From assembly GCF_026229185.1 (NCBI RefSeq), contig NZ_JAGGJA010000005.1:248001-312000 (forward strand): DNA of 64,000 nucleotides, read 5' to 3'. Position 1 is the stretch's first letter; every line of letters begins with the position of its first letter. Of the stretch, positions 1 to 64,000 are shown one piece after another. The notes under the pieces are model-generated. The model had not been told where the DNA came from, searched no databases, and saw only the letters and a program-made list of their open reading frames with translations. The position numbers were made by a program, and so were the translations under genes. This stretch comes from Fodinibius salsisoli (lineage in GTDB: Bacteria; Bacteroidota; Rhodothermia; Balneolales; Balneolaceae).

Positions 1-245
1 TGGTCGGCAGATGCTATAACGTGCGCCATAGTTTATTCAGTTGATTGGGTAAATTCGAATAGTAGTTCTTTTAAGTATTCAAAAGAATATAGATGCCAAA
101 GATAACCATTTGTGGGAAAGAATAAACTTTTTTGAGCAGATAAAGCAGGATTCAGAGAGGATAAATTATTAGCTTAGCAGAGTGAAATCAATTCCGGGCT
201 GGTTATGATTTGCAATGGTTTGAGGACAAAAATTTTTGATGATAG
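1..245. other. Left edge, no supported gene
   Basis: I see no gene I can support here. On the - strand an ATG at 27-29 opens a frame (MAHVIASAD) that leaves the window after nine codons, so it may be the 5' end of a gene continuing to the left. A 44-codon - strand frame upstream of it, ending at a TAA at 33-35, reads like coding sequence (it contains FFPTNGYLWHLYSFEYL) but has no ATG, GTG or TTG start. It could be a gene relic or chance. Confidence 0.3.
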
Positions 246-842
246 TTAGCCTGTAATATTTGAAATGCCATCGTAAATGAACTGGATGGAAAGAGCCGCC
301 AGCAGTACGCCCAGAAATCGACTCAGGATTTCGTCTCCCGTTCGGCCAATGATTTTTTTCAGGTAGCTGGAGAGAAACATCAGGATAAGCGTAAGCAGGT
401 ACACGGTGAGGATAGCAATAAGAACAGAAACATTGCCTTCGGTCGTGGTAGTATTAGAAAAGAGTAAAATGGAGAGCGTGAGTGCACCGGGACCCGCAAG
501 CAGCGGAATAGACATCGGGAATACCGAAATATCTTTCTTTTCGGTAGCATCTTCGTATTCGGCGTCTTTGGTAATCATGTTAAAAGCCGTGTAGAAGAGC
601 AGCAATCCACCGGCAATACGTAATGATTCGATAGAAATGCCCAGCTGATGAAGCAGGGCCTCGCCATAATTGCCAAAAATGGTGAGTAAGAGCGAAGAGA
701 TGAGAATAGCTTTTAATGCCATAACCTTGCGGTGGCGTTTTTCGCCATCCGGCACCAGCGAGTGAAAGATAAGGGCTGCACCGATGGGGTCTACAATGAC
801 AAAAAGCCCGGTTAATGCATTCAGATAAATAGCAAAATCCAT
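246..842 (-). CDS. MarC family integral membrane protein
   Basis: A 198-residue polytopic membrane protein of the MarC (UPF0056) family. Hydrophobic segments alternate with short loops, giving about six predicted membrane helices. Visible family features are the N-terminal stretch with VDPIGAALIF and the central PLLAGPGALTLSILL. The length is usual for the family. MarC was named after the E. coli multiple-antibiotic-resistance locus, but its role in resistance is not supported and its substrate is unknown. The gene is transcribed towards the left edge. The SDR gene lies 25 bases upstream on the same strand, so the two may be co-transcribed. Confidence 0.9.
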   Translation of the reverse strand: MDFAIYLNALTGLFVIVDPIGAALIFHSLVPDGEKRHRKVMALKAILISSLLLTIFGNYGEALLHQLGISIESLRIAGGLLLFYTAFNMITKDAEYEDATEKKDISVFPMSIPLLAGPGALTLSILLFSNTTTTEGNVSVLIAILTVYLLTLILMFLSSYLKKIIGRTGDEILSRFLGVLLAALSIQFIYDGISNITG

Positions 843-867
843 AGTAGTAATTATTTAGGAAACGTCC

Positions 868-1662
868 TTAGGTAACGTCTGATTTAAGCAAGATTTTATT
901 CAAGAGGTTAGGCGCCCACCGTTTGAGGTAGATACCGGCAATTTCTTTACCCCCGATATAAATTTCGTTCTTCTTTTTTTCAATTTTTGGAAGCAACTTT
1001 TCCGCAAAGGCATCGGGAGGCATGCCGTGCTGTTGGCCCTGGCCCATTTTGTTATGCTTGCTGCCGTCACCTTCCAGGGCATTTTTGGTGACATCCGTTT
1101 TGATAAAGCCGGGGCACACCAGCGAAACATTAATGTTATGCTCTTGAACTTCTTGACGCAAGCAGTCGAAGTATCCATGCAGGGCATGCTTGGAAGAGGC
1201 ATAGCTGGAGCGAAGCCGCGTGCCGAACTTTCCCATTACGCTGCTGGTCACCACAATATGTCCCGATTTGTGCTTAATCATGGATGGCAGCAGAGCTTTT
1301 GTTAAAGCTACCGCCCCAAAGAAGTTTACTTCCATCACTTTACGGATAACCTCCATTTCTGTGTCAATTGCCAGTGAGCGCTGACTAATGCCGCCGTTAT
1401 TGAACAGGTAGTCAACAGAGCCACATTGGTTCAGGGCCTGCTGCGCTTTAGAATCAAGAGAGTCGGTATCCGTGAGATCAAGTGGCAGGATGTGAATAGC
1501 TGAAGGATCTCCGCCGCAGCTTTCTTTTACTTCCTCAAGCTTTTGTTCCCGGCGCGCCGAAAGGATCAGCTTGGCCCCTCGTTCATGGAGGGCATAAGCC
1601 AACGCTTCGCCAATACCAGAGGAGGCTCCGGTAATCCAGGCTACTTTGTCGTGAAATGCCAT
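868..1662 (-). CDS. Short-chain dehydrogenase/reductase (SDR)
   Basis: A 264-residue classical SDR that should oxidise or reduce an unidentified substrate with NAD(P)(H) in the cytoplasm. The Rossmann glycine motif TGASSGIGEA is at residues 11-20, the NNGG motif (usually NNAG) is near residue 88, and the catalytic triad appears as Ser in VTSSVMG with YASSK as the YxxxK signature. The Arg in ILSARREQ soon after the first beta-alpha unit suggests a preference for NADPH. A C-terminal extension with IYIGGKEIAGIYLKRW is typical of DhrB/Dhrs7-like bacterial SDRs. It probably shares a transcript with the MarC-like gene 25 bases downstream. The substrate cannot be deduced from sequence. Confidence 0.9.
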   Translation of the reverse strand: MAFHDKVAWITGASSGIGEALAYALHERGAKLILSARREQKLEEVKESCGGDPSAIHILPLDLTDTDSLDSKAQQALNQCGSVDYLFNNGGISQRSLAIDTEMEVIRKVMEVNFFGAVALTKALLPSMIKHKSGHIVVTSSVMGKFGTRLRSSYASSKHALHGYFDCLRQEVQEHNINVSLVCPGFIKTDVTKNALEGDGSKHNKMGQGQQHGMPPDAFAEKLLPKIEKKKNEIYIGGKEIAGIYLKRWAPNLLNKILLKSDVT

Positions 1663-1850
1663 ATTAAGTACAAGGCTTAAAGTCCGTTTAAATGATTCAT
1701 GTAAAGATGTTGAAACATGCAGAGCATGACAAGAAGAGTTTTAAACTTTCCGATGGATTCAGATACTCTTCAAAGTTTGGTATCTTAGGGTCCCAACGAT
1801 TTTAGCATCAACAGTGTTGACCCTGTTTACCGTAACTAAAATTATTTGTT

Positions 1851-2552
1851 GTGAAACCCAGACATAGCATTTTATTAGTAGAAGATGAAGAAGAATCAGC
1901 TGAAATGCTGGCCAATTTCCTGGAGATGAATGATTATGAGGTGCTGGTTGCCCATGAAGGGAACCGGGCACTGGAACTCATTGAGCAGCACGCCGGTGAA
2001 ATTCATCTTGCTATCTTGGATATTATGGTTCCCCATGTAGATGGCAAAGAAATCTGTCGCCATATACGCAAACATCCGGTGCTAAATGATATCCCGGTCA
2101 TTTTCCTAACGGCAAAGGATGAGGAGCAGGATGAAATTGAAGGCCTTGAGTTGGGGGCTGATGATTACATCCCCAAACCCGCGAGCTTAAATCTTGTTAA
2201 GGCCCACGTAGAATCACTGTTACGACGGCAGAATCCCCAAAAAGCGAACTGGTTGCAATACGGCCAAACCTATCTGGATACTGATGCCAAAGAGCTATTC
2301 GTTGATAACGAGAAGGTTGAGCTTACCTCCACTGAGTACACACTCATCGAACTGATCTATAAAAATCCCAAACGGGTATATACGCGGCAGGAAATTTTGG
2401 AGCATATTACAGAGGAAGATCGATTTGTATTTGACAGAACGGTAGATGTGCATATCAAAAATTTACGGTTAAAGATGGGCAAGGCGGGCAAAGTCATTAA
2501 AACTTATCGGGGCATTGGCTACGGGTTGAACCGTGAAATTGTGAAAGTGTGA
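1851..2552 (+). CDS. OmpR/PhoB-family response regulator
   Basis: A 233-residue two-component response regulator. The receiver domain (residues 5-120) has the acidic pair E11/D12, phospho-acceptor D57 (LAILDIMVP), T87 and K109 in the KPAS motif. A winged-helix DNA-binding domain (about 135-230) follows, ending with the typical TYRGIGYGLN. The start is GTG at 1851; no better ATG lies near, and VKPRHSILLVEDE gives the expected short N-terminus. A histidine kinase follows 80 bases downstream and is its likely partner. The targets are unknown, although the pair sits just upstream of the heme operon. Confidence 0.95.
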   Translation: MKPRHSILLVEDEEESAEMLANFLEMNDYEVLVAHEGNRALELIEQHAGEIHLAILDIMVPHVDGKEICRHIRKHPVLNDIPVIFLTAKDEEQDEIEGLELGADDYIPKPASLNLVKAHVESLLRRQNPQKANWLQYGQTYLDTDAKELFVDNEKVELTSTEYTLIELIYKNPKRVYTRQEILEHITEEDRFVFDRTVDVHIKNLRLKMGKAGKVIKTYRGIGYGLNREIVKV

Positions 2553-2632
2553 CCGCTGATGAATCTGATGGCCCGGATTAATAACGTTGATTTCAGAATC
2601 AGTTTAATCAAACAATCTGCTTAATCAGTGAT
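2553..2632. repeat. Intergenic repeat rich in AATCAG/CTGAT words
   Basis: The spacer between the response regulator and the kinase starts gaccgctgatgaatctgat and contains several TTAATCAG/AATCTG words. The stretch at the hemC 3' end (7495-7590) begins almost identically, and the spacer at 8325-8385 shares the same words. These look like copies of one dispersed intergenic repeat family. Confidence 0.55.
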
Positions 2633-4030
2633 ATGAAGATTCGTTCAAAACTGGCATGGACATTCATTCTTTTACTGATTTTCGGCATAACCTCCATCAG
2701 TAGTTATGCTATTTTGTTTATTCGGGATTACCTGCTGGAAGAAGGCCGCCGTGAGATGAGTAAAGAAACGCGATGGCTGGCGGTAACAGTTGCCAATCTG
2801 GATGAAGGGAGCCAGTTTACTGCTCATTTTGAACAGGCCGCCCGTATTTCCGGTTACCAGCTTGCGCTTTATGACTCTTCCGGGCAGCTGGTCACTTCCT
2901 ATAAACCGAATGAATCCGACTATGCTCCTTACCAGCATTTACCTGAGGGTATTATGGCAAGTTTAAAGGCACGGGATAATCTCGCACTCTTACCCCGGAA
3001 TAGCGATTCAGAGTATTTGACCAGCTATATTCAACTTGTCAGTAATACTGGTACTCGACAATATTTGCAGGCAGCACAATTAAAAGATGAAATTTATGCT
3101 CCCATAAAAACGATCCGGTGGATTATCTATTACGGAATGTTCATTTCCATTGGACTGGTCATCGTGGTGAGTATTTGGATGTCTCGTTACCTCACCAAAC
3201 CCATTACCCAGATTAAAAATGCGGCCCAGGATATTGCCGAGGGCGAGGTAGATCGAGAGATTGACCTGAAACGTGGAGACGAGTTTGGTACACTGGCAAC
3301 CTCCCTGAATCAAATGGCGTTTAAGCTTCGTGAAGATACGCGCCAAATTAAACGATTTGCCGAAAAACAGCGCCAGTTTTTTGCTGATATTACCCACGAA
3401 ATACGGAATCCGTTACATACTATTTCTGCTGCACTTGAAATGCTTGAGCTGGAAAAAATATCTGCCAACCAGAAAGAAAAATATATTCAGACGGCCAAAA
3501 AGCAGACGGATCGGATTTCGCATCTTTTTAAAGACCTAAAAACGCTACAGCGCTATGATTCGGATGAATACTTTATTGAACCTCAGCGGTTTGAATTGTC
3601 AGAAATTGCAGAGCATATGATTGAATGGCATGCAGATAGCGCCGATCAAAAGAGTATCACCCTCCAAATTGATCAACATTCATGTGTGGCCGTTGGTGAT
3701 CCCGGTAAAATAGAACAGGTAGTGGATAACCTGATTTCCAATGCCCTGAAATACACAAATAGCGGAACGGTGAGCCTGCATTATGCGCAAGAGGGGGATG
3801 GGGTCAAAATTGAGGTGGCGGATACCGGGATCGGCATTTCAGAAGAACACCTCGATCGGCTATTTGACCGGTTTTACCGAACCGACAAGGCACGATCACG
3901 CGATAAAGGCGGCACCGGGCTGGGACTTGCGGTCGTTAAGAGTATCCTTACCGCCCATGGCACTGATATCAAAGTCGAGAGTAAAGTGGGTAAAGGTACA
4001 AAGTTTTGGTTTGAATTGGCTAAAGGATGA
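2633..4030 (+). CDS. HAMP-domain sensor histidine kinase
   Basis: A 465-residue membrane sensor kinase, probably the partner of the upstream response regulator. The first membrane helix is about residues 9-30, followed by a roughly 130-residue extracytoplasmic sensing region and a second helix at about 163-183. A HAMP linker (about 184-236) leads to HisKA with phospho-acceptor H255 in FADITHEIRNPLHT, and an ATPase domain shows the N box (NLISNALKYT), G1 (DTGIGIS), F box (FDRFYRTD) and G2 (GGTGLGLAV). All catalytic motifs are intact. The periplasmic region matches no sensor fold I recognise, so the stimulus is unknown. Confidence 0.95.
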   Translation: MKIRSKLAWTFILLLIFGITSISSYAILFIRDYLLEEGRREMSKETRWLAVTVANLDEGSQFTAHFEQAARISGYQLALYDSSGQLVTSYKPNESDYAPYQHLPEGIMASLKARDNLALLPRNSDSEYLTSYIQLVSNTGTRQYLQAAQLKDEIYAPIKTIRWIIYYGMFISIGLVIVVSIWMSRYLTKPITQIKNAAQDIAEGEVDREIDLKRGDEFGTLATSLNQMAFKLREDTRQIKRFAEKQRQFFADITHEIRNPLHTISAALEMLELEKISANQKEKYIQTAKKQTDRISHLFKDLKTLQRYDSDEYFIEPQRFELSEIAEHMIEWHADSADQKSITLQIDQHSCVAVGDPGKIEQVVDNLISNALKYTNSGTVSLHYAQEGDGVKIEVADTGIGISEEHLDRLFDRFYRTDKARSRDKGGTGLGLAVVKSILTAHGTDIKVESKVGKGTKFWFELAKG

Positions 4031-4189
4031 ATTCAGCATGTAGATTTGTTCTAAATAAAATGGAGCGGCTTTTCTTCAAATTCTCTTCACAAAGGATTGG
4101 TTTCTTTAGCATGATATGTTGGAAGCTATGCAAAACAGATTTGTATGGTTGTTGCTTCCTGATAAATAAAACGCAAAAGATCAGTTAAG

Positions 4190-5311
4190 ATGTCCACAGA
4201 GGAACGACGTATTGGTATTGTGTTAATGAATTTGGGCGGACCGACAGCCGATTATGCTGTCAGGCCTTTTCTTTACAACCTATTTAGAGATGAGGATATC
4301 ATAAAAATGGGGGGCGGAAAAGTGCAGGACCTGTTTGCCAAACTGATATCCAAATTCAGGGCGCCAAGTGTTCAGGAAGATTATGAAGAAATTAATGGAT
4401 GTCCGCGGGGTTGTATGGGCAGCAAGCACTGCCTCAATCGGAAAAATAGTGTTAAGTCTACCTGCTGCTCGCCAATCAACAGTCTTACAGAAAAGCAGCG
4501 ACGGGGAGTAGAAAAGTATCTGAAGAAAGAGCTGCCAGATGAATCCGTTAAGGTATATACGTGCATGCGTTATTGGTTGCCCTTTGCGGACACCACGATG
4601 GATGATATGGTGGCAGATGGCATTACACACGCTGTTATGGTGCCGTTGTATCCACAGTTTTCATGGACAACCACAGGCAGTAGCTTTCGGGATTGGGAGA
4701 CAAAGCGCGAGGAAAAATTTGGAAATCAGACTCCGTGGAAAGAATTCCATGTCAAGAATTACCACCTGAACCCTCAATATCTGCGATCAATGAATGAGCG
4801 GATTGATGAGGCCCTGGAAGCGATGGATGAAGAGACCCGCAATAAAACACATTTTATCTTCAGTGCCCACGGAACACCCAAGCTGGAAGTGCGAAGCGGA
4901 GATCCTTACACTGCCGAAATAAATCAAACAATGGAAGCTATTATGGAGATGCGGGGCTATGATCATGAGTACTGGCTTGGCTACCAATCCAAAGTAGGTC
5001 CCCAAAAATGGACTCAGCCCAACACAGCAGAGTTGGTTGAACGGCACCTGGAATATGGGATTAAGAATTTTCTGATGATTCCTGTTGCCTTTGTCACCGA
5101 TCATATTGAAACGCTGTATGAATTGGGTGTTGAGCTCAAAGAAGATTTGGAAGAAGAAGGTTTTGAATTTGAGAACCTTAAAGTTATGTCCGGTATAAAC
5201 GATCATCCTGCTTTTATTCAGGCGTTGGCCGATGAGGCCCTTGATAAATTGAATCACATACTGGATGTGAATACGAAATCAGAGACAGAATCAAAAAAGG
5301 TTTCAGCTTAG
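4190..5311 (+). CDS. hemH: Ferrochelatase with internal Cys-rich insertion
   Basis: Protoporphyrin (or coproporphyrin) ferrochelatase, inserting Fe2+ to make heme, 373 residues. The start MSTEERRIGIVLMNLGGP fits the family N-terminus. The active-site His is in FSAHGTP and the conserved Glu in FVTDHIETLYELGVE. Where most ferrochelatases read IGGGSPL, this protein has an insertion of about 20 residues carrying Cys71, 75, 81, 92 and 93, followed by the normal SPINSLTEKQ. Ferrochelatases with a [2Fe-2S] cluster held by four Cys in an internal segment of about 20 residues are known, Myxococcus xanthus being the studied case, and this protein probably belongs to that class. It is the first gene of the heme cluster; the hemA ATG lies 3 bases after its stop. 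Because PPOX is also encoded in the window, the protoporphyrin route is likely. Confidence 0.96.
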   Translation: MSTEERRIGIVLMNLGGPTADYAVRPFLYNLFRDEDIIKMGGGKVQDLFAKLISKFRAPSVQEDYEEINGCPRGCMGSKHCLNRKNSVKSTCCSPINSLTEKQRRGVEKYLKKELPDESVKVYTCMRYWLPFADTTMDDMVADGITHAVMVPLYPQFSWTTTGSSFRDWETKREEKFGNQTPWKEFHVKNYHLNPQYLRSMNERIDEALEAMDEETRNKTHFIFSAHGTPKLEVRSGDPYTAEINQTMEAIMEMRGYDHEYWLGYQSKVGPQKWTQPNTAELVERHLEYGIKNFLMIPVAFVTDHIETLYELGVELKEDLEEEGFEFENLKVMSGINDHPAFIQALADEALDKLNHILDVNTKSETESKKVSA

Positions 5312-5314
5312 TTG

Positions 5315-6583
5315 ATGTCCGTTAATCCTCCTAAAATATCAGACTTTTGTGTGGTCGGTGTAAACCACTGGGAAGCCACTATTGATATTCGTGAGCGGTT
5401 TAGCCTGAGTGAAATTCAGAAGAAAGAGCTCATTGAAGCAGCGCTCCGAGAAGGGCTTGAAAGCTTGTTTGTGGTTTCAACATGTAACCGCACCGAGATT
5501 TTTGCTCAGAATGTATCTCCCCAGGAATTGATCCGGCTACTGGTAGCTTATTCAAATGCCAAACTTGATGAATTTCATAATTATGGATTTGAAAAAGAAG
5601 GTCGCCCTGCGGTACAGCATCTGTTTCAGCTAAGCGTAGGGCTCGACTCGCAGATTTTGGGCGATGTCCAGGTCGTTAATCAGGTTAAAGAAGCCTATGA
5701 GTTTGCCAGTAACCTGGATGCGGTAGGCGGTGAGCTGCATCGCCTGATGCAGCATATTTTTCGGGCACACAAACGATCTCGGAACGAAACTTCACTGGGC
5801 GAGGGCGCTGCTACAACCGCCTATGCTGCCGTCAAATTTGCTGTGGAAACATTCGATAACCTGGCCGATAAAGATATCCTGCTGGTAGGAACCGGAAAGA
5901 TCGGCAAAGTAACATGCAAAAATCTGATTAACCTCGGTGCCCGGAAGTTGACGCTGATCAACCGGACCCGCGACCGTGCAGAATTTGTGGCTGATAAGTT
6001 TGACCTGGAAGTGGCTGACATGGAGAAGCTTCCAGAAAATATTGCCGAAGCTGATCTGATTATTGTGGCAACGGGAGCACAGCAGCCGGTAGTCACCCTC
6101 GATGATATGAAGCCGTCCATCCTGAATCCATCATTTAAGGTGTTGGTAGATCTGTCAGTGCCCCGAAATATCGATCCGGAGATCGGAGATTTAAAATTTG
6201 TGGATTTGGCAAATATGGACTTCCTTACGGATGTTACCGACGAAGCCTATCGCCGGCGAGAAGAGACCATCCCGATCGTGAAAAAGATTATTGATGATGA
6301 GCTCACGGACTATCAGAATTGGCTCAGCAAACAAAAAGTGGTGCCTACTATTAAGGCACTGACTTCTAAGTTCGATACCATCCGGGAAGATGAGTTCGAG
6401 TTTTTTAAGAATAAAATTTCGGATACGGATAAAGACAAAGTCGAAAATTTAACCCGACGCATTGTGAACAAGATTGCTGCTTATTCTATTGAGCACCTGC
6501 GCGACCATCATGAGTCTGAGCAGGTAACGCAGGTTGTGCACGATATGTTTAAACTTGAGACGCAGAAAAAAGATAATGAGTAA
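5315..6583 (+). CDS. hemA: Glutamyl-tRNA reductase
   Basis: NADPH-dependent reduction of glutamyl-tRNA(Glu) to glutamate-1-semialdehyde, the first committed step of the C5 route to 5-aminolevulinate. About 422 residues. The nucleophile Cys57 lies in STCNRTEIF. LGDVQVVNQVKEAY belongs to the catalytic domain, and GTGKIGKVTCKNL is the NADPH-binding glycine motif. A C-terminal helical dimerisation domain follows. I take the ATG at 5315 rather than the TTG at 5312 in the same frame. The gene follows hemH almost without gap and its end overlaps hemC by 8 bases, so the three are almost certainly co-transcribed and possibly translationally coupled. Confidence 0.96.
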   Translation: MSVNPPKISDFCVVGVNHWEATIDIRERFSLSEIQKKELIEAALREGLESLFVVSTCNRTEIFAQNVSPQELIRLLVAYSNAKLDEFHNYGFEKEGRPAVQHLFQLSVGLDSQILGDVQVVNQVKEAYEFASNLDAVGGELHRLMQHIFRAHKRSRNETSLGEGAATTAYAAVKFAVETFDNLADKDILLVGTGKIGKVTCKNLINLGARKLTLINRTRDRAEFVADKFDLEVADMEKLPENIAEADLIIVATGAQQPVVTLDDMKPSILNPSFKVLVDLSVPRNIDPEIGDLKFVDLANMDFLTDVTDEAYRRREETIPIVKKIIDDELTDYQNWLSKQKVVPTIKALTSKFDTIREDEFEFFKNKISDTDKDKVENLTRRIVNKIAAYSIEHLRDHHESEQVTQVVHDMFKLETQKKDNE

Positions 6584-7502
6584 GTCTCCAATTCGTATTG
6601 GTACCCGGGATAGCCAGCTGGCGACCTGGCAGGCAAAACAAGTAGCAGGAAAGCTTCAGAAGCAGGGTCATGAAACAGAGCTGGTTTTTGTAAAGTCAGA
6701 AGGAGATCTGGACCTTTCCACGCCGCTTACTGAGATGGGAGGCAAAGGCGTTTTTACCAAAGCTCTGGATGAAGCTCAGCTATCCGGGCAGGTTGATATA
6801 GCGGTTCACTCTTTTAAAGATTTGCCTACCGAAAACCCACTTCCGCTAAAAGTAGGGGCCATTCTTGATCGTGCAGATCCGCGTGATACTTTGGTAGCCC
6901 CCGGCGGTACCGATTTTTTGGATGACACCTCATACCAAGCAACGATTGCAACGGGCAGTAATCGTCGCCGCGCCCAATGGCTGCACCGCTATCCCCATCA
7001 CGAAGTGGTCGATATTCGTGGCAATGTGAACACGCGTCTTAAGAAAGTGGAGGATAACGACTGGGACGGAGCGATTTTTGCAGCGGCAGGCCTACAACGG
7101 ATTGACCTCGGACATCATATCAGTCAATATCTCGATTGGATGGTATCGGCTGCCGCACAGGGGGCCATGGCCGTGATGATTCGTGAAGAGGATGAAAATA
7201 TGCAGGAAATTATTGAGGCACTCAATCACGATGAAACCGCACTTTGTACGACCATTGAACGAGACTTTTTGCACGATATGGAAGCGGGATGCAGCGCTCC
7301 GGTCGGTGCGTATGCTTTTATTGAGGATGGTCAGGTACACTTTAAGGCGGTTGCACTCACCCTTGATGGAAGTGAACGATACGACTATGAGGAAACAGTA
7401 GCCGTCGGTGAAGCCAGTGACTTAGGTCACGCTGCCGCGCAAGACTTGCTCAGCCAGGGAGCCATCAAAGTTATTGAAGAGATGAAATCTGACCGCAGAT
7501 GA
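6576..7502 (+). CDS. hemC: Hydroxymethylbilane synthase
   Basis: Porphobilinogen deaminase, which polymerises four porphobilinogens into hydroxymethylbilane. About 308 residues. The start MSKSPIRIGTRDSQLATWQA is the family N-terminus, so ATG 6576 is chosen over an upstream in-frame start at 6534 inside hemA. The Cys that carries the dipyrromethane cofactor is in MEAGCSAPVGAYA. Substrate-binding motifs such as VAVHSFKDLPT and ATGSNRRRAQW are intact. It overlaps the end of hemA by 8 bases. The last codons run into an intergenic repeat that begins at about 7495. Confidence 0.96.
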   Translation: MSKSPIRIGTRDSQLATWQAKQVAGKLQKQGHETELVFVKSEGDLDLSTPLTEMGGKGVFTKALDEAQLSGQVDIAVHSFKDLPTENPLPLKVGAILDRADPRDTLVAPGGTDFLDDTSYQATIATGSNRRRAQWLHRYPHHEVVDIRGNVNTRLKKVEDNDWDGAIFAAAGLQRIDLGHHISQYLDWMVSAAAQGAMAVMIREEDENMQEIIEALNHDETALCTTIERDFLHDMEAGCSAPVGAYAFIEDGQVHFKAVALTLDGSERYDYEETVAVGEASDLGHAAAQDLLSQGAIKVIEEMKSDRR

Positions 7503-7590
7503 ATCAGATTACGCTGATATAGCTGATTAATTTCAGTGAAATCAGAGATAAACAGTGAAATCGATCAATCAGGTTAATCAGCGATCAATG
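7495..7590. repeat. Intergenic repeat copy at hemC/hemD junction
   Basis: The sequence begins gaccgcagatgaatcagat across the hemC stop codon and continues with repeated CTGAT, AATCAG and TCAATCAG words up to the hemD ATG. Its first 19 bases differ from the copy after the response regulator (2553 onward) at only two positions. It is probably a member of the same dispersed repeat family. Confidence 0.55.
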
Positions 7591-8316
7591 AGACAACACA
7601 AACAGAATATTTTAGTTACGCGACCTTTATCTGCGCAGCAACTTGAATATGCACGGATTCTGGGGCTGGAACCGATCATTGAACCAGCATTATCCTTTAG
7701 CTTCCCCAATTACTGGGATCAGGTTTTAAAGACTATCACTGATAATCCCAAATCGGATTGGGTGTTTACCAGTGCCAACGGGGTTAAAGCCCTGGCAGAG
7801 CTTATGGAAGCGGGACTACAACCCCGTCCTGAAACGCAGCTTTTTGCGGTAGGGGCCAAAACCCGGGATGCACTTCAAAAGTTAGGACTTAATGCCCAGA
7901 TTCCTCGTACCCAGGATGGCAAGCATTTAGCAGAACTTATTATCCGGGAGGGAAAAATTGACTCGGTGATCTATTTCCATGGCAACCTGAGTCGCGATGA
8001 AATGACGAACGGGCTCTCAGAGGAGCATATTGAAGTGATTGAACTGGAAGTGTATGAAACGATTATTAATGCGGTTCATATGCCTGAAAACCCCATAAGT
8101 GGAATCCTTTTTTATAGTCCCAGTGCGGTAGAAGGTTTTGCCCGTGGTCAAGGCTTTAAAGATGAGTTGCCCCCCTTATTTGCAATCGGCCCGACGACGG
8201 CCAAGGCATTGAAAGAGCAAACTGATCAGCATATAGAAATTGCCAAACAACCGGATACAGAAGTGTTGTTGCGAACGGTATCAGACTACATTTTTAATAA
8301 AACAGAAAGTGTTTAA
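7588..8316 (+). CDS. hemD: Uroporphyrinogen-III synthase
   Basis: Cyclises hydroxymethylbilane with inversion of ring D to uroporphyrinogen III. About 242 residues, the usual length. HemD proteins are poorly conserved, but the two-lobed pattern is visible: ILVTRPLSAQQLEYAR at the N-terminus, DWVFTSANGVKAL in lobe 2, LFAVGAKTRDALQKLG, GILFYSPSAVEGFAR and the C-terminal FAIGPTTAKALKE. I start at ATG 7588 (MRQHKQNILVTRPL). The GTG at 7555 in the same frame would only translate repeat sequence. Position between hemC and hemE supports the call. A second HemD-like protein is encoded at 30764-31501. Confidence 0.93.
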   Translation: MRQHKQNILVTRPLSAQQLEYARILGLEPIIEPALSFSFPNYWDQVLKTITDNPKSDWVFTSANGVKALAELMEAGLQPRPETQLFAVGAKTRDALQKLGLNAQIPRTQDGKHLAELIIREGKIDSVIYFHGNLSRDEMTNGLSEEHIEVIELEVYETIINAVHMPENPISGILFYSPSAVEGFARGQGFKDELPPLFAIGPTTAKALKEQTDQHIEIAKQPDTEVLLRTVSDYIFNKTESV

Positions 8317-8324
8317 CCATATAT

Positions 8325-8385
8325 TTCCACAAATAGTACGGATTAATCAGTTTAAATCTGTGTAGATCAGTGGCTTAAAGAAAAG
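8325..8385. repeat. Intergenic repeat copy at hemD/hemE junction
   Basis: The spacer holds the words ggattaatcagtttaaatc and gtgtagatcagtggc, resembling the AATCAG/AATCTGTG-type repeats at 2553-2632 and 7495-7590. It is the third spacer in the first 8.4 kb with such words. I see no terminator in it, so the operon may read through. Confidence 0.45.
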
Positions 8386-8390
8386 TATTT

Positions 8391-9437
8391 ATGAGCAACG
8401 ATTTTCCCGAGTTAAAGAATGATTTATTATTACGAGCCCTTCGCGGTGAAGAAGTTGAACGCCCACCGGTGTGGATGATGCGGCAAGCGGGACGGTATCT
8501 TCCGCAGTACATGAAACTTCGTAAAAAATATACCTTCTTTGAACGCGTGGAAACGCCTGAACTGGCTTGTGAAATTACCATCCAGCCTATTGATGAGTTA
8601 GAACCGGATGCTGCCATTATCTTTTCGGACATCCTAACCGTGCCGCAAGCATTGGGTATAGATGTTGACTTGGTTAAGGGCAAAGGGCCTGTGATGGACA
8701 ATCCCATCCGAAGCGTAGATGATGCTTTTGCAATTTTGGCGGAAGATGTTCCGCAGAAGCTGAATCATGTGATGGAAGCCATCACACTGACTCGTCAAGA
8801 GCTTAACGGGCGCGTTCCACTGATTGGTTTTGCCGGCGCTCCTTGGACGCTCTTCTGTTATATGGTGCAGGGACAGGGTTCAAAAAACTTTGCCAAAGCC
8901 AAGGCGTTTATGTATCAGCATCCTGATGCGGCGCGGCACGTAATGAAAGAACTAACTAAGGCCACCATTGATTACCTTAAGGCACAGATCAAGGCGGGGG
9001 CACAGGCCGTGCAGCTGTTTGATTCCTGGGCCGGACTGTTGAGTCCCGAGGATTTTAACGAATGGGCAATGCCGTATTTGATGGAGATTTGCGATGCCAT
9101 TGATGAGGTCCCCATGATCCTGTTTGCAAAGGGCAGCTGGTATGCACTGGAGCGGTTGAGCTTTAAAAGTAAGGCCGCAGCACTTGGCCTTGACTGGACG
9201 ATCACTCCCGAGTATGGTCGAGAAGCCACGCGCGGAGATATCGTGTTGCAGGGAAATTTTGATCCCTCAAGACTGATGATGCCTACATATGAGATCCAGC
9301 GCCAGACAACACGAATGATAGATCGATTTGGCGTTCAGAATTACATTGCAAATCTCGGGCACGGTATCCTTCCGAATATTCCGGTTGATAATGCCCGCGC
9401 CTTTGTAGATGCCGTTAAAGAATATGAATCTGAATAG
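8391..9437 (+). CDS. hemE: Uroporphyrinogen decarboxylase
   Basis: Decarboxylates the four acetate side chains of uroporphyrinogen III to give coproporphyrinogen III. 348 residues, the family length. The signature RPPVWMMRQAGRYLPQY is near the N-terminus, the second signature is seen in GFAGAPWTLFCYMVQG, and the conserved Asp/Tyr/His active-site regions (IIFSDILTVPQALG, LFDSWAGLLSP, NLGHGILPNIP) are present. It sits between hemD and the fused hemF. The distance to the hemF reading frame (60 bases) contains one arm of an inverted repeat. Confidence 0.96.
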   Translation: MSNDFPELKNDLLLRALRGEEVERPPVWMMRQAGRYLPQYMKLRKKYTFFERVETPELACEITIQPIDELEPDAAIIFSDILTVPQALGIDVDLVKGKGPVMDNPIRSVDDAFAILAEDVPQKLNHVMEAITLTRQELNGRVPLIGFAGAPWTLFCYMVQGQGSKNFAKAKAFMYQHPDAARHVMKELTKATIDYLKAQIKAGAQAVQLFDSWAGLLSPEDFNEWAMPYLMEICDAIDEVPMILFAKGSWYALERLSFKSKAAALGLDWTITPEYGREATRGDIVLQGNFDPSRLMMPTYEIQRQTTRMIDRFGVQNYIANLGHGILPNIPVDNARAFVDAVKEYESE

Positions 9438-9449
9438 AACACGAAATTT

Positions 9450-9481
9450 GTCCCCCTTTGAAGGGGGATTAGGGGGATGAC
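9450..9481. repeat. Inverted repeat, left arm (hemE/hemF junction)
   Basis: Contains the G/C-rich hairpin ccccctttgaaggggg followed by attagggggatga. Read on the - strand in one frame it encodes HPPNPPSKGD, the same peptide pattern that the right arm encodes on the + strand (HPPAPPSKGD). Confidence 0.8.
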
Positions 9482-9497
9482 CCAAAGCAAATGAGAT

Positions 9498-10853
9498 ATG
9501 TCAGTTGAAAACAATAACTACGGTTACAATAAAAATCTAAAAGAGCTTGCAAGAAAGCTTCGAAAGGACTCTACAAAAGCTGAGGTTCGACTTTGGGCTG
9601 AGTTGTTACGAGCTGGTAACATGTTGGGGTACAATTTTTTACGTCAGAGACCAGTGTTGAGCTATATTGCTGACTTTATGTGCAAAGAGCTTCAGCTCAT
9701 CATTGAGGTTGACGGATATACTCATGAAAAGGAGCGGAAGTGGTACAAAGATTTAGATCGACAAAAAGAGCTCGAAGAAAAGGGGTTTACTGTTCTACGG
9801 TTTACGGATGATGAAATAATGAATGACCTCAAAAATGTTGAGAGATCTATAAAAAAATGGATTGAAGATCATCCCCCTGCGCCCCCTTCGAAGGGGGACT
9901 CTAAAGAGCCTTCAATCAAAGAACGGTTTGAATCGTACATCCAAAACCTGCAGGACGAAATTTGTGATAAATTGGAGGAATACGAACAGGGCGCCCGGTT
10001 TCGTCATGACGACTGGAATCGCGAAGGCGGGGGAGGAGGACACAGCCGCGTCATCGAAAAGGGCAGTGTTTTTGAAAAAGGGGGAGTCAACATTTCTGCT
10101 GTGCATGGAGAGCTGCCCGCTGTGATACGCAAGCGGTTCGACGTAGAGCAGGGCTGGTTCTGGGCCGGAGGAATATCGCTCGTCTTGCATCCCCTAAATC
10201 CTATGGTGCCAACGGTTCATGCTAACTTCCGCTATTTTGAGCTTTATGATGATGCAAGCATGAACGAAGTGCGGGACTGCTGGTTTGGTGGAGGTGCTGA
10301 TCTGACGCCGTACTATTTGTGGGATGAAGATGCCGTGCACTTCCACAGCGTGCTTAAAGCAGCATGTGATGAACATGGCTCTGACCTATATCCCAAATTT
10401 AAAAAAGAGTGTGACGACTATTTTTACAATGAGCACCGGTCTGAAGGGCGGGGTGTCGGTGGACTGTTTTTTGATTACCTGCGTCCAACGGAAGAGCGGT
10501 CAGCAGAAGATTGGTACCGGTTTACGACCGAAGTGGGAAGTGCTTTCCTCGAAAGTTATAGTCCGATTGTTGACCGCCGTAAAGATGAATCTTATACCGA
10601 AGAACAGCGCTATTTTCAGGAAATTCGGCGCGGCCGTTATGTAGAGTTTAATTTGATCCACGATCGTGGTACCTTGTTTGGCCTTAAAACAGGAGGACGG
10701 ACAGAATCTATTTTAATGAGTTTACCGCCTCGCGTTCGGTGGGATTACGATTTTATTCCCGAAGAGGACAGCCGGGAAGCGTACCTTATAGATCGGTTGG
10801 AAAATCCCATCGACTGGATCGAATATGGTGAAAAAGAAAATATTTTAAATTAA
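9498..10853 (+). CDS. hemF: DUF559 nuclease domain fused to HemF
   Basis: A 451-residue fusion. Residues 17-122 form a DUF559 (Vsr/PD-(D/E)XK-like) domain with AEVRLW, YIADFMC, IIEVDGYTH and VLRFTDDEI all present, so its putative nuclease residues look intact. Residues 125-134 (HPPAPPSKGD) are translated from the right inverted repeat. From about residue 139 the protein is oxygen-dependent coproporphyrinogen III oxidase, converting coproporphyrinogen III to protoporphyrinogen IX: GGGGGHSRVIE, VHANFRYFEL, CWFGGGADLTPYY, RGVGGLFFDYL and GRYVEFNLIHDRGTLFGL are intact. E. coli HemF is about 300 residues and lacks the N-terminal part. I find no ATG between the linker and the conserved HemF region, so a separate HemF start is not evident. 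Start ATG 9498 precedes MSVENNNYGYNKNLKE. Confidence 0.9.
   Translation: MSVENNNYGYNKNLKELARKLRKDSTKAEVRLWAELLRAGNMLGYNFLRQRPVLSYIADFMCKELQLIIEVDGYTHEKERKWYKDLDRQKELEEKGFTVLRFTDDEIMNDLKNVERSIKKWIEDHPPAPPSKGDSKEPSIKERFESYIQNLQDEICDKLEEYEQGARFRHDDWNREGGGGGHSRVIEKGSVFEKGGVNISAVHGELPAVIRKRFDVEQGWFWAGGISLVLHPLNPMVPTVHANFRYFELYDDASMNEVRDCWFGGGADLTPYYLWDEDAVHFHSVLKAACDEHGSDLYPKFKKECDDYFYNEHRSEGRGVGGLFFDYLRPTEERSAEDWYRFTTEVGSAFLESYSPIVDRRKDESYTEEQRYFQEIRRGRYVEFNLIHDRGTLFGLKTGGRTESILMSLPPRVRWDYDFIPEEDSREAYLIDRLENPIDWIEYGEKENILN
9868..9899. repeat. Inverted repeat, right arm (inside fused hemF)
   Basis: Contains cccccttcgaaggggg and lies within the reading frame, encoding the Pro-rich linker HPPAPPSKGD between the DUF559 and HemF parts. 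It pairs with 9450-9481. The arm is itself palindromic and could form a strong hairpin in the mRNA. Confidence 0.8.
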
Positions 10854-10868
10854 TACTATAAAATTTAT

Positions 10869-10888
10869 GGGCGTATCGCGATACGCCC
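10869..10888. repeat. Perfect 20-nt palindrome between hemF and hemB
   Basis: gggcgtatcgcgatacgccc equals its own reverse complement. It lies in the 51-base hemF-hemB spacer and has no U tract after it, so it is not a standard terminator. It could be an intergenic repeat copy, an mRNA-stabilising hairpin or a protein-binding site. Confidence 0.7.
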
Positions 10889-10904
10889 CAACGGTCAAAT
10901 AATT

Positions 10905-11897
10905 ATGGCACACGGACAATTTCCATATATTCGCGGGCGACGGCTCCGCACAACTAAGGCATTACGAGCAATGGTAGCCGAGCATAATCTTAAGCCTGCT
11001 GATTTTATTGCTCCTGTTTTTGTGATGGAAGGTAAAAATGAGAAGGTAGAGATTCCTTCTATGCCCGATTACTATCGCTATACACTAGACCTGTTGCTTG
11101 ATGAAGTTGATGAATTACAGCAGGCAGGAATTCAGTCGGTCCTGGTTTTCGCTAAAGTCCCCGATGAAAAGAAAGACAATAAAGGTACAGAGGCCCTTAA
11201 CCCGGAAGGCTTGATGCAGCGGGCCGTAGGTTCGATTAAAGAACAGTTTCCGGAGATGTTGGTAATGACCGATATTGCCATGGATCCCTATTCCAGCTAC
11301 GGGCATGACGGTATTGTGGAAGACGGAGAGATCCTGAACGATGCCTCTGTTGAGGTATTGTCAAAGGTGGCGGTAAGCCATGCCGAGGCTGGTGCCGATA
11401 TGGTGGCGCCTTCGGATATGATGGATGGGCGTATTGGCGCTATGCGCGAAGCTCTGGATGAAGCCGAATTTACTCACACCGGTATTATGGCCTACAGTGC
11501 AAAATACGCCTCCAGCTACTATGGTCCATTTCGTGATGCCTTGGATTCGGCTCCGGGTTTTGGTGATAAAAAAACATACCAAATGGATCCGGCGAATGTT
11601 CAAGAAGCCATCAAAGAAGCTAAGCTGGATGAGCAAGAGGGGGCCGACATCGTTATGGTAAAGCCAGGCCTGCCATATATGGATGTAATTCGAGCCGTCA
11701 AAGAAAACGTATCAGTACCCGTATCGGTGTATAATGTTTCTGGCGAATATGCTATGTTAAAGGCCGCTGCTGAAAAGGGCTGGCTGGATGAAGAAGAAGT
11801 AATGCTCGAAACATTGATTGGATTTAAACGAGCCGGCGCGGACCTGATTGCTACCTATTTTGCGAAACAAGCATCGAAATTATTGAATAGAAAGTAA
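10905..11897 (+). CDS. hemB: Porphobilinogen synthase (ALA dehydratase)
   Basis: Condenses two 5-aminolevulinates to porphobilinogen. 330 residues. The Schiff-base lysines are in MAYSAKYASSYYG and VMVKPGLPYMD. The loop that carries three cysteines in zinc-dependent enzymes reads DIAMDPYSSYGHDGIV here, with Asp/Ser in place of Cys, so this is a zinc-independent, probably Mg2+- (and perhaps K+-) activated type. The start MAHGQFPYIRGRRLRTTKALRAMV fits the family. It follows the fused hemF by 51 bases on the same strand and is read before hemL, though its enzymatic step comes after hemL. Confidence 0.96.
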   Translation: MAHGQFPYIRGRRLRTTKALRAMVAEHNLKPADFIAPVFVMEGKNEKVEIPSMPDYYRYTLDLLLDEVDELQQAGIQSVLVFAKVPDEKKDNKGTEALNPEGLMQRAVGSIKEQFPEMLVMTDIAMDPYSSYGHDGIVEDGEILNDASVEVLSKVAVSHAEAGADMVAPSDMMDGRIGAMREALDEAEFTHTGIMAYSAKYASSYYGPFRDALDSAPGFGDKKTYQMDPANVQEAIKEAKLDEQEGADIVMVKPGLPYMDVIRAVKENVSVPVSVYNVSGEYAMLKAAAEKGWLDEEEVMLETLIGFKRAGADLIATYFAKQASKLLNRK

Positions 11898-11908
11898 ATA
11901 AAAGAATA

Positions 11909-11987
11909 GTCATCTCGACCAGAAGGGAGAGATCTTTTATAAAACGGATCAGCATTGTAAAAGATTTCTCGTTGCCCTCGAAATGAC
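11909..11987. repeat. 79-nt hairpin-forming intergenic repeat before hemL
   Basis: The ends gtcatctcga and tcgaaatgac are imperfect inverted repeats, and the inner parts agagatctttta and taaaagatttct extend the stem. The gtcatctcgac...tcgaaatgac pattern is a common Bacteroidota-type intergenic repeat. It overlaps the most upstream possible hemL start (ATG 11983). Confidence 0.65.
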
Positions 11988-12012
11988 AATGAATGAGTTA
12001 TTAGAAACCATT

Positions 12013-13308
12013 ATGTTAGAAACCAGTGAAAAACTATTTGAACGAGCACAGCAATTTATCCCCGGCGGTGTTAACTCTCCGGCACGCGCCTTTAATTCCG
12101 TCGGCGGATCGCCGGTCTTTTTTAAGAAGGCCAAAGGTTCCATCCTGACCGATGTTGACGGCAAAGAATATATCGATTATGTGGGCTCTTGGGGACCGAT
12201 GATTTTAGGACATGCCTATGAGCCGGTGATTAAGGCGGTGCAAGAAACGGCAGCACAATCCACTTCGTTCGGCGCACCCACAGAGATTGAGGTAAAGATG
12301 GCAGAATTAGTTAAACAGATGGTGCCCGGCGTTGATAAAATCCGCATGGTCAATTCCGGTACGGAAGCTTGCATGAGCGCCATCCGTGTAGCCCGGGGAT
12401 ATACCGGCCGGGATAAAATTATCAAGTTTGAAGGAAACTACCACGGTCACGCCGACTCTTTTCTTATCAATGCAGGCAGCGGTGCACTGACGCTTGGCAC
12501 GCCGAGCAGTCCCGGGGTGACCAAAGGTACGGCCAAAGATACACTCACCGCAGACTTCAATGATCTGAACTCGGTGAAACAGCTGCTGAATGAATATAAA
12601 GATGAGGTAGCGGCTATTATCGTGGAACCTGTGGCTGGTAATATAGGGTGTATTCCTCCACGTGAGGGTTTTCTTAGCGGACTTAGAGAACTTTGTGATG
12701 CCCATGATACGGTGCTTATTTTTGATGAAGTGATGACCGGATTTCGCGTATCCAAAGGGGGAGCCCAGGAACGTTATGGGGTTTCAGCAGATCTTGTGAC
12801 TTATGGCAAAATTATTGGCGCCGGCTTGCCGGTAGGTGCTTTTGGCGGAAAGAAAGAAGTGATGCAGGTTGTTTCTCCGGATGGTCCGGTTTACCAGGCT
12901 GGAACCTTATCGGGCAATCCCCTGGCTATGGCTGCCGGCTATGCTTTGCTTTCTGAATTGCAGGAAAACCCGCTCCATTACGATGAGCTGGAAGAAAAGA
13001 CCACCTACTTATATACGGGCTTGCAAGAGCAGTTTGAGGATCATGGTGCTTCGGTTCATATCAATCGCGTAGGTTCTATGATTAGCGTCTTTTTTACCGA
13101 AGAGCAAGTTGTAGACTTCACTACAGCCCGAACCACCGATGAAACGCTATTTAAGCATTTCTATCACAAGATGTTGGAGCAAGGTATCTATCTACCTCCA
13201 TCACCATTTGAGTCATGGTTTTTAGCAAATTCACTGACAGAAGAACAGCTGGATGATACGATACAGGCTGCAGGCCAGTCGATAAAATCTGCATTAAGCA
13301 ACGGATAG
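12013..13308 (+). CDS. hemL: Glutamate-1-semialdehyde 2,1-aminomutase
   Basis: PLP enzyme that converts glutamate-1-semialdehyde to 5-aminolevulinate, second step of the C5 route. About 431 residues. The PLP lysine is in VTYGKIIGAGLPVGAFGG, and PGGVNSPARAF, NSGTEACMSAIRVARG and FDEVMTGFRV are family landmarks. In-frame ATGs also exist at 11983 and 11989. I choose 12013 (MLETSEKLFERAQQFIPGG) because it gives the normal N-terminus and because 11983 lies inside a repeat hairpin. The stop is followed directly by the ATG of a small membrane protein gene, so hemL may be translationally coupled to it. Confidence 0.94.
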   Translation: MLETSEKLFERAQQFIPGGVNSPARAFNSVGGSPVFFKKAKGSILTDVDGKEYIDYVGSWGPMILGHAYEPVIKAVQETAAQSTSFGAPTEIEVKMAELVKQMVPGVDKIRMVNSGTEACMSAIRVARGYTGRDKIIKFEGNYHGHADSFLINAGSGALTLGTPSSPGVTKGTAKDTLTADFNDLNSVKQLLNEYKDEVAAIIVEPVAGNIGCIPPREGFLSGLRELCDAHDTVLIFDEVMTGFRVSKGGAQERYGVSADLVTYGKIIGAGLPVGAFGGKKEVMQVVSPDGPVYQAGTLSGNPLAMAAGYALLSELQENPLHYDELEEKTTYLYTGLQEQFEDHGASVHINRVGSMISVFFTEEQVVDFTTARTTDETLFKHFYHKMLEQGIYLPPSPFESWFLANSLTEEQLDDTIQAAGQSIKSALSNG

Positions 13309-13629
13309 ATGAGCAACTTAATTGAAAAATTGATGAAGCGGTGGGGCGTGCAGACTTATGGCGGCCTGCTGCTTATCTTATTTATTTTTTCCGTGACGGG
13401 GATGTCCGCACTGTATGTACGTAAATGGGTATTTGTCTGGCTGGGATTTAATGCAGAGACTCCTCTTTGGATCGAAGCAATTGCATGGGTATTAGTCGTT
13501 TTTCCCTCTTATCAACTGCTATTCTTACTGTATGGATTTATTTTGGGGCAGTTCGATTTTGTATGGAATTTCGAAAAGAAGAGTCTCCACCGTATTAAAA
13601 GTTTGTTTGTAAGGGGAGAAAGCCTTTAA
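13309..13629 (+). CDS. Small membrane protein, DUF6787-like
   Basis: A 106-residue protein whose ATG follows the hemL stop directly. It has two hydrophobic segments (about residues 18-38 and 58-82), a positively charged N-terminus (MKRWGVQ) and a conserved-looking GQFDFVWNFEKK near the C-terminus. This resembles small two-helix Bacteroidota proteins annotated as DUF6787. The function is unknown. Its position suggests it is the last gene of the heme operon, but that does not prove a heme role. The gene ends tail-to-tail with, and overlaps by 4 bases, the MmcQ/YjbR gene on the - strand. Confidence 0.8.
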   Translation: MSNLIEKLMKRWGVQTYGGLLLILFIFSVTGMSALYVRKWVFVWLGFNAETPLWIEAIAWVLVVFPSYQLLFLLYGFILGQFDFVWNFEKKSLHRIKSLFVRGESL

Positions 13630-13991
13630 TCTTTGGCCATTTTTTCCAGTTTTTTCTGTTTTTTGCGAGGCAGATCTTCTACCACCAGACTGTAAGAATC
13701 TTTAATCCACTCTTCAATAAGCTCATCATCAAGGGCCCCCTTGGGATCAACCGTATTCCAGTGGCGTTTATCCGTATGCTGACCGGGTTGCACTTCTTTA
13801 TAAAGGTTCCGGAGCATAGAAGCCTTAACTGGGTCGCATCTTAAATTAATGCCGTCAAAACTATCTTCATCGGCGGTTGCGAAAACCTTGTCCATCACTT
13901 TAAATGCAACAATATTTTCTTCATCAAAGGGATAACCTTCAGATGTACCGTCGAATGAGAGACAAAATTTTCGAAATTCTTTTAAGTTCAT
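13626..13991 (-). CDS. MmcQ/YjbR family protein
   Basis: A 121-residue soluble protein of the MmcQ/YjbR family (CyaY-like fold, sometimes called DNA-binding). It shows the typical N-terminal FRKFCLSFDGTSEGYPFDEENIVAFKVMDKVFA, a central INLRCDPVKA and the C-terminal KRHWNTVDPKG...LIEEWIKDSYSLV. The length is normal. The cellular role of the family is not established. The gene is convergent with the upstream small membrane protein gene, with a 4-base overlap of their ends. Confidence 0.9.
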   Translation of the reverse strand: MNLKEFRKFCLSFDGTSEGYPFDEENIVAFKVMDKVFATADEDSFDGINLRCDPVKASMLRNLYKEVQPGQHTDKRHWNTVDPKGALDDELIEEWIKDSYSLVVEDLPRKKQKKLEKMAKD

Positions 13992-14052
13992 GTATATCTG
14001 TGTTTCTAAAAGTTATTGGCTTTGGTTGTTACTGAAACAACATCTTGATAAA

Positions 14053-14574
14053 CTATCGGTTGATGTTGTTATAGTCGGTAATAAATTCGTTAAGTAAGCC
14101 TTCCGCCGCTTCAGGTATTAGCTGTAACCGATCGTAAGAGGCAATACCAAGAGTACCACTCTCCCATGTGCTGGCTGTTGTTCGTAAGTCTCGGTTTAGT
14201 ACAAGTTTAATAGGCTGATAAAAATATAGATTGATAGAAAATGGAACCAGCCCGCGACCGACATCCATAGCATTAATATGCATATGAAGCAGAGGGTATT
14301 GATCGGACTGTTTCAGCTCTTCTGTCGATATAAGCGTAATTTCTCCATCTTTTAGCGCTTGTTCTCCCATCTGTTGCAGAGAGGTAATTTTAATTTCGCC
14401 CTTCTGTGTCAACGAGACGTTTGCTTCATAATTAACTGAAAAACCCATGGCCTGGATACCCTTGAGTGAGTTTATTTCTCGACTCACTTCATTTTGGGCA
14501 TTTAAGAATATAGGGCACAGCCATAACAATACTACAAGCAAAAATTGTTTTTCTTTTTGAATTATTCTTCTCAT
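14053..14574 (-). CDS. Secreted protein of unknown function
   Basis: I do not recognise this family. It is about 173 residues from ATG 14574 (MRRIIQKEKQFLLVVLLWLC), or 181 from ATG 14598. The N-terminus is a signal peptide (basic start, hydrophobic core, cleavage probably after FLNAQ). The mature part is a mixed alpha/beta domain without cysteines or lipobox, ending in a helix (LNEFITDYNNIN). It stands alone between convergent small genes, with no operon partner to hint at function. Confidence 0.75.
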   Translation of the reverse strand: MRRIIQKEKQFLLVVLLWLCPIFLNAQNEVSREINSLKGIQAMGFSVNYEANVSLTQKGEIKITSLQQMGEQALKDGEITLISTEELKQSDQYPLLHMHINAMDVGRGLVPFSINLYFYQPIKLVLNRDLRTTASTWESGTLGIASYDRLQLIPEAAEGLLNEFITDYNNINR

Positions 14575-14752
14575 AGTTCGCAAATTCCATTCAACCAAGA
14601 AGTATTAACGTCCAAAATGAACGAATCGTGCCTGTAGAATAAAAAAAGCCCTCTTTTACAGCTTAGGAAGTCTTTTTATAATTAATGTTAAGTTATAATA
14701 ATGAATGGAAACTGCAAGTATGAATTTTGTAGTGACAGGAAGCTCTAAATGG

Positions 14753-15127
14753 TTACATACTCTTCCAGATAGCAGTTGCGAAGAGAATCCAGGAAGCTAT
14801 AAAACAGAGCCCGCCAACAGGTGTGACAGCACCGAGCCAGCGAATACCGCTTATGGAAAGCAAATATAAGCTTCCGGAAAAAATGAGGATGCCGGCGACC
14901 ATCAGCCAACCCGACCATGAAAGTAAGCTTGAGGCCGGAAGGAAACGTGCTGCCACCCCCACAATTAACAAACCGATGGCATGGTAAAAATGATAGGAAA
15001 CACCCGTTTCAAAGATGGTGAGCATTTCTTCGGATAATGTTTTTTTAAGTCCATGTGCACCAAAAGCACCCAGAGTAACAGCCAATGCCATGGCAATAGA
15101 CCCAATAAATAGAAATATTTTGTGCAT
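14753..15127 (-). CDS. DUF423 family membrane protein
   Basis: A 124-residue protein with four predicted membrane helices. The family signature is clear: an N-terminal GAFGAHGLKKTLSEEMLTIFETGVSYHFYHAIGLL and a C-terminal FSGSLYLLSISGIRWLGAVTPVGGLCFIASW. The family (YgdD in E. coli) has no proven function. It lies 29 bases downstream of the CDGSH gene on the same strand, so the two are probably co-transcribed. Confidence 0.93.
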   Translation of the reverse strand: MHKIFLFIGSIAMALAVTLGAFGAHGLKKTLSEEMLTIFETGVSYHFYHAIGLLIVGVAARFLPASSLLSWSGWLMVAGILIFSGSLYLLSISGIRWLGAVTPVGGLCFIASWILFATAIWKSM

Positions 15128-15156
15128 GGGATACTTTTTTTATACCACCAGTTAAT

Positions 15157-15807
15157 TTAGCCTTTAAAGTCGATATCTTTATGTGTGCCGTCACAAAAAG
15201 GTTTGGAGGTTGAGCCACCACAGCGACATAAAGCAATATTTTTGGAACTGCGGGCTGGTTGTCCTGCTATTGAATAGACCTGGTAACTGCCCTCCACCAG
15301 GGCCGGACCGTTTTTCATCAGTTTAATTACCAGGGCCCCCTTATGCTCTTCACCATCTACAGGCTTCAGTTTTTCTATGTCGAAAGCAGCCGGGGCATCA
15401 AAAGAGATGTCTTGATGCGAATTATCACACAGCGGCTTGTTTTGTGATTCGCCACAGCGGCATAAAGCCAAGCGCGTGTCTTTCAGGAGCGTTTCGCCGC
15501 TGGCATTTTGTACTTCTATATCCCCACGGAGATAGACAGGACCATCGGGTGAAATAATAACTGCATTTTGCGGTTCTGGCTGTTCATCATGATCTGTATC
15601 CTGGAATTTTAAGGCTCCTGTAGGACAGTGGCGGACAACCTCCTGGATTTGAGCTCTCTCTGCGTTTTCAGGCTGTATCCATGGCCTTTTATCAGGATTA
15701 AAAACCGAAGGTAAACTTTTGACACACTCAGCAGCGTGGATGCAGCGCTCCTGATCATATTCAACGGTTATATCGGCGGCTTCGTAATGACGTATTTTGG
15801 ATTTCAT
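15157..15807 (-). CDS. CDGSH protein with N-terminal mono-cluster ferredoxin
   Basis: A 216-residue iron-sulfur protein. The N-terminal 65 residues resemble the divergent mono-cluster [4Fe-4S] domain (Fer4_19) with Cys in RCIHAAECVK and RHCPTGAL. Two CDGSH-type [2Fe-2S] motifs follow: LCRCGESQNKPLCDNSH, and LCRCGGSTSKPFCDGTH near the C-terminus. Each keeps the three-Cys, one-His ligand pattern. Such proteins are thought to take part in electron transfer or Fe-S/redox sensing; the partner is unknown. It sits upstream of the DUF423 gene and 47 bases downstream of the NAD(P)-binding protein gene. Confidence 0.92.
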   Translation of the reverse strand: MKSKIRHYEAADITVEYDQERCIHAAECVKSLPSVFNPDKRPWIQPENAERAQIQEVVRHCPTGALKFQDTDHDEQPEPQNAVIISPDGPVYLRGDIEVQNASGETLLKDTRLALCRCGESQNKPLCDNSHQDISFDAPAAFDIEKLKPVDGEEHKGALVIKLMKNGPALVEGSYQVYSIAGQPARSSKNIALCRCGGSTSKPFCDGTHKDIDFKG

Positions 15808-15854
15808 AATATATATTTTTTGCGTTGGCTTGCTGGCAGAGGGGCCGGAGCAGA

Positions 15855-16670
15855 TTAAATATCCATCGGATTGGGATACTTGAATTCGTAATTAAGCTTA
15901 TCTTTTAATTTTTGATTGGATACCAGCTTATAGTCTTCAATATCCTCATCTTTAAAAGTGGGCTTCTCAAGTCCCAGAGCTTCTGCCATAGCCGGATAGA
16001 ATAATTTTTTAGGCGGATGTCCATCGGTGACTGCATTAAAAACTTCGCCGGTAATATTTTCGTCAATAACCTGCTGTATAATCTGGATACAGTCGTCTCT
16101 GTGAATAAAATTGATAGGGGCATTTCCCTTATCCAAATTTTTGCGTCCCGACATGTAGCGACCAGGGTGTCGATCATATCCATAGAGTCCGCCAAATCGA
16201 AGAACAGTAGTCTTGAAGCTGGACTCTGACATGAGGATGCTTTCAGCCTCGATAAGCGCATTTCCTGTTGATCGAACGGCCTTACCAGCAACGGTGTCGT
16301 TTTCTGTAACAACTCCGGGACGCTCGGGGTAAACCGATGTAGAGCTTACAAAAATGACGAAATCAATAGGGGACTTTTTGACTTTTTCTATTACAGCAGC
16401 AATCTGCTTCGGATGGAACTCTTCCACATTGTCTCGCCTTCGGCCGGCCGGGATGTTTAAGATAAGGAGGTCGGCGTCCCAGAAACCGTCATCCGCATCT
16501 TCATTAAGGGTTGGTTCCAGATTAATAAAATAGGGATCAATCTGTTTTCCTTTTAAAATTTCCAATTTATCAGGATCTGTGGTGGAGCCTTTAATAATAT
16601 GGCCTTTATTACGGAGTATTTCTGCCAGTGGCAGGCCCAGCCATCCGCAACCTAAAATGCTAATAATCAT
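15855..16670 (-). CDS. NAD(P)-binding protein, extended SDR/YeeZ-like
   Basis: A 271-residue Rossmann-fold protein. The N-terminal motif is GCGWLGLPLAEIL, not the usual GxxGxxG of SDRs, as in YeeZ-type atypical epimerases. It keeps VSSTSVYPE and FGGLYGYDRHPGRY, but the YxxxK catalytic pair of classical SDRs is not evident. INFIHRDDCIQIIQQVI and EVFNAVTDGHPPKK are typical of extended SDRs that bind nucleotide sugars. The substrate is unknown. It is the first gene of a possible - strand group with the CDGSH and DUF423 genes. Confidence 0.88.
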   Translation of the reverse strand: MIISILGCGWLGLPLAEILRNKGHIIKGSTTDPDKLEILKGKQIDPYFINLEPTLNEDADDGFWDADLLILNIPAGRRRDNVEEFHPKQIAAVIEKVKKSPIDFVIFVSSTSVYPERPGVVTENDTVAGKAVRSTGNALIEAESILMSESSFKTTVLRFGGLYGYDRHPGRYMSGRKNLDKGNAPINFIHRDDCIQIIQQVIDENITGEVFNAVTDGHPPKKLFYPAMAEALGLEKPTFKDEDIEDYKLVSNQKLKDKLNYEFKYPNPMDI

Positions 16671-16827
16671 AGTCTAAAATCTAATTGTAAAGAGGACTCT
16701 ATGTTACAAAAAAGCAGCTAAAATTATAAACTTTTAAAGATGGAACATCTATTATGATTTAAAGTTACAGGGAATAACGAATGGAGTATTTGTTGCATTC
16801 AATAATTTTAATAAATCAGTTAATGAT

Positions 16828-17283
16828 ATGAATCGGATAACATGTGCAGTTGTTATGCTAATGGTGGGAATTGTATTTTCATCTTGTAGTCAAAAATCGC
16901 AGGATGAAATGAATAAGATGCAAGAAAGTGCTGAGCAGACAACCGAAAATGCTATGAATTCTGCAGAAGAGGCCTTGAGCTCTATGCAGGAAGAGTTTGT
17001 CAGTACAGTGGGTGAGCAACAGCAAGCATTAAATCAGGAAATGGAGGAGGTGCAGCAGGCCATAGATAATCAATCTGAAGAGCTTGAGCCTGGGCTGCAG
17101 GAACGCTGGAATGACCTGAAAGACCAAAAAACGCAACTTGAAGAAACCTATCAAAAGGTGAAATCAGGCTCTGTTGAGAATTTCGAAGAAATAAAAACGG
17201 ACCTTCAGGATCAACTGCAGGATTTCAAAGACAATTTGGCCCAGCTTAAAACAGATCTGGGGATTGAAGAATCGTCTAACTAA
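16828..17283 (+). CDS. Coiled-coil lipoprotein
   Basis: A 151-residue protein with a lipoprotein signal peptide: MNRITCAVVMLMVGIVFSSC, with the lipobox Cys at residue 20. The rest is almost wholly helical, with many Glu, Gln, Asp and Asn and heptad-like hydrophobic spacing, so a coiled coil in the periplasm is likely. I recognise no named family. It stands alone and is closed by the strong bidirectional terminator at 17307. Confidence 0.8.
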   Translation: MNRITCAVVMLMVGIVFSSCSQKSQDEMNKMQESAEQTTENAMNSAEEALSSMQEEFVSTVGEQQQALNQEMEEVQQAIDNQSEELEPGLQERWNDLKDQKTQLEETYQKVKSGSVENFEEIKTDLQDQLQDFKDNLAQLKTDLGIEESSN

Positions 17284-17306
17284 TTAACTACTGAGCGTAA
17301 TATTAA

Positions 17307-17338
17307 AAAAGGCCCGGTCGTAAAAGATCGGGCCTTTT
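17307..17338. terminator. Bidirectional intrinsic terminator
   Basis: A 13-bp stem (aaaaggcccggtc with gatcgggcctttt, one G-U) and a 6-base loop, flanked by A and T tracts. It serves the + strand lipoprotein gene on its left and the - strand P5C dehydrogenase gene on its right. Confidence 0.9.
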
Positions 17339-17366
17339 CTTATTACTTAGCTGTAAAGAATGGCTT

Positions 17367-18998
17367 TTATTCTTCCCCCATGTAAGGATAGGTCCAGTCT
17401 TTGGCCGGAACCGTGGTTTCCTTAATTGACCGAACTGAAAGCCAGCGCATAAGGTTGGCAGCACTACCGGCTTTGTCGTTTGTTCCGGATTTTCGTGCCC
17501 CGCCAAAAGGTTGCTGGTTAACAATGGCGGCCGTGGGTTTGTCATTAATATAAAAGTTACCCGCTGCCTGACGTAGATAGTCAGCCATCTGCTTTAGTGC
17601 ATATCGGTCTTGAGAAAAGATCGCACCCGTCAGTGCATAGGGTGAGGTGGTATCACAAAGCTCCAGGGTTTCTTCGAAATCTTCATCCTCATACACATAA
17701 ACGGTGAGGACGGGACCAAAGATTTCTTCTTCCATGGTTTTGAAATGAGGGTCCTTCGCCAATACCAAGGTAGGCTCAATGAAATACCCCTCAGAGTCGT
17801 CATAGTTACCACCAAAAAGGATCTCTCCGTCATCTGATTCTTTGACGTAATCGATATAGGAAGAGATATTGTCAAAAGCATTTTGGTCGATAACAGCGCC
17901 CATAAAGTTACTGAAATCTTCTATATCACCGTATTTTACATCTTTGACTTCATCCAGGAATTTTTCTTCAAACTCCGGCCATATAGACTTCGGGATATAC
18001 ATTCGGGAGGCCGCAGAGCATTTTTGTCCCTGGTATTCATAAGCGGCCCGAATAGCTGCTATGACCAAGGCGTCTACATCGGCGGAATGATGGGCAAAAA
18101 TAAAATCCTTACCACCGGTTTCTCCTACAATGCGGGGATAAGTGTTATAGGTCTCAATGTTTTCCGCAATACTTTTCCACAAGTGTTGGAAGGTTCCGGT
18201 AGATCCTGTAAAGTGAAGGCCTGCAAGGTGTTCATTTTGGATTACAGGATCACCCACATCGGCCCCTTCTCCAGGTAAAAAGTTTATAACGCCATCCGGC
18301 ATACCGGCTTCTTTAAGAATTTTCATGATATAGTAACTGGAATAGACCGAAGACGTTGCTGGTTTCCAGAGGGCAACATTACCACAGAGGGCGGGGGCAA
18401 GCGGCAAGTTTCCGGCAATGGCGGTGAAGTTGAAGGGGGTAACGGCAAAAATGAATCCCTCCAGCGGACGGTATTCCATCCTATTCCACATGCCATCTGG
18501 GGAGTAAGGTTGATCGCGATAAATTTCTTGCAGGTAGTACGCATTAAAACGCAGGAAGTCAGCGAATTCACCGGCCGCCTCAATATCCGCTTGGTGCGGC
18601 GTCTTGGATTGCCCCAGCATGGTAGAGGCATTCATGGTGTTTCGGTAGGGACCAGCGACAAGATCAGCTGCTTTCAAAAAAATAGAAGCCCGTTCTTCCC
18701 AGGGGAGATCGGCCCACTTTTGGCGAGCTTCGAGGGAGGCATCAATGGCCATTTGTACTTCTTCTTCTCCACACAAATGAACAGTAGCCAGCTTGTGCTG
18801 ATGGTTATGAGGCATCACCACATCCTGCTGATGATCTGTCTTAACCTCTTTACCCCCGATGATGGCTGGAATTTCTACTTCCATATTTTTTAATCGGTCG
18901 ATTTCTGCCCGGAGCTCGTCACGTTCAGGAGTGCCTGGGGCAAATGAGAGATACGGTTCGTTCTCAGGTTCACGGATTTCAAAAAAAGCGTTGGCCAT
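17367..18998 (-). CDS. pruA: L-glutamate gamma-semialdehyde dehydrogenase
   Basis: Delta-1-pyrroline-5-carboxylate dehydrogenase: oxidises glutamate semialdehyde/P5C to glutamate with NAD+, second step of proline breakdown. 543 residues, the usual length of the stand-alone enzyme. The catalytic Cys is in YQGQKCSAASRMYIP and the general-base Glu in VGETGGKDF. FTGSTGTF and FGPVLTVYVYEDEDFEE are aldehyde dehydrogenase landmarks, and the C-terminus has GGARKSGTNDKAGS. Proline dehydrogenase is not in the window. Its stop lies just inside a bidirectional terminator. Confidence 0.94.
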   Translation of the reverse strand: MANAFFEIREPENEPYLSFAPGTPERDELRAEIDRLKNMEVEIPAIIGGKEVKTDHQQDVVMPHNHQHKLATVHLCGEEEVQMAIDASLEARQKWADLPWEERASIFLKAADLVAGPYRNTMNASTMLGQSKTPHQADIEAAGEFADFLRFNAYYLQEIYRDQPYSPDGMWNRMEYRPLEGFIFAVTPFNFTAIAGNLPLAPALCGNVALWKPATSSVYSSYYIMKILKEAGMPDGVINFLPGEGADVGDPVIQNEHLAGLHFTGSTGTFQHLWKSIAENIETYNTYPRIVGETGGKDFIFAHHSADVDALVIAAIRAAYEYQGQKCSAASRMYIPKSIWPEFEEKFLDEVKDVKYGDIEDFSNFMGAVIDQNAFDNISSYIDYVKESDDGEILFGGNYDDSEGYFIEPTLVLAKDPHFKTMEEEIFGPVLTVYVYEDEDFEETLELCDTTSPYALTGAIFSQDRYALKQMADYLRQAAGNFYINDKPTAAIVNQQPFGGARKSGTNDKAGSAANLMRWLSVRSIKETTVPAKDWTYPYMGEE

Positions 18999-19113
18999 AA
19001 TGCGTAAATCAGTTTATTGCGATTATCGTAACAAAAATACGTTGAATGTATCAGGCCTGAAGGTACGAATTTTTTGAGGGAATTCGGAGTTTCCCATGCA
19101 TAAAAACAGGCTA

Positions 19114-20463
19114 TTATTTTAAATAATCGGCAACCTTATTTGCGGTGTCTAAACCTGAGAAGATACAGTCAGGGACTGATACACCGCCTCGAAAATTTCC
19201 ATTAATAAAGAGGCCGGGGGATTTCTTTTCGAGGTTTTTGATAGCCGATAAATATTGCTCATATCCTACATTATATTGAGGGATGGCTTTGGGCCAAAAG
19301 GTATGATGGGTAAAAACAGGATTACCCTCAATGCCCAGAAGCTGATCCAGTTCCGGAAGCAGATATTTTAACAACTCAGCCTTTGATTTTTGAGCCAGAT
19401 GAGGATACCGGGCTCCCCCGATAAAACAGGTGAGCAAGTGATGGTTCTCCGGGGCCCGATCGCTGAAAAGAGTGGATGAAAATAATACTCCAAGAGTTTG
19501 GAAGGGTTCTACTTCCGGTATGAGCATTCCAAAACCATCCAGTGGGTGATGTATTTGTTCTTTTTTAAAACCAAGTGCAACTATGCTTAGGGGAGCATAG
19601 GGGATGTCCGAAAGTGGGGTGAAGGATGAATCATCAAAAATAGAAGCAAGCTGGTAGGCCGGTAAGGTTGGGATAATGATGTCATGTTCTGCCTGCATAG
19701 GGGTACCTTCCTCGCGACCGTTAAGCTGCCACACAGCGTCTCTTTGGTTAGCTGAAGTTATCTCACAGGAAGTCTTTATATTGGGTAACACACTTGCCAA
19801 TGACCGGGGAAGGGTTTGGTTCCCATCCTTGAATGACAATAGCTTCCTCTTGATAGTGTCCGGTTGCTTTTTCTTTTTGATGATCCCCTTTAAAAGTGAA
19901 CCATGTGTTTGCTCCATTTCCCAGAGGGAGGAGAAGGTGTGTCTGATGGAAAGTTTTGCGGGATCTCCGGCATAGACGCCGGAAACAAAAGGATTGATTC
20001 CATAATTAAGCGGTTCTTGTCCCAGTCTTCGGGAGATAAAGCGGGCAATGGTTTCATCATCATCTTGGGAGGGAGAGATGAAAGGTTCTTTGAGAAGCCT
20101 CACTTTAGCCCCAGTGGTAAGCAGAGAAGTTCGCAATAAGGCAGAAATAGACGATGGGAGTGCCACTGGCTGACTATCTTTAACAATGAACCGACGTTTA
20201 GCCTTTGTATTTGCTTCAATAATTTGGTTTTGAAGGTCCAGCTCATCCAATAACTTCCACAGTTGTTCCGATTTAACCATGAGGGTATTGGGACCTTCTT
20301 CAACAAGCCAGCCATCTTCCTGGATCGTCTTAATGGCTCCGCCAACCTGGTTAGATTTTTCATAGACCGTAACGGGTATACCTTTTTTATGAAGACCATA
20401 AGCTATTGAGAGTCCCGTAATGCCTGCCCCAAGAATGCCGATAGGTGTATTTTTGTTGGTCAT
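19114..20463 (-). CDS. hemG: Protoporphyrinogen oxidase (HemY-type)
   Basis: FAD- and O2-dependent oxidation of protoporphyrinogen IX to protoporphyrin IX, the step between HemF and HemH. About 449 residues. The FAD-binding motif GILGAGITGLSIAYGLHKKG is at the N-terminus, with the Glu-rich continuation EKSNQVGGAIKT and EEGPNTLM. GINPFVSGVYAGDPAKLSIRH is a PPOX landmark, and the C-terminus (LFINGNFRGGVSVPDCI) closes the FAD site. It lies outside the heme operon, divergent from the iron-binding lipoprotein gene, and the 140-base gap holds a palindromic operator candidate. Its O2 dependence matches HemF and points to aerobic heme synthesis. Often written hemY in Gram-positive nomenclature. Confidence 0.93.
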   Translation of the reverse strand: MTNKNTPIGILGAGITGLSIAYGLHKKGIPVTVYEKSNQVGGAIKTIQEDGWLVEEGPNTLMVKSEQLWKLLDELDLQNQIIEANTKAKRRFIVKDSQPVALPSSISALLRTSLLTTGAKVRLLKEPFISPSQDDDETIARFISRRLGQEPLNYGINPFVSGVYAGDPAKLSIRHTFSSLWEMEQTHGSLLKGIIKKKKQPDTIKRKLLSFKDGNQTLPRSLASVLPNIKTSCEITSANQRDAVWQLNGREEGTPMQAEHDIIIPTLPAYQLASIFDDSSFTPLSDIPYAPLSIVALGFKKEQIHHPLDGFGMLIPEVEPFQTLGVLFSSTLFSDRAPENHHLLTCFIGGARYPHLAQKSKAELLKYLLPELDQLLGIEGNPVFTHHTFWPKAIPQYNVGYEQYLSAIKNLEKKSPGLFINGNFRGGVSVPDCIFSGLDTANKVADYLK

Positions 20464-20492
20464 TGTATAATTAATTCGATACTTTCGCTTTC

Positions 20493-20515
20493 TTAATTAG
20501 AATGAATCTAATTAA
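20493..20515. promoter_or_regulatory. Palindrome in hemG / Fe-binding protein divergent promoter
   Basis: Perfect 9-bp arms, ttaattaga and tctaattaa, around a 5-base centre (atgaa). The site is in the gap between the PPOX gene and the iron-binding lipoprotein gene. A Fur- or DtxR-type iron regulator is a reasonable guess from its position and shape. The regulator is not identified. Confidence 0.5.
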
Positions 20516-20602
20516 TTTGCAGGAGGTGTTACTGCTAAGGTTGAACATTAATAGCCAGTAGATCATACTGACAAAATATAAATGACAAGTGAATATTGTT
20601 AT

Positions 20603-21667
20603 ATGAATATGAAAATCCATCTTTCAAAGATAGTGGCATTATTGGGAATTGCTATTTTAACCAGCACTTGTTCTCAAAGCAATACTGATCAGCTGATTGT
20701 TTATTCGGGAAGAAGCCAGGCATTAGTCGATCAGCTTGTGACTGATTTTAAAGAAGAAACAGGTATTGATGTAGAAGTTCGCTATGGCAATGACGCTGAA
20801 TTATTGGCAGTTCTTAATGAGGAGGGCGACCAAAGTCCGGCCGATTTATATTGGGCCAATACCACCGGGGCGCTGGCTACTGCTTCAAAACAGGGGCTGC
20901 TTGAAACACTGCCCGATTCACTGTTGAATAAACCGGATAGCTTTACGTCAACATCCGGAAAGTGGATTCCTATAACTGTTCGATACCGCGTTTTGGCATA
21001 TAATCCCCAAACAGTTGATAGTACTGAGCTTCCTTCTTCGGTTATGGATATAAACGCTTTTAAGAAGTTTGAGGGCCGGATCGGTTGGACGCCTACCTAT
21101 TCCAGCTTTTATGATTTCCTGACTACCATGCGGTTAACGAAGGGGGATGAGGTAGCACGCGCATGGCTCAATAATATGAGTGAACTCGATCCCAAATCAT
21201 ACAGTTCGAATACCCCTATGGTGCAGGCTATTTTAGGCGGTGAAATTGATGTTGCCCTCACTAATCACTATTACGTGATACAGACTAAGTATGGTGGTAA
21301 GGAAGGATATTTTGAGGATCATGAACATTACGGAGAAGATGAACCTAATCCGGATGCCAATATTGAAACTTATCATTTTGAAAATGGAGATATCGGTAAT
21401 TTAGCACTCGTAACGGGGGCTACACAGCTAAAAACGGCTGATGATCCAGAGCTCGTGGCAGAATTTTTGAGTTTTTTGCTTTCTAAACAGGCCCAGGAAT
21501 ATGCGGCCCAATCGGTAAATGAGTATCCCGTCATTGAGGAAGTGGCACTGCCGGAATATATGTTGGAGTCTAAGAAAGCATTGAAGTTAAGTCCTGATTA
21601 TGATTACGAGCAGCTTCAACAGCTGGAGGGGACGTTAAACCTTCTGCGAGAGGTAGGCATTATTTAG
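20603..21667 (+). CDS. Iron ABC transporter substrate-binding lipoprotein
   Basis: A 354-residue periplasmic Fe3+-binding protein (FbpA/FutA-like, family 1 solute-binding). The N-terminus is a lipoprotein signal (IAILTSTC), so the protein should be anchored in a membrane. Family landmarks are IVYSGRSQALVDQLVTDFKEETGIDVEVRYG, ADLYWANTTGALA and TNHYYVIQTKYGG, where the adjacent tyrosines are typical Fe ligands. I start at ATG 20603 (MNMKIHLSK); ATGs at 20582 and 20609 are in the same frame. No permease or ATPase gene follows, so it must work with a transporter encoded elsewhere or with the TonB system beside it. Confidence 0.88.
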   Translation: MNMKIHLSKIVALLGIAILTSTCSQSNTDQLIVYSGRSQALVDQLVTDFKEETGIDVEVRYGNDAELLAVLNEEGDQSPADLYWANTTGALATASKQGLLETLPDSLLNKPDSFTSTSGKWIPITVRYRVLAYNPQTVDSTELPSSVMDINAFKKFEGRIGWTPTYSSFYDFLTTMRLTKGDEVARAWLNNMSELDPKSYSSNTPMVQAILGGEIDVALTNHYYVIQTKYGGKEGYFEDHEHYGEDEPNPDANIETYHFENGDIGNLALVTGATQLKTADDPELVAEFLSFLLSKQAQEYAAQSVNEYPVIEEVALPEYMLESKKALKLSPDYDYEQLQQLEGTLNLLREVGII

Positions 21668-21774
21668 TAAATAGATCATTAATTCTTGTTTTTGGGGGGC
21701 TGGTGGCCTGTAGCCGGTATGTTGCCAGGCATTAGTTTGATTCTCAAACAGTCTTATCTACTGAGCCCTTTCAT

Positions 21775-21795
21775 TATTTATACTGATTATAAATA
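21775..21795. promoter_or_regulatory. AT-rich palindrome upstream of siderophore receptor
   Basis: Arms tatttata and tataaata flank ctgat, 72 bases upstream of the receptor ATG. Like the palindrome at 20493 it has a 5-base centre containing TGA and fits TTAnAnTGAnTnTAA, suggesting one regulator for both. This rests on two sites and AT-rich DNA, so the support is weak. Confidence 0.35.
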
Positions 21796-21866
21796 GTCTT
21801 ACATGGCGTACTGACTTCTATTATTTTTATCCAGTCTAAATAAATAATTATAATCAGTTACATTCC

Positions 21867-24308
21867 ATGCTTCTGTTTAAGAAACTATCTTTTTTAGCGG
21901 CTATTCTATTATTCAGTCAATTTGCAAATGCACAAACCGGTTCCATAAAGGGAACAGTTACCGACCAGGAAACAAAGGAGGTGATTCCCGGCGTTAATGT
22001 AGGTATCGAGAATACTACACAGGGGGCCGCTACAAATGCGGAAGGGATTTTTGAAATAACAGAAGTAGCTCCGGGTAATTATACACTGGTGATTTCAGCA
22101 GTGGGCTATGCCCAAAAAGAACTCATGGTGTCTGTTAATGCTAATCAAACAACCACAGCAGATGTAGCTTTGACCAAGATGTACACCGAGCTGCAGGAGG
22201 TGGAAATCATTGGCCGAAGTGAGCAATCATATGAAACAGATGTCAGTTATGCGAGCACGAAGGTTGCTACCCGTCTTAAAGATGTTCCACAGGCTATCAG
22301 CTATGTATCCAAAGAGCTTATTGCAGACAAACAGGCCTACCGGGTCAATGATGTGGTCGAAAATATCAGCGGAATTAACCAGTTTTCGTACTACAACGAT
22401 TTTACTATTCGGGGATTTCGATCCGAGCAAGAACTTATTAATGGAAAGAGGGTGATCAATCTTTTTGGTCCACAGACGCTTCTTGCGAATTTGGAACGGG
22501 TAGAAGTCATTAAGGGACCAGCATCCGCTGTATTTGGGAATGCATCGCCCGGTGGAACGATGAATAGGGTAACGAAAAAACCGCTGGCCGATGACCGTAA
22601 AGCTATTTCCTTCACCACGGGTAGCTTTAATACGCTGCGTTCTACTCTGGATTTTACGGGTCCGCTCAATGAAGATAAGACGCTACTCTACCGTCTGAAT
22701 GTGGCTTATGAGAACTCCGATTCTTTTCGGGACCTTCAGCAGTTCAACTCCCTGATGATTGCCCCTTCGATATCCTTTTTACCAACGGATAAAACGCGCC
22801 TGAACTTTGACTTGGTTGTCACTAAGTACGATGGACGATTAGATCGAGGTCAACCAATTTTTGGTGCTTCGGCAGGAACGGATCTGAATTCTACCCCCAT
22901 CTCTTTTGCCATCGGGGCCGCTAATGATTACCACGAAACCGATGTGGTGTATGGGACGCTGGCCCTCAATCATGAGTTTACCGACAATCTTTCTTTCAAT
23001 GCCTCCTACATGCGCTATGGGTTTCAGGAAGATTTGTTAGAGCATCGAACTTCCAACAGTTTTGCTGTTGATAGTTTAGGCAACGAAATCCCGAGCTTGA
23101 TGGGCATACGTATTGGCACCCGTGAACGGGAGCGTATTAATGATAATGTGAGCACTTATTTTGTGTGGGAAACCAACACCGGGGATGTAGAACACAAGAT
23201 TGTTGCCGGGTATGATTTCATTCAGTCTATCCAGCCCGAAGGTTCGGCCGCTGCAGGTTCCAGCAGTGGTGCCATTTATCGCACCCGTGACGGTGGACTG
23301 GCCCAGTATGATCCTGAAAATCCACAAAATTATTACTTTGGTGACAATGGAAATCCGGTTCCCAATGTCCCGCACTTTAACTTGGAAAATCCTGAGTATA
23401 ACCTGGGTTTTCTGAGTGATTACATCCTGCAAAAGAGAATTTATGCGCCCGAGCGTTACTACACCCAGGGCATTTACCTGCAGGATCAAATAAAGTGGAA
23501 CCGTTTGCAACTCTTGCTGGGTGTGCGCCAATCATTTTATACGGATGTAATAAATTACCAGCAGGCGGATGAAAGTACCGAACTGCAGCAGAAGTTTTTG
23601 CCTCGCCTTGGCGTGGTTTACGGCATTACGGACCAGATCAACCTCTATGGCACCTATACGGAGAGTTTCCAGCCTCAGAATCCCACAGATCTACAGCCTG
23701 AAAATGGAGGCCCTTTTGATCCCCTTGAAGGCCAGATGATTGAGTTCGGTGCAAAAGGAAAATTTTTCCAGGATCGGTTATCCGTCAATATTGCAGCTTA
23801 TAATATCAACAATAAGAATAAACTGGTTCCTGTTCTGGGTACAGATTCGCTGGAGCAGCGAGGAGCAGAAGAATCGAAGGGCATTGAATTAGACATTAAC
23901 GGACAGGTGAACCGAAATCTGAGCCTGACGGCCAATTATGCCTATAACGAAGCTAAAATTACCAAAAGTGATGACGAATCCCTGATCGGGACGATCAAGG
24001 AAAATGCACCGCGCCACTCTGGTGGATTTTTTGCAAATTATGCGTTTTACAATAACGCCCTTAATGGTCTCAATATAAATGTGGGTGGTAATTTTGTGAC
24101 GGAGCGCAATACCTTTGAACAGACGCTCCAGCTGCCGGGATATATGGTTTGGGATGCCGGTCTTTCTTATAAAATGAATAAGGTAAAGGTTTCGTTTACG
24201 CTTGATAATGTATTCGATAAAACGCACTGGGTCGGAGGCTATAGCTATGTGCGTCTTTATCCGGGTACACCCAGAAATTATTTGATGAGCGTAGCTTACA
24301 CTTTCTAA
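21867..24308 (+). CDS. TonB-dependent siderophore receptor
   Basis: An 813-residue outer-membrane receptor that should import a ferric siderophore using TonB energy. Signal peptide (about residues 1-22), then a carboxypeptidase-regulatory-like domain (about 25-105; GSIKGTVTDQETKEVIPGVNV). The plug domain follows (about 120-235; RLKDVPQAISYVSKELIADK, DFTIRGFRS, ERVEVIKGPASAVFGNASPGGTMNRVTKKP), then a 22-strand barrel ending in aromatic MSVAYTF. The plug closely resembles the ferrichrome/FhuA-FoxA type. The ligand is not predictable. It follows the Fe-binding lipoprotein and precedes a PepSY membrane protein, a common iron-uptake arrangement. Confidence 0.94.
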   Translation: MLLFKKLSFLAAILLFSQFANAQTGSIKGTVTDQETKEVIPGVNVGIENTTQGAATNAEGIFEITEVAPGNYTLVISAVGYAQKELMVSVNANQTTTADVALTKMYTELQEVEIIGRSEQSYETDVSYASTKVATRLKDVPQAISYVSKELIADKQAYRVNDVVENISGINQFSYYNDFTIRGFRSEQELINGKRVINLFGPQTLLANLERVEVIKGPASAVFGNASPGGTMNRVTKKPLADDRKAISFTTGSFNTLRSTLDFTGPLNEDKTLLYRLNVAYENSDSFRDLQQFNSLMIAPSISFLPTDKTRLNFDLVVTKYDGRLDRGQPIFGASAGTDLNSTPISFAIGAANDYHETDVVYGTLALNHEFTDNLSFNASYMRYGFQEDLLEHRTSNSFAVDSLGNEIPSLMGIRIGTRERERINDNVSTYFVWETNTGDVEHKIVAGYDFIQSIQPEGSAAAGSSSGAIYRTRDGGLAQYDPENPQNYYFGDNGNPVPNVPHFNLENPEYNLGFLSDYILQKRIYAPERYYTQGIYLQDQIKWNRLQLLLGVRQSFYTDVINYQQADESTELQQKFLPRLGVVYGITDQINLYGTYTESFQPQNPTDLQPENGGPFDPLEGQMIEFGAKGKFFQDRLSVNIAAYNINNKNKLVPVLGTDSLEQRGAEESKGIELDINGQVNRNLSLTANYAYNEAKITKSDDESLIGTIKENAPRHSGGFFANYAFYNNALNGLNINVGGNFVTERNTFEQTLQLPGYMVWDAGLSYKMNKVKVSFTLDNVFDKTHWVGGYSYVRLYPGTPRNYLMSVAYTF

Positions 24309-24320
24309 ATAGATCGCTAA

Positions 24321-24357
24321 AATCCGTCGGACGACTGGCATTGTCGTCTGACGGATT
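24321..24357. promoter_or_regulatory. 15-bp stem-loop between receptor and PepSY genes
   Basis: aatccgtcggacgac pairs with gtcgtctgacggatt (one G-U) around a 7-base loop. There is no U tract, so it is not a clear intrinsic terminator. It may stabilise the receptor mRNA end or reduce read-through into the PepSY gene. Confidence 0.65.
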
Positions 24358-24415
24358 AATAACATTATAGATGCTTGACAAGCATGAAAAATAAATATCC
24401 ATATTTTTCAAATAA

Positions 24416-26224
24416 ATGAAATGGATCTCCAATAAAACACTCTTTAGCATCCATGGCTGGCTTGGACTCAATTTAGGCCTGCTGCTTTTTGTCATATGCT
24501 TTTCGGGTACCTTCGCGACCCTCTCCAGTGAGGTAGACTGGCTTTTAAACCCCGATATCCGGGTTGAGGAACAAGATGCCCCCGTGCAGTGGCAGGGGAT
24601 ATATAAATCCTTAAAGCAGGAATTTCCAGACGGTCGAATTCTGGGTATTTATAAAAATTCCTACGCCGGGCACGGAGATCACTTTGCCTCGTTAGCATAC
24701 GTCAGGCTACCCAGTGATCAAACACGCAAGGTTTATCTGAATCCCTATTCGGGTGAAATCCAGGCAAATACCAGCTTTTTTAACGTTCAGCGGTTTTTCC
24801 GTTCTTACCACCGGCGTTTTTTTGATGGAACACGGGGCATCCTTGTTGTGACATTATCCTCCTTTTTTCTGCTCTTTTCGGCCCTTACAGGCTTTCTATT
24901 TTACAAAGGATGGCTGAAAAATATTTTTAAGTTGAGGATAACGAGAGGGGTCAAAACGCTCTTTTCAGATGCCCATAAGCTGACTGGCATCTGGGCTTTG
25001 GTCTTTACCGTGCTCATTGCCTTAACCGGTATTTTCTATTTTGCAGAAGAAATAATCCAGGAGACCGATAATGGTCAATTGTTGCTGCCTGAAGAACCTC
25101 CGAAAATTGAGAAAGCCGAAAGGGTAGCGTTTGGTGAAAACCCAACTTTCCTGCAGCTGGATGAATATGTGGACAAAGCGAAACAAGCCTTTCCTTCATT
25201 GCGTGTAGCGGGTATTCGGCTGCCTCATAATCCAGACGACTATGTTTATGTTGATGGGCAGGCGGGTAATCCAATCTCCCGGGACCGTGCGAATAAGGTT
25301 TATCTGCATCCATTTACCGGGGAAGTGGTTCATATCCAGCGTTCTTCGGAGCTTGATACAGCTGAATTTATCACCGATATCGCCGATCCGTTGCATTTTG
25401 GATACTTTTGGGGATTATCAACGAAAATAATTTGGTTCATTTTTGGTTTAGCTCTTTCTTTTGCGATCCTTTCCGGAACCTATCTTTGGTATATCAGGGG
25501 AGCACAGAAAATGGAGCGGAAGCTTAAGCGGATGGCATCCAGAGAGCAAGTGGCACGTACAAAGGTTGTGACTGCAGGATTTATGAGTCAATATTTGACG
25601 CTTTCCAGAGGGGCCATTATTTCTACGGCAATCATCCTGCTCTATCTGCTTACCACTGCTATAGGTGTTATTCGAGAGGGCATTCCTGCTTATGGATCAC
25701 TGCCGGAAGAACGGCTTGTTAAGATCGAGACGTTGAATTTGGATCCCTGGAGCGTTGACCTCATATGTGAGTATCCTTGCACAATGGAAAAAGGCACTAA
25801 GCTGGTTGCTTCTTTTAACAGTCCCGGGTTACCAAATTATGAATCGCTAAGCTTAACGGCTATATCATCAGCTACGGAAAATTTGTCTTTGCCTTTTTCT
25901 GGTTCAGCAAAGCAGCCATCACTTGTATTAGATAATAAAATTGAGCAGATAGGTCCGGAAATGTTAGCTATCAGTATAAAGAATCTGAAGGGAAGCTTAG
26001 TTCGTGACTCACTGGCGATGCCTGCATTCAAAAAGGCCCAAACGAAGGTACAAGCTCAATTTAGTAACTTTCCCAAGCGCATAGCTCCAGAAGTTCCATC
26101 CGGCATTTATGCCTATATCTTAAGCTGGGCTCTGTTAACCGTTTTAGTGATTGTGGCCTGGACTTACTTTTTGGTTAAGACCACCAATAAGCAGCAAAAG
26201 CTTTTGAAAGCTGGGCTTGGTTAG
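24416..26224 (+). CDS. PepSY-associated TM protein (iron-regulated)
   Basis: A 602-residue inner-membrane protein of the PepSY_TM (PiuB-like) family. The opening is typical: ISNKTLFSIHGWLGLNLGLLLFVICFSGTF, first helix at about 15-37. There is a PepSY-like periplasmic domain, then TM helices near 140-165, 190-215 and 350-375, with conserved His in LFSDAHKLTGIWALVFTVLIALTG and in FITDIADPLHFGYFWG, and two further helices towards the C-terminus. Such proteins are induced by iron limitation and are thought to reduce or strip ferric siderophores in the periplasm, which is supported here only by position. Downstream of the siderophore receptor, 107 bases away. Confidence 0.9.
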   Translation: MKWISNKTLFSIHGWLGLNLGLLLFVICFSGTFATLSSEVDWLLNPDIRVEEQDAPVQWQGIYKSLKQEFPDGRILGIYKNSYAGHGDHFASLAYVRLPSDQTRKVYLNPYSGEIQANTSFFNVQRFFRSYHRRFFDGTRGILVVTLSSFFLLFSALTGFLFYKGWLKNIFKLRITRGVKTLFSDAHKLTGIWALVFTVLIALTGIFYFAEEIIQETDNGQLLLPEEPPKIEKAERVAFGENPTFLQLDEYVDKAKQAFPSLRVAGIRLPHNPDDYVYVDGQAGNPISRDRANKVYLHPFTGEVVHIQRSSELDTAEFITDIADPLHFGYFWGLSTKIIWFIFGLALSFAILSGTYLWYIRGAQKMERKLKRMASREQVARTKVVTAGFMSQYLTLSRGAIISTAIILLYLLTTAIGVIREGIPAYGSLPEERLVKIETLNLDPWSVDLICEYPCTMEKGTKLVASFNSPGLPNYESLSLTAISSATENLSLPFSGSAKQPSLVLDNKIEQIGPEMLAISIKNLKGSLVRDSLAMPAFKKAQTKVQAQFSNFPKRIAPEVPSGIYAYILSWALLTVLVIVAWTYFLVKTTNKQQKLLKAGLG

Positions 26225-26387
26225 ATTGTCCTGCTGCTCAGCACGACAGAAATATTTTCTTTGCTTATTACCGAAGCAGGACAATTAAACTTTTTGGAAT
26301 TTTACTAAAAGAAAAATACTATTAATCACAATTTACGGATGGATCAAAGAGATAAATATCAAGAATAATTCTAAGGGGATAACTTTT

Positions 26388-27515
26388 ATGCCACAATTTA
26401 CTTTTGCTAAACTTTCGGTAACACTCTTATTTCTGCTTGTTTTTACAGGTGCTTGCCAGCAAAGCTCGGAGGAATCACAAACAGAAAATGAAACTGCCGC
26501 TGATTCTACCACCACGCTGACATCGACCATGAGCGATACGCTTGACGCCATTTCGGAGCCTTTGGTCAACCATATGTATACGGCCGATCCGTCAGCGCAC
26601 GTCTTTGATAGCACGCTTTACATTTACCCATCGCATGATGTAAAATCCGGAATCCCACAGGATGATATGGGCAGCCATTTTGATATGCGTGATTACCATG
26701 TCTTTTCGTTGGACAGCGCAGGAGGTGAGGTTACCGATCATGGAGAAGCGCTGCATGTGGATGATGTGCCCTGGGCCAGTCGCCAGATGTGGGCGCCCGA
26801 TGCCGCTAAGAAAGGCGATCAGTACTATTTCTATTTTCCGGCTAAAGATAGCAGCGATATATTTCGTATTGGAGTAGCTACCGCAGATTCTCCCACGGGG
26901 CCCTTTAAGCCAGAAGAGCAGCCTATTGAGGGTAGCTATAGTATCGATCCCGGGGTGTTTGAAGATTCAGATGGCGAATATTATATGTATTTTGGCGGTA
27001 TCTGGGGCGGCCAGCTGCAGCGTTGGGATACAGGCGAATATGTGGAGGAAGATACCTATCCAGCGGATGATGAGCCTGCTCTGACCCCTAAAGTTGCTAA
27101 ATTGAGCGACGATATGCTCAGCTTTGCCGAAGAGCCCAAGAATATTCAAATTCTGGATCAAGAGGGCAACCCGATTACAGCCGGTGATAACGAACGGCGC
27201 TTTTTTGAGGCGGCCTGGGTCCATAAATACGATGGGAAGTATTATTTTTCGTATTCAACCGGCGATACCCACTATATTGCTTATGCCATCGGCGACAGTC
27301 CGTATGGGCCGTTTACATATCAGGGAATTATTCTAGAACCAGTTATCGGGTGGACCAGTCATCATTCCATTGCCAAATTTAATGGACAATGGTACTTGTT
27401 TTATCACGATACGGAACTTTCTGGGGGACAAACTCCACTGCGTAATATTAAGATGACGGAGCTTACTCATAAGGCGGATGGCACCATAGAAACGATCAGC
27501 CCATATCGAGATTAA
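26388..27515 (+). CDS. Glycoside hydrolase family 43 lipoprotein
   Basis: A 375-residue exported GH43-type five-bladed beta-propeller, likely an arabinanase, xylosidase or arabinofuranosidase. The lipoprotein signal ends in VFTGAC (Cys at about residue 22), followed by a Ser/Thr/Glu-rich spacer. Acid residues in the family positions are Asp in YTADPSAHVF, Asp in SIDPGVFED and Glu in FFEAAWVHKYDG. WAPDAAKKGDQYYFYFPA and GPFTYQGIILEPVIGWTSHHS are typical. Substrate specificity cannot be read from sequence. It stands alone, with no polysaccharide-utilisation partner (SusC/D) in the window. Confidence 0.9.
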   Translation: MPQFTFAKLSVTLLFLLVFTGACQQSSEESQTENETAADSTTTLTSTMSDTLDAISEPLVNHMYTADPSAHVFDSTLYIYPSHDVKSGIPQDDMGSHFDMRDYHVFSLDSAGGEVTDHGEALHVDDVPWASRQMWAPDAAKKGDQYYFYFPAKDSSDIFRIGVATADSPTGPFKPEEQPIEGSYSIDPGVFEDSDGEYYMYFGGIWGGQLQRWDTGEYVEEDTYPADDEPALTPKVAKLSDDMLSFAEEPKNIQILDQEGNPITAGDNERRFFEAAWVHKYDGKYYFSYSTGDTHYIAYAIGDSPYGPFTYQGIILEPVIGWTSHHSIAKFNGQWYLFYHDTELSGGQTPLRNIKMTELTHKADGTIETISPYRD

Positions 27516-27585
27516 ATGAGCTGAGGTTCAACAAAGATAAGGAGGTGTCCTTCTTGGAGCTTTTATAAGGCTGCCTCCTGATAAA

Positions 27586-29106
27586 TTAACTCTTGGAAGA
27601 GGTGATCCTGTTGCTTCGGCTGGAAAGAAGCTCCATAAGCTGGTTGAGAATGCTATTGCCAAGAATTGAAAGGCGTTTGCTGCCATCCATGGAAAGGACT
27701 TTAAGCAGCTGTCGGAGTGAGTTCAGCATATACGGAGGATTGGTAACTAACGTATCGTTGGCGATGATGTGATCCCAATCCAGCTTTTTTTGAAACTGTA
27801 CGCCATGCTCTTCCATGGTTTCGTAATAAAGGTGGGCCATCAACCCATAACCAATGGTCGTGGGATGAATGCCATCCAAACTGAAGATGCCTCCTTTATA
27901 AACCTTGCCGGTATCGCGATGGACTCTCAAGTATTCGGTCGAAAGGACGGGGTCTTTGGGGTTTTCCAGCAGATGTTCGGTTGCAGGGTTCCGCTGAATA
28001 GCGTCAGCAAATGCCCGGGGATAAGGGATATGTAGCTTCCCTACCCGACGCCGTCGGGCAATGCCGCTCACATAGGTGTTAATAGGTACAACGCCCCATC
28101 CATATTGGGCGGCAACGTTGCGGATGCTCCTGTTATATTCATCCACCGTTTTATCCAGCTGAATGGCTTCTTCTTTGGTAAGGTGGGGATGTTTTCCGGG
28201 ATCAAAGTCGCTATCCCAAATCCAAAACCGGGTATAATAGTCGAAATATCCCTGTACGGGATCTGATCGGTCTTCATTAACACCGCGAGATACGGGAGGA
28301 ATGGTCACATAAGGAATGGTAGGCACGAAAACACGTTCTGCTCCAATATCGTTAACTTTGCTGGCAAGCTTACGGTATTCCTGCTCAAAGTGTTCCGGAC
28401 GATAAACGGTGTAATCCCGGTCTGAAGGAAGGGCTCCCAGATCATCCGGTTCAGAATATTTAAACCGTAAATCAGTTACAGCACCGATAATATTGTTATG
28501 GCCCATGGTGACAATGAGGTTCTCGATCCCCCCGTCTTCCTGGAGGGTCATTACATTGTCGAATAAGGTGGAATCCAGATGCTGTTTCTGTTGAGCAGGA
28601 TTTAAAACAATGCTGGCGGTGGTATACATGGCGTGGTCCGGCAGTACGTCGAAGATGGAGTAAGACTCCGGATAATTTTCAATCAAATACCGGCTTTTAG
28701 CATCAGTGAGAAGCCAGGCGTCGTTGGCGGCAAACCCCCAGACCGATTGGTTATGAAAGGGTCTCTTTTGACTTTCTATCGCAAGGCTTTTGTACTTGCC
28801 TTCCCAATACTTTTTGATACGTCTTAATGTTTTATAAAGATGGGTGGCAGCAGGAATATACTCGGTCCACTCCAGGCTGTCGCCATATTGATCAGAGAGG
28901 CCCCGGGTAAGGACTTCCAGGTTTAGCGGAATACCACCTTGAGCGGTAAATACCGGTTGATTAAATTCAGGCTCGGGTTCAAAGCACTGTGCAAGGAAAG
29001 CCGGAAAGTTGAGGTCTGTTCGGTAAATACCTCCGTTTTGAAAACCTTGTCCAATGCTGTCTCCAAGGACGACTAATTTATGTTTGGGGGAAACGTGCTC
29101 TTTCAC
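27586..29106 (-). CDS. SGNH/GDSL-type hydrolase
   Basis: A 506-residue protein with the SGNH hydrolase fold, an esterase or lipase type of serine hydrolase. The nucleophile Ser is in LVVLGDSIGQGFQNGG near the N-terminus. An Asn block appears in VTMGHNNIIGAV, and the catalytic Asp/His pair is in FSLDGIHPTTIGYG near the C-terminus. It is longer than simple GDSL enzymes. No signal peptide is apparent, so it is probably cytoplasmic. The substrate is unknown. The neighbouring GH43 gene is convergent, and no operon partner is seen. Confidence 0.85.
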   Translation of the reverse strand: MKEHVSPKHKLVVLGDSIGQGFQNGGIYRTDLNFPAFLAQCFEPEPEFNQPVFTAQGGIPLNLEVLTRGLSDQYGDSLEWTEYIPAATHLYKTLRRIKKYWEGKYKSLAIESQKRPFHNQSVWGFAANDAWLLTDAKSRYLIENYPESYSIFDVLPDHAMYTTASIVLNPAQQKQHLDSTLFDNVMTLQEDGGIENLIVTMGHNNIIGAVTDLRFKYSEPDDLGALPSDRDYTVYRPEHFEQEYRKLASKVNDIGAERVFVPTIPYVTIPPVSRGVNEDRSDPVQGYFDYYTRFWIWDSDFDPGKHPHLTKEEAIQLDKTVDEYNRSIRNVAAQYGWGVVPINTYVSGIARRRRVGKLHIPYPRAFADAIQRNPATEHLLENPKDPVLSTEYLRVHRDTGKVYKGGIFSLDGIHPTTIGYGLMAHLYYETMEEHGVQFQKKLDWDHIIANDTLVTNPPYMLNSLRQLLKVLSMDGSKRLSILGNSILNQLMELLSSRSNRITSSKS

Positions 29107-29198
29107 AAATTCAAATAGCTATCCGTTAATCGGATTATAGTTAGAGTTCCTGTGAATATGTGCTATCTTTGGGACCACATCAAATTGAATGTATCAAA

Positions 29199-29576
29199 AT
29201 GATGAGTACAAACGAAAAAAATCGGTTAGACGAATTTCGCCAAGCGCGTGCTGAAGGAAATGATAAAGTTCTTGACGCCGATCATCTTGGTATTAAGCGG
29301 TTTTTTAACCTCGATACAAACACCTATAAAGATGGGGCTCTGACTGGGAAAACCAAAGAATTACTGGGACTTGTAGCCTCAGCGGTAATGCGATGTAATG
29401 ATTGCATAGATTATCATCTGGAACAATGTGCGGAGGCAGGTTATAAGAAGGACGAAATTGTGGATGCCCTCAACGTTGCGTTGGTCGTGGGGGGGAGCAT
29501 TGTAATCCCCCATATGCGGCATGCTATGGAAACGCTTGAGCTGTTGCAGCAGGAAGGGACCCTCGAGACAAAATAA
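29199..29576 (+). CDS. Carboxymuconolactone decarboxylase / AhpD-like protein
   Basis: A 125-residue member of the CMD/AhpD family, all-helical and usually oligomeric. The AhpD-type CxxC motif is in AVMRCNDCIDYHLEQCAEAGYKKDEI, so it may be a peroxide-related thiol oxidoreductase rather than a true muconolactone decarboxylase. I start at ATG 29199 (MMSTNEKNRLDEF); ATG 29202 is equally possible, and the GTG at 29160 is less likely. The next gene starts with TTG 6 bases after the stop, so the two are probably co-transcribed. Confidence 0.9.
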   Translation: MMSTNEKNRLDEFRQARAEGNDKVLDADHLGIKRFFNLDTNTYKDGALTGKTKELLGLVASAVMRCNDCIDYHLEQCAEAGYKKDEIVDALNVALVVGGSIVIPHMRHAMETLELLQQEGTLETK

Positions 29577-29582
29577 ATTACC

Positions 29583-30725
29583 TTGCATAAACAACTATTT
29601 TTTTCGGCTGCATTTATATTCTTCTGTTTCTCTTCTGCATATGGGCAGATGTTGACCAAAGAGGTAGCGGTCGATTCAATAGAAAATACCATTGTTCCGG
29701 CCGTCAGCTATGGGTCCGATGAAGGGTTGATCGGCGGTATTTTGTACGACAGGAAAAATTATAAGGGGCAGATAAATCCATATAAAAATCGATTGAGAGG
29801 TAAAGCCTTGGTTTCTACCCAGGGTTTTATAGAAGTGGAAGCCCAATACGAGCAAACCCAAACGTGGAATGGTTCCATACGATCGATCATAGACCTCTAT
29901 TTTCATCGATTTACGGCCGATAATTATTTTGGGATTGGAAATGCCACACCCTTTTCTGATGAGGGATGGAAGAATGGTTATTATGATTTTCAATCGCTTG
30001 GGTGGGAGCTGAGTTATGATGGCTACTATCCAATTTACCAGCGAGGAAACCGACAGCTGGATCTACAATTTGGAGCGGGTATAGAGTTTGAAAATCCTCA
30101 AGCTAAAAATGACTCTACCTCTTTTGTTATCTATCCTCCGAATGGTCAAAAAGGGGGCTGGACCAATTATCTGTCAGCAGGACTCATTTTTGAAAATCGT
30201 GACCGGCCATTTGACTCCCGACATGGAAACCGAACAGAAATAAGATTTAGCTATGCCCCCTCATTAATCAGTGACTATGGGTTAGTCACTGCACAGGGAC
30301 AGTTTCGGCAGTATTTTCAGCCTTTTAGCTTTTTGACGATTGCCAATATGTTGAATATCCGCTATGTGGGAGGCGATGTACCGTACTGGAAAATGTCTAC
30401 CCTGGGAGATGATAACACTTTGCGGGGCTATCCGCTTAATCGGTTTCAGGGGAATGCTTCGGTGGCGTATACCTTAGAGCTGCGAAGCTGGCTGTTGACG
30501 TTTCCACAGTTCTATAATTTACGGTTAGGCGGTCATTTATTTACTGATATGGGCCGTGTTTTTACGGATGAGGATAACTTCAGCGATACCTTTCGTAACT
30601 ATCATCAGACTTTTGGCATAGGTGGAACGCTATCGGTATTGCAATCTGACTTTATATTAAGAGGTGAGCTTGGGTTTTCGGAAGATACCTCCCGTATTTA
30701 TATTGGGTTAGGCTATCTTTTTTAA
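29583..30725 (+). CDS. Omp85-type surface antigen barrel without POTRA
   Basis: A 380-residue outer-membrane beta-barrel related to the Omp85/bacterial surface antigen (D15) C-terminal domain. Signal peptide MHKQLFFSAAFIFFCFSSAYGQ, then barrel strands, the conserved loop-6 motif LRGYPLNRFQGNAS and the last strand IGLGYLF with terminal Phe. No POTRA domain is present, unlike BamA and TamA, so it may be a small patatin-like or D15-related channel or assembly protein. The start is TTG at 29583, as no ATG precedes the signal peptide. It lies just behind the AhpD-like gene. Confidence 0.85.
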   Translation: MHKQLFFSAAFIFFCFSSAYGQMLTKEVAVDSIENTIVPAVSYGSDEGLIGGILYDRKNYKGQINPYKNRLRGKALVSTQGFIEVEAQYEQTQTWNGSIRSIIDLYFHRFTADNYFGIGNATPFSDEGWKNGYYDFQSLGWELSYDGYYPIYQRGNRQLDLQFGAGIEFENPQAKNDSTSFVIYPPNGQKGGWTNYLSAGLIFENRDRPFDSRHGNRTEIRFSYAPSLISDYGLVTAQGQFRQYFQPFSFLTIANMLNIRYVGGDVPYWKMSTLGDDNTLRGYPLNRFQGNASVAYTLELRSWLLTFPQFYNLRLGGHLFTDMGRVFTDEDNFSDTFRNYHQTFGIGGTLSVLQSDFILRGELGFSEDTSRIYIGLGYLF

Positions 30726-30763
30726 GCATTTAATTTTTAAGAATAGTAGGAGCAAAAGTTTTT

Positions 30764-31501
30764 ATGAGTCTGTCAGTATTATTAACGGCTGCTGTTGAAG
30801 ATACGGAGTGGTTCCGTGCTGAATTACAGCAGCAAGACGTTTCTTTGTTACACTGTCCGTTGGAACAATATGAAGCCCTTGTAAAGGGGAGTACTATTTC
30901 GGATACACTTAATAATCTGGATCAGTTTGAGAATATTGTTCATGGCAGTAAACGGAATGCGCGCTTTTTCATAGAAAAAGTGAAAGAGCTCGACCAACTT
31001 GAGGTGGCCCGGGAGCAGCTTAATTTAGCCCTCAATCAACAGGCCGCAGATTACCTCGAGCAGCAGGGCATACCGGCTATACACCCTCAAGCCGAAGGGA
31101 AAGCGATAAATCTCATGGAGTTTATGCTGCGGGTACGCCGATTGGGCGAGACCTTATACCCATGTGGAGATAAGACCAGCGAAGATTTACCGGGCTTCTT
31201 ACAAGAACTTGACATTCCGGTACAAGAGTTGGTGCTCTTCACGCTGGAAGGCCCTGAAGAAAAAGATCTTCAGAACTATCAAAAACAGCTTGGAGAAAAC
31301 GGGCCGGAGGTGATTATTTTTCATTCTCGTCGATCTGTCAACCGAATACTGGCTGCTTTTTCCAATCTGAATTATGAGCAGGCGCATATTATAGCTGGTG
31401 ATCAGGCTGTTTCAGATAAGCTTAAACAGCAAGAAATAGAGGTGGATGCCCAGGCCAAAGGAAGCTGGGGGTCTATTTTGGAGGAGCTTATTTCATTGTA
31501 G
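30764..31501 (+). CDS. Second uroporphyrinogen-III synthase-like protein
   Basis: A 245-residue protein with the two-lobed HemD (HEM4) pattern: SVLLTAAVEDTEWFRAELQQQDV, DQFENIVHGSKRNARFFIE, YLEQQGIPAIHP, a second lobe with TLYPCGDKTSEDLPGFLQELDIPVQELVLFTLEG, VIIFHSRRSVNRILAAFSNL and IIAGDQAVSDKLKQ. The main hemD lies in the heme cluster at 7588-8316, so this is a paralogue that could have a different substrate or a regulatory role. An aggag word lies about 13 bases before the ATG. It is 38 bases after the Omp85-type gene. HEM4 family membership is likely; true HemD activity is not shown. Confidence 0.8.
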   Translation: MSLSVLLTAAVEDTEWFRAELQQQDVSLLHCPLEQYEALVKGSTISDTLNNLDQFENIVHGSKRNARFFIEKVKELDQLEVAREQLNLALNQQAADYLEQQGIPAIHPQAEGKAINLMEFMLRVRRLGETLYPCGDKTSEDLPGFLQELDIPVQELVLFTLEGPEEKDLQNYQKQLGENGPEVIIFHSRRSVNRILAAFSNLNYEQAHIIAGDQAVSDKLKQQEIEVDAQAKGSWGSILEELISL

Positions 31502-31552
31502 CTCAACAAGGAAATCATTATAAGTTGTTTAAAGATATTACTGATGGTTTCA

Positions 31553-32152
31553 TTACAGCACTAACCACACTGCTACGATCAGCAGCATGAGGCCAAAGGC
31601 TATATTCTGGATTCTGATAGCTCGTTTGGAAACGATGAAGTGGGATAATAGCTGTCCACCGGCAACCCAGAGGGCGTTACTCCCAAGTCCTGTAACCAAA
31701 AGCAGAGATGTCATCAGCCATATCTCCAGGTAAGTACTTTGATTTCCAAGCATCACGGAGTACATCAGGATGAGCATAGTAAGCAGTTTGCCATTTAGAG
31801 CAGACAGGATGAACCCTGATCGGAAGCCCAGTTGAGGCGGGGTTGCTCTGTCTGCTGATTCTTGTTTTTGTGGGCGCAAGAATTTTACTGCCAGATAGAA
31901 AACATAACCTGCTCCTGCATATTGAAGTCCATCTACGATGAAAGGGTAAGCGGAAATTACCGTGTTAGCACCCAAACCAATAAGCATGGAGTAAACCGTT
32001 GCAGGCAGCGATAACCCTGCGAGAAACAGCAGTGATTTTTGGAACCCCTGGGTAGCGCCTAAGGAGGCCGACATGATATTCGCTGGTCCGGCACTTAGCG
32101 TCATGGGCAGCATGAGTAAAAACCATTTTGCGTAGTTAAATTCGTCAATCAT
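31553..32152 (-). CDS. LysE family translocator
   Basis: A 199-residue inner-membrane protein with about six hydrophobic segments, of the LysE/RhtB amino acid exporter family. The N-terminal WFLLMLPMTLSAGPANIMSASLGATQGFQKSLLFLAGLSL is the family signature region. The exported compound is unknown. Its start overlaps the end of the PNPOx-like gene by 8 bases, so the two are translationally coupled, and they face a MocR regulator. The MocR may control this pair. Confidence 0.9.
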   Translation of the reverse strand: MIDEFNYAKWFLLMLPMTLSAGPANIMSASLGATQGFQKSLLFLAGLSLPATVYSMLIGLGANTVISAYPFIVDGLQYAGAGYVFYLAVKFLRPQKQESADRATPPQLGFRSGFILSALNGKLLTMLILMYSVMLGNQSTYLEIWLMTSLLLVTGLGSNALWVAGGQLLSHFIVSKRAIRIQNIAFGLMLLIVAVWLVL

Positions 32153-32798
32153 TATCCAATAATTCTTTTATATGGGAGGGAAGAGGACGGGAATCAGTAT
32201 CGGGAGCATGTTCTTCCGGAGGTCCAAATTGTTGTTGAAGAGGGATAACGCCTGCCCAAACAGGCAAAGATTGGTCAGCACGGTTATCATTAGGCGGTCC
32301 TGAGCGCTGCTTGGCCGAGGCCTCCTTGATATCAAATCCCAAGATTTTTGTGGCATTGAGTTCATGGCCGGTAGGTTTCCTGATTTCTTCCCATCGACCG
32401 GGGATTAGTTTTTCAGTGAAGGCTTTGAGCACTTTTCGTTTTTTCTCTTGCTCTTCTACAACAAAGGTGTTTGCAAATAGAATGACAGATCGGTAATTGA
32501 ATGAATGCGATAAGCCCGACTTTGCGAGCACCAGTCCATCCATAATGGATGCTGAAATACAGACCTCTTTTTCAGGGATAAGCTGTGTTAAAAAGTGGCT
32601 TTTGGCAGAACCATGAACAAACAGCTGATGGCCCAGACGAACATGGCCCGTTGGGATGGCGAATGGTTTATTTTCTTGACAAAAACTTATCACACAGTAC
32701 ATTGAGTGGTCAAGGATACGGTGGATCGTTTCAGAATCATAGCTTCCCCGATGAGCATCACGGGATATTTTTGTTTTATCAGTTTTAGGGTATCGCAT
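32145..32798 (-). CDS. PNPOx-like flavin-binding protein
   Basis: A 217-residue protein of the pyridoxamine 5'-phosphate oxidase-like split-barrel family (NimA-type). The core is ILDHSMYCVISFCQENKPFAIPTGHVRLGHQLFVHGSAKSHFL, which should bind FMN or F420. FNYRSVILFANTFVVEE and KVLKAFTEKLIPGRWEEIR follow. It is longer than minimal family members, with a Pro- and charge-rich C-terminal tail. Members are various flavin-dependent reductases, so the substrate is open. It overlaps the LysE gene by 8 bases and diverges from the PLP-type regulator, with a 94-base intergenic region. Confidence 0.88.
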   Translation of the reverse strand: MRYPKTDKTKISRDAHRGSYDSETIHRILDHSMYCVISFCQENKPFAIPTGHVRLGHQLFVHGSAKSHFLTQLIPEKEVCISASIMDGLVLAKSGLSHSFNYRSVILFANTFVVEEQEKKRKVLKAFTEKLIPGRWEEIRKPTGHELNATKILGFDIKEASAKQRSGPPNDNRADQSLPVWAGVIPLQQQFGPPEEHAPDTDSRPLPSHIKELLDND

Positions 32799-32892
32799 CT
32801 GGATATTTTATTTATTTAAATAAGTTGCTGGATAATAGGTATTTTCCGGTCTGCCTAAATAGTCCGTTTTATATTAATTAGATAGTCCGGTT

Positions 32893-34359
32893 ATGGTACC
32901 TGTAAAATCAATCATCCAGATAGATAGAGATTCTCAGCAAGCTGTTTTTCTACAAATAGCGAATGCCCTGATCAGGGAAATAAAACGCGGGCGCATCCGC
33001 CCCGGAACACGGTTGCCCGGGACTCGGAACCTTGCCGATTCGCTAGAGATCCATCGAAATACGGCGGTATCGGCGTATGATGAACTTGCCGCCCAGGGTT
33101 GGACCGAAACACGGGCCTCGAAAGGAACGTTTGTAAAGACTTGTCTGCCCGATTTGTCCCCCCATCCACTGAAAACAGACCAGATGGATAAACCGGAGAT
33201 GGTCCCGGAATCAGGGTATGAGATCAGCGAGTTACCTTTTGAGCCGCGCAGCAGTCCAGATATTCCAGCAGGATTTCTTGCACTTAATGATGGCTCTCCC
33301 GATGTGCGGTTGACGCCCGTCAGTGCACTGGCCAAAGCATACCGCCGGGTGATGCATCGAGGCCTTAAGCTTTCTTATGGTGATGAAGCGGGAGATATCC
33401 ACACGCGAAAGGTATTTGCTGACTACCTGAACGAAACGCGCGGCCTTCAGGCAAAACCGGAAAATCTGCTCATCACCCGGGGCAGTCAAATGGCACTTTA
33501 TCTTGCTATTATGGCCGTTGTGGATGCTGGTGAGCACGTAGTGATGGCGGAGCAGAGTTATCACAGCGTGGAACATGTATTTAACTGGGCGGGGGCTGTT
33601 ATCCATCGGGTGCCCATTGATGATAAGGGAATTGATGTGAATGCGCTCGAGAAACTTTGCCAGAGGACCCAGATCAAAGCGATTTATGTGGTTCCGCATC
33701 ACCAGTATCCAACGACTGTAAGTCTTGTTCCACAGCGACGGATGAAGCTGTTGGATATGGCTAAAAAGTACGGTTTTGCTATTATTGAGGACGATCATGA
33801 TTTCGATTTCCACTATAAAAGCAGTCCCATCTTGCCTTTGGCCAGCTCCGATTACCGGGGACAAGTCATTTATACCGGCTCTTTTAGCAAAACAATCGCT
33901 CCTTCATTTCGGATTGGATTTATGACTGCACCGAATAACATTATCCAAAAGGCCCGTAAAATTCGCCGGATCGTTGACCGGCAAGGCGATCAAATCCTGG
34001 AAAAAGCCCTCGCTGAACTTATTCAAGAGGGGGAAGTAAGACGACATCTGAGAAAAACACTTAACATATACAATAAGCGCAGAAATATTTTTTGCCGTCT
34101 CTTGCGTGAAAAGCTAAGCGATTACCTGCATTTTAATATTCCAGATGGGGGAATGGCGCTGTGGTTACAGTTTGATACGCCACTGAATCCCGACCGCTTT
34201 TGCGGAGAGCTGGAGGATGAAGGAATCTTTTTATCGCCCGATAACTTGTATGAAATGACGAACGGGAAATATGCTGTGCGTATCGGTTTTGCCTCGCTCA
34301 ATGAAGAAGAGATCGAGCAGACTGTGGAGGCGTTTGCAGAAGTCTTGAAGACAATGTGA
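32893..34359 (+). CDS. MocR/PdxR-like GntR regulator with aminotransferase domain
   Basis: A 488-residue MocR-type regulator. An N-terminal GntR winged helix (about 12-80; LIREIKRGRIRPGTRLPGTRNLADSLEIHRNTAVSAYDEL) precedes a fold-type I aminotransferase domain (about 110-485). The PLP lysine is in YTGSFSKTIAPSFRIGF, and VVPHHQYPTTVSL and IIEDDHDFDFHY are typical. Such proteins sense PLP or an amino acid and control nearby genes. Here the divergent PNPOx-like and LysE genes are the obvious candidates. The PLP lysine is present, so ligand binding is plausible. Effector and targets are not shown. Confidence 0.93.
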   Translation: MVPVKSIIQIDRDSQQAVFLQIANALIREIKRGRIRPGTRLPGTRNLADSLEIHRNTAVSAYDELAAQGWTETRASKGTFVKTCLPDLSPHPLKTDQMDKPEMVPESGYEISELPFEPRSSPDIPAGFLALNDGSPDVRLTPVSALAKAYRRVMHRGLKLSYGDEAGDIHTRKVFADYLNETRGLQAKPENLLITRGSQMALYLAIMAVVDAGEHVVMAEQSYHSVEHVFNWAGAVIHRVPIDDKGIDVNALEKLCQRTQIKAIYVVPHHQYPTTVSLVPQRRMKLLDMAKKYGFAIIEDDHDFDFHYKSSPILPLASSDYRGQVIYTGSFSKTIAPSFRIGFMTAPNNIIQKARKIRRIVDRQGDQILEKALAELIQEGEVRRHLRKTLNIYNKRRNIFCRLLREKLSDYLHFNIPDGGMALWLQFDTPLNPDRFCGELEDEGIFLSPDNLYEMTNGKYAVRIGFASLNEEEIEQTVEAFAEVLKTM

Positions 34360-34370
34360 CTTGGGCCTCA

Positions 34371-35012
34371 TTATCTTACAGGGAAATATGCTTTCTTGCA
34401 ATAGATCCATTTCCATTCTTTCCAGGAATCTACTAATTTGGCTTTAACGGGATTTGATAAAATATATCGAATAATATTTTCTCGTTCTTCGTCACCTCTG
34501 ACCAAGTGATCATAACTTTCATGTTGCCAAAAAGAACCTGTTTTATTAAGTAGTTTATTAGCTTGATATGCAGTTGAGCCCTTGATGAGTTTAAGAATGT
34601 TAGTTACTGGATATTGGGAGTCTGTAGAGCGAGATTTATCTCGCTCATATAATTTGAATAAAAGGTGAACATGGTTTGGCATTATACAGTAGCATATCAA
34701 TAAATACTTTCGGTTGTCAAAACTATGGAGTTTATTCGCTACTATTTCAGCTATTTTATCCTCTTTTAACCAACAAACACTATTTTTAGACTGATCAAGA
34801 ATGCGGTCGAATTTCGCAAAATATTTTTCCTGCTGAGCTTTTTTAGATTCAGATACTGCATCAGAGTTTATTCCTTCAGACAATTTATAATATTCGTCCC
34901 TTAATTTTGCTACAGCGTCTTTAGGAAGGGAGTTAGCTAATCGGAAAGTTATAAAAAATTCGCCTTGTGGAGGTTGATAGTGCGGGAGATTGCGTCGATA
35001 ATAATTACTCAT
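34371..35012 (-). CDS. REP-associated tyrosine transposase (RAYT)
   Basis: A Y1-type HUH nuclease of the TnpA_REP family, about 213 residues from ATG 35012 (MSNYYRRNLPHYQPPQGEFFITFRL). Metal-binding motif MPNHVHLLFK is at 111-120 and the catalytic Tyr is in SFWQHESYDHL (about 161-171). NPVKAKLV closes the family core. REP-like palindromes lie upstream (35073-35138) and inside the coding sequence (34627-34646, encoding ERDKSRS at about 123-129). Enzymes of this family act on REP hairpins and are usually single-copy domesticated transposases. The gene stands between the MocR gene and mutS2. Confidence 0.88.
   Translation of the reverse strand: MSNYYRRNLPHYQPPQGEFFITFRLANSLPKDAVAKLRDEYYKLSEGINSDAVSESKKAQQEKYFAKFDRILDQSKNSVCWLKEDKIAEIVANKLHSFDNRKYLLICYCIMPNHVHLLFKLYERDKSRSTDSQYPVTNILKLIKGSTAYQANKLLNKTGSFWQHESYDHLVRGDEERENIIRYILSNPVKAKLVDSWKEWKWIYCKKAYFPVR
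34627..34646. repeat. REP-like palindrome inside the RAYT gene
   Basis: gagcgagatttatctcgctc is an inverted repeat (9-bp arms, 2-base centre). It shares the CGAGATnnATCTCG core with the palindrome upstream of the same gene and is preceded by tgta in a similar way. It falls in the stretch after the HUH motif, so it adds residues without breaking the frame. Confidence 0.7.
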
Positions 35013-35072
35013 GATGAATAGATTTTCTAGTCTATTCAGCAAATAAAGAAAAGTTCTAAAATAAAGCAAAGT

Positions 35073-35138
35073 ATGTAGCTCGAGATGAGTGGATTATATT
35101 ACTTTACAAAAGTGTTCGAGATGAATCTCGAACTACAT
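35073..35138. repeat. REP-like palindrome unit upstream of RAYT
   Basis: The ends atgtagctcgagat and atctcgaactacat form a 14-bp inverted repeat with one mismatch, and gttcgagatgaatctcgaac (35114-35133) is a 9-bp hairpin on its own. Such REP pairs are the usual substrate of the adjacent RAYT. Confidence 0.75.
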
Positions 35139-35162
35139 AGAACTGCGGCTTGAATCAATAGC

Positions 35163-37562
35163 TCATTTAAACTCCACCACTGTACAGCCGGCGCCACCTT
35201 GTTGGATGGGAGCCATCCTGTAACTCTTCACCTCTTTGCGCTTATCCAGGTACTCATGAACCAGTCCTTTAAGAATACCTTCTCCCTTGCCGTGGATAAT
35301 CTGCACTTCGTTACGTCCGGCAGCCACGGCATCGTCAATATATCGCTCCACTTTTTTCATGGCCGGGCGCCCCCGCATACCGCGAATTTCAATTTGGGGC
35401 TGCACTACCTTATAGCGGCTACCGCCCTCAATATTCACCTTTATTCTCTGTTTAGCCTTCTTTTGGGAAGCATCCTGAACCTTGATAAGGTTCTTGTATT
35501 TCGTTTTGAGTCGCAGTCCCCCGGCTGAAACAACGGCATTATTCCCATTTATTTCCTTCAGTTCACCGGTTGTCTGAGCATCCTGCAGGCGTACTTTGTC
35601 TCCTACCTGTGGCCTTTCAGAGGCATCTTCATAGTCAGGCCCCCCACCTTCAACTTCTTCGAGTTCAGAAGCTACTCTTTGCTTAAAGTCTTTCACTTCT
35701 TCCCGGGCCTGGCGTATGGTCTCATCATCTTTTTGGCCCCTTTGGACAATTTTCTCAACGGCCTGTTCAATTTTTTGATTGGCAGAATCCATAATGGATT
35801 TTGCTTCATTGAGTGCCTTTTCCCGAATTTCCTTCTTTTCCTTTTCAATGGCTGATCGCTTTTCTTCATAACGGTGGCGCTCTTTTTCGGTATCCGCTTT
35901 CAGGGAGTCATATTTTTTCTTCAGCTGGTCGGCTTCCTGAGTCTTTGCTTCCAGCTCGGCAATGAGTGTTTCCATATCCCGCTTGCCCTCACCAAGCAAA
36001 GTTCTGGCTTTCTGCAGCAGGGATTGTTGTAGCTGCATTCGTTCGGCAATTTCGAAGGCATAGCTGCTGCCGGGCACTCCTTTTTTAAATCGATAGGTCG
36101 GGGATAACGTCTCTTGGTCAAATTCCATAGAACCGTTAACCGTGTACTCATGATCATGGGCAAAAACCTTGAGCGAGCCATGATGGGTCGTTACAATCAC
36201 TTTGGCGCGGCGTTCAATCAGGATTTCAATAAGCGCCTGAAACAGGGCCCCGCCTTCCTCCGGGTCGGTTCCGGCGGCCGCCTCATCAATGAGTACCAGG
36301 CTGTGCTCGTCGGCGTGAGCAATGGTGTGCTTCATCCATTCCAGGCGAGAAGAAAAGGTGCTCAAGTCATTTTCAATAGACTGGTCGTCGCCCATATCCA
36401 CAAAGATGTTGCTGAAGACCGGAAGTTCAGAACTGTCGCGGGCAGGAATGGCAAAGCCGGACTGCATCATTATGGAACAAAGTCCAAGCGTTTTAAGTGC
36501 TACCGATTTACCACCCGCATTGGGACCCGTAATCATCAGGCAGCGTTCTTCCTCCGAGAGTTCCATATCCAAAGGTACAACCTTTTCCTGTTGTCCCTCC
36601 GAAAGCTCTTTGTTTTTCAGAAGAAGTTGGGGATTATAGGTCTCTTTCAAATAAAGATGATTGGTTTCTGAAACGACCGGCACAAAGCTATCCAGGTTGT
36701 TGCTGAGCTGGGCTTTGGAGGCAATAACATCGATGGTGCCCAGAACTTCCAGGTTTTGATGAATAGACGACCGATGACTGCGGATTTCACCGGTAAGTTC
36801 TCGCAAAATGCGTTCAATTTCACGCTGTTCCTCTGATTCTAACTGGCGTATTTCATTATTGATATTCAGCGCTTCGACCGGTTCCAGGTACACGGTTTGA
36901 CCCGATGAGGATACATCATGAATAAATCCTTTAACCTTACGTTTGTATTCGGCCAGCACCGGAATCACCATGCGTCCATTTCGGATGGTGGGTCCTTCAT
37001 CAGAGGCCCGTCCCTGTTTGGATACACGACTCATCACCCGGTTGATGGTGGTTCGCAGGTCATTACGCTTATTGTTGAGTCTTTTCCGAATAGATTGCAG
37101 CTCTCGACTGGCATCGTTTCGCAGCTCGCCGTTATCGGTTAATACCCCTTTAAGTGTCTCTTCTAACTCTTTAAGCGGAATGAGTCCGATCGAAATTTTT
37201 TGAAGCTCAGGATAGTCTTCTACCCGGTCATCCAGATAGGCTTTAATACGCCGGGCGGTAATGGAAACTTCCAGTATTTCAAGGAATACGGGAAGGGGCA
37301 GAATTCGGTTTTCAGCGCGGGCTTTTTTGAGCTGATCTCGGACGTCGTGCAGATTATTGAGAGGGAAGGCCGTGTCGTTCAGGAGCAAGTCCATCATCTC
37401 TTTGGTCTGTTGGAGCCTGCGCTGGATGACTTGCCGGTCGGAATGGGGCATCATGGACGCCAGCTGTTCCCGGGCCATTTCTGATCGCGCGTGTTTAAGG
37501 GTTGCGGCGCGGATGGTCTCAAAGCCAATTTTATCCGTTAACTGATCCGGAAATAGATGCAT
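35163..37562 (-). CDS. mutS2: Endonuclease MutS2
   Basis: A 799-residue MutS2 protein. In other bacteria it limits homologous recombination or rescues stalled ribosomes; which role applies here is not known. The MutS core with clamp helices is followed by an ATPase domain: Walker A ITGPNAGGKSVALKT, Walker B LVLIDEAAAGTDPEEGG and the switch THHGSLKVFA. A long charged coiled coil (about 510-640) precedes a KOW-like linker and the C-terminal Smr nuclease domain (VQIIHGKGEGILKGLVHEYL). The N-terminal mismatch-recognition domain of MutS is absent, as expected. It stands alone on the - strand. Confidence 0.95.
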   Translation of the reverse strand: MHLFPDQLTDKIGFETIRAATLKHARSEMAREQLASMMPHSDRQVIQRRLQQTKEMMDLLLNDTAFPLNNLHDVRDQLKKARAENRILPLPVFLEILEVSITARRIKAYLDDRVEDYPELQKISIGLIPLKELEETLKGVLTDNGELRNDASRELQSIRKRLNNKRNDLRTTINRVMSRVSKQGRASDEGPTIRNGRMVIPVLAEYKRKVKGFIHDVSSSGQTVYLEPVEALNINNEIRQLESEEQREIERILRELTGEIRSHRSSIHQNLEVLGTIDVIASKAQLSNNLDSFVPVVSETNHLYLKETYNPQLLLKNKELSEGQQEKVVPLDMELSEEERCLMITGPNAGGKSVALKTLGLCSIMMQSGFAIPARDSSELPVFSNIFVDMGDDQSIENDLSTFSSRLEWMKHTIAHADEHSLVLIDEAAAGTDPEEGGALFQALIEILIERRAKVIVTTHHGSLKVFAHDHEYTVNGSMEFDQETLSPTYRFKKGVPGSSYAFEIAERMQLQQSLLQKARTLLGEGKRDMETLIAELEAKTQEADQLKKKYDSLKADTEKERHRYEEKRSAIEKEKKEIREKALNEAKSIMDSANQKIEQAVEKIVQRGQKDDETIRQAREEVKDFKQRVASELEEVEGGGPDYEDASERPQVGDKVRLQDAQTTGELKEINGNNAVVSAGGLRLKTKYKNLIKVQDASQKKAKQRIKVNIEGGSRYKVVQPQIEIRGMRGRPAMKKVERYIDDAVAAGRNEVQIIHGKGEGILKGLVHEYLDKRKEVKSYRMAPIQQGGAGCTVVEFK

Positions 37563-37846
37563 GAAGAAGTAGAAAGTGTATTTCGTTTTAAATCAATCAA
37601 AATATAAGCTTAATTCGGCGGAATGATGAATGATAATTATGAGGAGAAGGTCTTTTAGATTAATATAGGGTTGACTTAGATTGTACCGGGGTATATGAGC
37701 ATGATTTGCAAAGCTTTAATAAGTTGCCTAAGATGAAATTAATATTGATTTCAAGGAACAACCTCCAAAAGACATTGATATCAATCAGTGTTAAGGATAG
37801 TTATATGCTTAGCTGTATTTAATTTTCACCTTAAATGAGGGTAGGT

Positions 37847-38413
37847 ATGAATACACAAATATCAATGAAGAAAGTTGTATTGCCAGTATTGGTAACGGTG
37901 TTGAGTTTTGGTTTGCTTACAGGATGTGGAAACTCAGACACTGATAAATCCAATGGCGAGGATATGTCTATGACGGGCGACCAGACCATGACACAACAGC
38001 GGATGAGTGAGGGAGACACCGAAGCGGCTATGAACGAGCCTCAAACATTTGAGGCAACCCTGCAGGGTTCAAACGAAGTTCCGGAAGTGAATACTGATGC
38101 AACCGGAGACGCAATGGTTACTCTTAATGGTGATAGTATTCATGTGCAGGGGCAGTTTTCCGGGTTAAGCAGTGTATACACCGCTTCTCATATCCATGAA
38201 GGAGCCAAAGGAGAGAACGGAGGACCTATCCTGACGCTGAAACCAGAATTGGGGAACGATAAGATGTCTGGAATGTTTGATGGATCCTATCAGTTGGATG
38301 ATACTCAAATAAAGGCCCTTAAGGAGGGAAGTCTATATATAAACGTGCATTCAGAAAACCATAAACCGGGTGAAATACGCGGACAGCTTACCGCCACCGA
38401 TGACGGTATGTAG
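37847..38413 (+). CDS. CHRD domain lipoprotein
   Basis: A roughly 189-residue exported protein. The lipoprotein signal has VLPVLVTVLSFGLLTGCGNS with the lipobox Cys. After a Met/Asp/Ser-rich spacer comes a CHRD domain (about 65-190) with QGSNEVPEVNTDATGDAMVTL, ASHIHEGAKGENGGPIL and YINVHSENHKPGEIRGQL. CHRD domains occur in chordin and in many bacterial exported proteins, and their role in bacteria is not known. In-frame ATGs are at 37835, 37847 and 37865; I take 37847, though 37865 (MKKVVLPVL) is as likely. It ends at a rho-independent terminator. Confidence 0.85.
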   Translation: MNTQISMKKVVLPVLVTVLSFGLLTGCGNSDTDKSNGEDMSMTGDQTMTQQRMSEGDTEAAMNEPQTFEATLQGSNEVPEVNTDATGDAMVTLNGDSIHVQGQFSGLSSVYTASHIHEGAKGENGGPILTLKPELGNDKMSGMFDGSYQLDDTQIKALKEGSLYINVHSENHKPGEIRGQLTATDDGM

Positions 38414-38436
38414 GTATTTGCTTATTTAACATCATT

Positions 38437-38472
38437 AAAAGGCAGGTCTGGCATTCAGGGCTGCCTTTTTTA
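38437..38472 (+). terminator. Intrinsic terminator after CHRD gene
   Basis: aaaaggcag pairs with ctgcctttt around a 15-base loop, followed by a T tract. It closes the CHRD lipoprotein gene before the alkaline phosphatase gene. Confidence 0.8.
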
Positions 38473-38657
38473 TTGGGATGTTTTTATTTATTAGTTCCAG
38501 CACTGATAATCCACCCCCGGTTTGGTGAAAATGATAGCAGTTCATCACTATGGGTGGGAACTATATATTCTTACATAAATTTACAGTACCTTAATTCGTT
38601 CAATGAATTCAGATATATATTTTAAAGCGATACACAAATTTTACGGACATTATTTTT

Positions 38658-40298
38658 ATGAATAACTTTAAAGCAATTCTTCTCACCTTAACAGCAATTC
38701 TTCTTCCATTTACCGGATTTGCTCAAACAACGAATGTACCGGATGATAGTCCCAAGCTTGTTGTCGGTATCGTTGTAGACCAAATGAGGTATAATTATTT
38801 GCCACTGTATTGGAATAAGTTCGAAGAGGGAGGCTTTAAACGATTGATCAATGAAGGGTACAGCTTCAAAAATAACCACTATAATTATTTTCCCACCTAT
38901 ACCGGCCCGGGACATGCAGCTATTTATACGGGCACAACGCCTTCGGTTAACGGCATCGTAGGCAATTCCTGGTATGATCGTTCGATTAATAAAAATATGT
39001 ATGTCGTATCTGATTCATCCGTTATGCCGGTTGGTACAAATAGCGCTGCCGGTAAGATGTCTCCGGCTAATCTGATAAGCTCAACGGTTACGGATGAGCT
39101 TAAGACCGCAAAGAGAAATAGCAAGGTGGTAGCCGTTTCCATCAAGGACCGCGGAGCTGTTTTGCCTGCCGGACACTTAGGCGATGGAGCTTATTGGTAT
39201 GATGGAAATTCAGGAAAATTTATCACCAGTTCCTGGTACATAGATGAGCTGCCGGGATGGGTAAAAGAATTCAATGAAGAAGGATTGGCTAAAGAACTCA
39301 ACAGCCGTACCTGGGAAACGCTGTTGCCGATCGAGCGGTATACCGAAAGTAATCCTGATAATACGCCTTATGAGGGCACCCTGGGAGATAAAGAAAATCC
39401 GGTATTTCCGTACGACCTTGATGAATATGCCGGTAAAGATACCTACAATATTCTTAAAAGCACTCCTTTTGGGAATACGTTGGTTCAAGCCTTTGCCCGG
39501 CGAGCATTAGATGCCGAACAGTTGGGAAGTGATGAGATCACCGATTTCTTGAGCATAAGTTTTTCTTCGACCGATTATGTAGGGCATAAATTCGGTCCTC
39601 ATTCCATAGAGCTCCAGGATACCTATATGCGGTTAGATCGTGAATTGGCAGAGCTCTTTAATTATTTGGATCAGAAGGTAGGAGAAGGAGAATATGTGGT
39701 GATGTTAACATCGGACCATGGCGCGGTTGATGTACCTGCCGAACTCATGGATAAAAAACTGCCGGGTGGTTATTTCAACAGTGACGTTGTGATCGATGTG
39801 TTGGGGCGCTACCTGGATAATACCTATGGCCAAGCCGATTGGATTGAAGCCTATGCCAATCAGCAGGTTTATTTGAACCATGAACTGCTACAAGAAAATG
39901 AGATTGATTTGAAATCGATGCAGCGGGATGTGGCTGATTTTCTGCGCCAGTTTGAAGCGGTACAATCTACCAATACGGCGTATAATTTCCAGTATAAAAA
40001 CTATAGCGGAGATTACCAGGAGATGTATCAGCGGGGGTATCAACACGATCGGTCGGGGGATGTGTATATACAGTTGAAGCCCGGCTGGCTGGATAGTAGC
40101 TATGGAACGGGAACATCACATGGCTCGCCCTATAACTATGACACCCACGTGCCGTTGCTGTTTTACGGATGGAATATTCCACATGGGGCAACCAATCAAA
40201 AGACTGTTATTCCACAGATAGCTCCAACGATCTCTGCTATCCTGAATATTGGGTTTCCCAATGGATCTGCGGCCGAAGTGTTGAAATTTGAGCAGTAA
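38658..40298 (+). CDS. pafA: PafA-type alkaline phosphatase
   Basis: A 546-residue secreted alkaline phosphatase superfamily enzyme matching PafA, the phosphate-insensitive phosphomonoesterase of Bacteroidota, including its length. Signal peptide about 1-22 (FTGFAQ). The nucleophile Thr is in YFPTYTGPGHAAIYTG. Asn in GIVGNSWYD and the pair Lys/Arg in VSIKDRGAVLPAGH correspond to the PafA active-site Thr/Asn/Lys/Arg set. Zn-binding Asp/His are seen in LVVGIVVDQMRYN, SSTDYVGHKFG, TSDHGAVDVP and YDTHVPLLFYG. It should release phosphate from organic phosphomonoesters in the periplasm. It stands alone. Confidence 0.88.
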   Translation: MNNFKAILLTLTAILLPFTGFAQTTNVPDDSPKLVVGIVVDQMRYNYLPLYWNKFEEGGFKRLINEGYSFKNNHYNYFPTYTGPGHAAIYTGTTPSVNGIVGNSWYDRSINKNMYVVSDSSVMPVGTNSAAGKMSPANLISSTVTDELKTAKRNSKVVAVSIKDRGAVLPAGHLGDGAYWYDGNSGKFITSSWYIDELPGWVKEFNEEGLAKELNSRTWETLLPIERYTESNPDNTPYEGTLGDKENPVFPYDLDEYAGKDTYNILKSTPFGNTLVQAFARRALDAEQLGSDEITDFLSISFSSTDYVGHKFGPHSIELQDTYMRLDRELAELFNYLDQKVGEGEYVVMLTSDHGAVDVPAELMDKKLPGGYFNSDVVIDVLGRYLDNTYGQADWIEAYANQQVYLNHELLQENEIDLKSMQRDVADFLRQFEAVQSTNTAYNFQYKNYSGDYQEMYQRGYQHDRSGDVYIQLKPGWLDSSYGTGTSHGSPYNYDTHVPLLFYGWNIPHGATNQKTVIPQIAPTISAILNIGFPNGSAAEVLKFEQ

Positions 40299-40446
40299 AT
40301 TAATGCTTGTATCTATTTTTCCGGTACACTTAAAAGTGCTGGGGAAGTAAGTCTATTTTTATTCTCTCAACGCGTTATGCGGTTAACATTGATTGGAATA
40401 AAAGACAATCTATCAATTTAGTGATTAATTTTGTCTTAAAGAGTCT

Positions 40447-40469
40447 CTTCCCCTGCGGAGTAGGGGAAG
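40447..40469. repeat. Hairpin-type intergenic repeat (pafA/crcB gap)
   Basis: cttcccct and aggggaag pair around a 7-base loop in the 256-base gap between pafA and crcB. The layout (ctcttcccctgcggag...agataagatgggg) resembles common Bacteroidota intergenic repeats. No T tract follows, so I do not call a terminator. Confidence 0.5.
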
Positions 40470-40554
40470 AATAAGATGGGGTCAACAACAAGATGTTCAT
40501 AAAAGCCAAATGGGGTGATAAAGTCTTCCAATTCGAACAGCACAAGGGATTCTC

Positions 40555-40929
40555 TCAAATAACTTTCCCAAAGTGAAAGCCGAGCCATACAAAAAGAAGT
40601 CCGAATACCAGGCTGCTGCCAGCATAGAGAAAGGCATATCCGGTATGCTCATGTTGTAGCAGGGAGAAGAACTCAAAAGAAAATGAGGAAAAGGTGGTGA
40701 AGCCCCCACAAAATCCTGTGGCCAACAGTAGACGAGCATTTTGATTAAGGTGTTCGGGGAGCGTAGCAGCAATGATAATGCCAATCAGTAATGAGCCCGC
40801 TAAGTTAACGATGAATGTCCCTACAGGGAAAATCGGCGACCAGTTTAACTTGATATAGTAAGCTATCAGGTAGCGGAAAATGCTTCCGAAGAAACCACCG
40901 ATTCCCACAAAAAGGATAGATTGCAGCAT
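40555..40929 (-). CDS. crcB: Fluoride exporter CrcB/FluC
   Basis: A 124-residue dual-topology membrane protein that exports fluoride as a dimer. Four hydrophobic segments are clear. The family signatures GIGGFFGSIFRYLIAYY near the N-terminus and ATGFCGGFTTFSSFSFEFFSLL (split around the GGFTTFSSFS core) in helix 3 are intact. Bacterial genes often sit behind a fluoride riboswitch, but I could not fit one to the upstream sequence. It is followed by no operon partner; the upstream genes on the same strand are PCu(A)C and SCO. Confidence 0.95.
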   Translation of the reverse strand: MLQSILFVGIGGFFGSIFRYLIAYYIKLNWSPIFPVGTFIVNLAGSLLIGIIIAATLPEHLNQNARLLLATGFCGGFTTFSSFSFEFFSLLQHEHTGYAFLYAGSSLVFGLLFVWLGFHFGKVI

Positions 40930-41042
40930 ACGGACTATTTACTTTATTAATCAAATTTAAATGTTCTTGTGTCAGGCCGAAGGCATCAGCCAATCCGGAG
41001 TTATAGGAAATAAAACTCCACTGACATACCATAAGACATTAC

Positions 41043-41507
41043 TTATTGCTGCACTTTTACCGGCACTCGGATAGAATGTGTGCCCACTCGGTTAAAAGTG
41101 ATGTCAACGTCAATGGAGTCGCCTACAGCCAGGTCTTCTTTCAATTTCATAAGCATAATATGAAGTCCATTGGGTTTAAAGTACAGATCCTCGCCAGAGG
41201 GAATAACCTGTCCGGGAGCAGGCCGCATCCCAATGATACCATTTTCGCCTTTATAAGTCTCATGAATGCCAGCATTTGCAGCTATAGGACTTGCTATGTT
41301 GCTAATACTGTCTCGGGAAGCGGTTCCATTGCTGATGCTCATATAGACCGCACTGGATTGTCCCTGGGCAGCAGGCCGGGCCCATCCGTCAGATAGTTCA
41401 ATCTTTCCAAGGATAACGGGCTCTTTCTCAGGATCACCAGAACTGCATCCGATAAGAAAAGTAGTAACTAAAAATACGGTTAAGCAGAACAAACGGGTAG
41501 AAAACAT
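41043..41507 (-). CDS. Copper chaperone PCu(A)C
   Basis: A 154-residue lipoprotein (lipobox TTFLIGC, Cys at about residue 21) of the PCu(A)C family, which delivers Cu(I) to the CuA site of cytochrome c oxidase in the periplasm. The copper-binding His/Met pattern is visible: AGIHETYKGENGIIGMRPAPG, split as His and Met about 12 residues apart, then NGLHIMLMKL (H-x-M). It sits 2 bases downstream of the SCO gene, so they are one transcript and very likely partners in oxidase assembly. Confidence 0.92.
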   Translation of the reverse strand: MFSTRLFCLTVFLVTTFLIGCSSGDPEKEPVILGKIELSDGWARPAAQGQSSAVYMSISNGTASRDSISNIASPIAANAGIHETYKGENGIIGMRPAPGQVIPSGEDLYFKPNGLHIMLMKLKEDLAVGDSIDVDITFNRVGTHSIRVPVKVQQ

Positions 41508-41509
41508 AA

Positions 41510-42100
41510 TCAGCGAATTTTTTGAAGATCTTCAATAACGTTTTCCGGCGGTACCACATTGGCGGGGTATTCTTTTCGAATACGGCCCTCTTCGTCCATA
41601 ATATAGATGGTATTTGAGTGTTTCATGGCGTACTCACTACTATCCCGATGGAGAGAGTCAACCCGGGTTTTAATAGCTGTAATTTCTAACTTCGAAAGCA
41701 GGGAATCAACCTCTGCCGGTTGACCGGTAAGCAGTGAAAACTGCTCATTCAATTTATACAACTTTTTGTATTTGGCAAGTACCGAAGGCGTATCCCGTTC
41801 CGGATCAAAGCTAATTTCGATAAACTGAATACCAGTCGTATCGGCCAGCTGGCTCTGGATATTTTTCATATTAGCCGTGATAACCGGGCATACGTCCGGA
41901 CAATGGGTAAAGATAAAGGTAATGACGGACGTCTGACCTTTAAAGTCCTCCGGAAAATTGACAGCAGAGCCATCCTCATTAACCAATGAAAAGTTCGTGT
42001 CTTCAAAATTAGGAATAACATCCGGATTGCTACAGGCTGTAGCGAGGCAAAAAAGCCCGGCTAACAGCATAAATACGATTGGTCTATTTTTCATAACCAT
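41510..42100 (-). CDS. SCO family copper chaperone
   Basis: A 196-residue thioredoxin-fold lipoprotein (lipobox LFCLATAC) of the SCO1/SenC family, which helps copper insertion into cytochrome oxidase CuA. The CxxxC copper motif is in FTHCPDVCPVITANM, and the conserved His in YAMKHSNTIYIMDEEG. The order is SCO then PCu(A)C, separated by 2 bases, and downstream of the TonB copper-receptor gene, which lies 24 bases upstream. The grouping argues for one copper-supply operon. Confidence 0.95.
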   Translation of the reverse strand: MVMKNRPIVFMLLAGLFCLATACSNPDVIPNFEDTNFSLVNEDGSAVNFPEDFKGQTSVITFIFTHCPDVCPVITANMKNIQSQLADTTGIQFIEISFDPERDTPSVLAKYKKLYKLNEQFSLLTGQPAEVDSLLSKLEITAIKTRVDSLHRDSSEYAMKHSNTIYIMDEEGRIRKEYPANVVPPENVIEDLQKIR

Positions 42101-42124
42101 TAAATATAGTGCTCTGTGCAGTGG

Positions 42125-44440
42125 TTAAAAAGTAAATTGCAGGTCAGCGAAGAATACACGTCCGGGTTCAGGGATAGGCTGACCAGAAAACGGATTCTTG
42201 GCATTCAGATGGTTAACATACTGAACATCCGTAATATTCTTCACACCGGCTTGCAGGGATAGCTGCTTCCAGATAGTTGCTCCAACTTGGAGATCAGCCG
42301 TGATATAAGCATCGGTAGTGGTTTCACCTTTCAGGATAGCCACTCGATCCTGTTGATCTACGAAATGGACTGTTCCTTCAATAGAAAGAGGTAGTTGTGT
42401 TGCTTCATAGCGCAGGCCGGCATCGGCGGTGAATGGAGAAACACCAAGAGCGGGCTGTTCAAGTTTCTTGTCTTCTCCCCAGAGGTAGCTTAAGCCTGCT
42501 TTTACTTTGAGAGGCTCCACCAGTCGGTAAGAAGTGGTTGCGTCAAGTCCCCAGAACTGTGCTGATCCATTTGTGTATTGAAAGACCGTTTCGGGGCTTA
42601 GGGGAAGTCTTTTGGGAAGGTCCGTTGACCGGATGGTGATATAATTATCCATTTGACGTGCAAAAGCGTTCAGGGAGAAGTTCCATTTGGGATAGGCCGC
42701 ACTAATCCACATATCGGCTTGGGTGCTTCGCTCCGGATCAAGACTGGGGTTGCCGACAAATTCAGCACTGGTCTGGGCTTTGCTGGCGGGCGTACGATCG
42801 GAGTACCGTTCGGTGGCATCAGCAGTACGTACCACAGATCCAAATCCTGCTCCTAAGGTCCAGTTTTTAGCAGGGATGTAGCTTAAAGTGAAAGATCCAC
42901 TGAGGTTTGCTTCTGATGAACTTAAGCCGGTGCTGACATTTTCTTTGAAAAAGCTACTGGATGTATCTGCATCGGCATTTACCACATCCAGCCGCACCGT
43001 TCCACTGGCACTCAATCGATCGGTAAAAGAGTGACTCAGCTGCGTGTATAACCCCACATCCATGATGTTGGCATCGGGCCACATTAAATCCGTGAGCGGG
43101 AAAGCAGGAGGCTTCATCCCTTCATCACTCCGGTCGATTGTACGAATGGCCTTGCGATTGGTGTGATAGAAATCGGCACCTATTTGCCAATCCCAGTTAT
43201 TGCCGGTGGTAAGCGTAGTAGAGAGCTTTCCGCCGGTCGCATACATATGAGCATCTACGCCGACATCGAGTCCGAAAGGAGGCATACGATCGGGATTTGG
43301 CTGAGCGGTGGGTTTGTCATCATTGTCCATGCCGTGATCGACCGTATTGCGGTATAGCGATGCTTCTACAGTTTGAACAGTTGCGTTTTCGGGCGTCCAT
43401 TTCCAGTTTGCAGAGAGGTTGTAGGTGTCAAAATAGTCGGCATCCAGCAGTCGGCCTGGGTAGTCGATATTTTCTTGGTTCTGATATCCGAAGGATACAT
43501 CTAGGTAGGAATTGGGAGTAAGGGCATAACCCAGTTTGGCTCGAATCTCTCTGGAAAGAAAATCGGCCGGTATGGCTGTTCCATTACCAGATTCATAACT
43601 GTTGCCTTCTCGCCAGGCACCGTGTATCCAGTAACCGAATTTACCGGTACTTCCATGCAGGGAGGCTGCTTCTTCGACGGCATTATAGTTAGAGTCGTAT
43701 CCACTGGAAAGGGTTCCGCCAAATGGGTTGCTAAGGGTGTTAAGCGGTTGTGTTTGCACTCGGACAGCACTCATGGTACCGGCGCCCCAGGTTAAGGCAT
43801 AGGGACCTTTAACGACATCAATGGTTTTGATGGCTGAGGGATCCAAGTGACTTAAAGGAGAATCCATGCGAGCGGGTCCGCCGGGAAAGATACGGGTGCC
43901 ATCGAGGAAGGTGCCCACTTCGGTTTCGCGTAATCCGCGAATAACAGGATCGAGCCCAACCGGGCCGCGGCGAACGGCATCAACGCCATCCACATCGCGC
44001 AAGAGTTCACCCGAATCACGTGGGTTTGCCTGCTGGACCTCTTCTTCACCCAGTTGTGATCTTTTCAAGTCGGGTTGCAGGGCGGTAACCTGGATGCCTT
44101 GCAGACTTAGGGCTTGCGGCTGAAGCCTGATCTCTAACGAAATCGTTTCTGTATCGTTTATGGTGATCGATTTAGTCTGTTTTTTATAACCTATGAAAGA
44201 AAAAATAAGCTCATGAGTGCCGGAGGGTACATTGTTTAGTATAAATGTACCGTCGGCAGCCGAAGTAGTGCCAAGAGTTGTATAGGATAGGACAATATTG
44301 GCATCAGCAATGGGGTGGTTGGTTTCCTGGTTTAAAATGGTACCGGTTACCGTTCCACGTTGTTGGGCAAACGCAGAATAACTACTGCCCATGAAGGCAA
44401 CAAAAGTAAAAAGTACGAAATAGTGTGTAATCTTGTTCAT
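42125..44440 (-). CDS. TonB-dependent receptor, OprC-like copper type
   Basis: A 771-residue outer-membrane receptor. Signal peptide about 1-25, then a carboxypeptidase-regulatory-like domain (TVTGTILNQETNHPIADANIVL), a plug domain (about 118-230) and a barrel ending in FFADLQFTF. The plug segment GGPARMDSPLSHLDPSAIKTIDVVKGPYALTWGAG resembles the OprC/NosA TonB-dependent copper receptors, with Met-Asp-Ser-Pro in the place where those receptors keep Met/His. Its genes are followed closely by SCO and PCu(A)C, so it probably imports copper for cytochrome oxidase. Ligand is inferred from context and plug similarity. A small Cys-containing protein gene lies upstream. Confidence 0.88.
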   Translation of the reverse strand: MNKITHYFVLFTFVAFMGSSYSAFAQQRGTVTGTILNQETNHPIADANIVLSYTTLGTTSAADGTFILNNVPSGTHELIFSFIGYKKQTKSITINDTETISLEIRLQPQALSLQGIQVTALQPDLKRSQLGEEEVQQANPRDSGELLRDVDGVDAVRRGPVGLDPVIRGLRETEVGTFLDGTRIFPGGPARMDSPLSHLDPSAIKTIDVVKGPYALTWGAGTMSAVRVQTQPLNTLSNPFGGTLSSGYDSNYNAVEEAASLHGSTGKFGYWIHGAWREGNSYESGNGTAIPADFLSREIRAKLGYALTPNSYLDVSFGYQNQENIDYPGRLLDADYFDTYNLSANWKWTPENATVQTVEASLYRNTVDHGMDNDDKPTAQPNPDRMPPFGLDVGVDAHMYATGGKLSTTLTTGNNWDWQIGADFYHTNRKAIRTIDRSDEGMKPPAFPLTDLMWPDANIMDVGLYTQLSHSFTDRLSASGTVRLDVVNADADTSSSFFKENVSTGLSSSEANLSGSFTLSYIPAKNWTLGAGFGSVVRTADATERYSDRTPASKAQTSAEFVGNPSLDPERSTQADMWISAAYPKWNFSLNAFARQMDNYITIRSTDLPKRLPLSPETVFQYTNGSAQFWGLDATTSYRLVEPLKVKAGLSYLWGEDKKLEQPALGVSPFTADAGLRYEATQLPLSIEGTVHFVDQQDRVAILKGETTTDAYITADLQVGATIWKQLSLQAGVKNITDVQYVNHLNAKNPFSGQPIPEPGRVFFADLQFTF

Positions 44441-44665
44441 AATAATGCTTTGATAATTTCTAAATGCTTAAAGTGCGATTACACGCAGTGGATGGAAAAG
44501 CATGTACTTGCTGGTTGATTCCATCATATAAGCGTCCTGCATTACAATAGCTTATGTTTCAGGTATGGGTGATCAACACATCAAGGGTGTGAGAATCCCA
44601 GTCACGGCATGTAGAAAAAGGCGAAGTCAGCGTAGGTCTGAGAAAGACAGATACTGCTCCAGAAA

Positions 44666-45040
44666 TTATCCGAGCTGGGGAGGAGGAGAGGAGGGTTCGG
44701 CGTACCAGAGGGCCTTGAACTGATGTTCGTCAACCGAAAATATCTGAGGATGTGAGAGAGCGGAGTGGTGAAGAACGACTGTTGTCTGGAAAAAGAAATC
44801 AACTTTAGGAGCCCGATCTACATAATGTGATGCCACATCTTTTTTCTGCTGATGCTGACGATGGAACATCTCATCAAGCTGACAGGCCCCATTACAGTCT
44901 AACTCTGGGTTATCCTGATTGACACACAGCTCGGTAGCAAAATAGTGGAAATTAGCATAATAGCTCACATACGGTACGGTAAAGTGAAATACCGCCATTA
45001 GATGTGCACCAATTAATATGATGGCTATTCCTTTCTTCAT
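44666..45040 (-). CDS. Small Cys-motif protein of the copper group
   Basis: A 124-residue protein with one N-terminal hydrophobic segment (IAIILIGAHLMAVFHFTVPYV) that may be a signal anchor. It carries the motif ATELCVNQDNPELDCNGACQLDE, with Cys spaced as C-x9-C-x3-C, and a following His/Gln-rich stretch (MFHRQHQQKKDVASHY) that could bind metal. Similar short proteins with a CNGKC-type motif stand beside copper or TonB genes in Bacteroidota. I infer a copper-related role from this and from its position upstream of the receptor. The family is not characterised. It is about 225 bases from the receptor start. Confidence 0.7.
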   Translation of the reverse strand: MKKGIAIILIGAHLMAVFHFTVPYVSYYANFHYFATELCVNQDNPELDCNGACQLDEMFHRQHQQKKDVASHYVDRAPKVDFFFQTTVVLHHSALSHPQIFSVDEHQFKALWYAEPSSPPPQLG

Positions 45041-45114
45041 CAGAAAGGAAGGTAAGGAATTTCAGGTTGTTAATCTAAACTGTTTGTTTTGTTGATAAGT
45101 AAGCAGCTTCTGTA

Positions 45115-45270
45115 CTAAATATGTCCCAGTAGCCAAAAAATAAGAAGAATAACCAGGATGGTGCCGAGCAAACCACTGGGACCGTAACCCCAGCTGCGAC
45201 TGTACCGCCAGCTTGGTAAGGAACCGATGAGTATTAGAATGATCAGGATAATCAGAATAGTACCTAACAT
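45115..45270 (-). CDS. DUF3309 family small membrane protein
   Basis: A 51-residue protein. It begins MLGTILIILIILILIGSLP, continues SWRYSRSWGYGPSGLLGTI and ends LVILLIFWLLGHI. Two hydrophobic helices flank a short Trp/Tyr/Gly loop, the usual DUF3309 layout. ATG is at 45268-45270 on the - strand and the TAG at 45115-45117. The function is unknown; such genes are often stress related. It lies upstream of the Cys-motif protein gene on the same strand. Confidence 0.85.
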   Translation of the reverse strand: MLGTILIILIILILIGSLPSWRYSRSWGYGPSGLLGTILVILLIFWLLGHI

Positions 45271-45398
45271 AAACGACCTCACAGTTAGTGATGGGTGAAC
45301 TATCGGGTAGCTAATTATATTCTTTAAATTCGGATGAACTTAAGTTGTTCCCTTTCTTGTATTAGAAATTTTAAGAGGCTTTGAAATACAGGGATATT

Positions 45399-45498
45399 TC
45401 GACTTCACTCCTCCGCCGGTTGGCGGATTCATTGCGCTCAGACTGACGTCATATTGAGAGCAACGAGCACAGATGTAATATCGGGCGAATGAAGTCGA
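45399..45498. repeat. Intergenic repeat with inverted ends
   Basis: Ends tcgacttca and tgaagtcga are exact 9-bp inverted repeats, and ccgccggttggcgg (45413-45426) is an inner hairpin. This is the common tttcgactnnnctcaatatgac-type Bacteroidota repeat. It fills most of the 291-base gap between the DUF3309 and M14 peptidase genes, which otherwise shows no gene. Confidence 0.65.
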
Positions 45499-45561
45499 AG
45501 AGTGAACGCCAGATTCTTCAAGGTCCTCCTAAAATTGGCACTTTTATCAGAAGAGGTTTTC

Positions 45562-46836
45562 TTACTGAGCATTACTATTACTTTTTTCCCATTCATCTAA
45601 CAGTTTACGCATAATAATTTGAGCTGCTTCTTGGGAAACTCTTCGGAGTTTTTGCCGGTCAGCGCGATCATCCACTTCATAGGTCACAGCATCGGCTCCG
45701 AACGTATGAAAAATCCAGTTTTTAGCAATGGGAGAGCTGGTGTCGAAAGGTTCTACGGCAAAGTGTGTGGCTGGAAATACTTTTTCCAGATCTTCAATCC
45801 ACCGGTAGGTAAAATCATCGGGGAAAGTGGTAATGTCCCTGTTGATAGGATAAAAGATATTTTCGTTTGTTGAGTGAAAATCGATACCGTAGTAAACGCT
45901 TCGGTTGGCATCATCCTTCAGGGGCAAAAGATCATCGCGGATAGCCCGGGTTTCCGGTTGATTGAAAGCCTGCCAGTCACGATTCAGGTCAACGCCGGCA
46001 CCATTATGTCGCCAGTGTCCCCCTTGCACGCCATCTGGGTTTACCAATGGATAGGCCCGGATTTCAAACTCTTCCCGAAAGCTGTTGGCAAGAGGGGTAT
46101 CGGCGGCCAAGGTTTCAATAAATACCTGGCTGGCAAGTCCGCCGGTTACTTCCGGCGGATGCTGGCGACCAGTAATAATGAGAACGCCCTGGGGTTGAGT
46201 GGAGGCTGCTTGACCAATGGTCATTTTTACAACAGGTCGTTGCTGGTGAGAGTAGCCGACCGTATCCAGTTGGGTTGGGGAAGTGGACCGGATCGAATCA
46301 GCCCAGTACAGCATATTGTTATAGGTGAGCAGTTCCTGAGCAGAAATCCAAAGTGGTTGGCCGTCATCCAGAGAGAGACGAAGGGTAGCTGTGCCCGAGG
46401 TATCCACCTGGATGTTGGAATCAGCTATAGGTTGCCATTGTTTGCCGTTACTGCTGAGTTTGGGAATATATCGGTGGTCTCCCTCTTTGTAACTAAGTTG
46501 GAGGTCAATTTCCCGGGTAGAGTCACTATGGATTTTGAAGGCATACCACGGACTGTTATTTACAGGATAATTTTCGGCTTCGATGATCAGCCGATACAGC
46601 GAGTCGTTAACCTGGTAGAAGTTGCTCATTCGGGCGCCATCAAATTCGTTACTTACCCAGATGCCGTCAGCAGATATCCCAATGGTACGTTTATGCTGCA
46701 GCTGAATCTTCTTGTCGGTCGTGACGGTAGCTCCTTCCGGGTCGTAGGAAAAGCCTGAAAACTCTTCACCGCTTTTACAACTTTGGATGATGAGACACGT
46801 TAACAGAAGCAGAAATAGCGATCGATAAGGAACCAT
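45562..46836 (-). CDS. M14 family zinc carboxypeptidase-like lipoprotein
   Basis: A 424-residue exported peptidase-like protein. The lipobox is LIIQSC (Cys at about residue 20). After an N-terminal beta domain comes an M14 catalytic domain: zinc ligands His and Glu in TGRQHPPEVTGG, the third His in GIDFHSTNENIFY, Arg/Asn in GAGVDLNRDWQAFNQPE, and a catalytic-type Glu in AVTYEVDDRADR. The layout is that of bacterial M14 metallopeptidases with an N-terminal sandwich. Substrate is unknown. It stands alone on the - strand. Confidence 0.9.
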   Translation of the reverse strand: MVPYRSLFLLLLTCLIIQSCKSGEEFSGFSYDPEGATVTTDKKIQLQHKRTIGISADGIWVSNEFDGARMSNFYQVNDSLYRLIIEAENYPVNNSPWYAFKIHSDSTREIDLQLSYKEGDHRYIPKLSSNGKQWQPIADSNIQVDTSGTATLRLSLDDGQPLWISAQELLTYNNMLYWADSIRSTSPTQLDTVGYSHQQRPVVKMTIGQAASTQPQGVLIITGRQHPPEVTGGLASQVFIETLAADTPLANSFREEFEIRAYPLVNPDGVQGGHWRHNGAGVDLNRDWQAFNQPETRAIRDDLLPLKDDANRSVYYGIDFHSTNENIFYPINRDITTFPDDFTYRWIEDLEKVFPATHFAVEPFDTSSPIAKNWIFHTFGADAVTYEVDDRADRQKLRRVSQEAAQIIMRKLLDEWEKSNSNAQ

Positions 46837-47033
46837 AGCAGGTGATAGATGATAAAGTTAATAACTCAAGGAGTATAATATATAAAAGGCGAACAGAGTA
46901 AAAAGAATATCGGCGCGAAGGCATGCGATAATATAACGATGACGAGACTTAAGCTTTTGATGGTTCATCCTTAACTATTATTATTAATCGCTTAATATAA
47001 GACGACTATTAACATTGCAACAGAAGGAAATTA

Positions 47034-48989
47034 GTGGTCAATAATTATCTCAAAAGGTTTTGTATTCTGTGCCTGTTATGGAGTTGGAGTTATCCTGCTA
47101 CTTCATTGGCAAAGGGAGAGGAGTTGCCTGAGGAGAAGGCCAGTCAGGTCTGGAATTTGGATATTGAGGGAAATGAGGCCTTTTCGGACATTATTATTAA
47201 GGATCAGATAGCCACCGACGCCTTTTCATTTTGGGAAAAGCTAAAGTTCTGGGATCGATCCGGTCATGAGTTAGATCAGCTGGAAGTGAAGAAGGATGTC
47301 ATCCGTATTCAAAATTATTACAGTCGGCGTGGCTTTCCCAAAGTAAAAGTCCGTTACCGTATTGAGGAAGGAAACAAATCATGGAAGAAAAAGGTCGTTT
47401 TTGTTGTTCGGGAACAGCAGCCTATACGAATAGCAAGTATTGAATTTAGTTTTCAGGAGAAAAAGTACCAGGATAGCGTCTTGGAAGATCATCGTTTCCA
47501 GCGGACCGAAGCCCGAAGTGAATATCAGCCAAAGGGGATCTACGAAACGATTAAAAGGGGAGAGGTCGTAAGCAGTTATGTGCAAACGCTCCAAAATATG
47601 GGCTTTGCTTATGCCGAAGTTTCGGTTAACGCCCGGGTTGATACTGCTCGTTTTTCCGCCGATCTAACCATCGACTTGGATCTGGGTCCCTTGACCTATT
47701 TAAATGATGTATCTGTAGGGGGTGATAGTACGATTAGTGATGGATATGTAGTTCGTGAATCTGGACTGAGAAAAGGAAACCAATATAGTCTTGATGCCAT
47801 ACAAGAAGCACAGCGCGAAATTTTTAACCATCACTTATTTCGTTTTGCAACCATTAATATCCCGAAGCAAGAGCAAGATTCTACCCTGGATCTTTCTATA
47901 CAAGTACACGAAAATAAATTACGTACCATTGAGGCTTCGGCAGGTTTTGGAACCGATGAATATTTGCGTGGGCAAGTAGGATGGACCCATCGTAATGTCT
48001 TAGGCAAAGGGCATCAATTTACCAGTACCCTTAAGGCCTCATACATCGAGCAGACTATTAACCTGGATTATCTTTTGCCTTACGTTTTTAATACGAAGAG
48101 CAGCTTTGTTATTTCACCTTTTGCCCAGCATCTGTTGGAGGAAAGTTATGAACTCTCACGTATGGGAATCACCAACAGTTTAATTTATCGGTATAGCCGT
48201 AATGTAACCGGTTCGCTATCCTACCAGTTTACCAGGAATACCGAACTCTCCCAGCAGCAGGATGAGAGCCTGCCCGACACCACACAGAATTATAATCTGT
48301 CCTCCATCCAGCTAAGCGGCTATTATAATCAAGGCTTTGGACGGCGCAGTCAGCAGGGATGGGTGGTACAGCCTTATGCCGAAATATCGGGTTTCTTGGG
48401 GACTTCTACCTTTCAATTTCAGAAGCTATCGCTTGATATCCGTCGGTACACTCCACTTACATCCACAACAACGCTGGCAACTCGGCTACAGGGAGGTAAA
48501 GTGTTTGCAGCGCAGGAAGACTCGCTCCCCAATAATATCCGTTACTACGTAGGCGGAACCAACTCAGTGCGTGGATGGAGCCGCTACCAACTGGGGCCCA
48601 AGCGCATAGTAACTGATAGTATTGACACGGGCAATGGAGAAGCCGATAGTACGTTTTTTAGCCGGTATATACCCACCGGTGGACGCACTTTTGTGGCATT
48701 TAATGTTGAGGTCCGCCAGGATATTGATCCCCTTATTAATAATTTTGGGCTAACGGCTTTTTTGGATGGAGGACAGGTATGGCGAAAACATCCGGATATA
48801 GACTCGCGACCGCTGCAGTTTAGTGTCGGAGGCGGCGTGCGGTACGAATCACCTATTGGACCAGTCAGGCTGGATGTCGGATATAAAATTAATCCCTCAG
48901 ATGCTGACCTTAACAGGTATCGGGGACGTAGTCATGGCAACGCCTGGGATCGTATTGGCATTCATGTAAGTATTGGGCAAGCATTTTAA
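47034..48989 (+). CDS. Omp85/TamA-like outer membrane assembly protein
   Basis: A 651-residue outer-membrane protein. Signal peptide about 1-27 (SYPATSLAKG), about three POTRA-like domains (30-330, e.g. VWNLDIEGNEAFSDIIIKDQI and DVSVGGDSTISDGYVVRESGLRKGNQY) and a 16-strand Omp85 barrel. The L6 motif is in VGGTNSVRGWSRYQLGP and the terminal strand ends in IHVSIGQAF. It resembles TamA/BamA. The start is GTG 47034. The next gene, tamB-like, starts within its stop codon, which supports a TamA-type partner. The main BamA may be elsewhere. Confidence 0.9.
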   Translation: MVNNYLKRFCILCLLWSWSYPATSLAKGEELPEEKASQVWNLDIEGNEAFSDIIIKDQIATDAFSFWEKLKFWDRSGHELDQLEVKKDVIRIQNYYSRRGFPKVKVRYRIEEGNKSWKKKVVFVVREQQPIRIASIEFSFQEKKYQDSVLEDHRFQRTEARSEYQPKGIYETIKRGEVVSSYVQTLQNMGFAYAEVSVNARVDTARFSADLTIDLDLGPLTYLNDVSVGGDSTISDGYVVRESGLRKGNQYSLDAIQEAQREIFNHHLFRFATINIPKQEQDSTLDLSIQVHENKLRTIEASAGFGTDEYLRGQVGWTHRNVLGKGHQFTSTLKASYIEQTINLDYLLPYVFNTKSSFVISPFAQHLLEESYELSRMGITNSLIYRYSRNVTGSLSYQFTRNTELSQQQDESLPDTTQNYNLSSIQLSGYYNQGFGRRSQQGWVVQPYAEISGFLGTSTFQFQKLSLDIRRYTPLTSTTTLATRLQGGKVFAAQEDSLPNNIRYYVGGTNSVRGWSRYQLGPKRIVTDSIDTGNGEADSTFFSRYIPTGGRTFVAFNVEVRQDIDPLINNFGLTAFLDGGQVWRKHPDIDSRPLQFSVGGGVRYESPIGPVRLDVGYKINPSDADLNRYRGRSHGNAWDRIGIHVSIGQAF

Positions 48990-51900
48990 TGAACAAAAAA
49001 TCGAAACATAATTCGCAGAGAAACACACGCCGCAAGTGGCCGTGGATATTGCTGTGTAGCCTGTTAGTTGTAGTGGCCCTGGCCCGCCTGGCCCTGATGA
49101 CCGATCCCGTCCACCAATGGATTAAACAGGCCATCGTCAGTGCTGCCGGAGAACAGCTCGCGCCCGAACTTTCGATTGGTAATATCTCAGGGGATCTCTG
49201 GAAAGGAGCTACGCTGAGCGATGTGCAGCTGAGGGCGGATCGCCCCATTGCATCCATTGATACCGTGCAGGTAGAATATAACGTCTGGAGTTATTTTGGT
49301 GAAGCCCTGGAGATAAAGAAAGTCCGAGTGGTAAATCCTTTATTAACGCTGAGGCAGGAAACAGACAGCAGCTGGAATGTTCAGCACTGGATGAAAGATA
49401 CAGGTACAGCGCAAGATACTACAGGAGGAACATTCCCCTTTGTTCTATCAGATCTGTTGATTGAAAAAGGGAAGTTTGAGGTGGGGATGCTTCAGCTACC
49501 CCAGGATTCTTCGATCCTTATTGATGAATTGAACTTATCCAGCCGAATAGCCAATTACGGAAAGAGCTACGAAGCAAGTCTCCGTTCCCTGACTTTTAAT
49601 GTCCAAAATACCAACATTGATGCACCGATCACTATTGAAACCGCGGCAGAAGCAGATTCTTCATCAATAACACTGGAAAAACTGGCGGTTGCCACTGGTC
49701 ACAGTCTGTTGAATGCTTCGGGTCAGGCCCATTTGGCTGATTCTACCGCGCATTTTCAGGCAGAAGCCTCTCCCGTGGGGTGGCAGGATCTCGCCGCTTA
49801 CGCCCAGACGCTCCCGATTCGCGAAGACATTAACATGTCGATAGACCTTAAGGGGACGGTCCCTGATTTTGAATTGGCTCTTAGAGCTCATGCAGAAGGT
49901 ATTGAAAATGTTTTTCTGCAAAGTCATTTTGAATATGATTCGACCCTAACACTGACCACCTTTCAGTTATCAGCAGGGCAACTTGACCTGCAATCATTTA
50001 CCGGCGATACGTCGATGCCCAGTATCAGGAACCTTCAGTTTCAGAGTCAGGGTCGTATTCCGTTAGAAGCGTATCAAGAATCCCAACTAGAGGGGACTCT
50101 GTTAGTGGAAGATATAGGACTGGCTGAGTACCACCTGGATCGGCTCCAAGGGTCGTTCAATCTTCAAAACAATCGGGCCACTGTGGAGTTGATGCCTGCC
50201 AATGGCAAAGAGCAGCTAACTTTTTCTGCAGATATTTTCCGACTTTGGGATGAAGATCCCTTGCTTCAGATGAAGGCCGGGGGAACGAATCTTCATCCCC
50301 AAAATTGGCTGCCGGGAGAAACTTATACGGGGCGTTTATCATTTGAGGCCGCCATCGATGGCAACGGTTGGGTCCCAGAGGAGGAGTTATGGAAATACCA
50401 GCTGAATATAGAAGAAAGCCAGTTGATGGATCAGCAGATCGAGAGGGCTTCATTCAGCGGATTTTTTAACCAAAACAGGCTGACCAACCAATCCAAACTT
50501 ACTGTGGGTCGGAGTAGGATCGGCCTGCAAGCAGAGGTAGGTAGGCTTCAGAACACTCCTGAATTCAACTATTCATTAACTGCGGATAGCGTGAATTTAG
50601 CTGATTTCACGGGCCTTGAAAGGTATACGTCTTCCATTACAGCAGAAGTGGAAGGGCGAGGCAGCGGGACATCACTTGAGGATCTTGATATGAAAGCCGG
50701 CCTGAAGATGGGTCCTTCCATCTTTAGGGGAGAGCGTATCCAAAAGATGGCGCTGGATGTACACATTGCCGACTCGGTGGTCTCCGTAAGCCAGGGGGTC
50801 GTGGAAAGCGATATTCTGGCCGGAACATTTACCAGCCGTATTCACATGGAGAATTTGTATGCTCCGGCGAATGTGGTAGATCTGGATATGCAACTGAAGG
50901 ATATATCTTCGCTGGCGGCTATTGCAGAGGTAGATAAGTTACAAGCTGCGGGTTCCATACAGGGACAGTTAATACCCACGGGGCAGGATTCCGTAGCTTT
51001 TGAAAGCACGGTTGATATAACTGACTTCAATTATGACAATCAATTTTCTGCCCCCAAAATAGCTGGAGATTTACGTATTGATCTGGGGGAAGAACCCCAA
51101 TATTCACTGGATGTTGAGGTGCAAGATCCCACTGTGGCTTCAATGGAACTGCAAAATATTAGGCTCAAAACTGATGGCCAGTTTGCAGAACATATAAGGG
51201 GCTCTTTTGACCTTCAGCTGGCCGGTCGGGGGAAAGACCAGATTAGTCAGGCTGGTAATTATTCACTGGGTGAGGATACAACGGCTATATCGTTATCCAA
51301 ATTCGATTTAACCACCGATTTGCGAACGCTTTCCTTGCAACGTCCATTTCATGCGATGGTGGAGAAGGGGGTTATTCAGACAGATACACTGCACCTGAGT
51401 ACTCCGGATAATTCAGCCTTCATGGAACTGGCCGTTCCCTATGCCGATAGTTTTCACCAAAAGGGATATTTTAAAGCGAAGGAATTAAACCTAAAGGCTA
51501 TTCAGGATGGTATTTTACATGAGTCATATTTTACGGGCATCCTCTCCGGGGAGTTCCAGGTGGATCGTACGGATACCAGCATGACGGCCTCCAGTGACGT
51601 CGTGATGTCTGACTTGATGTATGAGGAGACAAAGCTGGATACCTTGCGATTGCAGGGGGATATTGAGAATGAAAACCTTGTCGGTATGATGGCATTACAT
51701 CAGCATGGAGATTTGATTGCCGAAGGGAACCTGGATATTCCTTTTAAAGTCAAGGATCCGGATCAGTTACGAGACAACTTTTTCGAGCGTCCGGTGAGCG
51801 GAGCCTTACAGCTTCATGCGGTTAAATTGAGTCGTTTTAGTACACTATTAGAACAATGGGGTTATGAAAATACGAAGGGGACATTGCAGTTTGATGGTCA

Positions 51901-53458
51901 GTTGAAAGGAAAAGCTGGTCAGCCGGAACTTAATGCCGCCCTGAAGCTTAGGGAGGCCGAACTTTCGGGAGTGCCTATCGATTCGCTGATCGCTTCTGTA
52001 GAATACGACCACCAGGAATCGAGCCTTGGGTTAAACGCCACGCTCACCTCACTCAAACAGAAAGCCCTTGAGGCAAATGCCCTAATGCCACTGGAGGTTG
52101 ATCTGCGGAAATGGGCGGTAGGATTACCCGATCCTCAGGATAGTATTTCGGTAAACATCCAAACTAATCAGTTCAATCTACGGGCCTTAAATGACTTTTT
52201 GGATCGTAGTGTGACCCGCGATTTAAAGGGAGAAGTGAATGGTCAGGTTCAGATCAGCGGTCCCCGTGAAAACCTGCAGGCTGAGGGCAATATTACGCTT
52301 GCTGGTGGAGCAGTTCGAGTTGTTGATGCAGGCATACGGTTAGAAAATATGCAGTCTGCGATCCAATTTAAGCCAGATCGGGTAGAGTTGACTAACCTGC
52401 AAATAAACAGCGGTAGAGGAAGGTTGAATGCACAAGGAGTTTTGGCCCTGGAGCAATTAGTCCCCGGTGATATTGACCTCAAGATTCAGGCCGAAAACTT
52501 TAAGGCAGCCAACACCGAAGAATATAATGGCATTGTTAATCTGGATCTGGAGGTGGATGGTGAAGTTTCTAAACCACATTTGAGTGGTTCCGTCGATATT
52601 GTCAATGGATTCGTGAAGCTTGATAACTTTGGCGAAAAATCGGTGGAAGAAGTGAGCTTGGATACTACATTAAATGCTGAGCCTAACATCAGTCTGTATG
52701 ATTCCCTCAGCATGGACATGGACATCAATTTTAATAGACGATTCTGGGTACGGAACCAGCGTTATTTAGAAATGGAACTTGAGCTGGATGGCCAGATTGA
52801 TGTGCTCAAAGATACGGGTAAAGATTTGCAGATCTTTGGAACCTTGACGACGGCTAATGGATATGCTGAACCCTTGGGCAAACGATTTGAGCTGGAGGAA
52901 GGGGTACTGGCTTTTTCAGGTCCACCGGATAATCCCCAGGTAAATGTTCGAACGCTTTATGAACCACCACAGGCGGAGCAGGAAATTAAGATTTGGTATG
53001 TCATTGAAGGCACGGTGGAAGAACCGAAATTTAAATACGAGAGCAGCCCGCAGATGGACTTGGCCGGCATCATCAGTTATACGCTCTTTGGGCAACCTTT
53101 TTATAAGTTGAATCCTGCTGAGCAGTCGGTAGCCAGCACCAGCAGTAACAATACCGCCGCTGATTTTGCAGTAGAAGTGCTGTTGGATAGAGTAGAAGCC
53201 TTGGCTACACGTCGGCTGGGTATTGATGTAGTGCGTATCGAACAGACCAGGATAGGCGGGGAGAGTGGTACATCCATCACAACCGGATGGTATATTAATC
53301 CCAAAGTATTTTTTGCCATCCAAAATGTGATTACGGGTTCAACGCCAACGACGGGCTTCTTCCTGGAATATTACTTGAAACAAAACCTAAAGCTCATCCT
53401 CAGCCAGGGGAATGACAACCGCCAGGGCGTAGACGTGCAGTGGGAGCATGATTATTGA
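48989..53458 (+). CDS. TamB/DUF490 translocation and assembly protein
   Basis: A 1489-residue AsmA-like envelope protein. One N-terminal membrane helix (about 17-34, WPWILLCSLLVVVALARLA) anchors it in the inner membrane. A long beta-taco stretch of repeated amphipathic strands follows, and the DUF490/TamB C-terminal domain is at about 1170-1485. It should bridge the periplasm and help insert outer-membrane proteins and/or move phospholipids. Its ATG overlaps the stop of the Omp85-like gene by one base, so the two are translationally coupled, the classic TamA-TamB arrangement. Confidence 0.92.
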   Translation: MNKKSKHNSQRNTRRKWPWILLCSLLVVVALARLALMTDPVHQWIKQAIVSAAGEQLAPELSIGNISGDLWKGATLSDVQLRADRPIASIDTVQVEYNVWSYFGEALEIKKVRVVNPLLTLRQETDSSWNVQHWMKDTGTAQDTTGGTFPFVLSDLLIEKGKFEVGMLQLPQDSSILIDELNLSSRIANYGKSYEASLRSLTFNVQNTNIDAPITIETAAEADSSSITLEKLAVATGHSLLNASGQAHLADSTAHFQAEASPVGWQDLAAYAQTLPIREDINMSIDLKGTVPDFELALRAHAEGIENVFLQSHFEYDSTLTLTTFQLSAGQLDLQSFTGDTSMPSIRNLQFQSQGRIPLEAYQESQLEGTLLVEDIGLAEYHLDRLQGSFNLQNNRATVELMPANGKEQLTFSADIFRLWDEDPLLQMKAGGTNLHPQNWLPGETYTGRLSFEAAIDGNGWVPEEELWKYQLNIEESQLMDQQIERASFSGFFNQNRLTNQSKLTVGRSRIGLQAEVGRLQNTPEFNYSLTADSVNLADFTGLERYTSSITAEVEGRGSGTSLEDLDMKAGLKMGPSIFRGERIQKMALDVHIADSVVSVSQGVVESDILAGTFTSRIHMENLYAPANVVDLDMQLKDISSLAAIAEVDKLQAAGSIQGQLIPTGQDSVAFESTVDITDFNYDNQFSAPKIAGDLRIDLGEEPQYSLDVEVQDPTVASMELQNIRLKTDGQFAEHIRGSFDLQLAGRGKDQISQAGNYSLGEDTTAISLSKFDLTTDLRTLSLQRPFHAMVEKGVIQTDTLHLSTPDNSAFMELAVPYADSFHQKGYFKAKELNLKAIQDGILHESYFTGILSGEFQVDRTDTSMTASSDVVMSDLMYEETKLDTLRLQGDIENENLVGMMALHQHGDLIAEGNLDIPFKVKDPDQLRDNFFERPVSGALQLHAVKLSRFSTLLEQWGYENTKGTLQFDGQLKGKAGQPELNAALKLREAELSGVPIDSLIASVEYDHQESSLGLNATLTSLKQKALEANALMPLEVDLRKWAVGLPDPQDSISVNIQTNQFNLRALNDFLDRSVTRDLKGEVNGQVQISGPRENLQAEGNITLAGGAVRVVDAGIRLENMQSAIQFKPDRVELTNLQINSGRGRLNAQGVLALEQLVPGDIDLKIQAENFKAANTEEYNGIVNLDLEVDGEVSKPHLSGSVDIVNGFVKLDNFGEKSVEEVSLDTTLNAEPNISLYDSLSMDMDINFNRRFWVRNQRYLEMELELDGQIDVLKDTGKDLQIFGTLTTANGYAEPLGKRFELEEGVLAFSGPPDNPQVNVRTLYEPPQAEQEIKIWYVIEGTVEEPKFKYESSPQMDLAGIISYTLFGQPFYKLNPAEQSVASTSSNNTAADFAVEVLLDRVEALATRRLGIDVVRIEQTRIGGESGTSITTGWYINPKVFFAIQNVITGSTPTTGFFLEYYLKQNLKLILSQGNDNRQGVDVQWEHDY

Positions 53459-53672
53459 TGGAGCTATGAGTTTTGAGTAATGAGTTATGGGTAGGTGAGT
53501 AGTGAGTATTGAGTTTCAAGGAATGAGTTTTAAAATTATGCTGGTACCACCTCCGTCGGGGATGGGTGGATAAATATTAAGTAGAAAGTTTTAAGTATTA
53601 AGTAGAAATCGAAGTATCTTGTCATTCCGAACTTGTTTCGGAATCTACGTGCCAAGAAAAACAGATAGTATA
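53459..53672. repeat. Repeat-rich spacer tamB to aminopeptidase
   Basis: The first part repeats ATGAGTTxTGAGTA-like words, and 53621-53643 holds the hairpin ttccgaacttgtttcggaa within a gtcattccgaac-type Bacteroidota repeat. No gene is supported here. The long ORF start at 53619 lies in this repeat, which is why I start the next gene later. Confidence 0.6.
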
Positions 53673-54776
53673 ATGTACAGTAACGAAGATCAACAGTTAG
53701 CAAAGAAAATATTAAACTATAGCTGTGAGCTACAAGAAGGCCAAAACGTGATGCTCCAGCTGGTAGGGTTGAACGGAATCGGTTTATTGCGGGCACTCGT
53801 TGAAGAGACCCGCGCCATGAACGCCCATCCGTTTGTTCAGATTGAAGATACCGAGATTCAACGTGTACTCGCTGAGACGGGCGACAAAGCTTTTTGGAAG
53901 AATCAGGCAAAGGTCGATCAGCTGCCACTGATGAAAAATATGGATGCCTTTGTAGGTATTCGCGCTTCGCTGAATATCTATGAGCAGGCCAACGTAAGCA
54001 AAAAAGCCAATAAGGCCTACGCCGATTATTTTGCCGATCCGGTGCATTTTAAAGAGCGGGTCAACAACACCAACTGGGTGGTGCTCCGTTACCCTTCAGA
54101 GGCTTTTGCCATGAACGCCCGGATGCCAACACAGAAATTTCGCGAGTTTTATTACAAGGCATGTTTGCTGGATTACAGCGAACTGGAGGAAGCAATGAAG
54201 CCACTGCAGTCCCGACTGGAAGAAACAGACAAAATTCAGCTCAAGGGCGAAGGCACTGATATCGAGTTTTCGGTCAAGGGACAAACCTGGATTCCCTGCT
54301 TTGGCAAGCGAAATATTCCGGATGGAGAGCTTTTTTCATCCCCCATCCGCTCCTCAGTTAATGGACACATTAGCTATGCCCCGAGCGTATACCAGGGCAA
54401 GCCGTTCGAGTTTGTGAAACTGGAAGTGCGCGACGGGGTGGTCATCGATTTTGAATCATCCGACGATGAATCTCTTGAAGAAATCCTGGATACCGATGCC
54501 GGGGCTCGCCAGTTTGGAGAGTTCAGTTTTGGCTTGAATCCAATTATTGAGGAGCCGATGTACGACATCCTGTTTGATGAAAAAATATATGGTTCCAATC
54601 ACCTTACGCTTGGTAATGACTACGAAATTGCGCCCAACGGAAACGAAAGCAACATCCACTGGGACCTGGTTTGCATTGGTGCCGATGTGTACCTCGATGG
54701 CGAGAAAGTGCGCGAGGGGCGTACGTTCATTGCTGATGACTTGAAAGGATTGAACCCGGAAAAGCTGTTGCAGTGA
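53673..54776 (+). CDS. M29 family aminopeptidase
   Basis: A 367-residue metallo-aminopeptidase of the thermophilic M29 (AmpS/AmpT) family, releasing N-terminal residues with a two-metal centre in the cytoplasm. Metal-ligand regions are visible as Glu in NIPDGELFSSPI, Glu in GEFSFGLNP, His in GSNHLTLGNDY and His/Asp in NIHWDLVCIG. WVVLRYPSEAFAMNARMPTQKFREFYYKACLLDY is typical. I start at ATG 53673 (MYSNEDQQLAKKILNYS); the upstream frame from 53619 translates repeat DNA. It is convergent with clpB. Confidence 0.9.
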   Translation: MYSNEDQQLAKKILNYSCELQEGQNVMLQLVGLNGIGLLRALVEETRAMNAHPFVQIEDTEIQRVLAETGDKAFWKNQAKVDQLPLMKNMDAFVGIRASLNIYEQANVSKKANKAYADYFADPVHFKERVNNTNWVVLRYPSEAFAMNARMPTQKFREFYYKACLLDYSELEEAMKPLQSRLEETDKIQLKGEGTDIEFSVKGQTWIPCFGKRNIPDGELFSSPIRSSVNGHISYAPSVYQGKPFEFVKLEVRDGVVIDFESSDDESLEEILDTDAGARQFGEFSFGLNPIIEEPMYDILFDEKIYGSNHLTLGNDYEIAPNGNESNIHWDLVCIGADVYLDGEKVREGRTFIADDLKGLNPEKLLQ

Positions 54777-54830
54777 ACAGTAAGGCAGTAATTTAAACTG
54801 ATCACTGCCTACTGCTAACTGTATACTGCT

Positions 54831-57464
54831 TTAATCCGCCCAGGCTTCGGCATCATCAAATACTTGGGCAAATTCAATATGGCTGCCGTCGCTGGCGAGG
54901 GTAGCTTCATACTCTACGGGATCCTCTTCTTCACGCTGAATCAGTTTTGTAGCCAGGCGGTTGGTAATCTCCGTCTGAATGAGTCGTTTCAACGGTCGTG
55001 CACCATAGACCGGATCGTATCCGCGTGTGCTCAGCCAGTCTTTGACTTTGTCGGTCAGGTTGACTTTTACATTGCGCTTGCCCAGCATCTCATGGACACG
55101 CTTAAGCTGGATATCCACAATTTTGCGCAGATGCTCTTGACTCAGCGGATGGAATACAATGATATCATCCACGCGGTTTAAGAACTCGGGACGTATCGTC
55201 TTTTTGAGTTGATCAATGAGCTGGTCTTGCAGCTTGTTATACACCTCGTCGGTGAAGTTGCCACCCACTTCTTCGATCTTGTCAGAAATCAGGTGTGAGC
55301 CAATATTACTGGTCATAATGATGATGGTATTGGTGAAATCTACAGTCACACCTTTATTATCCGTCAGACGGCCCTCATCAAGCACCTGCAGCAGGATGTT
55401 AAACACATCCGGATGGGCTTTTTCAATTTCATCCAGCAGGATGACTGAATAGGGCTGGCGACGGACGGCTTCCGTCAGTTGTCCACCTTCATCATATCCC
55501 ACATATCCCGGAGGGGCACCCACCAGCCGGCTGACGCTATGCCGCTCCATATATTCACTCATGTCAATGCGGACCATAGCATTTTCGTTATTGAAGAGAA
55601 AGTCGGCCAGCGAGCGGGCCAGCTCTGTCTTCCCCACACCGGTAGAGCCGAGGAAAAAGAAAGACCCAATCGGTCGGTCTTCATCCTGGAGTCCGGCGCG
55701 CGAGCGGCGTACAGCATTGGAGACGGCTTCAATAGCAGGGTCTTGTCCGACGACTCGTTTGTGAAGCTCTTCCTCCAGGTGCACCAGCTTTTGTCGTTCA
55801 CTCTGCAGCATTTTGGTAACCGGGATGCCTGTCCACCGCGAGACAATGTCAGCTATATCTTCACCTTCGACCTCTTCTTTGAGCATGGCGCGTCCTTCCT
55901 GGATTTCAGCCAGCTTGTTTTCGGTTTCCTCAAGGTCCGTTTCCAGCTGATTGATCGTGCCATAGCGCAGCTCGGCGACTTTCTCATAATTGCCTTCACG
56001 CTCTGCCTTTTCAGCTTGGTTGCGGGTGGTTTCTATTGCTTGTTTGAGCTCGCGCGTTTTCTGGATATGTTCGCGTTCAGTATCCCACTGGGCCCGCATA
56101 GAGCTACGCTGCTCTTCAAGATTGGCCAGTTCTTTATTGATGCCTTCAATTTTAGTTTCGGCATTATCGCGTTTTAGCGCTTCTCGCTCAATTTCTAACT
56201 GACGGATTTGTCGCTCAATGCGATCGAGCTCTTCCGGCATAGAGTCAATTTCAAGACGTAGTCGCGAGGCGGCCTCGTCAATAAGGTCGATGGCTTTATC
56301 CGGAAGAAAACGATCAGAGATATAGCGGTGTGACAGTTCGGCTGCGGCTACAATAGCACTGTCTGTAATACGAACGCCATGGTGCAGTTCGTACCGCTCT
56401 TGGAGTCCACGCAGGATGGAAACCGTATCTTCCACTGAAGGCTCCTGGATTTTTACGGTCTGCAGCCGTCGTTCCAGGGCTTTGTCCTTTTCGATGTATT
56501 TACGGTATTCGGCCAAAGTGGTGGCACCTATGGCATGCAACTCGCCCCGAGCCAATGAAGGCTTCAAAATGTTAGCAGCATCCATCGATCCTTCAGAAGC
56601 ACCGGCCCCAACCAAGGTGTGGATTTCATCAATAAAAAGGATAATCTGTCCGTCGGAATCCTGAACTTCATTAACAACTGCTTTCAGGCGTTCTTCGAAT
56701 TCGCCACGGAACTTGGTTCCGGCCATCAAGGCACCCATATCGAGTGCTACAATACGTTTGGATTTGAGCCCTTCTGGAACATCACCACGGTTGATACGAA
56801 GCGCCATCCCTTCAGCGATGGCGGTTTTACCGACACCGGGCTCGCCAATCAGTACGGGATTATTTTTCGTTCGCCGCGAAAGAATCTGCATGACACGACG
56901 GATTTCCTGGTCACGGCCAATGACCGGATCCAGTTTGTTTTTTTCGGCTTCTTCGTTCAGATCGCGGGCATATTTTTTAAGAGCGTTGTACCGACTTTCA
57001 GCATTGGGATCGTCCACTTTTTGAGAGCCGCGTACATCCTGCATTACTTCCAGAACATGATCTTTAGTAACGCCCTGCTGTTTCAATTCCCGGCTGGCTT
57101 CGCTGTTGGTCGTAAGCATACCTACAAGCAAATGTTCGGAGCTAATGTATTCATCACCGAGCTCATCAGCGGATGATTGAGCGTGGTCGAACAACTCTTT
57201 GGAATCATTTGATAAATACTGTCCGGAGACGGACGCTCCTTTTACAACAGGGAGCTTCGAAATGCGTTGCTCCATTGTTGTTTTAAGGTGAGGCAGACGC
57301 ACGCCCACTTTATTAAGAATCGTATTAATTACATTTTCGCTATCCGCCAGTAGTGCCAGCAAAATATGGGCAGGCGCCACCGCTTGATGGTTGTTGTTGG
57401 AGGCGAGCTCAACAGCGGCTTGCACTGCCTTTTGAGCTTGAAGGGTAAATTTATCCAAATTCAT
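54831..57464 (-). CDS. clpB: ATP-dependent chaperone ClpB
   Basis: An 877-residue ClpB disaggregase that rescues aggregated proteins together with DnaK/DnaJ. The N-domain is residues 1-145, followed by the first AAA+ domain with Walker [10 protein letters not shown] and Walker [15 protein letters not shown], a coiled-coil middle domain (about 410-525), and the second AAA+ domain with GSTGVGKTE and [13 protein letters not shown]. The C-terminus lacks the ClpP-binding loop, as expected. The start [21 protein letters not shown] is the family N-terminus. No CIRCE-like element was evident upstream. Confidence 0.97.
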
Positions 57465-57720
57465 AATGCTGTAATCCCTGCGTTAAATTTCATAGTTTGT
57501 ATTTTCTGTTATTAAAGAAGCTAATATCATACCGCATTGTATATTATGTCTATTTTTCAGTGTTGGTCTGCCATAAAGATGATGGTCGGATCTCAGGGCT
57601 GCAACAATGATATGAAGTCTGACATTTCTGAGTTGGTTTTGGCATCTTTGACAGCCTTTTGAAGTAATAGAACTATGAATTGAATCCTTGTATTGATAAA
57701 GGTATTAAAAAAGGGGATAT

Positions 57721-58257
57721 ATGAGAAAGGTAACGATTAATGATGTGACGCTCGAACTAAGCAAGGGCGATATTGCCAGTCAAAGCGATATTGAGGCCGT
57801 AGTCAATGCCGCTAATGCGCAGCTTAGGACTGGGGGCGGGGTAGCCGGAGCTATCCATCGGGCAGCCGGACCTGGTTTAACGGAAGAAACACGGTCTATG
57901 GCACCGATTAAGCCCGGAGAAGCGGTTATATCCGGAGGGCGTAACTTGCCTAATAAATATGTTATTCATTGCTTGGGTCCGGTGTATGGACGGGATAAGC
58001 CGGAAGATAAACTGTTGGCTTTTTGTTATAAAAATGCCCTTAAGGTAGCCGAAGAGCATAAAATAAAAAGCATAGCTTTCCCGGCTATCTCAACGGGAGC
58101 TTTTGGATATCCCCCAACAGATGCAGCAGAAGTAGCCATTAAAACTATCCGAACTATAATCCCCAAATTACAATCGGTACACCTCATCCGCTTTGTGCTA
58201 TGGGGTGAAGATGCGATGCAAACCCACCAGGATGTGATGAGGCAAGTTTTTAAATAA
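57721..58257 (+). CDS. Macro domain O-acetyl-ADP-ribose deacetylase-like
   Basis: A 178-residue single macro domain, binding ADP-ribose and probably removing O-acetyl or ADP-ribosyl groups (MacroD-type). Landmarks are IASQSDIEAVVNAANAQLRTGGGVAGAIHRAAGPG, GEAVISGGRNLPNKYVIHCLGPVYG and the phosphate-binding loop SIAFPAISTGAFGYP. The NAANAQLRTGGGVAGAIH segment fits MacroD-type catalysts, with Asn and Asp positions usual for it. It stands alone between divergent and convergent neighbours. Confidence 0.93.
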   Translation: MRKVTINDVTLELSKGDIASQSDIEAVVNAANAQLRTGGGVAGAIHRAAGPGLTEETRSMAPIKPGEAVISGGRNLPNKYVIHCLGPVYGRDKPEDKLLAFCYKNALKVAEEHKIKSIAFPAISTGAFGYPPTDAAEVAIKTIRTIIPKLQSVHLIRFVLWGEDAMQTHQDVMRQVFK

Positions 58258-58415
58258 CCAATACTCAACAGGGAGGGATCAAATATTTGGGTGTTTATTC
58301 TTCTTAATGATTATCGATTAAAGATTCCTCTTCCTAGAAAACGGGTCATTGGGATGATATATACAGCAATAACAGGCTTATTTAATAACCCATCTAAATT
58401 GTTATTCGATCTTAC

Positions 58416-59192
58416 CTATCCATAGATCTGGTTAAGCACATAAGCCAATCGTACGCCCGCTTTAAGAAGTTGTTGATCTATTGTTTCCCTATGTAGATAC
58501 ATATACCGGTAGCCAATCTGTTTATCTTCAGGTAATGCATAAGCCGCGTCACGGAGTTCTCGCGTTTCATAGGCCCAACCTAAGACATCCCCTTGCTGCC
58601 ACTGTTCCAGTTGCTTTTGGGAAGGGTGATTGATGGCGTTAGAAAATTCCGTATAACTTAATTTCGTTTCATCAATCATTTCTGAATCCCACACCCGGTG
58701 CAGGTTCGAAGGTTCGTAAAACCACTCTACCCGGGTATCATTACCACCGCGGTCTTTGCCCGTGCCAACGTGCATCGGCTGGTGAAGGTCGCCAATCAAA
58801 TGAACCAGCATTTTAAGTTTCTCAGCTTCTTCCTTAGCTGGAAGGTCTCCCATTTTTAACTCCTCAATAATCGTTCGAAGTGCTTTGATGAGGTCGCCAT
58901 TGGGATTTTTTTCCGTCTCGTCGTAGCTCATGCCATCAGGAAGCGTAACCCAATGCCAGTCATGGGTATGGTCATAGTGGTCGTCCGAACGAATTTTATC
59001 CATCCAGGTGCTGGCAATGGCCAGTGATTCGTGGCCCAATACCCTATCGAGCTCATTTTTTGTCTCTTCATTAAGATAGTCAGTCGCAATATCTCCAACA
59101 ATTCTATGTCCTGTTTTGCCCCATTTTTCAGAATTTAGATGATTTGGTGTAGGAAAAATTAACAAAAAGCTCAGAATGAGAAGAAAAGTCAT
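58416..59192 (-). CDS. S1/P1 nuclease
   Basis: A 258-residue secreted zinc-dependent nuclease of the S1/P1 family, acting on single-stranded DNA/RNA with 3'-nucleotidase activity. Signal peptide about 1-22. The mature protein probably starts near the conserved Trp in KWGKTGHRIVGDIA, whose N-terminal Trp and His bind zinc. Further ligands lie in STWMDKIRSDDHYDHTHDWHWV and HLIGDLHQPMHVGTGKDRGGNDTRV. The gene is alone on the - strand, and its start faces a divergent small gene. Confidence 0.92.
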   Translation of the reverse strand: MTFLLILSFLLIFPTPNHLNSEKWGKTGHRIVGDIATDYLNEETKNELDRVLGHESLAIASTWMDKIRSDDHYDHTHDWHWVTLPDGMSYDETEKNPNGDLIKALRTIIEELKMGDLPAKEEAEKLKMLVHLIGDLHQPMHVGTGKDRGGNDTRVEWFYEPSNLHRVWDSEMIDETKLSYTEFSNAINHPSQKQLEQWQQGDVLGWAYETRELRDAAYALPEDKQIGYRYMYLHRETIDQQLLKAGVRLAYVLNQIYG

Positions 59193-59295
59193 AAGTCGAT
59201 GTTAAGCGATGGTTTTGAGTCAATTTCTAATATCATACATTACCTTTAAAAGGTAAATAAATTCTAAAATTTTTAACACCGGCTTAATACACAGA

Positions 59296-59664
59296 ATGTA
59301 CGAGCTGCTTGATATATTTTTTCTATCATTCCATACAGCTTTAATTCTATTTAATCTGTTGGGTTGGATCTGGAAAGTAACGCGGCGGTGGAATTTGTAT
59401 TCCCTGCTTGCCACAGCGTTTTCATGGTTTGTCCTTGGTATTTGGTATGGATTTGGATACTGTCCCTGTACGCACTGGCACTGGATAGTACGGCGTCGGT
59501 TGGGACACACGGATATGCCAAGCTCGTATATCAAATTTTTAATTCAGGAGTGGACTGGATTCAGCATTGAAGCAAATATTGTGGATGCCGGAACGGCTAT
59601 TTTCTTTTTCCTGGCATTAGGTATTTCGATATATCTGAATATTAAAGACTATAAGAAAAAGTAG
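59296..59664 (+). CDS. DUF2784 family membrane protein
   Basis: A 122-residue protein with three or four hydrophobic segments. Typical family parts are the N-terminal DIFFLSFHTALILFNLLGWIW, the central WYGFGYCPCTHWHWIVRRRLGHTDMPSSYIKFLIQEWTG and a C-terminal helix (AIFFFLALGISIYLNI). The Cys-Pro-Cys and the Trp/His-rich loop are the most conserved. The function is unknown. It is divergent from the S1/P1 nuclease gene, 103 bases away. Confidence 0.9.
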   Translation: MYELLDIFFLSFHTALILFNLLGWIWKVTRRWNLYSLLATAFSWFVLGIWYGFGYCPCTHWHWIVRRRLGHTDMPSSYIKFLIQEWTGFSIEANIVDAGTAIFFFLALGISIYLNIKDYKKK

Positions 59665-59768
59665 ATTTATTTAGAATTATAGCATGAGTTATCGCATGGA
59701 TATGTGATGGACTTCTTCTCCTTTCTCCATTAACTATTTGTCTGACAATTCATTAAAAGCATATCAGT

Positions 59769-61166
59769 ATGAAATATACAATCGCTACGCTCTCATTTTT
59801 GTTACTTTTTACCGGTCTTACGATGGCTCAACATACAACCGGTTTTTCGGACCCGGATGATATTCAGCAGCTGCTGGAGTACCAGCTGCCCGATTGGGGA
59901 TATTCCAATTTTTTGTTGGATTTTTCTTCGGGCGGATCATTTATGAATTCATTGGATAAGGATGCCGGACCAGACCAGGAACTCAGTCGACGTGATGTCA
60001 ACTTTATAATTAATCCCCAATATAATTTATACCGTGAATCGGAGAGACGTATTTTAGAGTTTGATAGTAATGTGGAACTCAATTATGGTGCAAGAAAAGA
60101 TGAATCATTACCGGAAGATCAAACGGTTACAGACAGGAGCTGGGAAAGTAATCTTGGTTTTGATTTGGCACTACGAGAATATATTGCTCCGAGTATTTTT
60201 GTGATAGGCAGGGAAGATCTGGGAGTTGCTTACAGGTCGTTTTCTGAGGAAGAACGAATAGGTGAATCACTAAATCAGGATGAGGAGCGCTTTAGACGAA
60301 ATATATCATCGGAAACACGGTTGGGTATCGGTATCGGACGCGTCCGTAATGTAAGTCCGGTGATTCGGGCGTTACGGCTCAAAGAACGATACGGAGTGCT
60401 AACGAATAGTAACCAATGGAATAATGAAGAGATAAGAGCAACAGCCGATATCTTTACCAAGTACGATGGGTATCAGCAGCGGTACGAGCGACCCGAAAAG
60501 CATTTTTGGCAGGCCATGGATGAGGCTACCAGTGGTTCTATAAGTGCTTTAGAAGCATTCGATATGTTTTATTTAACGGATGTTCTTGACGAAAGTATCG
60601 GCCAGCGATTAGAGGGTTGGGAATTATCTGGTGGTGGAGTTTTTGATTATAGAAACTCATTAAGTCGTATTGACACTCCCTTTCAGGATCCATCCTTTGA
60701 ACGGTCAATAAGTATTTCTAAAAATGCGGGGGCATTTATTGAGGGACGATGGTTTAACAACCTTTCGCTTAATCATCAGCTTGGTTTTTCTGCTGATGCA
60801 AGTCGAACCTATCCACTCGATGCAAATGCAGTTGCAAAATGGAATACGGATGTAAGAGCGGAGCTAAGCTGGCTGTGGAATTTGGCTGACCGTTTTCTCA
60901 TGAATACCCAGCTCAGTAATTTATATAATACATTCAAGAGAGAAGACGATGGATTTCTGGATGGAAGAAGATCCTGGTATAACAGATCTCAATTGAGCAG
61001 TAGTTTTATTTATTTCATTGAAAACCGTCTCGCTTTCAATGTAGCAGTACGCTATTCTCTTAACTACAACAGCCTAAATTTGAGCGAGGAATTCTACGAC
61101 AAGCGAGATACACGGTTAAGTTTTTCAGCCGGAGTAAAATACTACTTCAGCCGGAACCTGTATTAA
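59769..61166 (+). CDS. Secreted protein, possible outer-membrane barrel
   Basis: A 465-residue protein I do not recognise. It starts with a signal peptide (MKYTIATLSFLLLFTGLTMAQ). The rest alternates short polar and aromatic stretches in beta-strand fashion, ends in the aromatic FSAGVKYYFSRNLY, and contains no Cys that I notice, all of which fits an outer-membrane barrel. No named domain is seen. It stands alone between the DUF2784 gene and a convergent dnaJ-like gene. Confidence 0.7.
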   Translation: MKYTIATLSFLLLFTGLTMAQHTTGFSDPDDIQQLLEYQLPDWGYSNFLLDFSSGGSFMNSLDKDAGPDQELSRRDVNFIINPQYNLYRESERRILEFDSNVELNYGARKDESLPEDQTVTDRSWESNLGFDLALREYIAPSIFVIGREDLGVAYRSFSEEERIGESLNQDEERFRRNISSETRLGIGIGRVRNVSPVIRALRLKERYGVLTNSNQWNNEEIRATADIFTKYDGYQQRYERPEKHFWQAMDEATSGSISALEAFDMFYLTDVLDESIGQRLEGWELSGGGVFDYRNSLSRIDTPFQDPSFERSISISKNAGAFIEGRWFNNLSLNHQLGFSADASRTYPLDANAVAKWNTDVRAELSWLWNLADRFLMNTQLSNLYNTFKREDDGFLDGRRSWYNRSQLSSSFIYFIENRLAFNVAVRYSLNYNSLNLSEEFYDKRDTRLSFSAGVKYYFSRNLY

Positions 61167-61334
61167 CTGCTTTGCCAGTTGAGTCATAATTGTTAGAAAC
61201 CGAGTAGAATGTATTACATCTTTAGCTCGGGAATTAATTCCCGCGTTCGCGATAAACGATGATAGTATAACTCAATGGATCACATACTACCAGGGGGGCG
61301 ATCTCTAACTGGTAACCGAGCAACACGGCTTTTT
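61167..61334. other. Spacer with palindrome and U tract
   Basis: No protein gene is seen. The perfect palindrome cgggaattaattcccg (61228-61243) and a gctcgg/ccgagc pair (61225-61230 with 61316-61321) could fold the region, and a run of seven T follows a short GC stretch at about 61327-61335. It may be the 3' end of the preceding transcript or a small RNA. Support is weak. Confidence 0.3.
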
Positions 61335-62339
61335 TTATAATTGCGACAATTGCTCAAACAGCTCTTTCTGTTTGTCAGATAATTTTTCGGGGACTTGTAC
61401 CTGGATGCGAGCAAAAAGATCTCCTTTTTGAGAAGCAGATTTAAATTTGGGCATGCCCATACCGCTCAGGCGAAAGAGCTTACCGCTGGAAGTGCCAGCC
61501 GGAATGGTAATCTTAACTTTTCCACCCAGAGTGTCAACGACGGTTTCGCCCCCCAATACGGCCGTGTAGAGATCCACCGGATGATCCAGATAAAGATTGT
61601 CTCTCTTGCGCTCGTAATGGTCAGGCATGTCTATCTTGACGGTTAGAACAAGGTTGCCACGGGCGCCCCCCGAAGGACCGGTCAACCCTTTTCCCTTAAG
61701 CTTCAGCTTCTGTCCATCACTGATGCCAGCCGGTATTTTAACCTTCATCTTTTCGCTGCCAACCCTTACCGTGCGCGATGTCCCTTCATAAGCCTGCTGT
61801 AATGAAATTGTTACATTGGCTTGTATATCTTTTTTAGTGGCGCTTTTCTTGCCTCGGTTACTTCGGCTATAAGTACGTGCCTGTTGCTGTTGGGCTTGTC
61901 CAAAGGGGCTTCCTCCACCGCCAAACAGTGTTTCAAAGAAGCTGGAAAATGAATTTCGTCCGCCTTGACCCTGCTGGGCTCCTCCCTCAAAGATATCATT
62001 GATGTTAAATCCCCGCTGATACCTTTGCTGGCCACTAAACCCGCCTTCCTGTCCATGTCGCCGGGCGTAGGTTGACCAATTGAAGTCTTGGGCACTGCCG
62101 CCGGCACGTTGATACTGTTTCCAGTCTTTCCCGGCTTTGTTATAGAGATTTCGTTTCTCCGGATCGCTTAAAACTTCGTAAGCTTCTCCCACTTCCTTGA
62201 ACTTATCTTCAGCAGATTTATCATCCGGATTTTTATCGGGATGGTATTTGGCCGCTTTTTTACGGTATGCCTTCTTAATCTCATCCTGAGAAGCATTCTT
62301 GGAGACACCTAATATGTCGTAATAATTTTTGTATTCCAT
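61335..62339 (-). CDS. CbpA-like DnaJ cochaperone
   Basis: A 334-residue J-domain protein that should stimulate DnaK ATPase. The J domain is residues 4-70 with HPD in [13 protein letters not shown] Gly/Phe-rich part with many Gln ([27 protein letters not shown]) follows, then two C-terminal substrate-binding domains with [19 protein letters not shown] and [19 protein letters not shown]. The four CxxCxGxG zinc motifs of true DnaJ are missing, so it is CbpA/DnaJB-like. It may cooperate with clpB, 4.9 kb away. Confidence 0.93.
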
Positions 62340-62460
62340 CTCTAAAATATAGCATCATCACAGGTTAACATTCTACAATGTATAGAAAAGCAAATAAAGT
62401 GCCATAGCTAAAAAACTAACGAATTGACAAAATGGAACCTATATTTCGTCAGCTTGTCAT

Positions 62461-62492
62461 AAAAAAAGCCCCTCCGATCAATTCGGAGAGGC
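62461..62492 (-). terminator. Intrinsic terminator of the protease gene
   Basis: On the - strand gcctctccga pairs with tcggaggggc (one U-G pair) around a 5-base loop, followed by seven U. It ends 29 bases after the stop codon of the Do-family protease. Confidence 0.9.
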
Positions 62493-62521
62493 CATCAGGG
62501 GTTAAAGCCGTGTTGGGGATA

Positions 62522-64000
62522 CTACAATTCGAAGGCAACAAGTTGTGAATTACCTTGGCGGATAACGCGAAGTAGAACGACGCCATCCTCGGAATCTGCT
62601 GCTTCATTGATAGCAGATCTGAAATCGGAGACATTCGTTATGGGCTCGCGATTGATTTCAGTAATAACATCATACTGCTGCAATCCTTGTTCCTGGGCTG
62701 AACTGCCGCTTGCTACCTGTGTAACAACAACACCTTGCTGTCCAGCATCGAGGCGTAGCTGTTGTGCAATTTCGGGATTAAGGTCACGCACTTTGAATCC
62801 TACACGATCATCCAGTGATTTATCGGGTCTGGTTTGTTGGGTGCCGGCCACTTCGCTGGGCTCTTCACCAAGGGTAACCGTTATTTCTTTGGTTTCTCCA
62901 TCCCGGTTGATCGTGAAATCGATCTCCGTTCCGGGTGCCGATGTTCCAATTTTCGTTCTGAATGCATACCAGCTTTTAATGGGCTCGCCATTGATGGATT
63001 GAATAACATCATCTTCCTGGATACCAGCTTCTTCTGCAGGTCCGTCTTCCTGGACGGAACCAACAATAACACCATGAGCTTTATCCAGTCCTAACGCTTT
63101 AGCCATCGTGGCATCCACATCGCCGCCGTGAGAAATACCGAGGAACCCGCGAACAACGCGACCGTTTTCGATAATGGATGTCATAATGCGTTTGGCAATA
63201 TCGATAGGTACGGCAAAACCAATGCCATCGTTACCACCCGAGCGGGAGGCAATGGCTGAATTAATACCGACCAGTTCGCCATCCATGTCTACGAGCGCGC
63301 CGCCGGAGTTTCCGGGGTTAATGGCGGCATCAGTCTGAATAAAGTTTTCATATCCGGCCTGGTCGCGCAGAATGCCAATGGTTCGGTCTTTAGCGGAGAC
63401 AATCCCCATGGAAACGGAGTGAGCTAAACCGGCTTGTAGTGGACTTCCGATAGCAAGCACCATCTCGCCCACGCGCAGCTTTTCGCTGTTGCCCAGTGGT
63501 ATAACATTCAAGTCCGGGGCATCAATTTTAAGGACCGCAATGTCCGTCCGTGGATCGGCGCCCACAACTTCGGCCGTATACTTTTGATCGTTGTAGAGCT
63601 TCACTTCCACTTCATCGGCATCATTTACAACATGATGGTTCGTCAAAATATAGCCTTCCTTAGCAACGATAACGCCAGAGCCTAAGCCCTCTCGCTGATA
63701 TTCTCGTGGTTCGGCACGGGGATTTCCAAAGAAACGAGACAATGGATTTTGACGTGCTTCTACTGTTTTCTTTACACTGACTGTAACGACCGTTGGATTC
63801 GTCTGATCAGCAATATTTACAATGGCATCATTGAAATCCTGAAGCGTAGGAGACGCTTTTTGCTCTGACTTAGGAACTTCAGTTGTAGCGGTAAAGTCAG
63901 GAGTTGGTAGTACAGAGGCTTGTTTCGAATCAAAGTCTACCGTCAAAAACCCTAACAGTACCACGGCAGCCACTATCCCAAGCAGGTGTGTTAAACGAAA
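62522..64000 (-). CDS. Do/DegQ-family serine protease (5' end outside window)
   Basis: HtrA-family periplasmic protease/chaperone for misfolded envelope proteins. At least 492 residues are in the window; the reading frame runs open through the right edge, so the start is beyond it and the GTG at 63973 need not be the start. A hydrophobic N-terminal stretch (HLLGIVAAVVLLGFLTV) is a signal or anchor. The catalytic triad is His in LTNHHVVNDADE, Asp in DPRTDIAVLKIDA and Ser in GNSGGALVD. Two PDZ domains follow (about residues 275-360 and 390-480), the second starting near LNPEIAQQLRLDAGQQGVVV (20 residues). A terminator lies just downstream. Confidence 0.94.
   Translation of the reverse strand, partial: FRLTHLLGIVAAVVLLGFLTVDFDSKQASVLPTPDFTATTEVPKSEQKASPTLQDFNDAIVNIADQTNPTVVTVSVKKTVEARQNPLSRFFGNPRAEPREYQREGLGSGVIVAKEGYILTNHHVVNDADEVEVKLYNDQKYTAEVVGADPRTDIAVLKIDAPDLNVIPLGNSEKLRVGEMVLAIGSPLQAGLAHSVSMGIVSAKDRTIGILRDQAGYENFIQTDAAINPGNSGGALVDMDGELVGINSAIASRSGGNDGIGFAVPIDIAKRIMTSIIENGRVVRGFLGISHGGDVDATMAKALGLDKAHGVIVGSVQEDGPAEEAGIQEDDVIQSINGEPIKSWYAFRTKIGTSAPGTEIDFTINRDGETKEITVTLGEEPSEVAGTQQTRPDKSLDDRVGFKVRDLNPEIAQQLRLDAGQQGVVVTQVASGSSAQEQGLQQYDVITEINREPITNVSDFRSAINEAADSEDGVVLLRVIRQGNSQLVAFEL

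Follow-up and report, generated by a model that had tools for sequence, protein, structure and literature searches.

How does an oxygen-dependent HemF encoded in a heme operon come to start with a nuclease domain, and what brought that domain there? In the 64-kb stretch of DNA analysed here, referred to as the window, a DUF559 domain and HemF share one open reading frame between hemE and hemB, and a pair of inverted repeats surrounds the nuclease part. The features of the locus are as follows:

8391..9437, plus strand: hemE, located upstream; 12 nt separate the end of its stop codon from the left repeat
9450..9899, plus strand: whole mobile-element-like unit of 450 nt (inverted repeat, DUF559, inverted repeat)
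9450..9480, plus strand: left terminal inverted repeat, non-coding; GTCCCCCTTTGAAGGGGG palindrome, spacer and AGGGGGATGA
9498-10853, plus strand: DUF559-HemF fusion ORF, 451 aa, uninterrupted frame
9498..9872, plus strand: DUF559 (Vsr-like / EDxHD-type) nuclease domain, residues 1-125; provides the start codon
9869..9899, minus strand: right terminal inverted repeat, translated as the linker HPPAPPSKGD, residues 125-134
9900..10853, plus strand: HemF, residues 135-451, an oxygen-dependent coproporphyrinogen III oxidase; free-standing hemF of relatives has an ATG that is lost here
10905..11897, plus strand: hemB, downstream neighbour

The fused reading frame and the unit at its start

Both halves of the fusion are recognised by Pfam. 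DUF559 (PF04480) matches residues 13-122 with an E-value of 9.1e-31 and 106.4 bits, the curated cut-off being 20.6, while Coprogen_oxidas (PF01218) matches residues 144-440 (E 2.9e-128) and covers positions 2-295 of the 295 in the profile, so that the HemF half is full-length. The residues E29, D59, E70 and D72, which we take to be catalytic, are all present in the DUF559 part. Across 23 aligned DUF559 relatives (alignment A1, from which L063, L065 and the fragments L071/L072 were left out), E29, D59 and D72 are invariant, and E70 and H76 are nearly so. Open reading frame and Pfam agree with the sequence-only reading, which had described a DUF559 domain with intact putative catalytic positions joined in frame to a complete HemF, and neither a frame break nor a separate HemF start was found between the halves in 9498-10853. 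It had also been proposed that the DUF559 start replaced that of HemF. Read from the sequence, no in-frame ATG or GTG lies between Met108 and the conserved HemF start, which bears this proposal out, and the first in-frame TTG after Met108 falls within HemF; translation of HemF appears to depend on the DUF559 ATG. Three further genomes (G014, 450 aa; G013, 451 aa; G010, 445 aa) have the same frame uninterrupted, and consequently the fusion is no assembly accident. One TAA in the fusion match of G010 was considered and set aside, being absent from the 445 codons translated.

The nuclease part is enclosed by 31-nt inverted repeats that are 87% complementary, are separated by 388 nt and have their outer ends at 9450 and 9899. 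Each of them carries the palindrome CCCCCTTYGAAGGGGG on the outside and AGGGGGATGA on the inside. With up to 3 mismatches, the palindrome is found in the window at the two unit ends only, while its exact form occurs at 16 places in the 4.85-Mb genome, compared to 0 in the backwards control. What had been described as a Pro-rich linker is the right inverted repeat in translation, and position 9450, from which the sequence-only reading had set out, is the outer end of the left repeat; the repeats themselves had not been noticed. By eye, the left repeat and the next bases are identical in 32 of 37 aligned columns among the four genomes with the fusion, and the sequence outside the left repeat does not align among them. 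Homology between related DUF559 copies at unrelated sites stops at such repeats as well. As single strands, the unit ends allow a C run to pair with either of two G runs, at modest z-scores of -1.3 to -2.6. Inverted ends round a single ORF, a membership feature of insertion sequences of the TIR type, are present. The fusion is explained by a 450-nt unit inserted at the hemF start. This corresponds to the original idea of a DUF559 element that landed at the hemF start and replaced it, as inverted repeats bound the insert and 8 of the 12 hemF genes of the genus are without it.

Heme operons with and without DUF559

Within the genus, four of 12 genomes carry the fusion (G000, which is the genome of the window, G010, G013 and G014), and hemF stands alone in the other eight. 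From the hemE stop to the conserved IK codons of HemF the distance amounts to 54-174 nt in the eight unfused genomes and 477-481 nt in the four fused ones. In seven of the eight, the free-standing hemF starts 2-5 codons ahead of IK (e.g., MSKES-IK, MKKES-IK); hemF of G016 has an earlier start and a longer leader before IK. The right repeat of the fusion ends at about the position of the free-standing start codon. With respect to close relatives, the sequence-only reading holds in part: the N-terminal 138 residues are absent from 8 of the 12 genomes, and the same fusion in the remaining four makes it neither universal nor the oddity of a single genome.

Among the four fusions, dN is 0.078-0.166 for DUF559 and 0.098-0.131 for HemF, and dS is mostly saturated, with a lowest value of 1.15. 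Since the dN values are alike and synonymous sites are mostly saturated, both parts have long been under similar purifying selection; judged from these rates, the nuclease part is conserved as strongly as HemF and under purifying selection.

The fusion carriers do not group in either of two trees, one built on HemE+HemB and one on HemE+HemF+HemB. The latter tree places G010 as sister to the unfused G015 (100/97) and G014 among unfused species (97/96), and a hem tree in which the carriers are held together as a clade is rejected (AU p=0.00012). The four DUF559 domains of the fusions form one clade in the DUF559 tree (SH-aLRT 98). No conversion or transfer tract was seen in the hemE or hemF flanks of the fusion. 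By eye, parsimony at hemF requires about 4 gains or, alternatively, 1 gain and 5 losses. The scattered carriers may go back either to repeated gain or to one old insertion with repeated loss. The single clade of the DUF559 domains, together with a synonymous divergence comparable to that of HemF, speaks for one old insertion. Scars of a lost unit in the unfused genus mates were looked for and not accepted, as the eight genomes tested gave weak signs only (shuffle fractions 0.013 in G011, 0.053 in G018 and 0.103 in G016). A spacer motif common to G034, where it has 8 copies, was dropped as evidence.

DUF559 is found elsewhere in heme operons as well. In G034, which belongs to another genus, a DUF559 ORF of 168 aa lies between hemE and hemF, and hemF retains its own ATG. 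The same DUF559 subfamily follows hemD in seven genomes of two other genera, where it forms one clade (SH-aLRT 99); hemE lies beyond hemD-DUF559 in six of the seven, and the contig ends in the seventh. In two of these genomes HemD and DUF559 are fused in frame (L060:1596-2924, a frame of 442 aa, and L059:3277-4503, a frame of 408 aa), and in the others they are separate. These HemD-DUF559 frames, from other genera of the family, mirror DUF559-HemF. When 20 further hem regions were chosen and fetched, DUF559 was present at the hemD-hemE junction in 0 of the 14 readable relatives. A HemN_C protein of HemN size (459-481 aa) is encoded in all seven genomes tested, G000 included, and HemF therefore need not be essential. 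The suggestion of a "selfish addiction" to the fused nuclease is not supported, since such a HemN-sized paralogue exists and loss of HemF might be tolerated.

Repeat-bounded DUF559 units and signs of mobility

DUF559 is usually packaged as a repeat-bounded unit, and this in several phyla. From a scan with one genome per species, the best 80 of 462 relatives were taken; most belong to Bacteroidota, with others in Balneolota, Planctomycetota and the Deltaproteobacteria of older taxonomy. Each locus was given an inverted-repeat score, that of the best local inverted alignment, gaps allowed, between its two flanks of about 200 nt, and the threshold was set at 14; 78 of the 80 fetched loci were scored, L139 and L146 being dropped for their short flanks. 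A score of at least 14 was reached by 58 of the 78 DUF559 loci compared to 8 of 1267 slid-control windows (largest control score 215), and by this score a clear inverted repeat is absent from 20 of the 78. Flanks paired across loci reached the threshold in 218 of 620 cases as well, the ends having a consensus in common. For the five other DUF559 genes in the window's genome, the first version of the measure gave 10.0-14.5, with 2 reaching 14, and G/C-run repeats are visible beside them. Among 38 plasmid records with a DUF559 match, 8 were chosen for spread (Cyanobacteriota, Deinococcota, Alphaproteobacteria). A strong inverted palindromic pair was detected in 7 of these 8 loci compared to 0 of 96 slid controls, each of the 7 pairs having its own sequence, and the Synechocystis plasmid locus is the one without such a pair. 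On a Sphingomonas plasmid, a DUF559 unit (L279:2480-2875) is located in an NAD(P) transhydrogenase operon with the next annotated gene starting directly after its stop codon, which looks like another insertion at a gene start. The Deinococcus plasmids L278 and L281 carry DUF559 units at differing positions in hpa (hydroxyphenylacetate) gene clusters.

The DUF559 tree comprises 111 domains, obtained from 132 hits by removal of partial ones and exact duplicates; it is a quick tree in which 47 of 107 forks are unresolved. By a simple rule, a palindrome stands on both sides of 50 of the 111 unique domains, in units of 431-582 nt. The core of the ends, which is of the TTNNAA or the GCTGGC type, changes 2 times on this tree (72 of 111 loci labelled), while shuffled labels gave a mean of 19.3 and a minimum of 14 changes. 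For the tail of the ends, 17 changes were counted (82 loci; shuffled mean 37.5, minimum 31). Left and right tails agree at 52 of 60 loci, compared to a shuffled mean of 24 and a maximum of 38.

Recent movement is suggested by G016, where two DUF559 units (L166:2232-2771 and 5483-6022) are 99.6% identical over 540 nt, lie 3.25 kb apart and have unrelated flanks. The second copy is situated behind what we take, from its C-terminus, to be the end of mnmE. The blocks around this copy are separated by 825 nt in G016, by 136 nt in G011 and by 523 nt in G000, where the intervening sequence is unrelated; elsewhere among the genomes compared, the two blocks are not neighbours. Because of the unrelated sequence in G000, only G011 looks empty at this site. 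The Pontibacter copies L108/L149 have only a 464-nt unit in common, and for the pairs L108/L149, L136/L152 and L061/L062 together, the common sequence is, besides short pieces, the unit only (441-541 nt). Many other pairs of DUF559 loci share their flanks and are orthologous, i.e., inherited at one site. By eye, no obvious target-site duplication was found in 50 boundary pairs, and the spacers at the relatives' empty sites are too diverged to align.

The end unit CCCCCTTNNAAGGGGG-N(1-30)-AGGGGGATGA is present in 27 of 92 family genomes, compared to 0 of 92 for the backwards pattern. Among the matches listed, 18 genomes have a DUF559 whose identity to that of the window is 60% or more (two partial), and 16 of these contain the end unit, compared to 11 of 74 others, kinship being ignored in this comparison. 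Seven pairs of ends face each other within 3 kb: DUF559 lies inside three of them (446 nt), the remaining four span 112-129 nt, and short pairs with a divergent second end are also visible in G067 and G068. Many solo ends and units of 112-129 nt are without DUF559. A 33-nt end repeat of the G016 type (query 784-816) has at least 23 dispersed copies on many contigs of G000, several of them paired with the other end about 110 nt off; in the tree, all six DUF559 genes of G000 fall outside the L166 type. On contig C15 of G000, L012-L014 (at 4762, 6511 and 9364) are three near-identical solo palindromic units spaced by 1.7-2.9 kb.

Known systems and competing explanations

The AlphaFold2 model of DUF559, built from the 23-row alignment, has a pLDDT of 83. 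Among solved structures, NGO0050 (3hrl) and the I-Bth0305I catalytic domain (3r3p) come closest in both profile and fold, the latter with E-values of 2e-6 in hmmsearch and 3.8e-4 in Foldseek. A DUF559 gene has been assigned to the EDxHD homing endonuclease family (PMC9403480), which is described in PMC3943268. Fold and sequence similarity to the EDxHD catalytic domain are present in DUF559; with regard to introns and homing, inverted repeats flank DUF559, its presence on the hem tree is patchy and its flanks are without a transfer tract. I-Bth0305I, an EDxHD or Vsr-like homing endonuclease, has the same fold and a similar profile, and the mobility of the DNA that encodes it is linked to this nuclease, as may be the case for DUF559. 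In contrast, the DUF559 unit has two inverted palindromic ends where I-Bth0305I has an intron, and free-standing DUF559 copies hold little protein beyond the 125-aa domain.

In REP/REPIN-RAYT systems (TnpA-REP), a single small enzyme gene lies between inverted palindromic repeats, and short copies of the repeats are dispersed. The DUF559 unit is alike in its one small enzyme gene, its inverted palindromic flanks and its short dispersed copies; however, its enzyme is DUF559, a PD-(D/E)XK/Vsr-like nuclease, and not a Y1 tyrosine transposase of the HUH type (for REP/REPIN-RAYT see PMC3116915, PMC8266576). Rickettsia palindromic elements are mobile palindromes that enter metabolic genes in frame and are translated with them (PMC10969869), and in this they resemble the insert in hemF. 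Yet they measure about 150 bp and contain a short conserved peptide, whereas the DUF559 unit brings its own nuclease ORF into the host protein. With insertion sequences and MITEs the unit shares inverted ends, one ORF and short ends-only copies; unlike insertion sequences, DUF559 units of 431-582 nt have no known transposase domain and no demonstrated target duplication. VsrA of Caulobacter is a DUF559 protein too, a Vsr-like enzyme behind an SOS response that is read as a mismatch-repair nuclease (PMC12907096). In contrast to the fusion it is free-standing, and the parts of that article at hand do not mention inverted repeats. Literature linking DUF559 to inverted palindromic ends was not found in the titles and abstract openings listed, a scope that excludes preprints and most subscription journals.

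We consider it probable (about 0.68) that DUF559, as a relative of I-Bth0305I, serves as nuclease in a very small mobile element with palindromic ends, one copy of which was captured as the start of hemF. Architecture, coevolution with the ends and recent duplication support the claim of a mobile family, and we infer mobilisation by DUF559 itself. The nuclease of about 125 aa would recognise the palindromic ends, in which either G run is a possible partner for the C run, and by cutting would move its own unit and, in trans, the short ends-only copies. In an ancestor of the lineage, a copy may have inserted between hemE and hemF such that its right end fell on the hemF start codon. As the right repeat is without a stop in this frame, DUF559 would read through it into HemF, and the DUF559 ATG would now start HemF. 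Purifying selection would have preserved the nuclease ever since to the same degree as HemF, and because of this equal conservation the cell would make a HemF bearing a probably active DNA nuclease. As an autonomous element, a unit of about 450 nt would, to our knowledge, be among the smallest.

One might instead regard DUF559 as a passenger and the palindromic repeats as a REP/MITE-type family moved by another transposase, e.g., of the Y1/RAYT kind. Y1 transposase matches do occur in 7 of 9 genomes tested, but among 59 matches listed, 20 Y1 loci were fetched and, within up to 1.5 kb on either side, 0 of the 20 carry the repeat motifs in exact form. A Y1_Tnp match is lacking in G013 and also in G016, the genome with the most recent duplication. 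The many solo and 112-129-nt units without DUF559 would suit a passenger, as would the related end repeat with its at least 23 copies in G000, whose six DUF559 genes are all outside the L166 type; however, the end type follows the DUF559 phylogeny and no other gene was seen between facing ends up to 3 kb apart, and we judge this explanation unlikely. As an observation of its own, the window contains a weak Y1 transposase-like match (34458-34742, minus strand, E 1.7e-6), near which the palindrome was not found.

Mobility could also belong to the past, if the copies in hem operons had been kept as a domesticated regulator, with DUF559 and palindrome (as mRNA or DNA) regulating heme genes or protecting DNA under oxidative stress. 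Such a role, which we think rather improbable, would be consistent with the strong purifying selection on DUF559, with the non-coding left repeat conserved in four species, and with the apparent arrival of the same subfamily at least twice in the hem operon (the HemD-site clade of 7, SH-aLRT 99, and the HemF clade of 4, SH-aLRT 98). It is at odds with the absence of DUF559 at those sites from 8 of 12 genus genomes and from 14 of 14 chosen relatives whose hemD-hemE junction could be read, and with free-standing DUF559 elements elsewhere, which retain the same residues. An ordinary old domain fusion, with no mobile element and with the repeats as incidental terminator-like sequences, is very improbable: the repeats coincide with the ends of the insert, and the slid controls, the element-limited homology and the recent duplication all argue against it, even though G/C-run palindromes can resemble terminators and 3 of the 80 DUF559 loci were recognised by their reading frames as fused to a gene (two DUF559-HemF, one HemD-DUF559).

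Beyond the case of hemF, we suggest tentatively, and with somewhat less than even confidence, that DUF559 may represent a new class of autonomous mobile element in several phyla, in which two palindromic ends and a single protein of about 120 residues, similar to a homing endonuclease, would together act as a transposon. Many dispersed C-run/G-run palindromes of bacterial genomes might owe their mobility to it, and it could settle at gene starts and be captured there as a translation start with an active nuclease attached. In Pfam, DUF559 is still a "domain of unknown function", and the analysis encountered it in several phyla. Should it prove to be the enzyme that moves palindrome-ended elements, the family would gain a testable function, an origin would be offered for many dispersed palindromic repeats, and a transposon-like element would be driven by a homing-type nuclease instead of a transposase. 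In HemF, such an element would have become part of a metabolic enzyme, its repeat turned into a linker and its start codon into that of the enzyme, while its nuclease stays conserved.
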